NCBI RefSeq assembly: GCF_000153205.1
Contig: NZ_CH672427.1
Location: 2,451 to 66,450 of the forward strand
Source of the DNA: Nitrococcus mobilis Nb-231
Lineage (GTDB): Bacteria; Pseudomonadota; Gammaproteobacteria; Nitrococcales; Nitrococcaceae
Length of the DNA stretch: 64,000 nt
Reading direction: 5' to 3'
The position numbers and the translations under genes are program-made. The first letter of the stretch is position 1. Every line of letters begins with the position of its first letter. A model generated the notes under the pieces. It saw only the letters and a program-made list of their open reading frames with translations, did not search any database and was not told where the DNA came from. Positions 1-64,000 of the stretch are shown piece by piece.

Positions 1-659
1 CAACGTCTGCCCGTTGTGCTCACGCGAGAGGAAATCCGCTCCGTGCTGGCGCATCTGCAAGCCGTAACGCGCTGATGGCGTCATTGCTGTATGGCGCCGG
101 GTTGCGGTTGCTGGAATGCGTTCGCCTGCGGGTGAAAGATGTCGAGCTCGACCGGCGGCAAATCGTGGTTCGGGATAGGAAAGGCGGACGGGATCGGGTG
201 ACACTGCTGCCGGAGTCGATGCGACCGTCGCTCGAAGAGCAGATCGACCGTGTTCGAGAAATCCATAATCAGGATCTAGCCGATGGCTTTGGTGCAGTTT
301 GGCTGCCGCACGCGCTTGCGCGCAAATATCCCAATGCGCCGCGGGAGTTCGGCTGGCAGTACATGTTCCCGTCGGCGAAGCGCTCCACCGACCCGCGCTC
401 GGGCCGCGTCGGTCGGCATCACATCGAGCCGAAATCGCTGCAGCGGGCGGTGAAACAGGCCGTGCGCGCAGCGGGCGTGTCGAAACCCGCCTCCTGTCAT
501 ACGTTCCGGCACTCGTTCGCCACCCATCTACTGGAGGCGGGCTATGATATCCGCACGATTCAGGAGTTACTGGGGCACCGGGACGTGAATACCACGATGA
601 TCTATACGCACGTCGCGAACTGCGGCGGCCGGGGTGTGCGCAGTCCGCTGGATCGGTGA
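1..659 (+). pseudogene. intI: Integron-type tyrosine recombinase (IntI-like), frameshifted, 5' end outside window
   Basis: The open stretch 75-659 encodes the catalytic half of an integron integrase. It has the first catalytic Arg in GAGLRLLE, the extra IntI-specific patch ([18 protein letters not shown]), the HxxR box [20 protein letters not shown] with the catalytic Tyr, and the usual end [11 protein letters not shown]. Upstream, frame 1 from base 1 reads [18 protein letters not shown], the expected preceding segment, then stops at 73-75. Restoring one base near position 72 would give the expected ...[10 protein letters not shown], so this is a single-base deletion rather than an alternative start. 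IntI normally points away from its cassettes, so any attI site or array would lie left of the window. The family is clear; the inactive state is inferred from the frameshift and could be a sequencing error. Confidence 0.85.
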
Positions 660-1189
660 TTCCAGAGCTGGCTGTTTTCGAGCTTCTCATGGCCGAAACT
701 CGCGGACCACCAGCAGCGCAGCGCGTCTTACCCGATCCCATTACGGACCGGCCGCGGCGAGCCACGTGTTAAGGTGGTGCCGTTGGGGCTGGACGTGGTC
801 GGTCGGCATAGCGATCGGTACTCATCCGGAACGGCGTCTTACGTGGGTTGTTGACCTCGTCAGCTCTTGCGGTGATGGGCGGCTGGGTGCATTCAAGGTA
901 CACTTTCGCCGAGCGTTGCAGACATCTGCAATGGATGTGGTGGGCGCGGTCTTACTGTTCCCGTTATTTAGCCATGTTGGCCGGTCAGTCGTCGCTGACC
1001 CGCTCGCGGGATGGCAAGATATGGACCCTATCCGGAATTAGATTGCAGGCTGTTTGCTATTCAGAAGCCGTGTTGCTTGCAGCGTAAACGCTTGCCGGCG
1101 GAATACACCGGCACACATGATGCAGAAAAACGCCGCGGCTGGCCGCAATTTTGAACACTATGCTAGCAGATTTATGAGGATCTATTGAT
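660..1189. other. Intergenic stretch with no supported gene
   Basis: About 530 bases between the integrase remnant and the UPF0158 gene. Short open frames exist here but show no recognisable domain. The only structure I see is a six-base-pair hairpin, TGCCGG (1093-1098) with CCGGCA (1108-1113). It may hold decayed DNA from the integrase side, but I cannot assign it. Confidence 0.4.
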
Positions 1190-1669
1190 ATGGCACTTCC
1201 GGTATCGCTGCGCCAAATTGTGACTGAAGTCGAAGCCCTACAAGATGGCTGGACGATCTATCTCAATCGCAAAACCGGCGAGCTAATGACCATAACGGAC
1301 AGGGAAGCGCGGATCGCCCTGGAGGAAGAGCAGGCGAGCGAGCTCGCCGATTGGTTGATGGAGGATTTTTTGCCAAAGGTCAAGGAAGTGGTGACCTCGG
1401 ATGACTCTGTCGCTTTACCGAACAAAGCGAGCGTCGAATTCGCGCTGATGGAGAAATACTGCGCTGCGGTTGATGACCCGCAATTCCGGGAAAGTTTGCT
1501 GAACGCGGTTCGCGGCCAGGAGGCAGCGGCCCGTTTCAACGACCTGATCGAGGCCAAGAGCGCTCAGGATGAGTGGAATCAGTTCAAGGAAGAGGCGCTA
1601 AGAGATCTCATCGCCGAGTTTCTCGACTCGCACGGGATAGGCTATGTCGAGTCGAAAAGCTCCGCCTGA
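1190..1669 (+). CDS. UPF0158 family protein, 159 aa
   Basis: Small acidic soluble protein of unknown biochemical role. The N-terminal pattern LPVSLRQIVTEVE, then GWTIYLNRKTGEL and repeated charged helices, with a C-terminal FKEEALRDLIAEFLDSHGI, match the UPF0158 family, which is usually about 140-160 residues, so it looks full length. There is no signal peptide or membrane segment. It stands alone between the integrase remnant and malate synthase, with an AT-rich leader and a purine-rich TGAGGA about ten bases before the ATG. No substrate or partner can be inferred from context. Confidence 0.75.
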   Translation: MALPVSLRQIVTEVEALQDGWTIYLNRKTGELMTITDREARIALEEEQASELADWLMEDFLPKVKEVVTSDDSVALPNKASVEFALMEKYCAAVDDPQFRESLLNAVRGQEAAARFNDLIEAKSAQDEWNQFKEEALRDLIAEFLDSHGIGYVESKSSA

Positions 1670-1861
1670 GCTTGGGACGAGAATCGCTTTGTTGTAGACG
1701 CCAGTGAATCAGTGCGTCGGGATCGGTGCGCGGCCCGTTCCCGGCGCCATCGAGTTAAAGCAACCGGTTGCGGGCCTTAAGATTTGCTCCAGTGCTCGCG
1801 CTGGCTGCAGCCCTGGCATTATCGAGTCACTCAATTCATCCGCCGATCGAGGGTTTCGGGT

Positions 1862-4051
1862 ATGACGGAACGTGTTCAGGTCGGGGGATTGCAGGTGGCC
1901 AAGTCGCTGCATGATTTGGTGGCGCAAGAGCTGGCGCCCGCGCTCGGGTATGATGCAGAGGCGCTATGGACGGCCTTCGCCGGGGTGGTCGCCGAGTTGG
2001 GTCCGCGCAACCGCGAACTGCTCGCCGAGCGGGCCGAACTGCAAGCCAAGATCGATGGTTGGCACAGGGAACGCCGGGGGCGGCCGCACGACTCCGAAGC
2101 CTATAAGCAGTTTCTCGAGCAAATTGGCTATCTGCTGCCGGAAGAGGCGGATTTCCAGATCACGACCACCGATGTCGATCCGGAGATCGCGCAAGTGGCT
2201 GGACCGCAACTGGTCGTACCGGTGAACAATGCCCGCTATGCGCTCAATGCCGCCAATGCCCGCTGGGGCAGCCTTTATGACGCGCTATACGGCATCGACA
2301 TTATACCGGAGACGGCCGGTGCCGAGCGTGGTACGCGCTACAATCCGCGGCGTGGTAGCCAAGTTATGGCCTATGCTGCCGATCTGCTCGATGAGATCGC
2401 GCCGCTAGCGCATGGCCGGCATCGCGATGCGCTTGGCTATGTGCTGGGTGAGGAGAGCGATGGTAAGCGGCGGCTGCTGATCAAGCTGAGCGACGGCCGT
2501 GAGACGGAATTGCGGCAGCCGCAGCAGTTCGTGGGCTATGTCGGTGGCCGCGAGCCTGAGGGCGTGCTGTTGCGCAATCACGGGTTACACCTGGAAATTT
2601 CGGTGGACCGCAGCCATCCCATAGGCCGTGAACACGCGGCCGGGGTGAAAGATATCGTTCTAGAGTCGGCGCTGACGACGATCCAGGACTGTGAAGACTC
2701 CGTCGCCGCGGTGGATGCCGCGGACAAGACGTTGGTCTACCGCAATTGGCTCGGCCTGATGAAAGGGGATCTGGAAGCCTCTGTGGAGAAATCGGGTCGG
2801 ACCATTACGCGCTGCCTGCATGCGGATCGCCAGTATACGACCCCGGAAGGTGGCACGTTAGTGCTGCCTGGCCGCAGCTTGATGTTGGTGCGCAACGTCG
2901 GGCATTTAATGAGTACCGATGCCGTGCTCGACGGCAACGGCGCGGAGGTTCCCGAAGGCTTCCTCGATGCCATGCTGACTTCGCTCATCGCGCTGTATGA
3001 CCTGCGGGGATTGGGTCGTTACGTCAACAGTCGAGCCGGCAGCGTGTACATCGTCAAACCCAAGATGCACGGTCCGGCCGAGGTCGCACTGAGCTGCGCG
3101 CTCTTTAGCCGGATAGAAGAGGCTCTTGGTCTGAGGTGCAACACGCTAAAGCTCGGGGTGATGGACGAGGAGCGGCGCACCACACTCAATCTCAAACAAT
3201 GCATCCGCGCCGCCAGGGAGCGCCTGATCTTCATCAACACGGGGTTTCTGGATCGCACGGGGGACGAGATCCACACCAGCATGGAAGCGGGGCCCATGGT
3301 GCGTAAGGATGCTATGAAACAAACCGCTTGGCTGCGAGCCTACGAAGCTTGGAATGTGGCGGTCGGCCTGCAAGCGGGATTGCAGGGGCGGGCTCAGATC
3401 GGCAAAGGGATGTGGACCAAGCCGGATGAGATGGCGGCCATGTTGGCGACGAAGATCGAGCATCCGCTCGCCGGCGCGAATTGTGCTTGGGTACCTTCGC
3501 CTACGGCCGCAACGCTCCATGCCATTCACTATCATCGGGTCGATGTGGTTCACCGCCAGGAGATGCTAGCGGCTCGGCCGCGTCCCAACCTGGACGAGCT
3601 CCTGCTGCTCCCCCTAATGGACGGGCAGAGGCTCACAGACGCGGCGATTCAGCAGGAGCTGGATAATAACTGCCAGGGTGTCCTTGGTTATGTGGTGCGT
3701 TGGGTCGAGCAAGGAATCGGCTGTTCGAAGGTGGCCGATATCCACGACATCGGGCTGATGGAAGATCGGGCCACCTTGCGCATCTCCAGTCAGTATGTTG
3801 CCAACTGGTTATACCATGGTATTTGCTCGGAGCAGCAGGTGAGGGAGACGTTGCAGCGCATGGCGCGAGTCGTCGATCAACAAAATGCCGGGGGCTCGAA
3901 CTACCGAGCCATGGCCCCGGATTTTGATAGTAGCATCGCCTTCCAGGCCGCTTGCGATTTAATCTTCCAAGGCCGAGAGCAGCCTAATGGTTACACCGAA
4001 CCGCTATTGCACCGCCACCGCCGAGCGGCGAAAAAGAAATACGGCTGTTAG
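1862..4051 (+). CDS. glcB: Malate synthase G, 729 aa
   Basis: Condenses glyoxylate with acetyl-CoA to malate, the second step of the glyoxylate shunt. Length matches the monomeric G isoform (about 720-730 aa) rather than the shorter A form. Visible landmarks are [14 protein letters not shown], the RNVGHLM segment, [13 protein letters not shown], the TGDEIHT loop, [12 protein letters not shown], and near the C-terminus IGCSK (Cys621) followed by LMEDRATLR, whose Asp635 corresponds to the catalytic base of the family. The ATG at 1862 is preferred because [10 protein letters not shown] is the usual start and GAGGG sits about eight bases upstream; the frame is open 26 codons further. Isocitrate lyase, its shunt partner, lies 7 kb away, so the two are linked but not in one operon. 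Confidence 0.95.
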
Positions 4052-4129
4052 TCGCAGCCGGTGACGCAGGCCGGCATTATGTATGACTCGCGCGCCGCGG
4101 TGGCTTGGGTGCGGTATTCAAAGCGGTAT

Positions 4130-4285
4130 TTAAAAAACCGTCGCTAGCATTAAAAACCAACGGGGAATCGGCTGTCCCGTTACACCTATCCAGACTATAT
4201 AGATAGTGGCTGCGATGGCGGCGAGGAAAGCCCCCAAACCAAAAGATTTGAGCAAACGAGGCCCGCGTTGTTGCTGCTTTGCCAT
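4130..4285 (-). CDS. Small single-span membrane protein, 51 aa
   Basis: A short frame on the minus strand begins MAKQQQRGPRLLK, continues into a hydrophobic stretch (about residues 15-36, FGLGAFLAAIAATIYIVWIG) and ends PRWFLMLATVF before a TAA. A GGAGAG motif lies about five bases before the ATG, a good ribosome binding site. The basic N-terminus followed by one hydrophobic helix predicts a membrane protein with the N-terminus in the cytoplasm. It lies between glcB and acnA. I do not recognise a family; the good start signal and clear membrane segment are the case for it being real. Confidence 0.55.
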   Translation of the reverse strand: MAKQQQRGPRLLKSFGLGAFLAAIAATIYIVWIGVTGQPIPRWFLMLATVF

Positions 4286-4426
4286 TGGTCTCTCCAGGTG
4301 GAGTAGCTGAGATATCGAATTTAATGGAAGCTATTCTACATTACCCGCACGCTTTCTCGGCATCCTTGGGGTGGACACGCTAAAGCGTAATCTCTCGCCG
4401 CGCACGCGCCTTGCCTCGAGTGAATT

Positions 4427-4444
4427 CGGCGCCAGGCGGCGCCG
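4427..4444. terminator. GC-rich hairpin downstream of acnA
   Basis: Perfect inverted repeat CGGCGCC / GGCGCCG with a four-base loop, 57 bases beyond the acnA stop on the minus strand. No strong T-run follows, so it may be a weak terminator or a 3'-end stabiliser. Confidence 0.4.
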
Positions 4445-4501
4445 CGGCGTTCCAATATTAGATTCTAATTAGCGAAAGACCGCTGCATACGAGAAGCGGG
4501 A

Positions 4502-7255
<2,754 letters not shown>

Positions 7256-7393
7256 GTTATTCCTGCTTTCTTGTCTTTGATCCCGACCGTGGCCGCCGTC
7301 GGCATTCGAATAGCTGGTATCGCTGCCACGCCCTATATTTTATAGCCATGCTGAACAGTCATGCCGAGGTTGCGCACGCTCAGACTGCAGCGC

Positions 7394-8008
7394 TCAGGAT
7401 GTGGCAAGCTGTCGGTGGGCTTCGGCAATAAGGCGCTGACGGAAGAAGATGAGCCGCAGTCGGTTGCCACCCGCTCGGCGCCAAAGGCTGGCGGCACGGA
7501 TAGCGGAGAGCAACAACGCACGGATCAGTGCCGCATTGCGTGGATCATCCAGATGCGCGCGCTCGCCACTGACGATGATGGGTGGGCGAATCGAGCTGAC
7601 CGCCTCAGTATACAGCCCGCCCAGATTTCGGATTACATTATCATGCAAGAGGCCAAAGTAGGCCGCCTGTTCGGCGGCGCGGCGTACCCCTTCGGTCACT
7701 TCTCGAAAACGCCGGTGGTTGGCGGTGAGCTTGCGCTCCAGATGCAGCACCGACACCAGATAACGGGTGAGTTGCACCTCGCTGGGGTGGGTGAGGTGGT
7801 CCGCCAATAAATGCAGTCCAGGCTGCAATTGATCACGCCCACCATACAGCGCGGCGGTATCGCCCGCATAGATTCCGAGCAACGCGCGCAGGCAGGGTTC
7901 GGTGCGGCGCGGGTCGGAATGGCCGTATCTGGCGACTTGGCGTACTTGCGCCAGGGCTTGGACCATCCCGGCCAATGCGAGCACCTGTTCGCTATCAGGC
8001 GATTCCAT
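7394..8008 (-). CDS. hflD: HflD family protein, 204 aa
   Basis: Alpha-helical peripheral membrane protein; in E. coli it affects phage lambda lysogeny, and its housekeeping role is unclear. Recognisable segments are LALAGMVQALAQV near the start, ELTRY-like QLTRYLVSVLHLERKL in the middle and LLLSAIRAASLWRRAGGNRLRLIFFR near the end. The ATG at 8008 (MESPDSEQV) is preferred because it overlaps the mnmA stop by only 14 bases and fits the usual length of about 205-215 aa; upstream in-frame ATGs would intrude deeper into mnmA. It is the last gene of a nudJ-mnmA-hflD run, the order seen in enterobacteria. Confidence 0.88.
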   Translation of the reverse strand: MESPDSEQVLALAGMVQALAQVRQVARYGHSDPRRTEPCLRALLGIYAGDTAALYGGRDQLQPGLHLLADHLTHPSEVQLTRYLVSVLHLERKLTANHRRFREVTEGVRRAAEQAAYFGLLHDNVIRNLGGLYTEAVSSIRPPIIVSGERAHLDDPRNAALIRALLLSAIRAASLWRRAGGNRLRLIFFRQRLIAEAHRQLATS

Positions 8009-9119
8009 AGCGTGTCTCATGGGTATGCCAGGGGAATGTTTGTTGGATAACTCCACCACCGATACACTCCTCGTCACAATAGAACACCACCGATTGGCCT
8101 GGTACCACCGCCCGTTGCGGCTGATCGAATACGGTGCGTGCGCAATCGGCGGTAATGGCCTCCACTACACAGCTTTGGGAGGGTTGGCGATAGCGCGTCT
8201 TGGCAAAGCAGCGCAGCGGCGTGCTGGGTGGCCGCCCGGCCACCCAGCACAGCTCGGTTGCCTCCAACCCCACGCTCATCAGCAATGGATGGTCGTGCCC
8301 TTGGGCAACGATCAGGCGATTGGCCGGCGTATCCTTGCCGACTACGTACCAAGGTTTGCCTGAGCGCCCCGCGCGCCCACCGATTTCGAGTCCTTGGCGC
8401 TGCCCGAGCGTGTAGAAACTGACTCCTTGATGCCGGCCGACGACTACTCCCTCTGGGGTCTCGATAGGCCCCGGGGTGGGTTGGATGTAGCGGCTTAAAA
8501 ACGGGCGAAAAGCGCGCTCGCCAATAAAGCAGATGCCTGTGCTGTCCTTACGGTCGAAATTGTCGAAGCCGGCTTGCTCGGCTAGGGCACGCACCGTGGA
8601 TTTGGCGTGTTCGCCCAGCGGGAAGGTGGCGCGTGCCAGTTGGCGCTGCCCTAAAGTGTAAAGGAAGTAGCTTTGATCCTTGTCGGCATCCTTAGCTTTG
8701 AACAGATGGTACGTGCCATGGCGCTCGATATTACGGGCGTAATGGCCGGTGGCGATGTGATCGGTGCCTAGGCGTTGCGCATAGTTGATAAAGGCGTGGA
8801 ATTTGATTCGCTGGTTACACAGAATGTCCGGGTTGGGTGTGTGCCCGCGACGGTATTCACGCAAGCAGTGGTCGAACACCTCCGCACGGTATTCGTGTGC
8901 AAAGTTCGCCACATGCAGCGGGATATCGAGCTGTGCGCATACCTGTTTGGCATAGGCGAGATCTTGCTCGGCACTGCAATAGGTGGCGGTATCGTCATCC
9001 TCCCAGTTGCGCATGAACAGGCCCTGAATTGCGTGACCTTGCTCAAGGAGCAGCAGTGCGGCGACGGCGGAGTCTACGCCACCGGAGAGGCCGACGATGT
9101 AACGCGTGCGAGGGGACAT
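7995..9119 (-). CDS. mnmA: tRNA-specific 2-thiouridylase MnmA, 374 aa
   Basis: Installs sulfur at C2 of wobble uridine 34 in Lys, Glu and Gln tRNAs using ATP and a persulfide relay. The PP-loop SGGVDSAV is at the N-terminus. The two catalytic cysteines are in DILCNQRIKF and STGICFIGER. DKDQSYFLYTL, typical of the family, is also present. The length is normal. The 97-base gap upstream of mnmA is AT-rich and may hold a separate promoter. The gene overlaps hflD at its 3' end, implying translational coupling. Confidence 0.95.
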   Translation of the reverse strand: MSPRTRYIVGLSGGVDSAVAALLLLEQGHAIQGLFMRNWEDDDTATYCSAEQDLAYAKQVCAQLDIPLHVANFAHEYRAEVFDHCLREYRRGHTPNPDILCNQRIKFHAFINYAQRLGTDHIATGHYARNIERHGTYHLFKAKDADKDQSYFLYTLGQRQLARATFPLGEHAKSTVRALAEQAGFDNFDRKDSTGICFIGERAFRPFLSRYIQPTPGPIETPEGVVVGRHQGVSFYTLGQRQGLEIGGRAGRSGKPWYVVGKDTPANRLIVAQGHDHPLLMSVGLEATELCWVAGRPPSTPLRCFAKTRYRQPSQSCVVEAITADCARTVFDQPQRAVVPGQSVVFYCDEECIGGGVIQQTFPWHTHETRYGIA

Positions 9120-9215
9120 TGTCAGGTCAAAGTGTCACGGCTAATAAAGGTGTATTAATGATACATCTTACATCGGGTGGTAGTATAATACAGTTTGTTG
9201 GTCGTGCCCCACTGT

Positions 9216-9674
9216 TTACTCCAGATCGCGAAACAGCTCCAGCGGGTAACGCCGCCCGGCAAGGTAATCCGTAGCAGACTGAAGCACCAGGGGGCTGCGT
9301 AACCACTCCACTGCAGCGGTGAGTTCGTCGCGAGTCAGCCAATGCGTGCCCAGGATGCCCTTATCCAGCGCTTGGTGTGGGTTGTGGGAAAGCGCTCGCG
9401 CAGCGAACGTCACCCGCAGGAATGTCTTGCTGTGATTCGGGTGTGGCGGCCAGCGGTAGATGCCGACTAGAGCAAGCCCCTCCACCTCCCAGCCAGTTTC
9501 TTCTCGCGTTTCACGAACCATTGCCTCGAGCAGGCTCTCACCCGGCTCAAGGTGCCCCGCCGGTTGGTTTAGAACACGGCGTCCTTCGGCGGTTTCCTCC
9601 ACCATCAGGAAGCGGTTCGCGCGCTCGACTACTGCAGCGACGGTTACATGCGGTTTCCATACAGTCATTGTCAA
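9216..9674 (-). CDS. nudJ: NUDIX hydrolase of the NudJ type, 152 aa
   Basis: Hydrolyses nucleotide and thiamine pyrophosphates in characterised relatives. The Nudix box is complete (GHLEPGESL, then REtREETGW), with the Glu pair that binds divalent metal. The N-terminal KPHVTVAAVVE and RVLNQPAGHLE fit NudJ, and the order nudJ-mnmA-hflD matches enterobacterial synteny, which is the main reason for choosing NudJ over other Nudix members. A second ATG two codons in is also possible. The LysR gene ends only nine bases upstream, so nudJ may be co-transcribed with it. Confidence 0.85.
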   Translation of the reverse strand: MTMTVWKPHVTVAAVVERANRFLMVEETAEGRRVLNQPAGHLEPGESLLEAMVRETREETGWEVEGLALVGIYRWPPHPNHSKTFLRVTFAARALSHNPHQALDKGILGTHWLTRDELTAAVEWLRSPLVLQSATDYLAGRRYPLELFRDLE

Positions 9675-9683
9675 CTCCGGGCT

Positions 9684-10664
9684 TCATGCCTCGTCCGCTG
9701 CGATGAACACGCTCGCATTGGGATGTAGTCTCGGCGCCGAGCGGTCGGTTGGCTGTGACTCGGGGCGCATCAGCTCGATAAACCGTTTGGCCTGGAGCGA
9801 GAGGAACTTGCCGTGGCGCACCATAATGCCGTAGGTCCGTTTCGGGAACACCTCCGGTAGTGGCCGGACCGCCAGCTTCTCGAAACCGGATAGGCAGAGG
9901 TTGCTGGCAATGGCGATACCGAAACCGAGCTCTACGTAGCGCTTAATGATCTCCCAACCGCCGACCTCAAGACGCGCTTTGTAAGGAATACTGTGCTGTT
10001 GAAACACCAGATTGATCAAGCGCCATGTAGTTAAGTGCCGCGGGGGCACGATGAGCTCGCTACTGGCGAGGTCTTGCAGCGTAATGGCACGCTTGCGTGC
10101 CAATGGATGATCGAGCGGGGTGATCAGAGACAAACTGTAGCAGTAGATTGCCCGGTAGCTGATGTCCTCCGGGAGATCCAGCATGGACCCGATGGCGAAG
10201 TCCACTTCGTCATGGCGGATGGCGTGACACATCGGCTTGCCCGCCAAGTTGTGCAGTTTTACGTGCATGCCGGGGTGGAGCGTCATGAACCGACCGATCA
10301 GATCCGGCAGAAGATACAGTGCTGTGGACTCGCCGGCCGCGATGTCCAGGCGTCCTGATTGTAAGTTTTCGTTGTGAGCGGCGAAGCGCTCAGGTAGCGC
10401 ATCGATTCCTTCCACCAGCGGTTGTGCCAGTTCGTAGAGTGTTTCTCCGTCCGGCGTAAGACGGATGCGTGGGCCCCGGCGCTCGAACAAGGTAATCCCC
10501 AGTTCACGCTCAAGAGCCTGAATCTGCAGAGAGACCGAGGGCTGGCTGAGGCACAGCCGTTGGGCGGCCTTTGATACGCTGCGGTACTGTGCCGTGCAGC
10601 AGAAAGCACGTAGCTGTTTAATCCTATTGTATTTATTTCCCCTTTTTGAGGCGGTGCTGAGCAC
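9684..10664 (-). CDS. LysR-type transcriptional regulator, CysB-like clade, 326 aa
   Basis: N-terminal winged helix-turn-helix (RIKQLRAFCCTAQYRSVSKA, LCLSQPSVSLQIQALE, then ELGITLFERRGPRIRLTPDGE), followed by a substrate-binding-like effector domain. Segments such as WEIIKRYVELGFGIAIASNL recall CysB/Cbl-type regulators, and a true CysB lies at 24701. It is divergent from isocitrate lyase across about 495 bases, the classic LysR arrangement, so control of the aceA promoter is a reasonable inference. It also reads into nudJ. The effector is unknown; sulfur or acetate metabolites are guesses. Confidence 0.8.
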   Translation of the reverse strand: MLSTASKRGNKYNRIKQLRAFCCTAQYRSVSKAAQRLCLSQPSVSLQIQALERELGITLFERRGPRIRLTPDGETLYELAQPLVEGIDALPERFAAHNENLQSGRLDIAAGESTALYLLPDLIGRFMTLHPGMHVKLHNLAGKPMCHAIRHDEVDFAIGSMLDLPEDISYRAIYCYSLSLITPLDHPLARKRAITLQDLASSELIVPPRHLTTWRLINLVFQQHSIPYKARLEVGGWEIIKRYVELGFGIAIASNLCLSGFEKLAVRPLPEVFPKRTYGIMVRHGKFLSLQAKRFIELMRPESQPTDRSAPRLHPNASVFIAADEA

Positions 10665-10733
10665 GTATCATTGCCCTCATAATTATTAAATATTGCAATA
10701 TTTAATTCTTGGTAAATTGGGTTGTCAAATGAT

Positions 10734-10761
10734 TTGGTGTGGCATTAGACTGATTTACAAT
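10734..10761 (+). promoter_or_regulatory. Predicted sigma70-type promoter for aceA
   Basis: TTGGTG (10734-10739) and TACAAT (10756-10761) separated by 16 bases, in an AT-rich block between the divergent LysR gene and aceA. A second overlapping pair, TTGTCA (10722-10727) with TAGACT (10746-10751) at an 18-base spacing, is also possible. LysR-type binding sites would be expected just upstream. Confidence 0.5.
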
Positions 10762-10767
10762 CGCCTG

Positions 10768-11159
10768 CGCGCCACTCGTGTCAACGAGCGTACGTAGTGA
10801 CGAGGTGATGCGGCTGAGGCTTGATCACAGGGGGTGTGGGTGTGACTGGTAAAACCCTCGACGAACTGGGTCGCCGGTCTCGATGGGGCTGGCGGGCAAA
10901 GGGAGTATCGGTCACACCGCAGTTTGCGGGAACCGCATAAGAGCGGCGGTTGCCCGATCAGCGTGGATCTCTACCGCGTAACCCTGCGGGAGGAGTTCAA
11001 GGTGTCTGCGCCGAAGTCGGTAAGGGGGCATAGCGGCCGATCAGAATGGGCGAACTGCCCGACTGATGGAGGAAATCTCCACGCGTGACGCTTTGAATAT
11101 GGGACCGCTGGCCCGCGGTTGAGCCGGCAGTACCTCTAGCCCTGAAAGGGAGGCATGAG
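10768..11159 (+). promoter_or_regulatory. Long structured 5' leader of aceA (candidate cis-regulatory RNA)
   Basis: If the predicted promoter is used, about 390 nt precede the aceA ATG. The segment is dense in perfect inverted repeats: GGGCAA (10894-10899) with TTGCCC (10950-10955), enclosing the hairpin CCGCA/TGCGG (10917-10929); ATCAG..GGGC/GCCC..CTGAT (11040-11067); GGAG/CTCC (11068-11080); ACCGC/GCGGT (11104-11119); and CCCT/AGGG (11140-11150), extended by CCT/AGG. The last one contains the Shine-Dalgarno AGGGAGG (11147-11153), six bases before the ATG, so folding would hide the ribosome binding site. I cannot match it to a known riboswitch class. No convincing protein-coding frame fills it. 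Confidence 0.5.
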
Positions 11160-12449
11160 ATGCATAACGACGAAGCGGCTATAGGACAACTCAAGCGGGA
11201 TTGGGCAGAGAATCGACGCTGGCGCAACATAGCGCGCGGTTATAGCGCCGAAGATGTCGCGAGGCTACGGGGGACGGTAGCTATCGAGTACACGCTGGCG
11301 CGGCGTGGTGCCGAGAAGCTCTGGCAATTGCTTCACGAGGAGCCTTTTATCAACGCCTTGGGTGCGTTGACCGGTAATCAGGCCGTGCAGCAGGTGAAAG
11401 CCGGTCTGAAAGCCATTTATCTTTCCGGTTGGCAGGTCGCGGCCGATGCCAATCTAGGCCATACCATGTATCCGGATCAATCCCTGTATCCGGTGAACTC
11501 CGTACCGACTGTGGTTCGGCAGGTTAATAATGCGCTGCTGCGCGCCGACCAGATTCATCACTGCGAAGGCGCCGGCGGCATCGACTGGATGGCCCCCATT
11601 TTAGCCGATGCTGAGGCCGGCTTCGGAGGTGTGCTCAACGCTTTCGAATTGATGCGTGGGATGATCGAAGCCGGTGCCGCGGGTGTGCATTTCGAGGACC
11701 AGTTGGCGGCGGTCAAAAAATGCGGTCACATGGGCGGCAAGGTACTGGTGCCGACCCAAGAGGCCGTCCAGAAGCTCATCGCGGCGCGGCTTATGGCGGA
11801 TGTCATGGGGGTGCCGACTCTGGTGATCGCACGCACGGATGCTCTGGGGGCGAGCTTGCTTACGACCGATGCAGACGAGCGCGACAAGGCGTTCTTGACC
11901 GGTGAACGAACTAAGGAGGGTTTCTTCTGTACCGCGGCTGGTCCAGCACAGGCCATCGCTCGGGGCAAGAGCTATGCGCCCTATGCAGACCTTATCTGGT
12001 GCGAGACTGACAAGCCGGATCTGCAGTTCGCCAAGGAGTTCGCGGAGGCGATTCGCAAAGACGATCCAGACAAGCTGTTGGCTTACAATTGCTCGCCGTC
12101 ATTCAATTGGCGGCAGAATTTGGACGAGACAACGATCGCTCGTTTTCAGCGCGAACTCGGTGCCATGGGCTACAAGTTTCAATTCGTCACCCTCGCTGGT
12201 TTTCATACCTTGAATTACAGCATGTTTCGCTTGGCGAAGGATTACACGGAACGGCAGATGTCGGCTTATGTGGAGTTGCAGGAAGCGGAGTTTGCCGCGG
12301 AGAGCGGCGGCTATACGGCCACCCGGCATCAACGAGAGGTGGGCGCTGGTTACTTCGACGAAGTGACGCGGGTGATTCAAGGGGGAGAATCTTCGGTCAC
12401 CGCCTTGAACGGTTCCACAGAGGAGTCCCAGTTCCAGGTGGCGAAATAA
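11160..12449 (+). CDS. aceA: Isocitrate lyase, 429 aa
   Basis: Cleaves isocitrate to glyoxylate and succinate, the committed step of the glyoxylate shunt, allowing growth on acetate or fatty acids. The catalytic signature [10 protein letters not shown] carries the active-site Cys188. The Mg2+-binding region ([19 protein letters not shown]) and the [13 protein letters not shown] segment near the C-terminus are present. Length matches the short bacterial form (about 430 aa), so it is complete. The start is fixed by the strong AGGGAGG six bases upstream. It is transcribed away from a LysR-type regulator and has an unusually long leader, so both transcriptional and translational control are likely. 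Malate synthase G in the same region is its pathway partner. Confidence 0.96.
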
Positions 12450-12486
12450 GACAGCTTTGACCTGAGGGGGGCTCTGTGACCATTCG

Positions 12487-12513
12487 GAAACCGGGGCCAA
12501 GCGTCCCGGTTTC
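12487..12513 (+). terminator. Terminator-like hairpin after aceA
   Basis: Perfect nine-base inverted repeat GAAACCGGG / CCCGGTTTC with a nine-base loop, 38 bases after the aceA stop and followed by TGGCTTT. It probably ends the aceA transcript before the clpS promoter. Confidence 0.7.
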
Positions 12514-12543
12514 TGGCTTTAGCGGAAACTTGTGCGCTGCTCG

Positions 12544-12572
12544 TTGGATGGACTCGCGGGGTCTTTTACAAT
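12544..12572 (+). promoter_or_regulatory. Predicted sigma70-type promoter for clpS-clpA
   Basis: TTGGAT (12544-12549) and TACAAT (12567-12572) with a 17-base spacer, 54 bases before the clpS ATG and just after the aceA terminator. Confidence 0.55.
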
Positions 12573-12625
12573 GAACATTGAGGCCCCAGATAAATGGTCT
12601 GGGTCGATAGATTGATGGTAAGGCC

Positions 12626-12946
12626 ATGAGTCGAGACAAAGCCCCCCGACGTGAAGGCGACCTTTCCGTAAAGCAGGCGGAGCCCCAGGTCAAACGTCCA
12701 CCGTTGTACCGTGTGGTGCTGCTCAACGACGACTACACTCCTATGGAGTTCGTTGTAGAGGTGTTGCAGATATTTTTCCATATGGATCGTGGCAAGGCGA
12801 CTCAGATCATGCTCCACGTCCATACGCGCGGGAAGGGTGTCTGCGGCGTGTACAATCGGGACGTGGCAGAGACCAAAGTGGATCTGGTCAACGAACATGC
12901 ACGCAAGAACGACCACCCCCTGATGTGCACGATGGAGCCGGTCTGA
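12626..12946 (+). CDS. clpS: ATP-dependent Clp protease adaptor ClpS, 106 aa
   Basis: Recognises N-degrons with a bulky N-terminal residue and hands them to ClpAP. The substrate pocket is conserved: Asn34-Asp35-Asp36 in [12 protein letters not shown] and His66 in LHVHTRGKG, at the same numbers as the E. coli protein. The N-terminal 25 residues are charged and disordered-looking, as expected for the ClpA-engaging tail. Length is normal. It lies 80 bases upstream of clpA on the same strand, almost certainly co-transcribed, and opposite infA-bpt-aat, which make its substrates. Confidence 0.96.
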
Positions 12947-13026
12947 GCGTGTTGGAACTCAATTTCGTACCCGTAGTCTAATTAGAGCGGGCGCTCCGTG
13001 AACACGTTGAAACCAGGTGAAGGCGC

Positions 13027-15294
13027 ATGCTGAGTAAAGAGCTTGAGTTTACGCTGAATCTTGCCTTTAAAGAGGCGAGGGAGAAGCACCACGAGTTTTT
13101 GACCGTGGAACACCTTTTGCTGGCACTGACGGACAATCCGGCGGCGCTAGAGGTCTTGCGTGCCTGTGGTGCAAATCTGGATCAGCTGCGCCGGGACCTG
13201 GAGAGCTTTCTGGATGAGACCACGCCGGTGCTGCCACCCAATGACAGCCGCGAAACTCAGCCGACACTGGGCTTCCAGCGCGTGTTACAACGGGCAATTT
13301 TGCACGTGCAGTCTTCAGGGAGGAAGGAAGTTACTGGAGCGAATGTGCTCGTGGCTATCTTCAGCGAGCAGGAATCGCAGGCGGTGTATTTCCTGCACAA
13401 AGAGAACATTTCTCGTTTGGATACGGTGAATTTCATCTCCCATGGGATCTCCAAGGTGCCGGGTGATGGCGATGGCACTGAACCCAGTGGAATGCCGCAG
13501 GATGACGAGGAAGCCGCTGCAGAGCCCAGTTCACGCAAGCCGCTCGAGAGCTTTGCCGCGGATCTCAACGCCAAGGCGGAGCGTGGCGAGATCGATCCCT
13601 TGATCGGTCGGCGCAACGAGATTGAGCGAACGATCCAAGTGCTTTGTCGGCGGCGCAAGAATAATCCGTTGTACGTCGGCGAGGCCGGCGTCGGCAAGAC
13701 CGCGATCGCAGAGGGGCTTGCCAAGATGATCGTGGACCGGCAGGTTCCGGATGTACTCAAAGATGCCCGTATCTATTGTCTCGATCTGGGCGCTGTCGTT
13801 GCCGGGACCAAATATCGGGGCGATTTCGAAAAGCGTCTCAAGGGAGTGCTTGCACAGCTCAAGCGCGAGAAAAACGCCATTCTCTTTATCGACGAAATCC
13901 ATACCGTGATCGGCGCGGGTTCGGCCTCCGGTGGCGTGATGGATGCTTCCAACCTGATCAAGCCGATGCTGGCGAGTGGCGAGCTGAAGTGCATCGGCTC
14001 GACAACCTACCAGGAATATCGTGGAGTCTTCGAGAAGGATCGGGCACTTGCGCGCCGGTTTCAGAAGATCGACGTCTCCGAGCCCACAATCGAGGAGACG
14101 GTGCTGATCTTGCGGGGGCTCAAGGAGCGTTTCGAGGCGCACCACGGGGTGCGCTACACACAGCCCGCCCTTGAGTCTGCGGCGGGGCTCGCAGCGAAGT
14201 ACATCACCGATCGGCGGCTGCCGGACAAAGCCATTGACGTGATCGACGAGGCCGGCGCCAAGCTACGGTTGCTGCCGCCGTCGAAGCGGCGCAAGACGGT
14301 CAACGTCACCGACGTTGAAACCATCATCGCCAAGATGGCGCGGATACCCCCACGGCGGGTTTCCACATCGGATATGCGGCTGCTGGAGAATCTCGACCAG
14401 GATCTCAAGCGGGTTATCTTCGGCCAAGATCAGGCCATCGATACCTTATCGACGACCATCAAGATGTCACGTGCCGGATTGCGCGATACCGAGAAGCCGG
14501 TAGGGTGTTTTCTGTTCGCAGGGCCTACAGGTGTGGGTAAGACCGAGGTGACGCGCCAGTTGGCCGAGGTCATGGGAGTTCAGTTGCTTCGCTTCGATAT
14601 GTCTGAGTATATGGAGCGGCACACCGTTTCGAGGCTGATCGGCGCACCGCCTGGTTACGTCGGTTTCGACCAAGGCGGGTTGCTTACCGAGGAGGTGATC
14701 AAACATCCCCATTCGGTGGTGTTGCTCGATGAGATCGAAAAGGCGCATGCCGATGTATTCAACCTGCTCCTGCAAGTTATGGATCATGGGGCGCTGACGG
14801 ACAACAACGGCCGGCAAGCCGATTTCCGCAACGTCATTCTGGTGATGACAACCAATGCCGGTGCGCAGGAGCAGAGTCGGCGCTCGATCGGATTTACCGC
14901 GCAGGACCACTCATCGGATAGCATGGAGATCATTCGGCGGATATTCGCTCCGGAGTTTCGCAACCGGTTGGATGCCATCATACAGTTCAATGCATTGGCT
15001 CCAGCGGTGGTCGAGCGTGTTGCGGACAAATTCCTGCGCGAGCTGCGCCACCAGCTGGCTGAGAAGAAAGTCACCCTTGACGTCAGCGATTCGGCCCGGT
15101 ATTGGCTGGCCGAGCATGGCTATGATCCGAAGATGGGTGCTCGGCCCATGGCTCGGCTCATCCAGGATCGGATCAAGCGGCCATTGGCGGACGAACTGCT
15201 CTTCGGGCGACTGGCGAGCGGCGGTCACGTCGTCGTGGATGTCGAGGACGATGAGCTCACCTTCGCTATCAACGAGCCCGATGTGGTGACTTGA
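13027..15294 (+). CDS. clpA: ATP-dependent Clp protease ATPase subunit ClpA, 755 aa
   Basis: AAA+ unfoldase that feeds ClpS-delivered or tagged proteins to ClpP. The order is an N-terminal double Clp_N repeat (about 1-145), an acidic linker, AAA1 with Walker A GEAGVGKT and Walker [15 protein letters not shown], and AAA2 with Walker A GPTGVGKT, the sensor region and the C-terminal D2-small domain. There is no ClpB-type middle coiled coil, which separates it from ClpB. Length is the usual 750-760 aa. clpP is not in the window. Confidence 0.96.
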
Positions 15295-15361
15295 CCTGGA
15301 ACTGCCAGGGAGGGCGGTTTGTTGATGATCAGCATGCGCTCGAATTTTGGAATGCAAGGGC

Positions 15362-15580
15362 TTAACGTGCGCGATAAACGATGCGCCCTTTGCTCAGATC
15401 GTAGGGCGTGAGTTCGACGGTCACCTTATCACCGCGCAGGATACGGATATAATGCTTACGCATTTTGCCCGAGATGCGTGCGGTCACCAGATGGCCATTT
15501 TCGAGTTCGACCCGGAACATTGTGTTGGGTAGGACCTCCACTATAGTCCCCTGCATTCGAACGTGGTCTTCTTTGGTCAT
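15362..15580 (-). CDS. infA: Translation initiation factor IF-1, 72 aa
   Basis: Small OB-fold protein that occupies the ribosomal A site during initiation. [39 protein letters not shown] and [10 protein letters not shown] are diagnostic and the length of 72 is exact for the family. It converges on clpA with 67 bases between stops and lies downstream of bpt and aat on the same strand, as in other gammaproteobacteria. The gap of about 200 bases upstream suggests its own promoter. Confidence 0.96.
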
Positions 15581-15676
15581 TCAGCCCTCTCGTATTGTTG
15601 TCTGGATTTCCGATTTGTGTGGGCAGGCGGTTGTTGGGTAAGCATGAGCAGATTTTGCCGCCAGCGGAACATTTTG

Positions 15677-15692
15677 CCGTACCTTGGTACGG
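15677..15692. repeat. Perfect inverted repeat between bpt and infA
   Basis: CCGTACC TT GGTACGG, a seven-base-pair palindrome with a two-base centre. On the minus strand it is not followed by a T-run, so it is either a weak terminator after bpt or an operator-like site upstream of infA. Confidence 0.4.
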
Positions 15693-15788
15693 TTCGGCGC
15701 CTGTTACCACGGCTGGTCTGTGGGGTAGGGCCGAGGCGAGATTCTAGCGGAGCCGGCGCCGCTAACCAACTCCTGCCGGCGATTAAAC

Positions 15789-16511
15789 TCACTTTACCGA
15801 GACCCAGCCTGTGGGTGTCAGCACTTCATGGGGGCGAAACTCGCTCTTGTACCACATGCGCGCGCAGCCCGCGATCCAATAGCCGAGGTAAAGATAATCA
15901 TAGCCGCGGCGGCGAGTTTCCGTGATCGCCCGTAGGATAGACAAAGTGCCTAGACTGCGCTCGGGAAGCTCGGGTTCATAGAACGTATACACGGCTGATA
16001 AGGCGTTGCCGAGATCGTCCACAACAGCGACCGCCAACAGCCGGTTGTTCTCGCGCAGTTCCAGCAACTCGGTGTTACACCAGCTGCGCGTCAGGAAGCT
16101 TTGATAATTCTCGGGCGTTGGGTTGGCCATGCTGCTATCCGGATGGCGGGCCGCCAGGTAGCGGCAGTAGAGCGCGAAATGCGCATCGCGATAGCGGGGG
16201 GCGACGGAGTCGAGGCGAACGTCGATATTGCACCGCAGGCACCGCTGGTGTCGGCGACGGGCACGGAATTGAGTCACCGGAATACGCAGCGATTGGCAGG
16301 CGCTGCAGCGGGGGCAGCGAGGTCGATAGAGGTAATAGCCGCTGCGGCGGAAGCCTTGTTCGATCAGTTCGGCATAGAGGGCCGTATTGAGCGGGGTGCC
16401 TGGTTCAATGAAAGTCGTACGCGCGCTGCGCCCGGCGATATAAGGACACGCGTGCTCTGGTGTTGCCAGCACGGTGAGCCGCCGCGTGCGAGCCTGGTCC
16501 AATTGGCTCAT
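15789..16511 (-). CDS. bpt: Aspartate/glutamate leucyltransferase (bacterial Bpt/Ate family), 240 aa
   Basis: Transfers Leu from leucyl-tRNA to proteins beginning with Asp or Glu, creating an N-degron for ClpS. Conserved features are the N-terminal CPYIAGRSARTTF, the cysteine pairs in PRCSACQSLRIPV, LRENNRLLAVAVVDDLGNALSAVYTFYEPE and GYDYLYLGYWI. The start overlaps the aat stop by four bases (ATGA type), a translationally coupled pair. E. coli lacks this enzyme, so the organism extends its N-degron pathway to acidic N-termini. Arg-transferring ATE1 is less likely given the bacterial length and context. Confidence 0.93.
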   Translation of the reverse strand: MSQLDQARTRRLTVLATPEHACPYIAGRSARTTFIEPGTPLNTALYAELIEQGFRRSGYYLYRPRCPRCSACQSLRIPVTQFRARRRHQRCLRCNIDVRLDSVAPRYRDAHFALYCRYLAARHPDSSMANPTPENYQSFLTRSWCNTELLELRENNRLLAVAVVDDLGNALSAVYTFYEPELPERSLGTLSILRAITETRRRGYDYLYLGYWIAGCARMWYKSEFRPHEVLTPTGWVSVK

Positions 16512-17260
16512 GGTTTGTCCTCTGTGATCTTATGTTTGATCCACGTAAGTGGATCAAACTGCGCGCTGAACTCCCAGGGACCCAAGCGAGTGGGATATGC
16601 TAACGCCGCGTCGAGCTCACGGATGAACCGACACCGCGAGATTTCGACACCTCCCAAGGCATGCAAGTGAGGGGTCGGCAGCTGACAGTCGATGAAGTGG
16701 AACGACCATGCATCGAGCTGGGCCGCTAGCCAGGCCAACGCGATCTTGCTGGCATCGGTGGCGCGACTGAACATCGATTCACCGAAAAAGGCGGCGCCTA
16801 AAGACACCCCGTAGAGCCCGCCAACCAAGAGTCCGGCGCGCCAGACCTCCACCGAATGGGCAATGCCGCGTCGGTGCAGCTCCCAATAAGCCGCCCTGAT
16901 CTCAGGGGTGATCCAGGTGCCTGCTTGGCCTTGCCGGGGTGTCGAGCAGGCTTCGATAACGGCTTGGAAGCATTGGTCCATGGTGAGCTGATAGTCCTGC
17001 TGTCGCAGGCGTTTACGAAGACTTCGCGAAGCATGTAAGCTCCGCGGGTAGATAATGAGGCGGGGGTCGGGACTCCACCATAGGACCGGTTGCTCCTCGG
17101 AGAACCACGGGAAAATACCGCAGCGATAGGCTCTTTCCAAACGCTCCGGCGATAGCGGTCCGCCTATGGCCACTAGCCCGTTAGGCTCCCGCAGCGCCGT
17201 CTCGACGTTGGGGAAAGGGCTGGTGTGGTCATCCGGAGCAATCCACGGAATGTGCGACAT
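16508..17260 (-). CDS. aat: Leucyl/phenylalanyl-tRNA--protein transferase, 250 aa
   Basis: Adds Leu or Phe to N-terminal Lys or Arg of proteins, producing ClpS-recognised degrons. Diagnostic segments are FPNVETALREPNGLVAIGGPL, YRCGIFPWFSEEQPVLWWSPDPR, GTWITPEIRAAY, GGLYGVSLGAAFFGESMFS and FIDCQLPTPHL. The ATG at 17260 (MSHIPWIAPDD) is chosen because it gives normal length; the frame runs another 35 codons upstream with non-conserved sequence. It is translationally coupled to bpt. With clpS and clpA opposite, nearly the whole N-degron pathway is in 5 kb. Confidence 0.94.
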   Translation of the reverse strand: MSHIPWIAPDDHTSPFPNVETALREPNGLVAIGGPLSPERLERAYRCGIFPWFSEEQPVLWWSPDPRLIIYPRSLHASRSLRKRLRQQDYQLTMDQCFQAVIEACSTPRQGQAGTWITPEIRAAYWELHRRGIAHSVEVWRAGLLVGGLYGVSLGAAFFGESMFSRATDASKIALAWLAAQLDAWSFHFIDCQLPTPHLHALGGVEISRCRFIRELDAALAYPTRLGPWEFSAQFDPLTWIKHKITEDKP

Positions 17261-17421
17261 GGTCCAAGTGTTCGCTCCCTGCTGAGATTTTGTCGTATGG
17301 GTCGGGCCTTCGCAAGACCGGCTATTCCGAGGCCGCAGGCGAGGCCAAATAAAAGGCACCCTCATTTTGACATGAGTTGATGCGTTGGTCTGGCGGCACG
17401 GTAGTCGGGGCTCAATGGCCG

Positions 17422-18588
17422 CTACGGGTTCGACGAGACGATTCGCTCCAACGCATCCAGGCGAAATGGGCCGGCCTGGGTTCGCTCGCGAATGTAGTCC
17501 TCGATAGCGGCCCGTTCCTGGCGCAAAAACTCGTCCACGGCAAGCCGAAAACGCCGATCCAGCAGGTGGTGACAGGAGTAAGTGGGCGTTGGGAGAAAAC
17601 CCCGCGCCACCTTATGCTCGCCTTGGGCGCCGGATTCGAAGCGGCGCAAACCCTCGCGAATGCAATAGTCGATGCCCTGGTAGTAACAGGTTTCGAAGTG
17701 CAAGCCATCGTGCATTTCGCCATTGTCGCCCCAGTAGCGCCCATAGAGTGTGGTATCGCTGCGCAGATAAAGTGCGGCGGCGATGGTGCTTCCTCGCGCA
17801 CGCGCCTCCACCAGGACCACACGGGATCGTAGACGCTCGCCGAGCTCGCGGAAAAAATCCAAGCTGAGTAAAGGAATATTGCCATGGGCGTGAAAGGTAT
17901 TGACATAGAAACGGTGAAAGCTATGCCATAGGTCGGCTGGAATTTCGTGGCCCGCATGCGTGCGGAATTCGATGCCCATCTCTCTAACCCGTCGGCGCTC
18001 GCGCCGGATGCTTTTGCGTTTCTTCGACGAGAGTTCGGCGAGGAATGCTTCGAAGCTTTCGTATCCTGCATTGTTCCAATGATATTGGTAGCCGAGGCGA
18101 ATGCTGTAACCTGCGGCGGCAAGGGTGTAGGCCGTCTCCTGCTCCACGAAGAGCCAGTGAGTCGAGCTCAGCGCCTTGTGCCGGATGAGCTCTTGCGCCT
18201 GCGCGGCGAATTCGCTCACCACCGCCATCCGATCCAGTCCTGGGCGCACCAAGACGCGGGGGCCGGTGACCGGAGTGTAGGGCACCGCGCTGACCAGCTT
18301 TGGGTAGTATTCCATGCCATGACGGTCATAGGCGTCTGCCCAGGCAAAGTCGAACACGAATTCACCCCATGAATGCAGTTTTTGATACCCCGGGGACGCG
18401 GCTGCCAGGCCGTGTTCGTCATAAAGAGCAAGATGATTCGGAATCCATCCGGTTCGGTGCGAGACCGCCCCGTGATGCTCCAGCGCGGCAAGGAATTCGT
18501 GACTCAGGAATGGATTGGCGGTGCCGGCAAGGGAATTCCATTCGGGCGCTGGGATCGTTTCGAGCGAGTGCAGAATTTTGAGCTTCAT
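17422..18588 (-). CDS. COG3146-type GNAT/FemAB-like protein, 388 aa
   Basis: Member of the family once called DUF482 or peptidoglycan biosynthesis/recognition protein (PF04339), with tandem GNAT folds. Typical segments are NPFLSHEFLAALE near the N-terminus, FDFAWADAYDRHGMEYYPKL, AVPYTPVTGPR, the basic stretch SSKKRKSIRRERRRV, HGNIPLLSLDFFRELGE and GAQGEHKVARGFLP near the end. Biochemical function is not firmly known. It lies about 160 bases upstream of aat on the same strand and could be co-transcribed with aat-bpt, which would fit an aminoacyl-transfer theme, but that link is inference. Confidence 0.85.
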   Translation of the reverse strand: MKLKILHSLETIPAPEWNSLAGTANPFLSHEFLAALEHHGAVSHRTGWIPNHLALYDEHGLAAASPGYQKLHSWGEFVFDFAWADAYDRHGMEYYPKLVSAVPYTPVTGPRVLVRPGLDRMAVVSEFAAQAQELIRHKALSSTHWLFVEQETAYTLAAAGYSIRLGYQYHWNNAGYESFEAFLAELSSKKRKSIRRERRRVREMGIEFRTHAGHEIPADLWHSFHRFYVNTFHAHGNIPLLSLDFFRELGERLRSRVVLVEARARGSTIAAALYLRSDTTLYGRYWGDNGEMHDGLHFETCYYQGIDYCIREGLRRFESGAQGEHKVARGFLPTPTYSCHHLLDRRFRLAVDEFLRQERAAIEDYIRERTQAGPFRLDALERIVSSNP

Positions 18589-18913
18589 GGCTGTGCACGG
18601 TGCGGCATCGACGAGACTTTAGCGGTGGCCGGTGACTACGAGCTACTATGGGCGAAACTGGCTATGGATGAAACCGATAATGCCGTAGGGGGCGCGGCCA
18701 GGCTGATGCTCTTGCTGAGGCGTACCGATGGACGCAACCGCGGTACGCTCGCCGTGGGTTGCCTTCGTGCCGGACAAACCGCTTTTGCCGCTTATGTATA
18801 ATCCTTTTCCGCAGTGTGTGCCCGCGTTCGGGGTTGCTTCATTGCATATGTTTCATTATTCATAGCAAGTTAGAATGTGTTTTTAAGTGCAATTCTCAGC
18901 CAGGATGGCCACC
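18589..18913. other. Intergenic region between the divergent COG3146 gene and ftsK
   Basis: About 325 bases. An eight-base inverted repeat GCGTACCG (18720-18727) / CGGTACGC (18741-18748) and a perfect TATAAT (18797-18802) are visible, but no good -35 box at normal spacing on the plus strand. It probably holds the promoters of both flanking genes. An open plus-strand frame through this stretch has no recognisable domain. Confidence 0.4.
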
Positions 18914-21253
18914 ATGGTGTCAAAACAGGAGTCCAACAATCCGCCGTATCAGTTCGCGCAGCAAATCGGCCACGGGTTGCGGGAGGCTGCGTTGCTCGTT
19001 CTGCTTGCCGTTGCCGGTTTTCTGCTGCTGGCGCTGGTGAGCTATGATCCGGCCGATCCGGGTTGGAGTTACAGTGCGGCCACCCGAACCATCCACAACC
19101 GTGGCGGCGTGGTGGGTGCCTATTTTGCGGATTTCACGCTTTATCTGCTCGGTTATCTGGCCTATCTCATACCGGTGCTGATCGCACTGCTGGCTTGGCT
19201 GATCTACCGCTGGCAGAAGGAAAACGGCCACATCCGCTGGGATGTTTTTGCATTGCGCGTATTCGGGTTCGTAATCACCGTGGTCTCGGGTGCGGTTCTG
19301 GCGAGCCTGCATTTCGCGCCGCTACCGGCAACGTTGCCGCTGAGCTCGGGGGGGATTCTCGGTAACTTGGTCGGCGGCTGGTTGGAAGCCAATTTCAGTT
19401 TTGTTGGCGCGACCCTGTTGGCTTTGGCGGTGTTTCTCGCCGGAATGACCGTATTCAGCGGATTGTCCTGGATTCAGCTTATGGACTTCACCGGGCGGCT
19501 GACGTTGCGCCTGCTCCAGCGCGGGGCAATGGCCGTGGGGCGTTATCGCAATACCAAAGCGGAGCAGCCGCATGTCCTGCGGCCGGCCGCCCCGGCGTCG
19601 GGGCGGCCGGCGCGCAAGTCGGGTAAGCTTGGCAAGGAACGCCAGGCGCCACGTATAGAACCGGTGCTCGAGCCGTTCAAGCAAGAGGCGCGTAGCCGAC
19701 GGGAGCGGCAGATGCCGTTATCCGAGGAGGTGCAGCCAGGCAGTCTGCCACCGATCAGCCTCCTCGATTCCCCCAGAGAGCAGCCGCCAGGCTACAGCCG
19801 TGAGGTGCTTGAATCGATGTCCCGGCGGGTCGAGCACAAACTGCGTGACTTCGGGGTAGAGGTGAGCGTGGTCGCTGTGCAGCCGGGGCCGGTCATCACC
19901 CGCTTCGAGCTGCAGCCGGCGCCTGGAGTGAAGGTAAGTCAGATCTCGAATCTGGCCAAAGATCTGGCCCGGGCATTATCGGTGACCAGCGTTCGCGTAG
20001 TCGAGGTGATTCCCGGTAAGTCAGTGGTCGGGATGGAGATTCCGAACGAGCACCGGCAGCTGATTACGCTGGCCGAGGTCATCGAGCCCGCCCTCAACGA
20101 GTCCTCGGCCGCGCCATTGAGCCTCGCCATAGGCAAGGACATCGGTGGTCATCCAGTGATCGTGGATTTAGCCAAAATGCCGCATTTGCTCGTGGCGGGA
20201 ACGACCGGTTCCGGTAAATCGGTCGGCGTTAACACGATGATCCTGAGCCTGCTCTACCGCAACCGGCCCGAGACTGTGCGGGCGATCATGATCGATCCGA
20301 AGATGCTGGAACTCTCTATCTACGATGGGATACCGCATCTGCTTGCACCGGTGGTCACCGACATGAAAGAGGCCGCCAATGCGTTGCGCTGGTGCGTGGC
20401 CGAAATGGAGCGCCGCTATCGTTTGATGGCCACGCTCGGCGTACGCAACGTGACTGGCTGCAACCGCAAGATTCGCGAGGCCATCGAACACGGCGAGCCT
20501 ATCCGTGACCCGGTGTGGTCCCCACCGGAGCCGCTCGTGGTGGGTGAGCCCATCGAGCACGCGGAGCCACCCCTGCTCGAGCCAATGCCTTACATTGTCG
20601 TGTTGGTGGACGAATTCGCCGATATGATGATGATGGTCGGTAAAAAAGTGGAAGAGCTCATCGCCCGTTTGGCGCAAAAGGCGCGCGCCGCCGGTATTCA
20701 CCTCATTTTGGCCACGCAAAGGCCGTCTGTGGACGTAATCACTGGTTTGATCAAAGCCAACATCCCTACTCGTATGGCCTTTCAGGTCTCCTCCAAGGTC
20801 GATTCGCGTACCATTCTCGATCAGATGGGCGCCGAGGCGCTATTGGGTCATGGCGATATGCTCTATCTCGGTCCCAGCAGCCGTGGGGTTCCGGAGCGCG
20901 TGCACGGCGCTTTCGCTTCCGACGCCGAGGTGCACCGAGTCGTGGAATATCTTAAATGCGCCGGCGAGCCCGAGTACATCGACGCGATTCTGGAGGAGCC
21001 GGGCGCCTTGGCACCCGCGATCCCCGGTCTCGCCTCACCAAGCGATGCGGGTGAGAGCGATCCGCTCTACGATCAGGCCGTGCGGGTGGTTACGGAGACA
21101 CGCCGTGCTTCGATCTCCGGGGTACAGCGTCGTCTCAAGATCGGTTATAACCGAGCGGCGCGATTGGTCGAGGAGATGGAGTCGGCGGGCATCGTTGGAC
21201 CCTTGCAGTCAAACGGTGCGCGCGAAATATTGGCTCCGCCGCCACCCGAGTGA
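18914..21253 (+). CDS. ftsK: DNA translocase FtsK, 779 aa
   Basis: Septum-anchored motor that pumps chromosomal DNA and activates XerCD at dif during division. About four transmembrane helices occupy residues 15-190, then a short basic linker, then the RecA-like motor with Walker [13 protein letters not shown] and Walker [16 protein letters not shown], and a C-terminal gamma winged helix ([22 protein letters not shown]) that reads KOPS. The ATG at 18914 is chosen because AGGA lies about ten bases upstream; two nearby in-frame ATGs exist. The linker is short compared with E. coli. It heads the conserved order ftsK-lolA-rarA-serS. Confidence 0.95.
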
Positions 21254-21326
21254 AGTCGTGTTAATCTCAGGCCCCTGACGCTCGGGGAGCGTCCACAGAA
21301 GAGCCCATCCGGCATCTGGAGGTTGT

Positions 21327-21962
21327 GTGCGTATCCACCGAGTTATTCTGCCATTACTTCTCATGTTGCCGTGGGAACCCGGCGCTGCAATAGACGCCAT
21401 ACAGGCGTTGCAGCAATACTACGATTCCGTGCACACCCTGACCGGCCGTTTCGTTCAGGAAACCCGTGCTGAAGACGGTAGCCGGATTGATGCCTCCTCC
21501 GGTGCGTTTGCCCTGGCCCGGCCGAACCGTTTCGATTGGCTCTATGAGAAGCCCTATCGGCAGCGAATCGTCGCCGATGGCAAACGGTTGTGGGTCTATG
21601 ACGTGGAGCTGCGGCAGGCCACCGCCCGATCACTCGACGAGGTTCTGGGTGTGGGGCCGGCATTGCTGCTCAGCGGCCGTTTCTCGGACCTGCAGCGGAG
21701 TTTCGAACTGAAGGATCTCGGCGCCGGCTGGATTCGCTTGCGGCCCAAGACCGGTCAGTGGGATTTTCAGCGGCTGCGGCTACATATGGCGCAAGGCGTG
21801 CCGGACGTCATCGAGCTCGACAACGGGCTTGACCAGAAAACGCGGTTAGGGCTGCGTGATTTGCAACGCAATCCGCGACTTGACCCGCAGCGTTTTCAGT
21901 TCACCCCGCCGGAAGGAGTGGACGTTCTTGGCCTAGGCCTCAAGGCCGCAACGCCGCGATGA
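21327..21962 (+). CDS. lolA: Outer-membrane lipoprotein carrier protein LolA, 211 aa
   Basis: Periplasmic chaperone that carries lipoproteins from LolCDE to LolB. It has a signal peptide (about residues 1-21, ending near PGAA), then SVHTLTGRFVQET, GAFALARPNRFDWLYEKPYRQRIVADGKRLWVYD and the C-terminal FQFTPPEGVDVLG. The start codon is GTG, supported by TGGAGG six bases upstream. It overlaps rarA by four bases (ATGA), so the two are translationally coupled. Confidence 0.93.
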   Translation: MRIHRVILPLLLMLPWEPGAAIDAIQALQQYYDSVHTLTGRFVQETRAEDGSRIDASSGAFALARPNRFDWLYEKPYRQRIVADGKRLWVYDVELRQATARSLDEVLGVGPALLLSGRFSDLQRSFELKDLGAGWIRLRPKTGQWDFQRLRLHMAQGVPDVIELDNGLDQKTRLGLRDLQRNPRLDPQRFQFTPPEGVDVLGLGLKAATPR

Positions 21963-23266
21963 TTGATTGGACACGACCGCTGGCGGATCGCATGCGCCCG
22001 CGGCTACTAACGGAGTTCGTGGGGCAATCGCACTTGCTGGATGCAGGCAAACCCTTGCGTGAGGTCATCGAGGCGGGGCGGCCGCATTCCATGGTGTTCT
22101 GGGGGCCACCCGGAACCGGTAAGACCACTCTGGCACGGCTTATCGCCGAGGCCACCGAGGCCGAGTTCCTGGCTCTGTCGGCGGTTATGGCGGGAGTCAA
22201 GGAGATCCGTCAGGCGAGCGCTACTGGGCAAGCGAATCGGGCGCGCGGGCGCCAGACGATCCTGTTCGTGGACGAGGTCCATCGCTTCAATAAAGCTCAG
22301 CAGGATGCTTTCCTACCCTTCATCGAGGACGGCACGGTCGTTTTTATCGGTGCCACCACCGAAAACCCGTCCTTCGAGCTCAACAATGCGCTGCTCTCAC
22401 GGCTGCGCACCTACGTGCTGCGGCCGCTGGGTGAGGCGGCGCTGGCCCGGATCATCGACTGTGCGCTAGAGGACAGTGAGCGCGGCCTTGGCACCAAGCA
22501 GCTTGCGCTCAGCGAGCAAGCCCGATCGCTGCTGATCCAAGCGGCGGACGGCGATGCGCGGAGCGCGCTCAGCCTGCTCGAAGTGGCGGCGGATCTAAGC
22601 GCCGCGGAGGCACGGATCGACATCGATTTGATTCGTGCGGCGGCCGCTGGCGGCCGCGCGCGCTTCGACAAGCGCGGCGAGGCGTTCTATGATGAAATTT
22701 CCGCTTTGCACAAAGCCGTTCGAGGCTCGGCACCCGATGCGGCGCTGTATTGGTTGTGCCGTATGCTAGCCGGGGGATGCGATCCGCTCTATCTTGCCCG
22801 CCGGCTGTTGCGGATGGCCTCCGAGGATATCGGCAATGCCGATCCGCGGGGGCTGCAAGTCGCATTGAACGCCTGGCAGGCTCAGGAACGACTGGGTAGC
22901 CCGGAGGGGGAGCTGGCGATTGCCCAGGCCGTGGTCTATCTCGCCAGCGTGCCCAAGAGTGATGCGGTTTATCGCGCCTATCGGCTCGCCGCGGAAGATG
23001 TCCGTAGTCACGGAAGTTTGGAGGTGCCGTTGGCGTTGCGCAATGCGCCGACGCGGCTGCTGCGGGAACTCGGTTATGGGCGCGGCTACCGTTATGCGCA
23101 TGATGAGCCGGAGGGCTATGCGGCAGGGGCCGAATATTTTCCTGCGGAGCTAATCGGCACGCGCTACTATCATCCCGCCGACCGTGGGCTGGAGCGCCAG
23201 ATTGGTGAGCGCCTGCGCCGGCTGCGCGAACTCGATCGTGCGACCCGTGCGAAGGAAGACGACTGA
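21959..23266 (+). CDS. rarA: Replication-associated recombination protein RarA (MgsA), 435 aa
   Basis: Clamp-loader-like AAA+ ATPase acting at stalled replication forks. Walker [12 protein letters not shown], Walker [19 protein letters not shown] and the sensor/SRC-type segment [17 protein letters not shown] are present, followed by the MgsA C-terminal domain with [15 protein letters not shown] and [18 protein letters not shown]. Length is typical. Its position between lolA and serS is the conserved gammaproteobacterial order. Confidence 0.95.
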
Positions 23267-23321
23267 CCACGGCCAATTCATGACAAGCTAATCAGCCTAC
23301 TCGAGTACTCACTGCAGGTGA

Positions 23322-24656
<1,335 letters not shown>

Positions 24657-24700
24657 TCGAGTCCGAGCGGCCGCTTGAGGGCCGTGCTTGCGCCAAGTCG

Positions 24701-25708
<1,008 letters not shown>

Positions 25709-25967
25709 CTATAAATGAAAAAATATCCTTTTTGTAAATAGAGCGGTACTCACTGTAGTTTTGTTTGATGGAGTATTTTTACCATGAGTTATCGAAGTAT
25801 GCGCCAAGCTCGACCGATAATCTTGGCCGGAGGAGGCACGGCAGAGCCCTTGGATGAGACAGGATCTGGTTGCTCGATTGGCCGCTGGTATGGCGGAAGA
25901 GTGCCAAGGGCTACGTGGCTTAATCACGCGCCGCTCGGCGACGAGCGGGCAGTAGGGAGCCGATAGA

Positions 25968-26738
25968 GTGATCGGGGAGGTCTATTTGATCGGCGGCGGA
26001 CCCGGCGATCCGGATCTGCTTACGTTGCGGGCGCTGCGGCTGCTACGTCGCGCCGATGTCGTCCTCTATGATCGGTTGGTAGCCCCCGCCATCGTCAAGA
26101 TGGCGCGGATCGACGCCGAACGGATCTATGTGGGCAAGTGCCGTGATCAACACCCTGTTCCCCAGGAGGAGATCAGTGCCATATTGGTGCGGCTTGCTCG
26201 GCAGGGCAAGCGCGTCGCCCGCCTGAAGGGTGGGGATCCTTTCATTTTTGGCCGCGGAGGCGAGGAAGTCGACTCGCTGGTGGCCGAGGGTATCCCGTTC
26301 CAGGTCGTTCCGGGTATCACGGCCGCCAATGGCTGCGCTGCCTATGCCGGCATCCCCCTGACCCATCGAGACTATGCACAATCCTGCGTGTTTGTAACCG
26401 GTCATCACAAGGCCAACGGCGAGTTAGCCGTGGATTTCGAGGCTCTCGTGCGGCCGGGGCAGACCGTGGTGTTGTATATGGGCTTAACCGGATTGGCGCA
26501 GCTTGCGGCGGGGTTGATTGGACATGGCATGCGTGCGGATATGCCGGCCGCTTTGATACAGCAAGGCACGACGGCTCGGCAGCGCGTGCTGATCGCACCC
26601 CTCTGCGAGCTGCCCCAGCAGGCCGTGGAGCAGGCGATACAGCCGCCGACGTTGATAATCGTCGGCGAGGTGGTGCGATTGCGTGAGCGTCTCGCTTGGT
26701 TCAAATCAGCCGCTGAAGCCGATAAAACGCCTGACTGA
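25968..26738 (+). CDS. cobA: Uroporphyrinogen-III C-methyltransferase, 256 aa
   Basis: Transfers two methyls from SAM to uroporphyrinogen III to make precorrin-2, en route to siroheme (or cobalamin). Motifs are [59 protein letters not shown] and ALIQQGTT. It is a stand-alone SUMT of about 256 aa, not a CysG fusion. The start is GTG at 25968 with AGGGAG upstream. Position next to cysB points to siroheme for sulfite reduction. The 290 bases upstream are AT-rich near cysB and probably hold both promoters. Confidence 0.93.
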
Positions 26739-26812
26739 GGGCGTACCCTTATTCGACCGTCTTTGGCGGCGTTCTACCGGAACCTTGTATAACGGGGGAT
26801 GGGCCGAGTTCG

Positions 26813-26841
26813 GAGGAGCCCCAAGTCCGGCGGGGCTCCTC
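26813..26841. terminator. Bidirectional terminator between cobA and the yccA-like gene
   Basis: Perfect ten-base inverted repeat GAGGAGCCCC / GGGGCTCCTC with a nine-base loop, between two convergent genes. Strong hairpin with little T-run. Confidence 0.7.
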
Positions 26842-26863
26842 AGTTCGCGCCGCTTAGTGTAGC

Positions 26864-27550
26864 TCAGCGCTCTCCGGCAAATGCGGCCAGCAAATGCAGT
26901 AGGCTGGTGAAAAGATTGAATACAGCCACATAGAGTCCGACGGTGGCCATGATGTAGTTGCTTTCACCGCCATGGACCATCTCGCTGGTCTGATAGAGTA
27001 TGAAGCCGGCCATCAGTACGATGGCCGCTGCGCTCACCGCCAAGGCCAGGCCGGAAATATGGAAGACAATGGCACCAATGCTGGCAAGGAACACGACAAT
27101 GATTCCCGCCAGCACGAAGCCGCGTATGAAGCTGAAGTCCTTGCGGGTGGTGAGCGCGTAGCCGGACAGGGTAAGGAAGATCGCACCGGCGCCGCCCAAA
27201 GCCATCATCACCAACTCGGCGCCATTGGCGAGCGTGCTGATGTAGAAGTTCAGCATCGGGCCGAGGGTGTAACCCATGAACCCCGTGAGCGCGAATACGG
27301 ATAGTATTCCCCAGGCGCTATTACGCAGGGCGTTGGTGAGGAAGAGCAACCCGAAATAACCTCCCAATACCATCAACCAGTGCAACGGCGGGGCATTAGT
27401 TGCCATTGCGATACCGGCCGTGGCGGCGCTGAACAGCAGCGTCAGCGACAATAGGGCGTAGGTATTGCGGATGACGCGATTGGCCCCGAGCACTCCTTCG
27501 AGATGGGTTGTAGCCTTCCCAAGCGCAATGTCACGCGCACGATCTACCAT
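26864..27550 (-). CDS. yccA: Bax inhibitor-1/YccA family membrane protein, 228 aa
   Basis: Seven-helix inner-membrane protein of the BI-1 family; E. coli YccA modulates FtsH proteolysis. Seen here are RNTYALLSLTLLFSAATAG, GFMGYTLGPMLNFY, LTTRKDFSFIRGF and the C-terminal MVHGGESNYIMATVGLYVAVFNLF, close to E. coli YccA in order and length. The start at 27550 (MVDRARDIALG) is preferred because GGAGG lies upstream at about 11 bases; an ATG six codons earlier and a longer upstream frame are less supported. It converges on cobA. Confidence 0.88.
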   Translation of the reverse strand: MVDRARDIALGKATTHLEGVLGANRVIRNTYALLSLTLLFSAATAGIAMATNAPPLHWLMVLGGYFGLLFLTNALRNSAWGILSVFALTGFMGYTLGPMLNFYISTLANGAELVMMALGGAGAIFLTLSGYALTTRKDFSFIRGFVLAGIIVVFLASIGAIVFHISGLALAVSAAAIVLMAGFILYQTSEMVHGGESNYIMATVGLYVAVFNLFTSLLHLLAAFAGER

Positions 27551-27748
27551 AGTGTTGATGACCTCCATGAAAGGGATATTTGAAATCTGCCATTTTTCAG
27601 GCGCCACTGTCCAGCCCCGCTGCCAGGCTGATGCCGTAGGTCTCAGGTAACGTATGGAGCGTGCTTGCGTACCCTGTGCGACCGCATGGTGTAATAGTAG
27701 GCTACCATACAAGCAAGCCGTCGGCGCCCCGAAACAGGATGGTGAAGT

Positions 27749-28672
27749 ATGCCTGTGACATTCGATGGCAAGCTGGTCGTCGGGATCTCCTCACGGGCCC
27801 TGTTCGATATGAGCGAGGGCCATAGGATATTCGAGACCGAGGGCATCGATGCTTACTGCCGCTATCAAATCGAGCATGAGGAGAAGCTGCTCGAGCCAGG
27901 AGTGGCCTATGAGCTGGTCCGCAAGCTCCTGGCGCTGAACCGCGACACCGAGTGCACCCGAGTCGAGGTGATCCTGTTGTCGCGCAACAGCGCCGATACG
28001 GGGCTGCGCGTTTTCAATTCCATCGAGCACTATGGCCTGGGGATTACGCGGGCCGCTTTCACCAATGGAGCAAGCCCGTGGCGCTACGTCCCGGCGTTTT
28101 GCGCTCATTTATTTCTATCCGCCGATCCGAGCGACGTTGTGGCGGCACTCGATCGAGGCTATCCGGCCGCCACGATCCTGCCGCGTCTGACCGACGCTAT
28201 GGTCTCCACCCAGGCTGATATTGACGAGCAGCTACGAATCGCATTCGATGGTGATGCCGTGCTGTTCGGGGACGTGGCGGAGCGGGTTTTTCGTCAAGGC
28301 GGGCTGGAGGAGTTCTCGAGCAGCGAGCAGCAACATGCTCGGGAGCCGCTACCGGGGGGGCCGTTCAAAAGTTTCCTCGCCGCGCTGCACAGTCTGCAGT
28401 CCGAATATTCGGCGCAAGCCTGCCCGATTCGTACTGCGCTAGTAACCGCGCGCGGCGCACCGGCTCATGAGCGGGTGATTCGGACATTGCGCAGCTGGGA
28501 GATTCGAATCGACGAGGCGTTGTTTCTCGGCGGGCTGTCCAAAGGGGAGTTCCTGCAAGCCTTCGGTGCCGATATATTCTTCGATGATCAGCACGGACAC
28601 TGCGAGTCCACTCGGCGCCATGTCGCTACCGGGCATGTACCGCATGGAATCGCCAACGAGGCGTCGGGTTGA
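27749..28672 (+). CDS. Cytosolic 5'-nucleotidase (PF06189 type), 307 aa
   Basis: HAD-related nucleotidase that dephosphorylates nucleoside monophosphates, similar to eukaryotic cytosolic 5'-nucleotidase 1. Recognisable features are VVGISSRALFDMSEGHRIF near the start, [51 protein letters not shown], and late FDGDAVLFGD and IFFDDQHGHCES. There is no signal peptide, so it is cytoplasmic. It is divergent from the yccA-like gene. Substrate preference cannot be read from sequence. Confidence 0.82.
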   Translation: MPVTFDGKLVVGISSRALFDMSEGHRIFETEGIDAYCRYQIEHEEKLLEPGVAYELVRKLLALNRDTECTRVEVILLSRNSADTGLRVFNSIEHYGLGITRAAFTNGASPWRYVPAFCAHLFLSADPSDVVAALDRGYPAATILPRLTDAMVSTQADIDEQLRIAFDGDAVLFGDVAERVFRQGGLEEFSSSEQQHAREPLPGGPFKSFLAALHSLQSEYSAQACPIRTALVTARGAPAHERVIRTLRSWEIRIDEALFLGGLSKGEFLQAFGADIFFDDQHGHCESTRRHVATGHVPHGIANEASG

Positions 28673-28806
28673 GCCGGCCGGTATCAGTCTTGCAGGAATC
28701 CAGAAAAACGTTTAGCTTGTCGAGCGCTTTTGGTTCGGTTCCACAGTCGAATCATATGATGCTCGATACTTCTTCAAAAACCATTGGATCACGCGTTGGG
28801 CCTCTC

Positions 28807-29382
28807 ATGCGGGTTGCCGTACTTGCTGATACCCACGGTTTCCTCGATCCCCGAATTCGGGATCACGTGAGCCAGTGTAATGTCGCGATTCATGCCGGCG
28901 ATATCGGGGGCGCCGACGTGCTGCTCGCAATGCAGCCTCGGGAAAAGGTCGTCGCGATCCGCGGCAATAACGATATCCCGGAGAAATGGCCTGCAGCCGA
29001 GCATCAGCTGCTCGCAACCCTGCCGCGCGAGGCGAGCGTCGAGCTGCCGGGCGGGCTGCTGATCGTCGTGCATGGGGATGAACCCGAGACCCTGCAACAA
29101 CGACACAGCCGTTATCGGCGATGCTACGCGCATGCCTGCGCGGTGGTGTATGGTCATAGTCACCGCCTGCTTACCGATTTCGAGGAACGACCCTGGATTC
29201 TAAACCCCGGGGCGGCTGGGCGTACCCGCACTCATGGCGGACCGTCCTGTTTGTTCATCGAGTGCGAACCGCAGGGCTGGCGGGTTGAAACATTGCGCTT
29301 AGAGCCGCGCAAATATCCTTCGATTCGCGGTGTCTCCCGCCGCGCCACGAATGCACCGCCGACGTCCAGGGAGAGGAACTGA
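28807..29382 (+). CDS. YfcE/MJ0936-type metallophosphoesterase, 191 aa
   Basis: Calcineurin-like phosphodiesterase. Metal-ligand motifs are in order: LADTHG (D-x-H), AGDIGG (GD), RGNND (GN(H/D)), VVHGDE (H) and YGHSHR (GHxH). The ATG at 28807 starts MRVAVLADTHG, the usual beginning; the frame is open 46 codons upstream but without homology. The C-terminal 25 residues are a basic, low-complexity tail. It lies 134 bases after the nucleotidase and 17 before hrpA, so may share an RNA with both. Confidence 0.85.
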   Translation: MRVAVLADTHGFLDPRIRDHVSQCNVAIHAGDIGGADVLLAMQPREKVVAIRGNNDIPEKWPAAEHQLLATLPREASVELPGGLLIVVHGDEPETLQQRHSRYRRCYAHACAVVYGHSHRLLTDFEERPWILNPGAAGRTRTHGGPSCLFIECEPQGWRVETLRLEPRKYPSIRGVSRRATNAPPTSRERN

Positions 29383-29399
29383 CGGATTCACGCGACCAT

Positions 29400-32300
29400 A
29401 TGGCTTGCTTAACCGAGAAAGCACGCCCCTTCCAAGAGCTCAAGACGCAGCTCACCCGTCTGCCCCGGGCCTGGGTTCCTACTTTTCGCCGTCGTCTTTA
29501 CGGCTTGGAGCGCCGCCAACGGCAAGGCCGCCCGTTCGAGCAAGGGCTGAACCGGCTCAAGCACGATCTCGCCAACGTACAGCAGCGTTACGAACAGCGC
29601 CAATCCCAGGTGCTGCAACCTGCTTTCAGCGCCGCCCTGCCCATCATGGACCAACGCGCGGAAATCGCGCGTGCACTCAGTGCGCATCAGGTCATTGTCG
29701 TCTGCGGTGACACCGGATCGGGTAAGAGCACTCAACTGCCGCAAATCGCGCTCGCATCGGGCTTTGGGGTCGAGGGTATGATCGCGCATACCCAGCCACG
29801 ACGAATCGCCGCGCGCAGCCTGGCAACCCGGATCGCCGAGGAGCTCAACACTGAAGTCGGCGCTGGGGTCGGGTACAAGGTGCGTTTCAGCGACCGGGTG
29901 AGATTTTCCACCCGCCTCAAGCTCGTCACCGACGGCATGCTGCTTGCCGAGACCCAAGGCGATCCGGATCTGGCCCATTACGACACCATCATCATCGACG
30001 AGGCGCACGAGCGCAGCCTCAATATCGATTATCTGCTCGGCTATCTGAAGCGGCTCTTGCCACGCCGTCCTGAACTGAAGGTCATCATTACCTCGGCGAC
30101 CATTGATCCGCAACGTTTCTCGCGCTATTTCAACGGGGCTCCGATCATTCAAATCGCCGGACGCAGCTATCCAGTCGAAATCCGGTATCGCCCGTTGGTG
30201 AGTGAGGATGAGGATGAACGCGACCGCAGCCTGCCAGAGGCTATTTTGGAAGCGCTCGACGAGCTCGCCGCGGAGACAGCAGGGGATGTGCTGGTGTTCC
30301 TGCCGAGCGAGCGGGATATTCGGGAGACCGCGGAGAATCTGCGCAAGCATCATCCCCCCCGCACCGAGGTTCTGCCGCTTTTCGGTCGGCTCTCGGCCAC
30401 CGAACAGTTGCGCGTGTTCGCGCCTCATGACCGGCGGCGGATCGTACTTGCCACCAACGTTGCGGAGACTTCTCTGACCGTGCCGGGTATCCGTCATGTT
30501 GTGGACAGCGGGCTTGCCCGGATCAGCCGTTACAGTTACCGCACCAAGGTGCAGCGGTTGCCGATCGAGCCGATCTCCCGGGCCAGTGCCGATCAGCGGG
30601 CGGGACGCTGTGGGCGTGAGGCCCCAGGCGTATGTATTCGGCTGTATGCGGAGGCGGATTACCAGGTTCGCGCGGAGTTTACGGAACCGGAGATCTTGCG
30701 GACCAACCTGGCCTCGGTCATTTTACAGATGAAATACCTGAAACTGGGAGAGATCGAGCGCTTCGATTTCATCGACCCACCGGATTCGCGCGCCATCCGT
30801 GACGGGCTAAAGTTGCTCTATGAGCTTGGTGCCGTGGCCGCGGACAATACGCTCACCGGGCTGGGGCGGCGTCTCGCTGCACTGCCGGTAGACCCGCGAA
30901 TTGCACGCATGCTGGTAGCCGGCGAGACGGAGCGCGCGCTCAACGAAGTATTGGTGATCGCGGCGGCGCTGAGTATCCCGGATCCGAGGCAACGGCCCAT
31001 GAATGCACCGCAGGCAGCCGATGCGGCGCAGGCGCGCTGGCGCGATCAGCGCTCCGATTTTCTGGCCCTGGTCAAACTATGGAACGATGCTCAGGAGCAG
31101 ACGCGGGAGCTTTCACAGCGCAAACTGCGCCTGTGGTGTGCCGAGCATTTTCTCTCTTACGTGCGCTTGCGTGAGTGGCGGGATATCCATCATCAGCTGC
31201 GTGAGCTCGTCATGGGCATAGGCTGGCGCGAGAATGCGCAGCAGGCCGATACTGCGGCCGTACACCGCGCGCTGCTTACTGGGTTGCTGGGTAACATCGC
31301 CTGGCGTACCGACGAGCAACACTATACCGGGGCGCGTGGTTTAAAGCTGCTGATTTTCCCCGGCTCTGGCATCGCCAAGCGCCGCCCGCGCTGGATCGTG
31401 GCGGCGGAGCTGGTGGAGACGAGTCGAATATTCGCCCGCACGGTAGGCGAGATACGACCCGAGTGGGTGGAGCCACTGGCGGCGCATCTGGTCCAACGGC
31501 GCTATTTCGAGCCGTTTTGGGAAGAAAAAAAAGGCCGGGTGGCGGGCTACGAGAGTGTGACGCTGTACGGTCTGCCTTTGGTCGCACGCCGCAAGATCGA
31601 CTATACCCGTGTAGATCCTGCGGCGGCCCGAGCATTGTTCATCCGTGAGGGACTGGTCTATGGCCGACTGCGCACGCAGGGCCGCTTTCTAGCGCATAAT
31701 CGCCAGCTCATTGCCGAGATCGAGGCGTTAGAGGCAAAATCGCGCCGCCGTGATGTGCTCGTGGACGAGGACGTATTAGCAGCTTTCTATGCCGAGCGCT
31801 TGCCCGCCGATTTGGCCGATGGCGCGAGCTTCGAGCGCTGGATCCGTCGGCCCGAGCACGATCAGGCTTTGTTCATGACGCCACAGCTGCTGATGGAGCG
31901 CGAGGCGGTTGAGATCACCGCCGACGCTTATCCGGAGCATCTGAGCGTTGGCGGTATGCGCCTGCCACTGCGCTACCATTTCGACCTGAATCAGGCGGCG
32001 GACGGGGTCACCGTGATCGTTCCGTTGGCCGCGCTCAACCAACTTGCCCTAGAGCGGTTCGAATGGTTGGTTCCCGGACTGCTACAGGAGAAAGTGGTAG
32101 CGCTGATTCGGTCGCTGCCCAAGCGCCTGCGGCGCAACTTTGTCCCTGTGCCGGAGTTCGCAGCGGCCATCTTGGCAGCGGCCCCTCAGGGCACGGGTTC
32201 TCTTATTCAGGTGGTTCGGGATGAGCTTAAGCGTATGACGGGCGTGCTTATTCCGTTTGATGCCTGGGAGAACGTCGAGCTGGCAGCGCACCTGCAGATG

Positions 32301-33284
32301 AATTTTCGTGTGGTGGATACGCACGGGCGGACGGTCGGTGAGGGGCGCGATCTCGCTGCCCTGCAACGCGAACTCGGCACCTGCGCTCGTGTGCAGGCCG
32401 GCGACGCCCGGCACCGCTGGGGGCGGCGTGGGTTGCAGCGCTGGGATTTCGATACGCTGGACGAGCATGTGGAGTTCAACGACGCCGGAATTACACTGCG
32501 TGGCTATCCGGCGGTGGTTGATGAGGGCGAGAGTGTAGCCTTGCACTTGCTGGACTCACCCGAGCAGGCTGCGCGCACGAGTCTCGGCGGGATACGCAAG
32601 TTATTCATGCTGCAACTGCCCGATCAGGCCAAATATCTGCGCCGCAAGCTACCCGGAATCGATCGGTTGTGCTTGCTCTATAGCGTGCTCGGCTCCTGTG
32701 AGGCTTTCAAACAGGATTTTCTGGCCGCCACCTATCAGCGCGTGTTCATGCCTGATGGAACCCTGCCACGGACCCGCGAGGCTTTTCAGGCGCGGTTGCA
32801 AGCGGGTCGGGAAGAGCTGATTCCAACCGCGACTCGGCTGGCCCAGACGCTGCTTCAAGTCTTGGAGCATTATCAGGAGGCGCGTCAGCGGTTCAAAGCC
32901 CCGCTGCCGCCGGCGCAGCTGGAATCCTATCGCGATATGCGTGAGCAGCTCGATGCCATGGTTTATGCGGGCTTCGTGCAAGACACTCCGTCCGAGTGGC
33001 TGGGTGAGCTGCCTCGCTATATGCGGGCACTGGTACGTCGTCTGGAGCAGTTGCGGCGGGACCCAGGAAAAGATCGGCGCGGGCTGCAGGCGATTCGTCC
33101 CCTCTGGGAGCAATACCGGCGCCGGCGTGAACAGCATGCGCGCCAGGGCACCGAAGATCTGCAGCTCGAGCACTACCGCTGGCTGCTGGAGGAATACCGA
33201 GTGTCGTTGTTTGCCCAGGAGTTGGGCACGCGTGAGAAGGTCTCGGAGAAGCGGCTGCGTACGGCGTGGCAGCGTGTGCGCTGA
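29400..33284 (+). CDS. hrpA: ATP-dependent RNA helicase HrpA, 1294 aa
   Basis: DEAH-box helicase implicated in mRNA processing and rescue of stalled ribosomes. Motif I is GDTGSGKST, motif II DEAH (IIDEAHERSLNIDYLLGYL), motif III SAT, motif V ATNVAETSLTVPGI and motif VI QRAGRCGR. Downstream lie the helicase-associated, OB-fold and large DUF3418 regions seen only in HrpA. Length fits (about 1300). The start is close to the phosphoesterase stop, suggesting co-transcription. Confidence 0.95.
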   Translation: MACLTEKARPFQELKTQLTRLPRAWVPTFRRRLYGLERRQRQGRPFEQGLNRLKHDLANVQQRYEQRQSQVLQPAFSAALPIMDQRAEIARALSAHQVIVVCGDTGSGKSTQLPQIALASGFGVEGMIAHTQPRRIAARSLATRIAEELNTEVGAGVGYKVRFSDRVRFSTRLKLVTDGMLLAETQGDPDLAHYDTIIIDEAHERSLNIDYLLGYLKRLLPRRPELKVIITSATIDPQRFSRYFNGAPIIQIAGRSYPVEIRYRPLVSEDEDERDRSLPEAILEALDELAAETAGDVLVFLPSERDIRETAENLRKHHPPRTEVLPLFGRLSATEQLRVFAPHDRRRIVLATNVAETSLTVPGIRHVVDSGLARISRYSYRTKVQRLPIEPISRASADQRAGRCGREAPGVCIRLYAEADYQVRAEFTEPEILRTNLASVILQMKYLKLGEIERFDFIDPPDSRAIRDGLKLLYELGAVAADNTLTGLGRRLAALPVDPRIARMLVAGETERALNEVLVIAAALSIPDPRQRPMNAPQAADAAQARWRDQRSDFLALVKLWNDAQEQTRELSQRKLRLWCAEHFLSYVRLREWRDIHHQLRELVMGIGWRENAQQADTAAVHRALLTGLLGNIAWRTDEQHYTGARGLKLLIFPGSGIAKRRPRWIVAAELVETSRIFARTVGEIRPEWVEPLAAHLVQRRYFEPFWEEKKGRVAGYESVTLYGLPLVARRKIDYTRVDPAAARALFIREGLVYGRLRTQGRFLAHNRQLIAEIEALEAKSRRRDVLVDEDVLAAFYAERLPADLADGASFERWIRRPEHDQALFMTPQLLMEREAVEITADAYPEHLSVGGMRLPLRYHFDLNQAADGVTVIVPLAALNQLALERFEWLVPGLLQEKVVALIRSLPKRLRRNFVPVPEFAAAILAAAPQGTGSLIQVVRDELKRMTGVLIPFDAWENVELAAHLQMNFRVVDTHGRTVGEGRDLAALQRELGTCARVQAGDARHRWGRRGLQRWDFDTLDEHVEFNDAGITLRGYPAVVDEGESVALHLLDSPEQAARTSLGGIRKLFMLQLPDQAKYLRRKLPGIDRLCLLYSVLGSCEAFKQDFLAATYQRVFMPDGTLPRTREAFQARLQAGREELIPTATRLAQTLLQVLEHYQEARQRFKAPLPPAQLESYRDMREQLDAMVYAGFVQDTPSEWLGELPRYMRALVRRLEQLRRDPGKDRRGLQAIRPLWEQYRRRREQHARQGTEDLQLEHYRWLLEEYRVSLFAQELGTREKVSEKRLRTAWQRVR

Positions 33285-33390
33285 GACTTGAGTGCGTCCG
33301 AGCCCCATGGTCTCGGATTTTCACACGGATTTCGCCACCGCGAACTGGTATCATGCGTCTTCAGCAGCCCATCGAGGCAACAAGGCGGCC

Positions 33391-34489
33391 ATGCTTGAGT
33401 TCAGCGCATTGACTGCAACCCTTAACGACCTCCAGGGCCGTATCGAGTCCCTGAGGGGGTATCTTTGACTACGAGGCGTGCCAGCACCGTCTCGAGGAGG
33501 TCTCTCGCGAGTTGGAGCAACCGGATGTTTGGAACGATCCGGAACGTGCCCATGAGCTCAATCGCGAGCGGGTGCGCTTGCAGACCCTGGTATCGAGCCT
33601 GGAGCGTCTGACCCGCGGGCTTGCCGATACCGCCGAATTGTTGGAACTCGCGCGCACGGAAAACGACGAAGCGACGCTCGCCGAACTCGACGCGGACGTT
33701 ACGGGGTATCAAAGCGAAATCGAGGCGCTCGAATTCCGCCGGATGTTCTCCGGCGAGATGGACGAGCGCAATGCATTCCTTGACATTCAAGCCGGCTCCG
33801 GTGGCACAGAGGCTCAGGACTGGGCCAATATGCTACTGCGGATGTACCTGCGTTGGGTTGAGCAAAAGCGCTTTACGGCGGAAATCATCGAGTTCTCCGA
33901 AGGCGAGGTCGCCGGGATCAAGAGCGCGACGCTGCGCATCGAGGGCGATTATGCATTCGGTTGGTTGCGCACCGAGACGGGGGTTCATCGGCTGGTGCGA
34001 AAATCCCCCTTCGATTCGGGTAACCGCCGCCATACTTCCTTTGCTGCGGTCTTTGTCTCGCCGGAGCTTGATGACGCCGTGGAAGTCGAGATTAATCCGG
34101 CCGATCTACGCATCGATGTCTATCGGGCGAGCGGCGCTGGTGGGCAGCATGTCAACCGCACGGAATCGGCGGTGCGCATCACCCACATGCCAACCGGTAT
34201 CGTTACGCAGTGCCAGAATGATCGCTCGCAGCACAAAAACAAAGCGACTGCCATGAAGCAGTTGCGGGCCAAGCTCTACGAGTTGGAGATGCATAAACGC
34301 CGCGAACAGGCCGATCAGGTGGAGGAATCCAAAGCCGATATCGGTTGGGGCAGCCAAATCCGCTCTTATGTCCTGGATCAGTCACGCATCAAGGACCTGA
34401 GAACCGGTGTCGAGATCGGACACACTCAGGCCGTGCTCAACGGTGCCTTGGATCCATTTATCGAAGCGAGCCTCAAGGCCGGCTTATAA
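33391..34489 (+). CDS. prfB: Peptide chain release factor RF2 with programmed +1 frameshift, 365 aa
   Basis: Releases nascent chains at UGA and UAA. Reading starts at ATG 33391 ([15 protein letters not shown]) and meets TGA at 33466-33468 as codon 26; a +1 shift at CTT gives GAC and the rest of the protein to 34489. The site AGGGGGTATCTTTGAC is identical to the E. coli autoregulatory site, including the internal Shine-Dalgarno-like AGGGGG. 25 plus 340 residues gives 365, the usual length. The stop-recognition SPF is in [10 protein letters not shown] and the catalytic GGQ in SGAGGQHVN. It is followed by lysS after 24 bases. Confidence 0.97.
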
Positions 34490-34513
34490 CCCGCCCAAGA
34501 TCGGAGCGCACCG

Positions 34514-36034
34514 ATGAGCAAGAAAAACAGCGCAGGGCCTGCATCACAGGACCAGAACAAGCTCATTGCCCAACGCCGCCAGAAGCTGGCGCAATGGCGG
34601 GCGAGCGGGCAGGCCTTTCCCAATGATTTCCGCCGCGATAGTCTAGCGGCGGAGTTGCACCGACAGTTCGGCGATCGGACAACCGAGGAGCTGGAAGAGG
34701 CCGCCGTGCCGGTGAAGGTGGCCGGGCGGATGATCGGCAAGCGAGTTATGGGCAAGGCGAGCTTTGCTCATCTCCAGGATATGAGCGGGCGCATTCAGCT
34801 CTTCCTGCGCCGGGATGATCTCTCCTCAGAGGTTTATCAGCAGTTCAAGAGCTGGGATGTGGGCGACATCATCGGCGCCGAAGGCCACGTATACAAGACT
34901 CAGGCCGGAGAGCTTTCCGTCAGGGTCTCCGCCATCCGATTGCTGACGAAATCGCTGCGCCCACTGCCAGAGAAGTACCACGGCCTGGCCGACCAGGAAG
35001 CCCGTTACCGCCAACGCTACGTCGATCTCATCGTAAATGAAAACGCGCGGCGCACGTTCATCCTGCGCGGGCGCATCATTCAATCCATTCGAGCCGCATT
35101 CAACGAGTGGGGTTTCCTCGAAGTCGAAACGCCGATGATGCAGCCCATTCCCGGCGGCGCCGCAGCACGGCCTTTCATAACCCACCACAATGCATTGGAT
35201 GTCGATCTCTACTTGCGGATCGCCCCCGAACTCTATCTTAAGCGCCTAGTGGTGGGCGGCTTCGAGAAAGTCTACGAGATCAATCGCAATTTCCGCAACG
35301 AGGGGGTCTCGACTCGGCATAATCCGGAATTCACGATGTTGGAGTTTTATCAGGCCTATGCCGATTACCATGACCTCATGGACTTGACCGAAGAGCTGCT
35401 GCGGCGCTTGGCTGCAGAGGTTTTGGGCACACAGCGGCTCCACTACCAGGGCGAGGCCATCGATCTGCACCGCCCTTTTGCTCGACGCACCGTACGGGCG
35501 GCCATCCTCGAACACAATCCGCAGCTCAGCGCTGCCCAGCTCGATGATCGCGAGGCGGCCGGCGGCTTGGCGCAGCAGCTCGACATCGACGTTCAGCCGC
35601 ATTGGGGCCTTGGCAAGCTGCAGTTGGAGATCTTCGAGAAGACCACCGAGCATCGACTCAGACAGCCTACTTTTGTCACTGAATACCCCAGGGAGGTCTC
35701 TCCGCTCGCTCGACCCAAGGACGAAGACCCTTTCGTCACGGAACGCTTCGAGCTGATCATCGGCGGTCGGGAGATCGCCAACGGCTTCTCTGAACTTAAT
35801 GACGCCGATGACCAGGCGGAGCGGTTTCGGGCGCAAGTGGCTGGCAAAGAGGCCGGTGATGAGGAGGCCATGTTTTACGATGCCGATTTCATCCGGGCCC
35901 TCGAATATGGACTGCCGCCGACGGCGGGGGAGGGCATCGGTATCGACCGACTTGTGATGCTATTTACGGATGCACCCTCGATCCGCGACGTACTGCTGTT
36001 TCCGGCCATGCGTCCGTCAGCTGAGCCCGATTGA
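34514..36034 (+). CDS. lysS: Lysyl-tRNA synthetase, class II, 506 aa
   Basis: Charges tRNA-Lys. It has an N-terminal OB fold for anticodon binding ([21 protein letters not shown]), motif 1 [18 protein letters not shown], motif 2 [18 protein letters not shown] and motif 3 [15 protein letters not shown]. Complete. It is the second gene of the classic prfB-lysS pair. Its TGA stop opens directly into the remnant described next. Confidence 0.96.
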
Positions 36035-36109
36035 AGGCTAACCTCCGACGCCGAAAGCGTAGGGCAAATCAAGCAGCTGCAGTGGCGTATCGTTAGGAGA
36101 ACTTACAGA

Positions 36110-36253
36110 CAAAGGATCTATGCGCCAAAAATTTGCTTTGCGGGTCTCGATATTGCCATGGGGGAAGATGGCCCAGTCGTCGTTGAGATAAATGCCAGTC
36201 CGGGCAAGGAAGGCGCCGCATTCATGGATCTGCCGATGCGGTCGCTCCTATAG
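36110..36253 (+). pseudogene. RimK-like ATP-grasp C-terminal remnant
   Basis: In the frame following lysS, with no start codon or N-terminal domain, the DNA reads GLDIAMGEDGPVVVEINASP and then GKEG before stopping at 36251-36253. The E-x-N-x-S-P-G signature is the metal-binding end of RimK-type ATP-grasp ligases. Only about 45 residues survive, so it is a decayed 3' fragment. It is not the same gene as the intact ATP-grasp enzyme at 53863. Confidence 0.65.
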
Positions 36254-36299
36254 CTCGTTATCGCTGGCTTTCGGATTCTGAGGTGGCGCGGAGAATGGC

Positions 36300-37394
36300 C
36301 TACCCGACGCCCCCCGAGACCGCGCCCATATGATCCCCTGTCTGATGAGTGTCACCAACGCTATATTCATACCGAACGAAAAAATTGGCGCCCCTCTGCC
36401 GGCGTCGACACACCAGCCTGCGTAAACCGAACACGATCAGGGCCAAGGAAAAGAGACTCGAGGCGTCCGGCTCCGTGATGAGCTGCACACTCGCCGCTTC
36501 GCCGATGATCCGGTGGGTGACCCGCGTCGGGTGCACCAGATCCCAGAACAAATACTCGTCCGGGTTGGGCGCTACGATGTTGTTCAGTTGATCCAACGCG
36601 GGATCGTCTACATTGCTCAGCCCGAACGCGGAGGGATCGCCGACGATGGCTTGCGAAAGCGTGAACATATCAACAGTGACAATGTCGATGTCGAGCAAAG
36701 GATTTAGAAAGCTCAGCCGTGCTTCCAGCTGGCTGTTGAAGAACAGCACACCGGCGAGCACATCGGCGGGATCCGGCGATATAGGCAGATCGAAGAACGG
36801 GATCAGGCTCAGGTTCAACTGATTCGGTACCAGCACCGTGCCCGCGCCGTTGTCATCCAGCGTGCGGATATGGGTTTCCAGATTGTCCACGATGCTCACG
36901 ATGTCTGCTGGAGACGTGGCATCTCGAAGGTCGTTCGCACCTACCCACAAGCTTATCAACTGATCGTCGGAGAATGATCCCCGATCACCCAAGTAAGCGT
37001 CGATTTGGCTACCTACACGCTGCACATCCAGGGGTGGGTTCGGTGGAAAGGTCGGGGACATTCGCACGTTGGTGCCGAACCCGGATTTGGCGCCAGCGAA
37101 GGCATAATTAGTTCCTCCCGCGAGACTTGCTTCGGGCACCGGTACACCCAACGCTTGTGCCAGGCGGTCTACCCAATTGGGTCCGTTGGTCGCGCGACCG
37201 TCCACATAACCGAAAAACGCTGGGGGATCCGGCATGTGAATCGGGCTCGCCGTGGTGGTGATCAACACATTGCCCGCGTCGGACAAGCTGTCCCCGAACA
37301 CGACCATTTCTGAGAAAACTGGACCGGCCGAGGCATTACTACTCAAAGACCCCACCAGCACCGCCGCCGCAAGGCGCTTCGCGAAGTACTTCAT
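36300..37394 (-). CDS. Secreted GDSL/SGNH esterase with PEP-CTERM-like tail, 364 aa
   Basis: Signal peptide (about residues 1-23, ending NASA), then block I FGDSLSDAGN with the nucleophile Ser, the block III Asn in WVGANDLRD, and block V DLVHPT carrying the His. Near the C-terminus, TEPDASSLFSLALIVFGLRR followed by a basic RRRQR resembles a PEP-CTERM sorting signal. Unusually, about 30 more residues (GANFFVRYEY...) follow the basic run, whereas such signals normally end the protein, so a stop may have been lost. No exosortase is in the window. Lipase/esterase activity is a family inference. Confidence 0.8.
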   Translation of the reverse strand: MKYFAKRLAAAVLVGSLSSNASAGPVFSEMVVFGDSLSDAGNVLITTTASPIHMPDPPAFFGYVDGRATNGPNWVDRLAQALGVPVPEASLAGGTNYAFAGAKSGFGTNVRMSPTFPPNPPLDVQRVGSQIDAYLGDRGSFSDDQLISLWVGANDLRDATSPADIVSIVDNLETHIRTLDDNGAGTVLVPNQLNLSLIPFFDLPISPDPADVLAGVLFFNSQLEARLSFLNPLLDIDIVTVDMFTLSQAIVGDPSAFGLSNVDDPALDQLNNIVAPNPDEYLFWDLVHPTRVTHRIIGEAASVQLITEPDASSLFSLALIVFGLRRLVCRRRQRGANFFVRYEYSVGDTHQTGDHMGAVSGGVG

Positions 37395-37410
37395 TACCCC
37401 CTCTCCCTAA

Positions 37411-38000
37411 CCCGAAAAATTCACAAAAAAGGGCGAGCCTCATTTAACCCACTGATATAATGGGTGTTCTGCCAAAAACTCTTCGGAAGAAGTCAAACGA
37501 GGTCGCCCGTGTCGAATTCTACCCCAAAGCCGCTGCGTTTCCCTGCCATCGATGGACTCACCGTGCGCGGCGCCTTCGACGGCGGCGCGCTGATGCTGCA
37601 CGGCGACGGACATTCTGCCAACCCCGAGCTCATGGCGCTCGCCTTCGAGGAGGCGCACCCCGACTTCCTCTTCAGGCTCCCCGGCAACGCCGTGCTCGCG
37701 CGTCTGGCTGCCCCCCAGCTTGCCGCCACCCGGGCGCTGCATGCGCGCCGCTGCGCCAATGCCAAGCGCGCAGACGGCTCGCCGCCGCCTACGTGTTCCA
37801 CCACAGCCTCTGCCATGAGGGCTCGTCCACACCGAACTCGCCCGCGCCCAGCCGGCTACGGTGATCACGAAGCTGTTCAAGATCGCCGTACGCGTGGTCG
37901 CCTACAAAGACCCCGTCAAGCTCCACCTGCCAAGCAGCTGCCCGGTAAAGGCACGGCTCCATCGGGTCACCGAGATTCTCTACCACAGCCGCCCGCCACC
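37411..38000 (+). mobile_element. IS1380-family insertion sequence remnant
   Basis: The left end CCCGAAAAATTCAC starts at 37411 and abuts CTAA. A transposase frame from GTG 37509 reads PKPLRFPAIDGLTVRGAFDG, the conserved IS1380 N-terminus. It then jumps near 37590 to the middle of the protein (HGDGHSANPELMALAFEEAH) and continues to RRCANAKRADG. After another break the C-terminal part appears in other frames (AAYVFHHSL, then TKLFKIAVRVVAYKD and HRVTEILYHS). So at least two internal deletions and frameshifts have destroyed it. I could not find the right inverted repeat; the right boundary is approximate. Confidence 0.75.
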
Positions 38001-38251
38001 GCGCGGCCAGCCGACCTGATCCGCGCCGCCTCGCTCCCAAGCACTCATCCGGCCGCCGCCGGAGAACCGCCCCTGCGCGCGGCGCGGAGAATCACGCCAC
38101 TTTACATGTACTCGCGGCGCCGGCGAGGCGTCATGGCCGCGTATTTCATCGCGATAGGCACGCACTGGGCGATGCATAGCGGGCGAATAACAGTGATTCG
38201 ATCGCGCATTGGTGCAAAACTGATCACTCGCGCCAAATTTGTGAAACGATC
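38001..38251. other. Unassigned DNA between IS remnant and hlyD remnant
   Basis: GC-rich, open in several frames but with no recognisable protein. It may be the decayed right side of the IS1380 element. Confidence 0.3.
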
Positions 38252-38635
38252 ATGTCTAGGCCGGCGCCGCTGCAGGCGCAGGTCAGCGTTGATAATCGCG
38301 ACATTGGCTTTGCGCAGCCGGGCAGAGGGTGCGGCTGAAGCTCGCTGTTTACTCTTTTCAGCGCTTTGGTGCGGTTATGACGACCGTTCACATGGCCAGT
38401 CCGGATGGGCTCGGGCGAACGCGGGACGAACGACAAATTTCGGCCTGCGTTTCAGGGGGCCTACCGGGCCGTGCTCGATCTCGATCGACAAACCCTTGCC
38501 TACGCGGGTCGGCGATTGTAGTTAAGAGCCGGTATAGATGTCACGGCCGAGATCAAATTGGGCGAGCGCAGCGTCATTGAATACCTGCTCTCGCCGATCG
38601 GGCGTATCCTCGATTACGCGGCGAAGGAACGCTGA
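38252..38635 (+). pseudogene. HlyD-family type I secretion adaptor, C-terminal remnant
   Basis: Three pieces in two frames line up with the end of HlyD-type membrane-fusion proteins: PLQAQVSVDNRDIGFAQPG (frame of 38252), RLKLAVYSFQRFGAV with VHMASPDG (shifted by one base near 38325), then YRAVLDLDRQTL, an in-frame TAG at 38519, and DVTAEIKLGERSVIEYLLSP to the stop at 38633-38635. The N-terminal coiled-coil half is missing and no ABC transporter or TolC partner is nearby. Non-functional. Confidence 0.72.
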
Positions 38636-38793
38636 ACGTCGCTTGCAGAGCGTACCGCCACTGCCTCCGCAGCCCGCCTGGTGCCGCATTCCTCGCTGAA
38701 AGCCAGCTCTGCGCGAGCTATTATTAGATGTGATCCCTGTCAGAATGACGCGTTTGGGAGTAACTTACCCGAGGGGGAGTCGGTGGTGTAACG

Positions 38794-40065
38794 ATGATCA
38801 AGTATTTGATTTCGATCCTTGGCGTGTCGGCGTTGCTTTTGCTAAACGGTTGTACGAGCGTGTTCGAGCCGCCGCAACCACAGCCAGCGCCGCAACCGCG
38901 TGTTCAGGCGGTGAGCAAGCCGCCCCAGGCCGTCTCAAAGCCAGCAGTTATTCAGCGACCTGCGGACACAGGGGTCGGGTGGGTCACTGATATCAGTGAC
39001 CTGAAATCTCGGCATCGGTTCCAGCTTGCGCAGCACCTCGTCGAAGTTGACAACGCCACGCACTATTATGGCGGTTCGGTCACGGATATTGAGGTGGGGG
39101 CGCGGTTGCGTGCGGTCGGTGTTTACCGCGACGAGGTTGTTGTGGCGGATACGGTCTACATCGAGCGACTGGCTCGGCCCAGGCCCGCAAAAGCGACTAC
39201 TGGTAGCAAGGAGCCGGGCGCGAAAGCGGACCAGCCTCGAGTCTCTAGGACGTCGCAGCCAACCGAGCGCTCTGCGAGTCCCCCTAAGGGCCCCGATGCT
39301 GACAAGGTCGAGAGAACCGCCACCCAACCTGTGGCTGCAAAGCATGATGCTACGCGGCCGAGGGCTGAGAAGGCGGTTAGTGCACCAGCGGCCAAGTCAC
39401 GTCCCCTTGCAGTGAAAAAAGAGCAAGTGAAGGCTACCGAATCTTCGAAGAAAACCCCGCCCGCCACGTCAGCGAAGACGGGCGAGTCGCAGCTCGCCAA
39501 GGCGGAGCCAAGCATCCGGCCCACGGTACCCGAGAAGGAGGCCGTCAAGCCGACCGAGCCCACGCCCCCGGCCCCGCCGACCAAGGATTTCAGCCATCTG
39601 GTCTTCGACGATCGTATCCTGCCGATGGCGTTGGACCATGGCTGGAGGCTGGATCGGCAGCGGGATGTCGTGGACGGGGCGCCCCGCTGTATGCTGCTTT
39701 CACCTGCGGTTACCATTTTCGACGGTTATTATCCCGCCAAGGTGTGGTTGCGCATCAACCCGGTCCGAGCATGGGTGAAAACCGACTCGAACATCGATAA
39801 CAGCTACCCGGGGCAGGGCCTGCGTGTGGATGGCGGGGCTCTGGCGCCTTTCGCGAAGAAGCTGCTGGATGAGCAAACCACTTATACGGATGCCTCAGTG
39901 CTGCACGGCATGGCCGAAGGCCGCACCCTGACGGTGGCACTCGGATTTTGGCCAACCTGGCCTAAGACCAAGACGCAGACAGCGCGCCTTGATCTCGCCG
40001 GTTTTGCCAACGCCCATGCGGCGCTACAGGCATGTTCGCAACAACAACAGGCCGCACGTAAGTAG
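38794..40065 (+). CDS. Putative lipoprotein with long Ala/Lys/Pro-rich linker, 423 aa
   Basis: The N-terminus ends in a lipobox (LLLNGC), so Cys20 is probably lipidated. After a Pro/Gln stretch comes a small domain with GVGWVTDISDLKSRHRFQLA and later VGARLRAVGVYRDEVVVADT (about residues 65-130). A linker rich in Lys, Ala, Pro and Thr runs to about residue 265, then a C-terminal domain (HLVFDDRILPMALDHGWRL to the end) with two cysteines. I do not recognise the domains. The linker could span the periplasm or cell wall. It lies 30 bases upstream of the haem sensor gene and may be co-transcribed with it and the kinase. Confidence 0.6.
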   Translation: MIKYLISILGVSALLLLNGCTSVFEPPQPQPAPQPRVQAVSKPPQAVSKPAVIQRPADTGVGWVTDISDLKSRHRFQLAQHLVEVDNATHYYGGSVTDIEVGARLRAVGVYRDEVVVADTVYIERLARPRPAKATTGSKEPGAKADQPRVSRTSQPTERSASPPKGPDADKVERTATQPVAAKHDATRPRAEKAVSAPAAKSRPLAVKKEQVKATESSKKTPPATSAKTGESQLAKAEPSIRPTVPEKEAVKPTEPTPPAPPTKDFSHLVFDDRILPMALDHGWRLDRQRDVVDGAPRCMLLSPAVTIFDGYYPAKVWLRINPVRAWVKTDSNIDNSYPGQGLRVDGGALAPFAKKLLDEQTTYTDASVLHGMAEGRTLTVALGFWPTWPKTKTQTARLDLAGFANAHAALQACSQQQQAARK

Positions 40066-40095
40066 CCCGGCCTTGAGGGGAGTGACGTACGACCC

Positions 40096-40974
40096 ATGAG
40101 CCTGCGACTTAAATTCAATCTGGTACTGAGCCTCGCCTTGCTGGTCGGGATCGGTTTAGCGTCGCTTTTCAGCTATCACTTTCTCGAGCAGAAGGCCAAG
40201 GACGAGGTGCTCGATGCCGCTCGCATCATGCTGCAGAGCGCGCTGTCGGTGAGGCAGTACACGGTGTCGGAAATTCGACCTTTGCTGGCGCTGCAGCAAA
40301 AGCGTGAATTCCGACCACAAACCGTGCCGGCCTACTCGGCGCGCAAATACATCGAGCAGCTACAGAAAAAGTACCCGGATTACAGCTATCGGGAGGCCAC
40401 TTTGAATCCCACTAATCCGGTGGACCGGGCGACCGCGTGGGAGGCGGATATCGTCAATTGGTTTCGCAATAACGAGGAAAAGGAGCTCATCGGTGTGCGC
40501 TCCACGGCGACCGGGCCGGCCATGTATTTGAGTCGGCCCATCAAGATCACCAACCCGGCTTGCTTGACTTGTCATGGCGCGCCGTCGACGGCGCCTCCGA
40601 CGATGATCGACAGCTACGGCACGGCCAATGGTTTCGGCTGGAAGCAAGGCGAGGTCGTCGGTGCTCAGATCGTCACGGTACCCATGTCGGTGCCTCTCGA
40701 AAGGGCACGAAATACCTTCTTCGTATTCATCGGTGCGCTGGTGGTGGTTTTTCTGCTGGTCGCGATCTTGCTGAACGTCATGCTGGAATTCGTGATTATT
40801 CGTCCGGTGAAAGTGATGTCCAGCAAAGCCTCCGAGATCAGCATGGGGGCATTGAATGTGGCTGAGCTGGAGGTGAGCGGCAAGGATGAAATCGCGCAGC
40901 TGGGCCGGTCCTTCAACCGAATGCATCGCAGCCTGGCCAACGCCGTCAAAATGTTGGACGAAACCGATAGCTAA
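40096..40974 (+). CDS. DUF3365 haem-binding sensor with HAMP domain, 292 aa
   Basis: Transmembrane helix at about residues 8-28, then a periplasmic DUF3365 (Tll0287-like) domain containing one c-type haem motif CLTCH (Cys156, Cys159, His160) preceded by YLSRPIKITNPA. A second helix (about 213-236) leads to a HAMP domain (IIRPVKVMSSKASEISMG, DEIAQLGRSFNRM). There is no kinase, cyclase or methyl-accepting domain after HAMP, so the signal must pass to a partner. The Ser/Thr kinase gene 171 bases downstream is the obvious candidate. Redox or small-gas sensing is a family-level inference. Confidence 0.82.
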   Translation: MSLRLKFNLVLSLALLVGIGLASLFSYHFLEQKAKDEVLDAARIMLQSALSVRQYTVSEIRPLLALQQKREFRPQTVPAYSARKYIEQLQKKYPDYSYREATLNPTNPVDRATAWEADIVNWFRNNEEKELIGVRSTATGPAMYLSRPIKITNPACLTCHGAPSTAPPTMIDSYGTANGFGWKQGEVVGAQIVTVPMSVPLERARNTFFVFIGALVVVFLLVAILLNVMLEFVIIRPVKVMSSKASEISMGALNVAELEVSGKDEIAQLGRSFNRMHRSLANAVKMLDETDS

Positions 40975-41145
40975 GCTTGGCGTTGCTGTTGCAAAACGGT
41001 GCGGCGAGGGTGAGCGCTGGGCCGCGCGGATCACTTTTCTTGCCCAGCAACCGAATGGTGGAATGGCCTCGGGGGTTGGGAGCTTTTTGGGGGACGAGGC
41101 CGAGAAGCCAGAGGGTGACTCAACGGCTGACATCGACCGGAAGAG

Positions 41146-42600
41146 ATGATGGTACCCGACAAGGTGGGGAAGTACGAGCTCCAAGCCGTCATTGGGCAGG
41201 GCGGCATGGGCATGGTCTACAAAGGCTACGATCGGGATATCGATCGCATCGTGGCAATCAAGGTCATGCATCCTTATTTGGCGGCTCAGAGCGCCGGCTC
41301 CGATCTCATGCGGCGCTTCAAGCAAGAGGCCCGCGCAGCGGCGCGCTGTGTACACCTCAACATCGTAACCGTGTTCGACTACGGCATCAATGAGGATTCA
41401 CCCTACATCGTGATGGAGTACGTCGAGGGCTTGGATCTGCATTCATTTTTGAAGGCAGAGCAGGTGCTGCCGTTGCGCCAGAGCGCCGACATCATCCTGC
41501 AGACATTGGCGGCCCTTGATTATGCCCACAAATGCGGAGTGGTCCACCGCGATATCAAACCGGCGAACATTCTCCTGCTGGAGAGCGGGTTGGTTAAGGT
41601 GGCCGACTTCGGTATCGCCAAACTCGAGACCTCCGAGTTGACTGCACCCGGCGATATTATCGGTACGCCGATTTATATGTCTCCTGAGGCGAGAAGGGGG
41701 TTGCCGACCGACGCCCGCACCGATCTGTATGCGGTGGGTATGGTGCTGCTGAGGCTGGTCAGTGGCAAACGTCCAATACAAGGTGGTGGCGGTACGCCCG
41801 ACCTTGCGGCTGTGCCGATGCCGTGCGAGTTGGCGGCGGCCGAGCAGGTGCAATTCCGAGAGCTTTTGGCAACGGCGCTGGCCCCGCATCCGGAGGATCG
41901 TTTCGGAAGTGCGCATGAATTCACCTGCCAGCTTAAGGCTATTTTGGCGCCTCATGCGGTTTATGAGTCGTCTGTGCAGGAGTTGGCGAGTACGATCGTA
42001 AAAACCAAACGTTGGGTTACCCAGCAGCGCGCTAAACAGCCGATTACCGCCGCTGCACCCACTTCAGCCAGTAACCTTTCGCACTACCTGACGCCGCAGG
42101 CGGCGGATCTGCTCAATGATGAACTGGCAAGTTATCTCGGCCCAGTCTCATCGCGACTGATCTTGGCAACCGCTGCAAAATCCAGAACGCTGGATGAGCT
42201 CATCGAGAAACTCACCAAGCACATCCCCAGCGAGGTCGAGCGTAAAGCGTTCATGCGTAGTGTCGAGCACAAAGGAGTGCGCTGGCTGAGTATGCTGGCG
42301 GCCGCTCGAGAAGGCAGGAGTTGGCCCACGCGCGAGTCTGCCGACGGCCAGGCTAAAAGCACGCCGGGCTCGTCAGAACAGGGCATCCGCCGTGCGGAGC
42401 ACAGCGGTGCGCCCGGCGTGAGTTTAGAGGAATTGGCCACCGCCACGGATCGGCTGGCGACCTATATCGGTCCGCTGGCATCGTATCTGGTAAAGCGTTC
42501 CGCGGGCAAAGCCGTCAATCTGCGACACCTCTATGAACTCCTTGCGGTGCACATCGAAGATCCAGTCGAGCGCAAGCAGTTTCTCAGTAAACAGCCTTAA
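41146..42600 (+). CDS. Ser/Thr protein kinase with two C-terminal repeats, 484 aa
   Basis: Hanks-type kinase at residues 8-265: glycine loop GQGGMGMV (17-24), VAIK with Lys39, HRDIKPAN with Asp136, and DFG at 154-156, all intact, so it should be active. There is no transmembrane segment. The C-terminal part holds two related blocks of about 55 residues, 316-371 (LNDELASYLGPVSSRLILATA ending EVERKAFM) and 425-484 (ATDRLATYIGPLASYLVKRS ending VERKQFL). Both share L-A-x-Y-x-G-P-x-x-S; they resemble a small uncharacterised domain found beside bacterial kinases. The stop codon lies inside the TTAA target duplication of the miniature element at 42601. Confidence 0.88.
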   Translation: MMVPDKVGKYELQAVIGQGGMGMVYKGYDRDIDRIVAIKVMHPYLAAQSAGSDLMRRFKQEARAAARCVHLNIVTVFDYGINEDSPYIVMEYVEGLDLHSFLKAEQVLPLRQSADIILQTLAALDYAHKCGVVHRDIKPANILLLESGLVKVADFGIAKLETSELTAPGDIIGTPIYMSPEARRGLPTDARTDLYAVGMVLLRLVSGKRPIQGGGGTPDLAAVPMPCELAAAEQVQFRELLATALAPHPEDRFGSAHEFTCQLKAILAPHAVYESSVQELASTIVKTKRWVTQQRAKQPITAAAPTSASNLSHYLTPQAADLLNDELASYLGPVSSRLILATAAKSRTLDELIEKLTKHIPSEVERKAFMRSVEHKGVRWLSMLAAAREGRSWPTRESADGQAKSTPGSSEQGIRRAEHSGAPGVSLEELATATDRLATYIGPLASYLVKRSAGKAVNLRHLYELLAVHIEDPVERKQFLSKQP

Positions 42601-42766
42601 CCCGGAAAATTCATGAATCACACACGCCCTCGCTTGCCCCTTGAATCCACAGGAGCTTTTGCTCAGTCGGCCGTAATCACCGATACGCCACTCCTTCACA
42701 AAAACTCCTGTGAATCCACAAGCTGCACAATCATTAATCATCGCGCGGATTCATGAAATTTCCGGG
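42601..42766 (+). mobile_element. 166-bp miniature inverted-repeat element, copy 1
   Basis: The element runs from CCCGGAAAATTCATGAATC to GATTCATGAAATTTCCGGG, 19-bp terminal inverted repeats with one mismatch. It is flanked by direct TTAA repeats (42597-42600 and 42767-42770). Internally, CACAGGAG(C/T)TTTTG recurs inverted, so the whole element can fold into a large hairpin. It carries no transposase. It sits between the convergent kinase and TrmB genes and preserves the kinase stop codon. Copy 2 at 62291 is the same length and opposite in orientation. Confidence 0.88.
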
Positions 42767-42825
42767 TTAACTACTTGCTGCCGTGTGATCATGCGTTCGG
42801 TTTGTTTCGATTATTACACGGCTCG

Positions 42826-43662
42826 TCAATTGGGCTCCTGCGCCAGGCGCTTGATGTACGCCAAGAACCCGTTTTCGGGATACAGGGAATCGAGAATGCA
42901 CCGGGCTTCGACAGAGAGCAGCCCCTCGAAGCACTCGCCGAATGCGCCGCCCAGGGTGGCGAGTGCCAATGACTGGCGAATGTAGGCGCTCGCCAACTCT
43001 ACGATCAGCGGTTGCTCGGTCAGCATCGCATTCACCTCGGTCTCGCAAGCCGCGGCCGCCAACATACGGGTGGCGTCGGCCACTAACAGGCACCAACGGG
43101 CCGCGCCGGGTGGCGCGAGGTTGTAGCGGTAGATATCCCCTTGGCAGCCACCGCACTCTGTGGGACAGCTTTCCATGCACAGCGTGGTGATAACGACGCC
43201 GCGTGCGCGAGCTTCATCCAACAATGCCGCCAATGCGGTTGCTTCCGGCGGTTGAATGGCGACCAGCAAGGTATTACGGGTCGATTCGATCAAGGACTCG
43301 GCCTGTGAGAGGAACTCGCCGCGGCCCGACAGGTTGAAGATCGCCGGTACCTCGGCGGGTACTCTAAGCGTAGCCAGCGCCCGGCGTGCGCTCGTGAGCG
43401 TGCGCCGTTGACCAGCTTCGATGTGCTCGAGCAAGCGCTCGGGTAGTGTAGCGGTATAGCGATTCCCATCGCGTGTTTCGAAGCGTCGTGCCGCGCCGCG
43501 CTGTACCAGTTTCTCCAACACCGGGTAGATATTGGCACGCGGCAAGCCCGCATCTCGCGCCGTTTCGTAGCCGTTCAGTGAGCTGCCCTGCGCCAGCGCC
43601 ACGTAGGCGCGGGCCTCGTATTCGCTGAATCCCAGTTTCTGCAGGGCGAGCGTGATTTCCAT
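42826..43662 (-). CDS. TrmB-family transcriptional regulator, 278 aa
   Basis: An N-terminal winged helix (LQKLGFSEYEARAYVALAQG, GLPRANIYPVLEKLVQRGAA) is followed by the TrmB effector domain with a PLD-like fold (ESTRNTLLVAIQPPEATALAAL). A cysteine cluster CMESCPTECGGC (spacing CX3CX3CX2C) could bind a metal or Fe-S cluster. TrmB proteins control sugar uptake in archaea, but bacterial members are little studied. It is divergent from the broken membrane gene at 43735, whose expression it may once have controlled. Confidence 0.82.
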   Translation of the reverse strand: MEITLALQKLGFSEYEARAYVALAQGSSLNGYETARDAGLPRANIYPVLEKLVQRGAARRFETRDGNRYTATLPERLLEHIEAGQRRTLTSARRALATLRVPAEVPAIFNLSGRGEFLSQAESLIESTRNTLLVAIQPPEATALAALLDEARARGVVITTLCMESCPTECGGCQGDIYRYNLAPPGAARWCLLVADATRMLAAAACETEVNAMLTEQPLIVELASAYIRQSLALATLGGAFGECFEGLLSVEARCILDSLYPENGFLAYIKRLAQEPN

Positions 43663-43734
43663 ACCGTACTTATAGTAGTCATCATCAAAACCACTATAAA
43701 ATATTTAGGTGAGGAATCAAGACACTCCCTGCGG

Positions 43735-44173
43735 TTGCCAGCGACGGATTCGGGATTGCGACTCGCGGGGGCGGCCTTTGTCAGCACGATATTGTTGCCG
43801 CAGCTACGTCGTAATCCAGCGCACGCGCTGGATGGCTTTCGGGCAATCGAGTGCCGGTTTGCGCCTCAGGTGCGCGGCGCCATTGTGCTGGTGGGCGCCT
43901 CCGGTGCTTGGATGCTCTACCGGCTCGATCTTTGGCGAGTGCTCGATGACCCAGTTTCTGGTGGCTGCATGCCATGCTTGCTCTGTGGACATTGTTTTTC
44001 TCATGCTCTTCGTCCTGGCTCCGCTCGGGGTGCTCCGGCGCGTCATGTTCGGATCGCCGCAAGGGGATATGGCTCGACGACTCGCCCGGATGCACTATCT
44101 GCACGTGGCATTACTCATCTTGGCACTCGCGAGCATCGCTGGCGGCGTAGCGGGTAGCCATGGTTTGAACTGA
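43735..44173 (+). pseudogene. Small polytopic membrane protein (CopD-like), frameshifted
   Basis: Pieces in different frames resemble one membrane protein: FVSTILLPQLRRNPAHALDG, RFAPQVRGAIVLVGASGAWMLYRLDLW, then in a second frame WWLHAMLALWTLF and in a third LMLFVLAPLGVLRR and MHYLHVALLILALASIAGG ending VAGSHGLN. At least two frameshifts lie between about 43950 and 43995. The first helix region also seems clipped, since the first piece opens at a TTG. The family is related to CopD-like and other small integral membrane proteins. Non-functional unless these are assembly errors. Confidence 0.6.
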
Positions 44174-44195
44174 AGCCCGATACGGCGCTCGGGCT
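44174..44195. repeat. Hairpin after the broken membrane gene
   Basis: AGCCCGA / TCGGGCT inverted repeat with an eight-base loop, immediately after the stop at 44173. Terminator-like but without a T-run. Confidence 0.45.
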
Positions 44196-44357
44196 ACATG
44201 GATAAGCGGCGCGGTGTGACGGCTGTGGAATGGTTATCTCGGCGCAGTGGCGCAAAGGAAAAGGGAAGAAGCGTTTGCCAGGAGGCGAGCGCTCGACCAC
44301 AAAGCGCCTTTCCAAGCGAGCGCGCTGGGGCCTCATGCGGCAGAATGCAAAAAGTGA

Positions 44358-45095
44358 TCAATTCGACGAGACGTATTTCTCCCGCCGCACGTTGCGCATC
44401 GAAAACCCGTTCTCGGTCAAAAAGGCGGTCGCTTCGTCGATCATGGTCGGATTGCCGCAAAGATAGACGATATCACGCTCCGGGTTGAGCGCCATGTTCG
44501 GTAATATTCCCTGCACATAGCCGCTGTGTTCGAATTCGCCGGCCCGCTCCGGCTGCTCACGACTGTAACAGGCGCGAAAGGTAAACGCGTTGCATTGGCT
44601 CGCGAACGCGGTGAATTCATCGCCATAGATCAGTTCTTCTGGGCCGCGCACACCGAGCAGCAGTTCGACGTGGAAACCCTCCAAATCGATGCGCCGCTCA
44701 AGTTCCGGCAGCATTGCCCGGTAGGGGGTGACTCCCGTGCCGGTGGCCACCAGCAGATACCGACCCGGCGGGTCTTCACGCAATACCAGGCGGCCAAAGG
44801 GTCCCATGGCTTGGATACGCTCGCCAGGCTCTATTTTGAACAATCGTGCCGTAGCACGACCGCCTTCCACATAGGTCGCGGCGATGCGTATCTCCTCCGA
44901 CTCGCTACCCGGGATGCTGGCGATGCTGTAGCTGCGCCGCAGCCGTTCGCCGCCGGATTCGATGAACAGCGTGATGAACTGCCCCGGTGTGTAGTCCAGT
45001 GGGCTGCGATCTTCGCGTACGAAAGTCAGCTCGCGCACGCGTGGAGTGATCATGCGAGCTGCTTGTAGAACGAGCTGGAATTGTTTCTGTGCCAT
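44358..45095 (-). CDS. fpr: Ferredoxin--NADP reductase, 245 aa
   Basis: FAD- and NADP-binding oxidoreductase that moves electrons between NADPH and ferredoxin or flavodoxin. FAD motif RRSYSIAS, phosphate-binding YTPGQFITL, NADP motif ATGTGVTPYRAM and the C-terminal REKYVSSN ending are visible. Length fits bacterial Fpr (about 250). It lies 90 bases downstream of hpnN on the same strand, which may be chance or may reflect supply of electrons to former radical SAM chemistry in the hopanoid locus. Confidence 0.85.
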   Translation of the reverse strand: MAQKQFQLVLQAARMITPRVRELTFVREDRSPLDYTPGQFITLFIESGGERLRRSYSIASIPGSESEEIRIAATYVEGGRATARLFKIEPGERIQAMGPFGRLVLREDPPGRYLLVATGTGVTPYRAMLPELERRIDLEGFHVELLLGVRGPEELIYGDEFTAFASQCNAFTFRACYSREQPERAGEFEHSGYVQGILPNMALNPERDIVYLCGNPTMIDEATAFLTENGFSMRNVRREKYVSSN

Positions 45096-45185
45096 GTGCG
45101 TGAATGCCGCCTCAAACTATAAAAAATGTAAGCATAACATTACCAAGGCAGCGCGGTCGCGCGAAGAGCGATGCCGATATCAGCG

Positions 45186-47870
45186 CTAAATAGAACGACG
45201 CTCTACACTAGCGTTGCGATGCGGTGCAACCAGCATCAACACGGCTGGCAACACGATCAGGGTGCAAATCAGAACCCAGCCGAGTGCGATGCTCAGCGTG
45301 CGGCCCAACATCGCTACCCCTGGATCGGAAGCGAGCGCCAGGCTACCGAAGGAACTCATGGTGGTCAGCGCGCTGAACAAGATGGCGGTCGGAGTACTGC
45401 TCAGTAGCACTTGGCCGATGTGCTCGCCACTGCGCCAGCGCAGCACGAAGTAGATGCCATAGGCGACACCCAGACCGACCAGGAGCGGCAGAACGATGAT
45501 GTTGGCCAGATTGAAGGGAATCGCAAGGATTTCCATGCTGCCTACGGTCAACAGTCCGGCGAGCGCCAGTGGGGCTAGGGCCAGTAGCGTATCCCAAGGG
45601 TTGCGCAAGACCACCAGCAATAGGATTAGAATCGCGACGACGGCGATGAGAGAAGCTTGACGAAAGGCCGTGATTACGGCGTCACCTCCCTCCTTCAGCA
45701 ATACCGGCAAGCCGATCGCCTGTGGTCCGACCGCCTGTACTTGATTGACGAAACGGCGCAGCTGCGGAATTTGATTCAGATCCAAGCTCGAAAAAACTTG
45801 CACTCGGGCCCGGCCGTCGGCGGTAAGATAGCGCTCGCGTAGCTCGGCCGGAAGGTTATCGAGGGTGATCTCCTGCGCCTGCAGGGCCAGGCTCAGGCGC
45901 TTCAGCTCGGTGGGCAGTGTACGCATGATGCGCCGCTGCAGTTCCGTGATGTTTTCGGGGCTATCGCCAAAGCGTGTCTGATAAGTATCGATCGCCTGCT
46001 GTAGGCCAGTGAGCGGGGCGGCTAAATCGGCCGCTCCGTGTGCCTGCCAATAGGCCAAGCGAGCGCGAAAGGTATTCAAGGCGGAGTGTAGCTCGGTAAG
46101 GTCGGGGGGACTGTCAGTTGCCGGTGGAACGAGGGTATATGGCGGAATGATAACCGTCAGACTCTCAACTCTAGCAAGCTTATCCGCTTGGTCTTCAGGG
46201 ATGAAACTCGCCAGCGTTACGGCTTGTGCAACGGCTTGCAGCGCGGTGACACGCGCGGCCAGTTGCCGTGCGGCGGTAAGATTGGGCTGCATGAATTCGA
46301 TGGTGTAGAGCGAGTACTCGCTTTCGGTCAGCAGCGAACGTAAGGCGCTGACGGCTTCCGAATTCGGATCCTGTAAACGTATCGGGTCGAAATCGAAATC
46401 GGCCTGTGTTGCCCAAGGGATGGCGGCCAGGCCGGCCAGCACGGCACCAAGGGTGATCCCCCAGGCGCTGCGTTTGAGCAGTAACGGGGCGAAGCCTAGC
46501 CGTTGTTTGAAGTGACTTGCGCGCGGATGAGTGCCCAGCAGTGTGAGCAAGGCGGGTAGCAGCGTGAGATTGGCAAGTAGCGCAATCAGCATACTGGTAC
46601 CGGCGATGATGCCAAGATCGATGATTCCGGCGTAGCTGGTCGGCACGAACGAGTAGAAGCTTGCGGCGGCGGCTACCGCCGCCAGGCTCAGCGCTCCGCC
46701 CATGTTGCGCGCTGATAGGCGCAACGCCGTTGGAAGATTATGCGTGTAGCTGAAGTCCTCACGGTAGCGCATGCAAAATTGAATGCCGAAATCGATGCCG
46801 ATGCCGACGAACAATACCGCGAAAGCAAGGGAGATGACGTTGAACGGCCCGACTATGGCAACGGCGAAAGCCGTTGTCCAGATCAAACCGACGAGCAACG
46901 TCACGAGCGTCGCCAAGACGAACCGCCAGTTACGCAGGCCAACCAGCAAAAGGATAATGATCAGCGTGATTGACAGGATAACGGCGAACGTCATACCGGT
47001 CGTGGCAGTTTGCAGCTGCTCATTGTCGAGCACAGCCTCGCCGGTGAGGCGCACGCGCACTCCGGGCTCGCGGTTCAGCCCTAGGGAGCGCACGGCCCGC
47101 TGGGTGGCGCTGATCGCGTGCTGAAAGGGCTGGGCGGCGTTTGCTTCCGGTCGTGGTTTGGCAAGGATCAGTTGCCGTCGTTCCAGCTGAGCGCGTGGCT
47201 CACCGAACATTAAGCGTTCCCAGGACAGCTGATAATGCGAACCGCTCGACAGTGCGTTGAGTGTCCGGGTGAGCTCCTGGAGAATCGTTTCGAGACCGGG
47301 CAGTGATTCATTGTCGGTGGCTTGGTGATCGAGTGCTTCGCCAAGCAGCGTGAACAGACCTCGCAGGCTGGGATCCTGTGCGAGTCGGGCCAGGAGTGGC
47401 TGGGCCTCAGAGAGCCGCTCGCTGAGCTCGTCCAGCGCTGTTGGCTCGAGGTACAGCAGGCCGTTCTGAGTGAAAAATGCCCCAGCCGTGGGTTGATACA
47501 CTTCTGAGAACAGGTCAGGGTGCTGTTCGAACCAGCGAGTCAACCGCTCGGCGGCCTCCCGCGCAAGTCCACCGGTTTGCCCGTCGACGACCACCACGAT
47601 GTTCTGGCTCAGATTGGGGAAAGCGCGGTTGAACTCGGCGTTCAATTTTTGGAAGGGCAGATCGCGCGAGAGCATACCGGTGGTATCGGGATTGATGGCG
47701 AAGTGGTTGGCGACGAAATACGCCAAACCGGTGGTCGATAGGACCGCGGCCAAGAATACCCACCCCGCCGCGCGGCGGGAGCGGTCGACCAGCCAGCAGA
47801 GACAACGTACGTAGGCAATGCCGGCCGCTCGGATGAGCTGGCCGGTCCGTTGCGGCTTATCCAAGGTCAC
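45186..47870 (-). CDS. hpnN: Hopanoid-associated RND transporter HpnN, 894 aa
   Basis: MMPL/RND-type inner-membrane transporter that moves hopanoids toward the outer membrane. Twelve predicted helices are arranged in two groups, with large periplasmic loops and the duplicated RND layout; VGIGIDFGIQFCMRYRED and GLGVAYGIYFVLRWRSGE are the paired helix-4-type signatures. It starts at GTG 47870, overlapping the stop of the hpnK remnant, so the old translational coupling is preserved. The reading frame is intact although the genes before it have decayed, which suggests the product is still needed. Confidence 0.85.
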   Translation of the reverse strand: MTLDKPQRTGQLIRAAGIAYVRCLCWLVDRSRRAAGWVFLAAVLSTTGLAYFVANHFAINPDTTGMLSRDLPFQKLNAEFNRAFPNLSQNIVVVVDGQTGGLAREAAERLTRWFEQHPDLFSEVYQPTAGAFFTQNGLLYLEPTALDELSERLSEAQPLLARLAQDPSLRGLFTLLGEALDHQATDNESLPGLETILQELTRTLNALSSGSHYQLSWERLMFGEPRAQLERRQLILAKPRPEANAAQPFQHAISATQRAVRSLGLNREPGVRVRLTGEAVLDNEQLQTATTGMTFAVILSITLIIILLLVGLRNWRFVLATLVTLLVGLIWTTAFAVAIVGPFNVISLAFAVLFVGIGIDFGIQFCMRYREDFSYTHNLPTALRLSARNMGGALSLAAVAAAASFYSFVPTSYAGIIDLGIIAGTSMLIALLANLTLLPALLTLLGTHPRASHFKQRLGFAPLLLKRSAWGITLGAVLAGLAAIPWATQADFDFDPIRLQDPNSEAVSALRSLLTESEYSLYTIEFMQPNLTAARQLAARVTALQAVAQAVTLASFIPEDQADKLARVESLTVIIPPYTLVPPATDSPPDLTELHSALNTFRARLAYWQAHGAADLAAPLTGLQQAIDTYQTRFGDSPENITELQRRIMRTLPTELKRLSLALQAQEITLDNLPAELRERYLTADGRARVQVFSSLDLNQIPQLRRFVNQVQAVGPQAIGLPVLLKEGGDAVITAFRQASLIAVVAILILLLVVLRNPWDTLLALAPLALAGLLTVGSMEILAIPFNLANIIVLPLLVGLGVAYGIYFVLRWRSGEHIGQVLLSSTPTAILFSALTTMSSFGSLALASDPGVAMLGRTLSIALGWVLICTLIVLPAVLMLVAPHRNASVERRSI

Positions 47871-48004
47871 GGAAACCGATCCGGGTAATGCCGTGGTCGA
47901 TGAACGTGGCCGCGACCGGTGGGCTTATCAATGCCTCGAGCTCGCGCTGGTGTTGGTAGCCTGGCAATGTTGGCGCAATAAGCGCATGAACTCCGCTCCC
48001 TCGC
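47857..48004 (-). pseudogene. hpnK: hpnK remnant (C-terminal tail of hopanoid-associated deacetylase)
   Basis: Reading minus, one frame gives LPGYQHQRELEALISPPVAA then HGITRIGFRDLG and a stop at 47857-47859, which overlaps the start of hpnN. This fits the C-terminal end of HpnK (ChbG/HpnK-type deacetylase). Only about 40 residues remain and they follow directly on the hpnJ fragment, so a deletion joined the two. Identification rests on a short match plus gene order. Confidence 0.45.
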
Positions 48005-48356
48005 GCAGGCGCAATCCATTGTCGCGCATGACCTTCAAAGTCTTATACGGGACATTTGCTTTGGTGTTGCAGGGCCGGGTGACTCCGAGCTTGCCGAGCC
48101 CGCAGGCGATCTCCTTGGCACACGGTTTGAAATCCCTGGAAGGGTCGTCGTCGGGAAAGACTTCCTTGGCCTGTGGGAAATGCTCCTGGACATCAGTCGG
48201 TGCGTCGATGAGCTTGTTGCCAGGCCGGAGGGCCGTTGGCTGGGCGAGCCAGGTGGGGCACCAGAACGAGCGGATTTCCCAGTTTGCCTGATAGTGGGCG
48301 CCCGCCCCGCCGTCAAAGCCGTCGAATAGCGACGGATGCAAGAGCAGCGTTCTCAC
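48005..48356 (-). pseudogene. hpnJ: hpnJ remnant (hopanoid radical SAM protein, core deleted)
   Basis: It starts at GTG 48356 with RTLLLHPSLFDGFDGGAG and IRSFWCPTWLAQPTAL, the HpnJ N-terminus. After LIDAP it jumps to a late segment, FPQAKEVFPDDD, then LGKLGVTRPCNTKANVPYKT and VMRDNGLRL. The radical-SAM CX3CX2C region that should lie between is absent, so the protein cannot work. The overlap with the hpnI stop (TGA/GTGA at 48353-48356) is still in place. Confidence 0.8.
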
Positions 48357-49041
48357 AGCAATCCCCCTCCCGTTCGGTTGCGAGCGGAACCGTTCGCTTG
48401 AACGTTGAGCCAGCGCCGGCGCCAACGGACGCTGCGGGAACCGAAACCCGCACACCAAGCGGTGAAAGTCAATATATCCCGTATCGGGATCAGCCACGGC
48501 TGCGCTCGTTCGCCGCGCCCAGAAAACTTGTCGACTTCGTAATGTAGCATAAGGCGCATACCCAACGAGAGCCCCCAACAGCAGCAGTAACGGCGGCTGT
48601 CCTCCCCCCAGCGAGCGGGCCGAGCAAGCAGAGCGGTACCGTGTGACTCGGAGCGTTGAGTGCATAGCCTCATGGCTGTAGCCTGCGGATGGTGCGCAAC
48701 CAGCGTACTTCGTGCTGCCACAAGTGGGCGAAATTGGGTTCGGCAACCACGGTTTCGACGAGATAATCCGAGAGCACAGTAGACGAGTTGAAAGCGGGGT
48801 GATTCTGGGCGCAGAAGGCGTATAGGCTCGTATAGAGCTCAGGTTCATCGCCACACAGCGGCTTCAGGACGGTGACCGGGGGTGCGGCCCCACGCTCTTG
48901 CGCAGTCTGGCCGGTTGTTTGACGCGCCAGAACATGGTCGCCATGAGTGCAACACACTGATAACTTATGACCAACAAGCAGATGGCGTAGCGGAGCACAC
49001 ATAAAATTCGGGCGGTAATCGGATCCGCAAGCAGTACCTGG
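48353..49041 (-). pseudogene. hpnI: hpnI remnant (hopanoid glycosyltransferase, deletion and frameshifts)
   Basis: Three frames give parts of HpnI in order: an N-terminal membrane helix (RYAICLLVISYQCVALMATM), then PPVTVLKPLCGDEPELYTSL and FCAQNHPAF. A deletion follows, joining to LSDYLVETVVAEPNFAHLWQ and HEVRWLRTIRRLQP. After another shift comes the C-terminal RDILTFTAWCAGFGSRSVRW. The catalytic GT2 core is missing. The 5' limit is approximate. Divergent from hpnA. Confidence 0.78.
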
Positions 49042-49167
49042 CGCGCCGAGTCGGCGCGTGCGATCGTACAGCTGCTATTGCCGAGTTGGCACGGGCGGCA
49101 CCAATACTCTGAAACAAGCAAAAATAAGATGGGCATTGCAATACCCTGAGGAGGGTGGCGCCGTACG

Positions 49168-50160
49168 ATGGGTCCCACATTACTCACCGGAGCGAGTGGT
49201 TTTGTCGGCTCGGCCGTGTTACGCAGGCTGCAGGCCGCTGGCCATGAGGTGCGTGTCTTGGTTCGGCCGACCAGCAGCCGACGCAACCTCGAGGGGCTCG
49301 ACGTGGAGGTGTTCACCGGCGACCTCACGCAGCCAGCCACGCTCGCACGGGCGGTTCGCGGGTGCCGGGTGCTGTTTCATGCGGCGGCCGATTACCGGCT
49401 CTGGAGCCGTGATCCACGGGCCCTCTATCGCAGCAACGTGGAGGGTACTCGATATATGCTGGCGGCCGCGCTCGAGGCGGGGGTCGAGCGGGTCGTCTAT
49501 ACCAGCAGCGTTGCGACCTTGGGGATCCGATCCGATCATGTGCCCGCCGATGAGGCTACCCCGGCCACGCTGGTCGACATGGTGGGGCACTATAAGCGCT
49601 CGAAGTACTTGGCCGAAGAGGAGGTCAGGCGCTTGATCCGCGCGACTGGGTTGCCGGTGGTAATTGTAAATCCCTCGACACCGATCGGACCACGTGATCT
49701 CAAACCCACGCCGACCGGACGTATGGTACTCGATGCGGCGGCCGGCCGAATGCCGGCCTATGTCGATACCGGACTCAATATCGTGCATGTGGACGACGTG
49801 GCCCATGGGCACTTGCTGGCGCTCGAGCACGGCCAGGTGGGGGAGCGTTATATCCTAGGTGGCACCAACATGAGCCTGCGCGAGATACTGATACAAATCG
49901 CGGCCATCGTCGGCCGGCCGCCGCCGAAGCTGCGCCTGCCGTATAGTTTGGTGCTCCCCATCGCTTATGCAGCCGAAGCCTGGGCTCGGGTCAGCGGCCG
50001 GGAGCCGCGGGTCAACGTGAACGGTGTCCGCATGGCCAAGAAGCACATGTACTTTTCCAGCACCAAAGCCGAGCGCGTACTGGGCTACTCACCGCGGCCC
50101 GCCGAGGCGGCGCTCGAGGACGCGATCCTTTGGTTCAAGGAGCAAGGCTACCTCAAATGA
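49168..50160 (+). CDS. hpnA: Hopanoid-associated sugar epimerase HpnA, 330 aa
   Basis: Extended SDR protein with the NAD(P)-binding TGASGFVGSAV, TGDLTQPATL, FHAAADYRLW, the active-site YKRSK (YxxxK) and NPSTPIGPRDLKPTPTG. The RVNVNGVRMAKKHMYF segment near the end is typical of HpnA. Its exact reaction in hopanoid side-chain formation is not settled. It is divergent from the decayed hpnI-hpnJ-hpnK run and intact. Confidence 0.88.
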   Translation: MGPTLLTGASGFVGSAVLRRLQAAGHEVRVLVRPTSSRRNLEGLDVEVFTGDLTQPATLARAVRGCRVLFHAAADYRLWSRDPRALYRSNVEGTRYMLAAALEAGVERVVYTSSVATLGIRSDHVPADEATPATLVDMVGHYKRSKYLAEEEVRRLIRATGLPVVIVNPSTPIGPRDLKPTPTGRMVLDAAAGRMPAYVDTGLNIVHVDDVAHGHLLALEHGQVGERYILGGTNMSLREILIQIAAIVGRPPPKLRLPYSLVLPIAYAAEAWARVSGREPRVNVNGVRMAKKHMYFSSTKAERVLGYSPRPAEAALEDAILWFKEQGYLK

Positions 50161-50176
50161 TAATTATCGCCAGGCG

Positions 50177-50881
50177 CTATCGAAAGAGCAGTGATCGGCC
50201 TCTGGTCACGAGGCTGGCGATTGTCATGGCGAGCATACCGGTTATGAAAATTCCGTCGAACAGGCCCGCGCCGCCTATCGATGCGACCGGAGTACCCAGG
50301 CTGTGAATATGGTCCAGGTTGAGCAAGTCGCCGCCGATCAAAGTGCCGAGGCTGCCGCAAATGTAAGCGAGCGGTGCGGCATAGATTCTGGACAAGAGTA
50401 AGGCGACCGCCGCGCTCAGCAATGGGGGGGTTAATACGGGCACGGCGATGCCGGTTCCCGGCACAGGGGAAGCCAGCAGCAAAACCACCGCGCCTACCGC
50501 CGTTACGCCGAGCAAGGAAAGAAGATACAGCTTGTTCCTGATCAGCAGATAAATGGAGAGCAGGATCGGAATCAGTGCGCCACCGACATTGATGGCGAGC
50601 ACGGTGCCGGGCGCATTCACGATAACCGGTAGGGTGTATTCCATCCCGAAGAAGAGGGTTTCGTGCTCTGCCAGATACCCCCTTGATGGGATGTGCGCGA
50701 GTGGAATGTTGATATAACTGCCGAGCCACGACAAGAGCAGCATTATGAATAGATAACGCCGATTGACGGCGGCGCGGGAGTGGGTGTTCGGCAGGACTCT
50801 GACGTCGATTAGGATGAGCACGGCGATGAGCGCACCAAAAAGCAAATATAGGAACTCGGGAGCGACTCGGAAATAATCCAT
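50177..50881 (-). CDS. DUF1614 family membrane protein, 234 aa
   Basis: About six or seven transmembrane segments. The N-terminal LFGALIAVLILIDVRVLPNT, the NAPGTVLAINVGGALIPI segment and the C-terminal IGGDLLNLDHI with SIGGAGLFDGIFITG are typical of DUF1614, a family of unknown function. It converges with hpnA, 16 bases between stops, and lies 71 bases downstream of the MscS-type gene, so it may be co-transcribed with it. Confidence 0.75.
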   Translation of the reverse strand: MDYFRVAPEFLYLLFGALIAVLILIDVRVLPNTHSRAAVNRRYLFIMLLLSWLGSYINIPLAHIPSRGYLAEHETLFFGMEYTLPVIVNAPGTVLAINVGGALIPILLSIYLLIRNKLYLLSLLGVTAVGAVVLLLASPVPGTGIAVPVLTPPLLSAAVALLLSRIYAAPLAYICGSLGTLIGGDLLNLDHIHSLGTPVASIGGAGLFDGIFITGMLAMTIASLVTRGRSLLFR

Positions 50882-50952
50882 TCGGAATTCCTAACGTGTT
50901 GGCGTTGCCGTATTGTGCCCCCCCTCAGCCCGACCTGAGCCGCCCACTGAGC

Positions 50953-53541
50953 TTATTGGTGTACCTGTTTGCCGGTAGGTTTTTCCGCCTCTTGCTGCTG
51001 GGACGATAGCGCAAGGCTGTCGCTGCGCAGATGCAGATCGCGCTGCGGAAAAGGAATCTCGATGCCCTCCTGGCGGAAAGCATCATCGATGGCAAAGTGG
51101 AGATCGCTGATCGTGGGTAGATAGTAATCGGTATCGTAGACGTAGCAGCGCAGTTCGAAGTTCAGCGAAGAATCACCAAAGGCGAGGAAATAGGCCGCCG
51201 CAGGCGGATAGCGCAGGATATGGCGATGCGCTTGGGCGCAGTGAAGCAGGATCGCGGCCACTTTTTTTGTATCACTGCCATAGGCGACCCCTACCCGAAT
51301 GCGCACCCGCGCTAGGCGATTTTTATAAGTCCAATTAGTGACCGGTGAGGAAATAAACTCCGAGTTCGGCACGATCACGGAGGAGCGATCGAAGGTCTCT
51401 ATTTCGGTCGAGCGTACGGAGATGCGTTTCACCGTACCCTCGGTCGCGCCGACGATGATCCAGTCACCAACCTTGACGGGTCGCTCGAGCAACATCAGCA
51501 GGCCCGCCACGAAGTTCTGAACTACGTTTTGCAGGCCAAAGCCGATACCGACGCCAAGGGCGCCGGCCACCAGGGCGAGGTTTGAGAAATCAACACCTAG
51601 GGTGGAGATGGCGAGCAGTAAGACGATGGCCACGCCGAGATAGCCGGTTGCGGCGGCAATCGAGTTGCGGGCGCCGAGATCCAAGCGCGTATTGGGCAGC
51701 ACACGATTGGCGAGCCAATGTCGGAAAATGTTCGTGATGATCACGCCCACGATCAGTACCAGAGTCGCGAGCAGCATTGCACCCAGGGAGATGGAGATGC
51801 TGCCGATCTGGATACCCGAGAGCAGCTGACCGATCCACAGCTGCAAGGTTGTGGGAGGGACACCGCAGATGAATAGAATAAGGTAAATCAACGGTAGAAA
51901 GATCAGCAGGTTCAACACCATGCCGATCCAGAACATGGTTCCGCGGATTCTACGCTGATCCGTATCAGCGGCTTTTTTTACCGCCCCGTTTGGCATCAGC
52001 CGACGGCGGGTGAGTCCGCGCTCGACCATCTCCCCAATTGCCAAGCGCAGCAGGAGGGCAAACCCGAACAGGATCGCGACGGCCACCAGCCGCGATTGGA
52101 TAAAAAAAGCGAGCCTGCCATAGCCCGCCAGCGCAAGGAATGGGGTAAGCAGCATGATTAGGCGGCCGGCTTTACGGCCGCGTTCGAACCAGGAGTGAGG
52201 GGAGGTCTCTTCCTCGCTTGCGGTCAGCTCTGCTTTATCGTCCGTTGCCGAAGGCTCTCCTGTACGCTCGGCGGCTTGCTCTACGCTACCGGCGCTCTGA
52301 GATTCCGCGAGCGAGGTCTCCCAATAGGCGGGTGCCAAGGCCCAGATCATAAGCAGACTCGTCAAGGGGACCTGGATGATGAAAAAGGCCGATTCCAGCT
52401 CCGGGGTCAGCATTTTGCTGTAGTAGGCCGTAATCAACAGTGCGAACGCGATCAGCAAGCTTGCGGTGACACCGCGAATAGCCGCCAGCAGGCGGTAGAC
52501 ATGAGCCGGCTGTACCGGGGCGATCCGCCAGGCAACCAGATGCGGGGAGGCGGCGGCGCGGACGAGACCCATGATCATGAGAAAGGCGGCGAGCGCTGTT
52601 CCACCGGAGTAAAACAGCAAAGCGAATAGGCCCGTCAGCACGCCTTGCAGATACAAGATCAGTAAGGTCAACACGACGATCGCGGCGGGTATGACGGCGT
52701 TAGCAAAACCGTCGGCCAGAGCCGCGATAAGGCGCCGGGCGTAGGTCGGCCCCTGCTCCGCTCCATCACGGCCAAAGCGCCGCGTCAGCCAGATTCGGGT
52801 CGGCCAACCGATTCCCAGGCCAAGCACCAACACCAGCATAAGCGGGCCGAGAAGCCGCCACGTACCGTCCTGGAGACGATGGATATCCCACCACGCACGC
52901 GGCGCTTCAATTGCCTGTCTGGCAAACGCCAGGGCATCGACACTGGCTTTCTGCCAGATCTGCAGATGAAAGGGCAGGGGGTTGCGCTTGAGGATCTCCG
53001 AGCGGATGCGCGTCTGCTCCCAACCGGCGATGGATGCCAGGAGATCATTGGCCTGGCCGATGATCAATTTGGTCTGGGTCACCTCGGCGTTGAGCTTGGT
53101 CACACGGCTTTGCATCTCCTTGCGTAGCGCGGCGATCTGCGGCGTCTCCGCCGGCGGCGCCTCAGTAGCCCCCGGCTCCTTGGATTCCTTGGTAGCGGGC
53201 ACCGGCGTCAGGCTCTCCAGGCGCTGCTTAGCGGTCTCCAGTTGCGCCATGGCTTGGCCACGGGCCTTGCGGGCGGAGTCCAGCGTGGCTTGCAGGTCGC
53301 CCTTGATTTCGCTCATTTCCACGCGGGCAAAGTCGCTTTCGAGCGCTTCTTGGGCACGCTCGATGGTTTGATTCCAGCTCTTGAGGAGCTGGTCGAACGG
53401 CACGCTCTCCGATTCTTCACCCAGCGCGCTGCCCATCCCTAGCAGGGCTAACAGCAGCACGAGCGTAATCCATTTCACGGCGTGTCCGAGAGCGCCCAAT
53501 CGTCCTGAAAGAGGGTGGTCATGGCGGCGGCGTGCATCCAT
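50953..53541 (-). CDS. Large MscS-family mechanosensitive channel, 862 aa
   Basis: Signal peptide (about residues 8-36), then a periplasmic coiled-coil part (ERAQEALESDFARVEM and AKQRLESL), roughly ten transmembrane helices, and a C-terminal MscS core with GALGVGIGFGLQNVVQNFVA for the pore helix, RPVKVGDWIIVG and RSTEIETFDRSSVIVPNSEF. Size and layout match MscK/YbiO-type channels that release solutes on hypoosmotic shock. The ATG at 53541 is preferred over a frame open 46 codons upstream because the signal peptide follows it. Confidence 0.88.
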   Translation of the reverse strand: MDARRRHDHPLSGRLGALGHAVKWITLVLLLALLGMGSALGEESESVPFDQLLKSWNQTIERAQEALESDFARVEMSEIKGDLQATLDSARKARGQAMAQLETAKQRLESLTPVPATKESKEPGATEAPPAETPQIAALRKEMQSRVTKLNAEVTQTKLIIGQANDLLASIAGWEQTRIRSEILKRNPLPFHLQIWQKASVDALAFARQAIEAPRAWWDIHRLQDGTWRLLGPLMLVLVLGLGIGWPTRIWLTRRFGRDGAEQGPTYARRLIAALADGFANAVIPAAIVVLTLLILYLQGVLTGLFALLFYSGGTALAAFLMIMGLVRAAASPHLVAWRIAPVQPAHVYRLLAAIRGVTASLLIAFALLITAYYSKMLTPELESAFFIIQVPLTSLLMIWALAPAYWETSLAESQSAGSVEQAAERTGEPSATDDKAELTASEEETSPHSWFERGRKAGRLIMLLTPFLALAGYGRLAFFIQSRLVAVAILFGFALLLRLAIGEMVERGLTRRRLMPNGAVKKAADTDQRRIRGTMFWIGMVLNLLIFLPLIYLILFICGVPPTTLQLWIGQLLSGIQIGSISISLGAMLLATLVLIVGVIITNIFRHWLANRVLPNTRLDLGARNSIAAATGYLGVAIVLLLAISTLGVDFSNLALVAGALGVGIGFGLQNVVQNFVAGLLMLLERPVKVGDWIIVGATEGTVKRISVRSTEIETFDRSSVIVPNSEFISSPVTNWTYKNRLARVRIRVGVAYGSDTKKVAAILLHCAQAHRHILRYPPAAAYFLAFGDSSLNFELRCYVYDTDYYLPTISDLHFAIDDAFRQEGIEIPFPQRDLHLRSDSLALSSQQQEAEKPTGKQVHQ

Positions 53542-53862
53542 ACAACTGCTTCGTCCGTTAGAGGTTGGGTGGTGCCCGTTGGAGGGTACTATCACTGCCC
53601 AATGGTACGCCAGCGCGGCAAGAAGGTACGGGGCGGAATGCTCAACTGGTGAGCAATTCGCCGACATTTCAGGGATCACGCTCAGGTAGTTCAGCAGACC
53701 CTTCTGGTGCTTCTTGACAGTAGTAGGAGGGCGTTGGTTCGCTATCGTTTTTGATCTTAGCGCACGTATTATCGAGAAGGCGCTACGGTACCCGTTTGCC
53801 GAGTGCTATGAGTTGAAGAATAAAAATCCGGCCAACTGCATTTTACGCCCTTGGAGGTGGCT

Positions 53863-54909
53863 ATGTCCGCCCGTATTTCGACCCGATCTATCGATGTGGC
53901 GGTGTTGCTGGGGGATCCCCGTCTGCCGTACGCCTACGCTATTGGGGCGTGCTTCGGGGCAGAGGAGCAAAACGCCGTCGAGCAGCTCAAGACGGCTTTG
54001 GCTGCGCTCGAGGGTTTCACGTTTACGTATCTGGATGATCATACGACCTTACTGGACGATCTGCGGCAACGCCCTCCTTCCTTGGCGTTCAATCTGTGCG
54101 ATGTAGGGTTTCGCAACGACACTGCTCGTGAGCTCAATATTCCGGCGCTGTTGGAGATCTTGAATATTTCATACAGCGGTGCCGATCCCGTGGGCATGAG
54201 TCTCGCGACCGACAAGTCCATCGTCCGGGTAGTGGCGCGGAGTCTCGGCATCCCGGTGCCCAACGAAATGTTCGTGGACCTCGGGGCCGACCCGCTCGTG
54301 CTGCCGGCACTGTATCCTGCCCTGATCAAGCCAAATTTCAGCGACGGCAGCTTCGGTATAACCGCAGACTGTGTGGCGCACGATGCAGCCGAGGCGGAGC
54401 GCTATCTGCATTGGTTGGCGGGCGAACTGGAGCGCCCCGAGGCGTTGATTCAGGATTTTCTGACCGGCACCGAGTACACGGTTGGGCTGATCGGCAATGC
54501 AAGCCAAGGGTTCACCTACTTGCCGCCGTTGGAAGTGGACTACAGCCGGTTGGATCCGGAGCTGCCGCCTATCCTCTCCTACGCATCCAAGGCCGATCCC
54601 GACTCGCCTTATTGGCAGAAGCTGCGGTTTCGCCGGGCACGGATCGACGAGGTCACCCGAGGCCGGCTCTATGAGTACTGCACGCTGCTATTCAAGCGCC
54701 TCGGCTTGCGTGACTACGGTCGCTTTGACTTCCGCGCCGGCGCCGACGGCGAGCCCAGGTTGCTGGAGGTAAATCATAACCCCGCCTGGGCATGGGATGG
54801 CAAGCTCAGCTTGATGGCCAGTTATGCCGGCTATTCTTACTCCGATTTGCTGCGCTTGATCTTGGCGGCGGCCATGCGCCGCGTTGATCTCGGCGTGGCG
54901 CAAGATTAG
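53863..54909 (+). CDS. D-Ala-D-Ala-ligase-like ATP-grasp enzyme, 348 aa
   Basis: ATP-grasp fold with the order of Ddl: an N-terminal domain (FNLCDVGFRNDTARE), TDKSIVRVVARSLGIPVPNE, the lysine strand YPALIKPNFSDGSFGI, the QDFLTGTEYTVGLIGN grasp strand and the C-terminal metal site LLEVNHNPAW. The usual E-x-N-x-x-P-G is altered to E-V-N-H-N-P-A, and the N-terminal domain is unlike canonical Ddl, so the substrate may not be D-alanine. The ATG at 53863 follows GGAGG by five bases. It converges on the CocE-type hydrolase of a possible peptide or amino-acid-derivative cluster. Confidence 0.78.
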   Translation: MSARISTRSIDVAVLLGDPRLPYAYAIGACFGAEEQNAVEQLKTALAALEGFTFTYLDDHTTLLDDLRQRPPSLAFNLCDVGFRNDTARELNIPALLEILNISYSGADPVGMSLATDKSIVRVVARSLGIPVPNEMFVDLGADPLVLPALYPALIKPNFSDGSFGITADCVAHDAAEAERYLHWLAGELERPEALIQDFLTGTEYTVGLIGNASQGFTYLPPLEVDYSRLDPELPPILSYASKADPDSPYWQKLRFRRARIDEVTRGRLYEYCTLLFKRLGLRDYGRFDFRAGADGEPRLLEVNHNPAWAWDGKLSLMASYAGYSYSDLLRLILAAAMRRVDLGVAQD

Positions 54910-54980
54910 CCGCTCGCTCGGTGGGGCGGATCGCGCAGTACGCGTTGCTGCCTGGATGGCAAGTCCGATTAGCCGGGCGT

Positions 54981-57014
54981 CTAGACGAGCCGGCGTTTGA
55001 TCTTGCGATCCCATTGCCGAGAGAAAAAGCGTGTCTCCTCTTCATAGCACTCGAGCCGAGCTCGGATTCGAAATGCCTCCCGATCAGCGAAGAGCTCGGT
55101 ATGGCAATCGATGCGGGTCGCCCAGCCGCTGCGCCGCAGCACCGTCTGCTGCTCGATCTGGGCGCGTGCCGAGAGCGGATCATCGTCCTGGATGCGAAAG
55201 ATCTTGCGTATGGTGTAACCCACGACCAGGTCGATGTCGGGCAGATGAGCGAGCGAGGCGCCCGCGAAATCGCCTCCGTCACTAAAGGTGGTATATACCG
55301 TCTCGTTGCTGGTGAGATCGCGCTCGAGCGTGCGTTGCACTTGAGTCATGCGCAGCGGTGTATGCTCGGGGGCCGGGGCCCGTGCCGGGCGTTCGAAGGT
55401 GTGCAATGCCTCATCCTCCGGGCGCGGCGGACGTACCGGGAGATCGAGCCAGCTGGCGGCCGTGAAGACGCTCAGCGTGATCGGCTGTGGCGCCGGCCAT
55501 ACCACCGGCCAATAGCTGGTGGACACCGCCACGCGGATGATGTGACCGGCCGGGAAGGCGTGAGCGATGTCGTTGAGCTGGACCGATACGCGGTAGCGTC
55601 GACCCGGTTCCAGCGGCCGCGCGTGTTCATGGCTGTCGCGATGGGTCAGATTGAGAACGCCGTAGGTGACCCGCATGGCCGCGCCGTCCGGTGCGACGTC
55701 GTTGAGCCGTACCGCCACGAAAGCGATCGGCCGGTCGACGGCAAGCTCCAGCGTCACGACGGGTGCGCCGAGGATCTCGAAACCTTTCTCCAGCGCCTCC
55801 GTGTCGAACACCAACGATTTGCCGTCGTCCTCCCGCTGATCGGCGGGCATTTCGCCTTCACCGCCGAATCCGCACCAATCGCCGGCACCGAGCCCGGTCG
55901 TTTGCGGGGAGCGCAACGTGAATTGCAGCTCGGCACCCGGTTCGTCCCGTAAGCCGTGCACATCCAGATACCAGCGCCGGTGCCGGATTCGGCTCGAAGG
56001 CCAGCTGTCTTCGGCGACCCAGCGTCCGGGCCGCTCCTCATAGAAGGGGGCCGGGGGAACCCACTCCTGCATCCAGGCGCGATACATCGGCTCATCCATG
56101 ACCCCCGTATCAAGGCCCTTGAGCCAGTGATCCCACCAGCGGATGGCTTCCTGGAAGAAGCCGATGCTGGGGCCGGGCAGGGCATCATGGGGCAGCGCAT
56201 GCGACCATGGTCCTACGAGCGCCTTGCGGGGCACCTCAAGGCCCTCCATGAGGCGGGGGATGGCACTGGTATAGCCATCGGCCCAGCCCCCGATCGCGTA
56301 TACCGGGCATGCGATGGCGGAGAAATCCTCGCAGACCGAGCCATGCTTCCAATAGTCGTCGCGCTGCTGATGGTGCAGCCAGATCTCGGGAAACAACACG
56401 GCTTGCTCGAGGCGTTGCCGCCACATGTCGCGCCAACGCTCGCCGACGATTTTAGGGTCGGGAGGATAGGCGTTGTAAGAGAGCAACACCGAACCCCAAG
56501 TGAGGTTCTCGTTGAGCAGGCAGCCGCCCATATAATGGGCATCGTCGGCGTAGCGATCATCGGTGGAGCACAGCGTGATGATGGCTTTGAGGGGCGGTGG
56601 TTGCCGCGCAGCGACTTGCAACGCGTTGAATCCGCCCCAGGAGATCCCGATCATGCCCAGTTCGCCGCTGCACCAAGGCTGGGCGGCGATCCAGGCAATG
56701 GCCTCCACCGCATCGTCTTGTTCCTGCCTGAGATACTCGTCGCGGAGCACGCCGTCGGAGTCCCCGGAGCCGCGCAGATCCAACCGGATCGAGGCGTAGC
56801 CGTGGCCGGCGAAATAATGATGCAGCGGCTCATCACGCAGCCGTGTGAAGTCCCGTTTGCGATAGGGAATGTATTCGAGGATCGCCGGCACGGGGTGCGT
56901 CTCGGCATCGGCCGGCAGCCAGATGCGGGCGGCCAACCGGCAGCCATCGGACAAAGGGATCCAGAGATTTTCGATCACCCGCACCTGGCGCGGAAAGGAT
57001 TTCATGATTTCCAT
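54981..57014 (-). CDS. CocE/NonD (peptidase S15-type) hydrolase, 677 aa
   Basis: Alpha/beta hydrolase with nucleophile Ser in GISWGGFNAL, the oxyanion-side DLRGSGDSDG, HALPHDALPG near the catalytic His, and the C-terminal jelly-roll domain (YRVSVQLNDIAHAFPAGH). The family cleaves esters or X-Pro peptides. There is no signal peptide, so it is cytoplasmic. It is the last gene of a minus-strand run 58865-54981, with a 30-base gap from the ATP-grasp-like gene. Confidence 0.88.
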   Translation of the reverse strand: MEIMKSFPRQVRVIENLWIPLSDGCRLAARIWLPADAETHPVPAILEYIPYRKRDFTRLRDEPLHHYFAGHGYASIRLDLRGSGDSDGVLRDEYLRQEQDDAVEAIAWIAAQPWCSGELGMIGISWGGFNALQVAARQPPPLKAIITLCSTDDRYADDAHYMGGCLLNENLTWGSVLLSYNAYPPDPKIVGERWRDMWRQRLEQAVLFPEIWLHHQQRDDYWKHGSVCEDFSAIACPVYAIGGWADGYTSAIPRLMEGLEVPRKALVGPWSHALPHDALPGPSIGFFQEAIRWWDHWLKGLDTGVMDEPMYRAWMQEWVPPAPFYEERPGRWVAEDSWPSSRIRHRRWYLDVHGLRDEPGAELQFTLRSPQTTGLGAGDWCGFGGEGEMPADQREDDGKSLVFDTEALEKGFEILGAPVVTLELAVDRPIAFVAVRLNDVAPDGAAMRVTYGVLNLTHRDSHEHARPLEPGRRYRVSVQLNDIAHAFPAGHIIRVAVSTSYWPVVWPAPQPITLSVFTAASWLDLPVRPPRPEDEALHTFERPARAPAPEHTPLRMTQVQRTLERDLTSNETVYTTFSDGGDFAGASLAHLPDIDLVVGYTIRKIFRIQDDDPLSARAQIEQQTVLRRSGWATRIDCHTELFADREAFRIRARLECYEEETRFFSRQWDRKIKRRLV

Positions 57015-57044
57015 GGAGCGCCTCGCCTACCCGCACCCGCGTGG

Positions 57045-58001
57045 TCAAGTATTTTGCGTGGGCGATATCCGTCCGTCGAGCCGGGGGCCCAGCGGCTGCC
57101 CGGTCCAGAACAGCAACGCCAGCCGATCGCGGACCCAAAGGCCCCTCCCGAGGTCCCAGCAATTGACGATGGCCAGCCGGAAACCGCCCGGCGGCATCGC
57201 ATGCAGTTCCGCCGGCTTATCGACATGGAAGGTAACCTGAATACTGGACACGCCGGGCTCGTGTGCCAGCTTATCGATGCTCCGTGGATCGGTGGGTTCA
57301 TATTGAGGACCATGACCCCCGAATAGCACCACGCTGTAGCCGTCACGACGGGCTGTATCCGCATATTGCCAGCGTCCATGGACATAGAGCTCGACCACCG
57401 CCTCCAACCAGCCCGGACCATAGAGATCCGGCCATTGATCGGCGAAGCGCAGATGTGCCTCTATGATACGCCCGCCGATGGTCTCCAAGTTCAAGAATCC
57501 ACTGTAGCCTTTCAGGTTGTGTCGCAGCCACTGCCCGCAGTAGGCCTCCAGTTCGGGACGGTGCTCGGCCAGCACCGTCCAGTAATCGAAGACCCCGGCG
57601 TCGAGGCTTTTGCCGACGGTGTGCCGCCACCATTGCGGTTCGCCATCTACGACGGCGACGTCGGTGCTGACATGCTCGCCGCTCAGTAGCGGCATCCACA
57701 TGTGGCCAGGCGTCTGCAGCCGCTCGTACTCATCAGCGGAATGGATCACGCTGATTCCGCTGCCCATACCCCGTAAATTGTAGATCGGCTTACTGAAGAC
57801 CGGATAAGTTGGCGGTGACACCCCATGAGGCGCGACCGCCAGTCCCTGGCTCTCGCAGATCAGCAGCTTACTGTAGATCCAGCGGTGCTGTGGGTAGAGC
57901 TGCCAGGCATCCGAATCCTCCGTGGGGATCAGCACCTCATCCGGGCAAGCGACGCCTTCGAAGTACTGCATCCGCCACGGGTCTCGCTCAACGATCGGCA
58001 T
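57045..58001 (-). CDS. ATP-grasp-like protein of unknown function, 318 aa
   Basis: I recognise the fold only loosely. VFSKPIYNLRGMGSGISVI resembles the ATP-grasp lysine/glycine strand and GFLNLETIGGRIIEAHLRFA the catalytic end, where the usual Glu-x-Asn is replaced by Glu-Ala-His. Many Trp and Tyr residues lie in the N-terminal 100 residues. A GGAG motif precedes the ATG. Flanked closely by the secreted cyclase and the CocE hydrolase, it is probably the synthetic or carrier-type member of that run. Function is unknown. Confidence 0.55.
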   Translation of the reverse strand: MPIVERDPWRMQYFEGVACPDEVLIPTEDSDAWQLYPQHRWIYSKLLICESQGLAVAPHGVSPPTYPVFSKPIYNLRGMGSGISVIHSADEYERLQTPGHMWMPLLSGEHVSTDVAVVDGEPQWWRHTVGKSLDAGVFDYWTVLAEHRPELEAYCGQWLRHNLKGYSGFLNLETIGGRIIEAHLRFADQWPDLYGPGWLEAVVELYVHGRWQYADTARRDGYSVVLFGGHGPQYEPTDPRSIDKLAHEPGVSSIQVTFHVDKPAELHAMPPGGFRLAIVNCWDLGRGLWVRDRLALLFWTGQPLGPRLDGRISPTQNT

Positions 58002-58064
58002 GGTCTCCGTCCTTGATGGGCGGTATGGCCCAAGCGGTCGTCTCGAGCCCGAGCGGTCGGTCTC

Positions 58065-58865
58065 CTACGATGCGGGCACGAAGGCGACGATGCGCAGTGG
58101 CCCCCCGCTACCGCCTTCGATTTTCATCGGCAGCGCGATGGCCGTAGCCCCGGTGGCCGGCAGCGCGTTGAGATTGGTGACGTTCTCGAACGCCGGGACA
58201 CCGGCTTTGAACAGGATCCGATGGCTTTCGAAGCGCTTCGACTGGCCGTAATCGATGCTCGGCGTGTCCAGTCCAATGGCGCCGATAGCGCGTGCGTGCA
58301 CCAACCAGCGCGCCGCCTCCGGGTACAGGCCGGGGAAGTGCAGCTTGGCTACGGCCTCTTCTCCCCGCTGCGCCGTGCCCATGTATGCCTCGCGATTGGG
58401 CCAGCACTTGGCCGAGCCGGTGTTCAGGAGCACGATGGCGCCGTCAGGCAACCGGCCGTGCTCGGCCTCCCAGGCTTTGAAGTCGTCGGCCGTCACTTGA
58501 TAGTCGCGATCGGCTGCGCCCGCCTGTGCCACGTCGATTACCGCGGCGGGGCCGATCAGTTGCCCGACCGGGATCTCATCGACGCTGCGTTGCCCCTCGG
58601 CAAAGTGGACCGGTGCATCGATGTGCGTGCCGCCATGCTCGGCGGCCGAGAAATTGTACGCTGAATAGTAGTAGCCGGCCTGCGTCGTTCCTGCAAACAC
58701 TGTCTCCCGTTTGAACGGTTCGGCGGTCGGCCAGTAGATGGTTTCGGCCGAGAAGGCGTGGGAGAGATCGATCCAGCGCCCATTGGCAAAGATTTCGGCT
58801 TTGGCGTTGCCGAGACCGAGCGCGCACGCGAAGATCGCGCCTAAGGTGATGGGGGTGCGGCTCAT
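58065..58865 (-). CDS. Secreted cyclase-family (kynurenine formamidase-like) hydrolase, 266 aa
   Basis: PF04199 cyclase fold with the metal motif HGGTHIDAPVHF. GAIVLLNTG and AIGLDTPSIDYGQ further on are typical. It has a signal peptide (about residues 1-24, ending NAKA), unusual for kynurenine formamidase, so it acts in the periplasm. The ATG at 58865 is supported by AAGGAG seven bases upstream. It leads the run with the ATP-grasp-like protein and CocE hydrolase. Substrate unknown; amide or lactam hydrolysis is the family chemistry. Confidence 0.82.
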   Translation of the reverse strand: MSRTPITLGAIFACALGLGNAKAEIFANGRWIDLSHAFSAETIYWPTAEPFKRETVFAGTTQAGYYYSAYNFSAAEHGGTHIDAPVHFAEGQRSVDEIPVGQLIGPAAVIDVAQAGAADRDYQVTADDFKAWEAEHGRLPDGAIVLLNTGSAKCWPNREAYMGTAQRGEEAVAKLHFPGLYPEAARWLVHARAIGAIGLDTPSIDYGQSKRFESHRILFKAGVPAFENVTNLNALPATGATAIALPMKIEGGSGGPLRIVAFVPAS

Positions 58866-59110
58866 GACCAATCTCCTTGATTTAGCATTGACAGTACGGG
58901 CATCTCAGCACGGCCTGGCAGCAGCGAGCCAAGCTTCGGACCGGGAGGTTGCCCGCCGAGGCACTCGAATTCGATTAAGGGGTGCTGGCCGCGCGCTCCC
59001 GTATGGAGAGGGCGCTCCCAGGTCGAGCCAATGCGGATGGAGCTCCCGGGGGAGGCTGCTGCTGAAAAGGTTCGCGGCCTTTATCAGCAGCAGCGACGGG
59101 GATGATGCGT

Positions 59111-59878
59111 CTATTGCATCAGGTTCTTTAGCTTATCCTGCAGTTTCTCTTGAGCCTTTTTTTTCATTTGTTCCGTGCCTTGTTCCAGCGCTTCGGCTTG
59201 GGCTTTTTGCAGCGCCTTTTCGATGACCGGTCGTAGCAGTTGCTCGGTGAGCTCGGCAGCCGTGACACCGCCGGAGGCATTGCCGATGTCGTGGATCTCG
59301 ACTGCTGGAATCTCGGCTGTCCGCTGCATCTTGGCGAGGTCGGATGAAACAGTGACCGTACCACCGATGAAGCGGAACTCTTTGACTATGAATTTCTTAG
59401 CTTCCCCCGGCTCGGCTTCAGCGGCCGGTTGCTCCTCTTGAGTGGAGGGTTCAGGTTGAGTGGCGGGTTCAGAAGATTTTTTTACGTTATCGAGGATTTG
59501 TTGGAGGTTACTGCTCGTACCCTTGAACTCGGCATTCAAATTTGCTTCGCCGATAAGAATCTGCTCTATCAGAATGGTGTCGCTGGTTACGGATTCTGGA
59601 ATCAGGTGCATCTTCACGTCATCGAGCTTGAAGGCATAATCCGAATCGAAGCCCTCCGGATTACCGATCTCGAGGCCGTGGAGTTCGGCTTTGCCGGAGA
59701 GCAGCGCCACGTCAACCTTGTTCAGATTGACCGGCGTTCCGGTCACCGATGGGCCGTATTGTTCGACGGCGTACTTTATGCTGCTGTTAATATTTAAAAG
59801 AACCAAGCCAACGGCGATGATGACGAGCACGATCAGTGTGCCGACCAAGCCGAGTACGATCTTGCCAGGTCTGCTCAT
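59111..59878 (-). CDS. AsmA-like membrane-anchored protein, 255 aa
   Basis: One N-terminal helix (residues 7-30, VLGLVGTLIVLVIIAVGLVL), then an AsmA-type repeat start (TGTPVNLNKVDVALLSGKAE, LHGLEIGNPEGF), a Glu/Pro-rich linker at about 138-160, another beta segment and a helical Gln/Lys/Ala-rich tail (EKALQKAQAEALEQGTEQMK). It is much shorter than AsmA or TamB. AAGGAG precedes the ATG. It is probably periplasmic and involved in envelope lipid or protein transport, by family analogy only. Confidence 0.7.
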   Translation of the reverse strand: MSRPGKIVLGLVGTLIVLVIIAVGLVLLNINSSIKYAVEQYGPSVTGTPVNLNKVDVALLSGKAELHGLEIGNPEGFDSDYAFKLDDVKMHLIPESVTSDTILIEQILIGEANLNAEFKGTSSNLQQILDNVKKSSEPATQPEPSTQEEQPAAEAEPGEAKKFIVKEFRFIGGTVTVSSDLAKMQRTAEIPAVEIHDIGNASGGVTAAELTEQLLRPVIEKALQKAQAEALEQGTEQMKKKAQEKLQDKLKNLMQ

Positions 59879-60074
59879 TTGCTACTCCTTAGAAAATGAG
59901 AATGGTGCCGGAATTTTGGCGAGTCGCTTGTCATAGCGGCATCACCTGTTTGTTCGTGTGGTTGTTGTTCGGACGTCTGAACTTTACCGGATATTCGGCG
60001 CTGAGTGTCGCAATAGCAAACGACGGATTAAAAGCGATGTGCTGCATTGATCCATGACCGCGAAGAGCGGCGCG

Positions 60075-60388
60075 CTACTTTCCATTCCGTATTTCGATAT
60101 CGATGTGCTGCGGTGTTCCGGCCGCTCCGACTTTGAGGGCGATCTCCGGCAGGCCGTTGTCGAAGCAGGCGGTGATGTTGCTTTTGCCGATGCCCTCGGG
60201 GAGGACCATACCCCGCCGGAGCGGACCGTGGAGGCGCTCCTGAGTGTAGTAGGTGATGGCCTCCTCGTTCGGCATGCACTGGCGCGCACCGGCGATGGTC
60301 AGCATGCTATTGGCGACGCTGATATCCGCGCCCACGCGCGTTAATCCCGCGGGCTCGCAGCGGATCACCAGATCGCCGCGGCGTGCTC
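60075..60388 (-). pseudogene. Hsp20/alpha-crystallin small heat-shock protein, 5'-truncated
   Basis: The stretch reads DLVIRCEPAGLTRVGADISV, SMLTIAGAR, LRRGMVLPEGIGKSNITACF and DNGLPEIALKV, the core alpha-crystallin domain order. In the same frame a TGA lies just upstream of ARRGDLVIRCE and there is no proper start, so the N-terminal arm is lost. The core also has unusual substitutions. It follows the BCCT gene directly. Likely a remnant. Confidence 0.65.
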
Positions 60389-62084
60389 ATCGCCCCCTCC
60401 TGGTTGCGCTGTTGGTAGACTGCCCGGCTTTTTCACCGGGTTCGGGTCGCGGCCTGCGGGTCGGCTGCTCGGGCGCTTGACCCCGAGCACCGCAGGTGGA
60501 GCTCGACTCTTCGGACTCGCTGCGATCGTCTACCATCGATATACGATTCGGTAATTGCTCCTGACTCAGGGCTTTGTACAGGGTGTAGCACATGAGCAAA
60601 AGCACGGCGCAGAACGGCAAACCCGTGGTGACGGCGCCGGTTTGCAATGCCCCGAGTGCGTCTCCGCCGGTGGCGGCGCCGGCGATCAGCAGCACCGCCG
60701 CAATCAGGCCTTCCATTACCGCCCAGAACAGCCGTTGCTGCCAAATCGGGTGCGGGTCGCCACCGTTGGTGAGAATATCGACGACCAACGAGCCGGAATC
60801 GGAGGAGGTGGCAAAGAACAGCGTCACGACGGTGATCGTGACCACCGCGGCGGTTACGGCTATGAGCCCGGTGACCGGGAGTTGCTCCAGCAGTACGAAA
60901 ATGGCTTTGGGGGCGCTCGCGGTTAATAAAGCCTGATTGCCGCCGTCGTCCAGTAAAGCCTCGAGCGCGGTGCGGCCGAATACGACGAACCAGACGATCG
61001 AGGCACCGGTGGGAATGAGCAGTGTGCCTGCGATGAGCTGGCGGATTGTGTAGCCGTAGGATATGCGGGCAATGAACATCCCTACGAAAGGTGACCAGGA
61101 GATCCACCAGCCCCAGTAGAACAAGGTCCAGGTCGCCTGAAACTCGGCGCCCGGACCGTTGGGGAAGACGGTCAGACTGGTCTGCGGTAGATGCTGGAGA
61201 TAATAGCCAGTGTCGCTCACGATGGAGTTGAGTATGTGGAGAGTGGGGCCGAGCGCAAATACAAAAGCGCACAGCCCTATGGCAAGCCACATGTTGATGA
61301 CCGAGAGACGCCTGATGCCGGCGTCGATTCCCAGCATGATGCTGGTGATGGCAACCGCCTCGACCGTGGCGATAACGAGCAGTTGCACCGTAAGGTTGCT
61401 CGGGATGCCGAACAGTACGTTCAGACCGGCGGTGATCTGGGTCGCGCCGAACCCGATCGAGGTTGCGAGCCCGAACAGCGTTCCGAACACCGCCAGGATA
61501 TCGATGCCGTGGCCGGCGGGCCCGTAGATACGATCACCCAACAGCGGGTAGAACGCGGCCGCCGGCTTGAGCGGTAACCCTTTGCGAAACGAGAAATAGC
61601 CCAGTGCCAGTCCCAACAAACTGTAGAGGGCCCAGGGATGTAGCCCCCAATGAAAGATCGTGTAGTTCATGGCGATGACGGCGGCCTGTTCGGTACCGCC
61701 CGCCGCCAGGGGCGGATTCTTGAAATGGGCGATAGGCTCGGCGACGCTGTAGTAGACGAGCCCGATCCCCATGCCGGCCGTGAACATCATGCAAACCCAA
61801 GGCCAGGTAGCGTAATCCGGTTTGGCATCGTCCGGCCCGAGCCGGATGCGGCCGTAGCGGCTGAACATGAGCAGCACCACGAACACCAGGATGAACGTCG
61901 TGCCCAGGATGTAGAACCAACCGAAGTAGGTGGTGATGAAGTCTTGGATATCATTTGCAATTTTTCCAAACCGGCTCGGAAATGCCACGGCGAGCGCAAC
62001 CAGCATGATCATGACCAGCCCGGAGGTAATGAATACCGGTGGGTTGGTATGCTCATTCAAGTAGGCGCGTATCTTCTCTGGCAT
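60387..62084 (-). CDS. BCCT-family betaine/choline/carnitine transporter, 565 aa
   Basis: Twelve-helix secondary transporter for compatible solutes. MFTAGMGIGLVYYSVAEPI, the substrate-site TIFHWGLHPWALY and the signature FYWGWWISWSPFVGMFIARI are intact, as is FFATSSDSGSLVVD. The charged C-terminal tail (about residues 520-565) may sense osmotic state as in BetP/BetT, by family analogy. Which solute it carries cannot be read from sequence. With the MscS channel it suggests osmotic adaptation. Confidence 0.9.
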   Translation of the reverse strand: MPEKIRAYLNEHTNPPVFITSGLVMIMLVALAVAFPSRFGKIANDIQDFITTYFGWFYILGTTFILVFVVLLMFSRYGRIRLGPDDAKPDYATWPWVCMMFTAGMGIGLVYYSVAEPIAHFKNPPLAAGGTEQAAVIAMNYTIFHWGLHPWALYSLLGLALGYFSFRKGLPLKPAAAFYPLLGDRIYGPAGHGIDILAVFGTLFGLATSIGFGATQITAGLNVLFGIPSNLTVQLLVIATVEAVAITSIMLGIDAGIRRLSVINMWLAIGLCAFVFALGPTLHILNSIVSDTGYYLQHLPQTSLTVFPNGPGAEFQATWTLFYWGWWISWSPFVGMFIARISYGYTIRQLIAGTLLIPTGASIVWFVVFGRTALEALLDDGGNQALLTASAPKAIFVLLEQLPVTGLIAVTAAVVTITVVTLFFATSSDSGSLVVDILTNGGDPHPIWQQRLFWAVMEGLIAAVLLIAGAATGGDALGALQTGAVTTGLPFCAVLLLMCYTLYKALSQEQLPNRISMVDDRSESEESSSTCGARGQAPEQPTRRPRPEPGEKAGQSTNSATRRGR

Positions 62085-62290
62085 GAAGTCCCTCTTTCCG
62101 ATCGCTGGTTTTTCCTAAGGCAGCTAAAGCACAAGCAAGGCTGAGTCAAGGAGGATAGTCATCGGTTTGGCTGTACGCGAATAGCGGGGGTCGAGCAGAG
62201 GGGGCGTCGCGCCGGTTGAGACGCTGAGCGGTACGCTGTCGGGTAGAAGGCACATGGGTGCAAACCGGTAGATAAGGTAAGTAAATCTAG

Positions 62291-62456
62291 TCCGGAGAAT
62301 TCATGAATCCGCGCGATGATTAATGATTGTGCAGCTTGTGGATTCACAGGAGTTTTTGTGAAGGAGTGGCGTATCGGTGATTACGGCCGACTGAGCAAAA
62401 ACTCCTGTGGATTCAAGGGGCAAGCGAGGGCGTGTGTGATTCATGAATTTCCCGGG
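62291..62456 (-). mobile_element. 166-bp miniature inverted-repeat element, copy 2
   Basis: Inverse orientation of the element at 42601, same length, about five mismatches by eye. Flanked by direct CTAG repeats (62287-62290 and 62457-62460). Ends are TCCGGAGAATTCATGAATC and GATTCATGAATTTCCCGGG, slightly more diverged than copy 1. It sits between the BCCT gene and the small lipoprotein gene and disrupts no recognisable frame. Confidence 0.88.
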
Positions 62457-62584
62457 CTAGGCGAGAGTTGCGGTTATGTCGTCGTCGTGAGGGTGCTTGC
62501 GTTTCGCTCAGCGCCGGCGCTCCGCCCGGTAATGTGTCGACCGGGCGGAGGCCGTGCTGTCCTCATTTGGAGGCGCGCGTGCTG

Positions 62585-62908
62585 TTATTGGACCGGCTGG
62601 TTCAGGATTTGAACGCGATCACCGACCCGAAACGGCGGCTGAGTCGTCTGGGTTAGCGTCTGTGTCCCGCCGTTATCAAGCTTTATGCTCACCCGATAGG
62701 CACTGTCATCATAGACGCCGCCGGTGCGATCGATTGACGTGATCGCGCCACAACCAGCGCATTCGGCGCTTGGTGCCACCGCTAGGGTGGGTTGGGTTTG
62801 GTAAGTAGTGGTCGTGTTACGTGGAGAGCAGCCGATCAATGCAAAAGCGCTGCTGATCACTACTCCAGCCACCAGAATACGAATCACGTTGCGTTTCATC
62901 GGCTTCAC
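62585..62908 (-). CDS. Small outer-membrane-type lipoprotein, 107 aa
   Basis: Signal peptide ending in the lipobox ALIGC, so Cys27 is probably lipidated. The mature part (ECAGCGAITSIDRTGGVYDD, then SIKLDNGGTQTL and PPFRVGDRVQI) resembles the C-terminal beta part of SlyB/Pcp-type lipoproteins but lacks the glycine-zipper segment normally between these pieces. It could be a minimal member of that group. A second ATG three codons in is also possible. Confidence 0.65.
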   Translation of the reverse strand: MKPMKRNVIRILVAGVVISSAFALIGCSPRNTTTTYQTQPTLAVAPSAECAGCGAITSIDRTGGVYDDSAYRVSIKLDNGGTQTLTQTTQPPFRVGDRVQILNQPVQ

Positions 62909-63343
62909 CTATTTTCTTAGGTTCCGCCCCGCTCTTACCCCACGGCCTCTATCCCATTGAGACCCGCTAGAACGTAGGCAGTTCAATACGCGGGTTCAAG
63001 GATGCCGTTTAGATCCAGCCTTATAAAAGCCCATGTTGCTTCCCCGGATTTTCAGTACGGGTGGAATTCGCTCGTTAGTGGATTGGGCTCCAAGGTGTTT
63101 TCCTTCCGCGGCCATCGCTTTGGCGGGTTCGCCGCCGGTAGCCACGGAAGCCCATCGCAGGCCGAGCCAGTTCGCCAAGTGCGAAACACATCACTTTTAT
63201 AGTGTCGTTCGACCGGTGTCTGGAGGAAATTGCCGACTGGGCCTCGGTCAGGCAAGAACGCGTTCCAGATCATGCGCTGAAACGAAGACAAAAGCGAACG
63301 AAACAGCACGGTTCCCGAGAACACGGCTAGGGGATTTCCCAGC
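62909..63343. other. Intergenic stretch of unknown content
   Basis: About 435 bases before the subtilase gene. Both strands are open over 60-100 codons (for example minus 62996-63178 and plus 63033-63347), but I recognise no protein and no good start signals. It may hold the promoter of the subtilase gene or decayed repeat DNA. Confidence 0.3.
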
Positions 63344-64000
63344 ATGAACCGATACCATCGAAGGGATAGTAGAAAGATCACCGTTTCAGCTCGGCAAACC
63401 ATTGGCCAAGACCGCCCCAGAGGTGCTGGCGGCCGGGCGATCATATGGGGGCTTGCCGCGGCGTGTCTGGCAGTGCTGAGCGCGGGGCCGGTTGGGGCGC
63501 AACCGACCGAGCGCTGGGCCCGCGGGCATATTCTGGTGCAGCCGCGCGGCGGTCTGCCGGAGCATGTGCTGGAGAAAATTTTGAATCGGGCAGGAGGGCG
63601 CGCCGCCCGTGCCGCCAGCCGGCTGCAACGGCTGAAGGTGCGGATCGTGCAGGTTCCGGCGCGGGCCGAGCAAGCAGTGGCGCGGGCGCTGGCGCGCAAT
63701 CCGCACATCAAGTTCGCCGAGGTCGATGCGCTGGTCCCGGTCGGCCAAACGCTTCCTGATGACCCCAATTACCCGAAGGCCTGGCACTTGCCCAAAATTC
63801 AGGCGCCGAGCGCGTGGGATACCGCGCTCGGCGATGGGGTGACCGTGGCGATATTGGATACGGGGGTGGACCCCTTTCATCTGGACCTCGCGGATAATCT
63901 CGTCGCCGGTTGGAACGTGGCCTCGAACAACGGTGATACCCAGGATATTTTCGGCCACGGCACCCAGGTCGCTGGGACTGTCGCCGCGGTCAGCGACAAC
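63344..64000 (+). CDS. Secreted subtilisin-like S8 peptidase, N-terminal part (runs off right edge)
   Basis: Starts MNRYHRRDSRKITVSARQ, then a hydrophobic signal segment (IIWGLAAACLAVLSAGPVGA). An inhibitor-I9-like propeptide follows (HILVQPRGGLPEHVL, ending ARNPHIKFAEVDALV). The S8 catalytic domain begins at LPDDPNYPKAWHLPKI, with the catalytic Asp in VAILDTGVD and His in FGHGTQVAGT. The Ser box lies beyond 64000. The long basic stretch before the signal segment is unusual, so a later start is possible. 219 codons are visible. Confidence 0.85.
   Translation, partial: MNRYHRRDSRKITVSARQTIGQDRPRGAGGRAIIWGLAAACLAVLSAGPVGAQPTERWARGHILVQPRGGLPEHVLEKILNRAGGRAARAASRLQRLKVRIVQVPARAEQAVARALARNPHIKFAEVDALVPVGQTLPDDPNYPKAWHLPKIQAPSAWDTALGDGVTVAILDTGVDPFHLDLADNLVAGWNVASNNGDTQDIFGHGTQVAGTVAAVSDN

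Follow-up and report, generated by a model that had tools for sequence, protein, structure and literature searches.

Bacteriohopanetetrol (BHT) cyclitol ether and its relatives serve as environmental biomarkers. In the described pathway, BHT is converted to BHT-N-acetylglucosamine by HpnI, to BHT-glucosamine by HpnK and finally to BHT cyclitol ether by HpnJ (PMC12583986). Across the Alphaproteobacteria, hpnI, hpnJ and hpnK are either all present or all absent, with two exceptions and without relation to phylogeny, and the whole hpn cluster has been described as easily lost (PMC12583986). Acidithiobacillus sulfuriphilus and related genomes carry an intact hpnI-hpnJ-hpnK-hpnN block, with 72-79% identity in HpnJ, and the intact arrangement is therefore regarded as the older one. 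The same three genes (TIGR03472, TIGR03471 and TIGR03473) adjoin hpnN, as in Acidithiobacillus, in the window analyzed here (64,000 nucleotides of Nitrococcus mobilis Nb-231, contig NZ_CH672427.1, positions 2,451 to 66,450; genome G000). However, all of the G000 copies are broken, whereas an intact set is found in another genome of the same genus (G004; JAGFJL010000045.1, a “Nitrococcus mobilis” metagenome-assembled genome). This region is very probably the pseudogenized hpnI-hpnJ-hpnK segment of an ancestral locus in which hpnA diverged from hpnIJKN: selection on the segment lapsed, deletions and point mutations followed, and the flanking genes stayed under purifying selection. An earlier sequence-only reading of the window had named the three genes and the broken branch (the HpnI, HpnK and HpnJ steps on BHT), both of which agree with the published pathway (PMC12583986).

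The remnants lie on the minus strand between two intact genes. On one side is hpnN (45186-47870, minus strand), encoding an 894-aa hopanoid transporter (TIGR03480, 936 bits against a cut-off of 752; dN/dS of 0.17 against G004), and on the other is the divergent hpnA (49168-50160, plus strand), encoding a 330-aa hopanoid-associated sugar epimerase (TIGR03466, 518 bits against a cut-off of 368; dN/dS of 0.15). To our knowledge, the function of HpnA has not been established. A 234-aa predicted membrane protein (50177-50881, minus strand) adjoins hpnA; it is conserved in all five Nitrococcus species and matched no NCBIfam family. The G004 locus is complete, with hpnI (391 aa), hpnJ (471 aa), hpnK (297 aa) and hpnN in the same order and hpnA divergent, and the G000 remnants are collinear with it at 85-91% DNA identity, which is not chance similarity. 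Aligning BLAST blocks of the G000 locus against the G004 locus revealed four internal deletions. The first took 500 bp out of hpnI, two more of 549 and 474 bp lie within hpnJ, and the last, of 823 bp, begins at the end of hpnJ and extends to hpnK codon 259. Block overlaps at these junctions measure 6, 1, 7 and 8 bases, respectively. Deletion between short direct repeats could leave such overlaps, although the exact repeats are blurred by 10-15% divergence. hpnI also shows point lesions relative to G004: a lost start, one nonsense codon and four 1-bp indels.

The 5′ part of hpnI (48775-49028, minus strand; HMM match and alignment) retains codons 1-86, with its start changed from GTG to GCG and two 1-bp deletions. 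It meets the 3′ part (48353-48780, minus strand; TIGR03472 partial match and alignment), comprising codons 251-391 and the stop with two 1-bp insertions and the nonsense codon, at the 500-bp deletion junction (48775-48780, minus strand). The hpnI stop still overlaps the hpnJ start (GTGA). The hpnJ remnant (47965-48356, minus strand; TIGR03471 partial match and alignment to G004) keeps its GTG start at 48356 and codons 1-55, ∼238-301 and ∼457-471, interrupted by the junctions of the 549-bp (48193, minus strand) and 474-bp (48005-48011, minus strand) in-frame deletions. At the 823-bp junction (47965-47972, minus strand) the hpnJ stop and hpnK codons 1-259 are lost, and what remains of hpnK (47857-47972, minus strand; 91% identical to G004 hpnK codons 260-298) is its last 38 codons and stop, which overlap the hpnN start. 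The decayed block had been placed at 47857-49041, a good fit to an hpnK stop ending at 47857 and an hpnI start-equivalent codon at 49028, and both gene overlaps, hpnI-hpnJ and hpnK-hpnN, are preserved as had been proposed. That each gene retains recognizable ends holds only loosely, since hpnK lacks its start and first 259 codons, hpnJ lacks its stop and the hpnI start is mutated. Decay by internal deletion was likewise part of the picture, the point lesions in hpnI being the other part. A promoter and terminator scan of positions 47700-49300 gave no more predictions than shuffled sequence does.

A functional HpnI, HpnJ or HpnK was defined as a full-length match above the curated cut-off that also carries the catalytic motifs. 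HpnI scored 82 and 31 bits in pieces (cut-off 310), and deletion of codons 87-250 removed both its DxD (codon 143) and DD (codon 236) motifs. HpnJ scored 126 bits (cut-off 577.6) over model positions 2-55 and 239-300, its CxxxCxxC motif (G004 codons 206-213) falling inside the 549-bp deletion. For HpnK, a whole-genome search returned 23 bits (cut-off 232.6) over model positions 240-281 only, the missing codons 1-259 including the DD (codon 22) and HxxxHFH (codon 139) motifs. These scores, set beside those of hpnN and hpnA, bear out the sequence-only reading that the three genes are decayed with their catalytic cores lost while their neighbors are intact. Intact second copies, sought as that reading advised, did not turn up: no HpnI, HpnJ or HpnK above cut-off was found by profile search of the G000 assembly. 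A copy hidden in a gap is formally conceivable with nine contigs, although completeness is given as 100%. The locus thus combines ordered similarity with disabling lesions, relaxed selection (below) and no functional copy in the nine contigs, as a pseudogene formed by decay should. One feature counts against decay, namely a 142-codon open frame (47928-48356, minus strand) that survives from hpnJ because both hpnJ deletions (549 and 474 bp) are in frame. Two in-frame deletions would arise by chance about 1 time in 9, and the frame has preserved both its start and its overlap with hpnI without acquiring a stop, all of which would suit a retained functional mini-protein. Yet the leftover is without the radical SAM cysteine motif, shows a dN/dS of 0.40 (higher than that of its neighbors), ends in out-of-frame hpnK sequence and is kept in no relative; we give this possibility almost no credence.

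The locus was read from an assembly, and the overlap of BLAST blocks by 1-8 bases at the junctions might be expected if genes intact in the organism had been collapsed during assembly or sequencing. Such overlaps are, however, too short for assembly collapse, which would create neither the point lesions nor the raised dN/dS of the retained pieces, and in three other assemblies the locus is damaged in different ways. Misassembly, which had been named as a possible refutation, is therefore very unlikely indeed.

Decay of the remnants is further indicated by their rates of change. Between G000 and G004, dN/dS was 0.35 in the remnants (391 codons) against 0.16 in hpnA and hpnN together (Fisher P = 1 × 10−4). 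If functional hpnIJK genes are taken to evolve about as fast as hpnA and hpnN, neutral evolution fits about one-third of the G000 branch (three-point branch lengths; 95% bootstrap interval, 12-64%). The genes therefore remained under selection for part of the time after the G000 lineage became separate, and inactivation followed.

Loss of hpnIJK is not peculiar to G000, as working copies are gone from four of the five sequenced Nitrococcus species. The remnants in G002 (JAUILK010000002.1; dN/dS of 0.58) contain frameshifts and stops, and their deletions lie at other positions and are not shared. In G001 (JAKDMK010000086.1) and G003 (JAKDMQ010000026.1), a common deletion begins just past the upstream membrane-protein gene, removes hpnA, hpnI and hpnJ and ends within hpnK at about codon 207; no HpnA above cut-off was found elsewhere in either genome. 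In both (loci L040 and L039, respectively), hpnN now follows a DUF-type membrane-protein gene in the same direction. A 14.3-kb alignment gave the tree ((G002,G004),G000),(G001,G003), with two alternative topologies rejected (AU P = 0.0002 and 0.012, the latter for a G000-G002 sister pair). With the two hopanoid loci only, that pairing stood at AU P = 0.145, and it was settled once the rpoB region was included; the tree excludes hpnG, dxs and hpnB, which were not recovered in all five species. With an intact G004 placed among lineages that have lost the genes, three independent losses are the simplest history of the genus.

In a rival account, hpnIJK were lost once, either in the genus ancestor or in that of G000 and G002, and G004 then reacquired an intact set. 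This account draws some support from the lack of working genes in four of five species and from the search of 59 genomes of the genus, family, order and class, in which HpnJ exceeded the cut-off only in G004. The G004 genes are nevertheless in place and in conserved order, and at silent sites they differ from the G000 remnants as much as the flanking genes differ between the two genomes (0.247 and 0.248, respectively). Furthermore, deletion end points are not common to G000 and G002, a sister relationship of those two was rejected, and the G000 remnants have changed too slowly for neutrality along the whole G000 branch. Reacquisition is accordingly highly doubtful, and independent decay in three Nitrococcus lineages is the history to which these genomes point. 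“Coordinated” decay, as the loss had first been called, is apt in that one functional block was lost, but several separate events were responsible rather than one.

The hpnK stub is present in all four decayed genomes. Its possible role as a functional remnant was rejected, as its dN/dS between G001 and G003 is relic-like (0.44, against 0.19 for hpnN; P = 0.016); its overlap with the hpnN start may be why the stub has been kept.

The sequence of events would then be as follows. Selection on the BHT-glucosamine and BHT-cyclitol-ether branch probably lapsed in the G000 lineage after its split from the sequenced relatives; hpnI, hpnJ and hpnK would then have been eroded by deletions between short repeats and by point mutations, with hpnN and hpnA held by purifying selection meanwhile. 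Ordinary decay of a known, dispensable pathway branch is well supported. It is unlikely, though conceivable, that composite-headgroup hopanoids have been selected against in Nitrococcus, such that the repeated removal of hpnIJK represents an adaptive change in membrane lipids and not mere loss. The absence of hpnA and hpnR besides hpnIJK in one clade (G001 and G003) bears on that possibility.

The rest of the hopanoid pathway is in place. Nitrococcus mobilis has already been reported to possess squalene-hopene cyclase (PMC8026999), and a second G000 locus encodes squalene synthase, shc, hpnG, dxs, ispH, hpnH and hpnB. A search of the genome for shc, hpnH and hpnG had been recommended; all three are present, as is hpnB. 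With the transporter gene hpnN, G000 holds the core genes of a hopanoid producer, HpnG scoring slightly below its cut-off (175.5 against 187.1 bits), and shc, hpnH and hpnN are found in all five species. The genes dxs and ispH, for isoprenoid precursor supply, lie within the hopanoid cluster beside shc, hpnG and hpnH (L094:7702-10923). Strong squalene-hopene cyclase matches were confined to Nitrococcus among the 59 relatives, the other family and order genomes searched giving none or weak partial ones; either Nitrococcus acquired the trait or its neighbors lost it. An intact hpnR, encoding the hopanoid C-3 methylase, lies outside the window (G000:C1:1571662-1573119; 897 bits against a cut-off of 650). 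G002 and G004 carry hpnR as well, whereas neither G001 nor G003 gave a match above cut-off; on gene content, the genus may make 3-methylhopanoids. G000 is predicted to make C30 hopanoids and polyols of the BHT type, which may be 3-methylated, but no glucosamine or cyclitol-ether forms. From the state of hpnIJK, we infer that G000 makes no BHT-glucosamine or cyclitol ether, and HpnN would now export simpler hopanoids, BHT and C30 hopanoids among them. No earlier description of the hpnIJK remnants was found in the literature searched; a survey of nitrifier lipids and genes (doi 10.1111/gbi.12484) fell outside that scope and may bear on the lipid prediction.

Three independent losses of the headgroup branch, with shc, hpnH and hpnN kept throughout the genus, make the trait patchy between close relatives, and such patchiness matters for the reading of cyclitol-ether hopanoids as biomarkers. 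It also makes Nitrococcus a natural comparison set for the role of the hopanoid headgroup. In G001 and G003, hpnA has gone along with hpnIJK although shc, hpnH and hpnN remain, which suggests that HpnA is dispensable there for basic hopanoid synthesis. As in the Alphaproteobacteria (PMC12583986), the three genes are retained or lost as a set while hpnH and hpnN are kept. Unlike the Alphaproteobacteria, where loss was inferred from absence (PMC12583986), Nitrococcus shows intermediate stages of decay and three independent losses, so that the all-or-none loss of hpnIJK is here caught in progress within a gammaproteobacterial genus of nitrite oxidizers.
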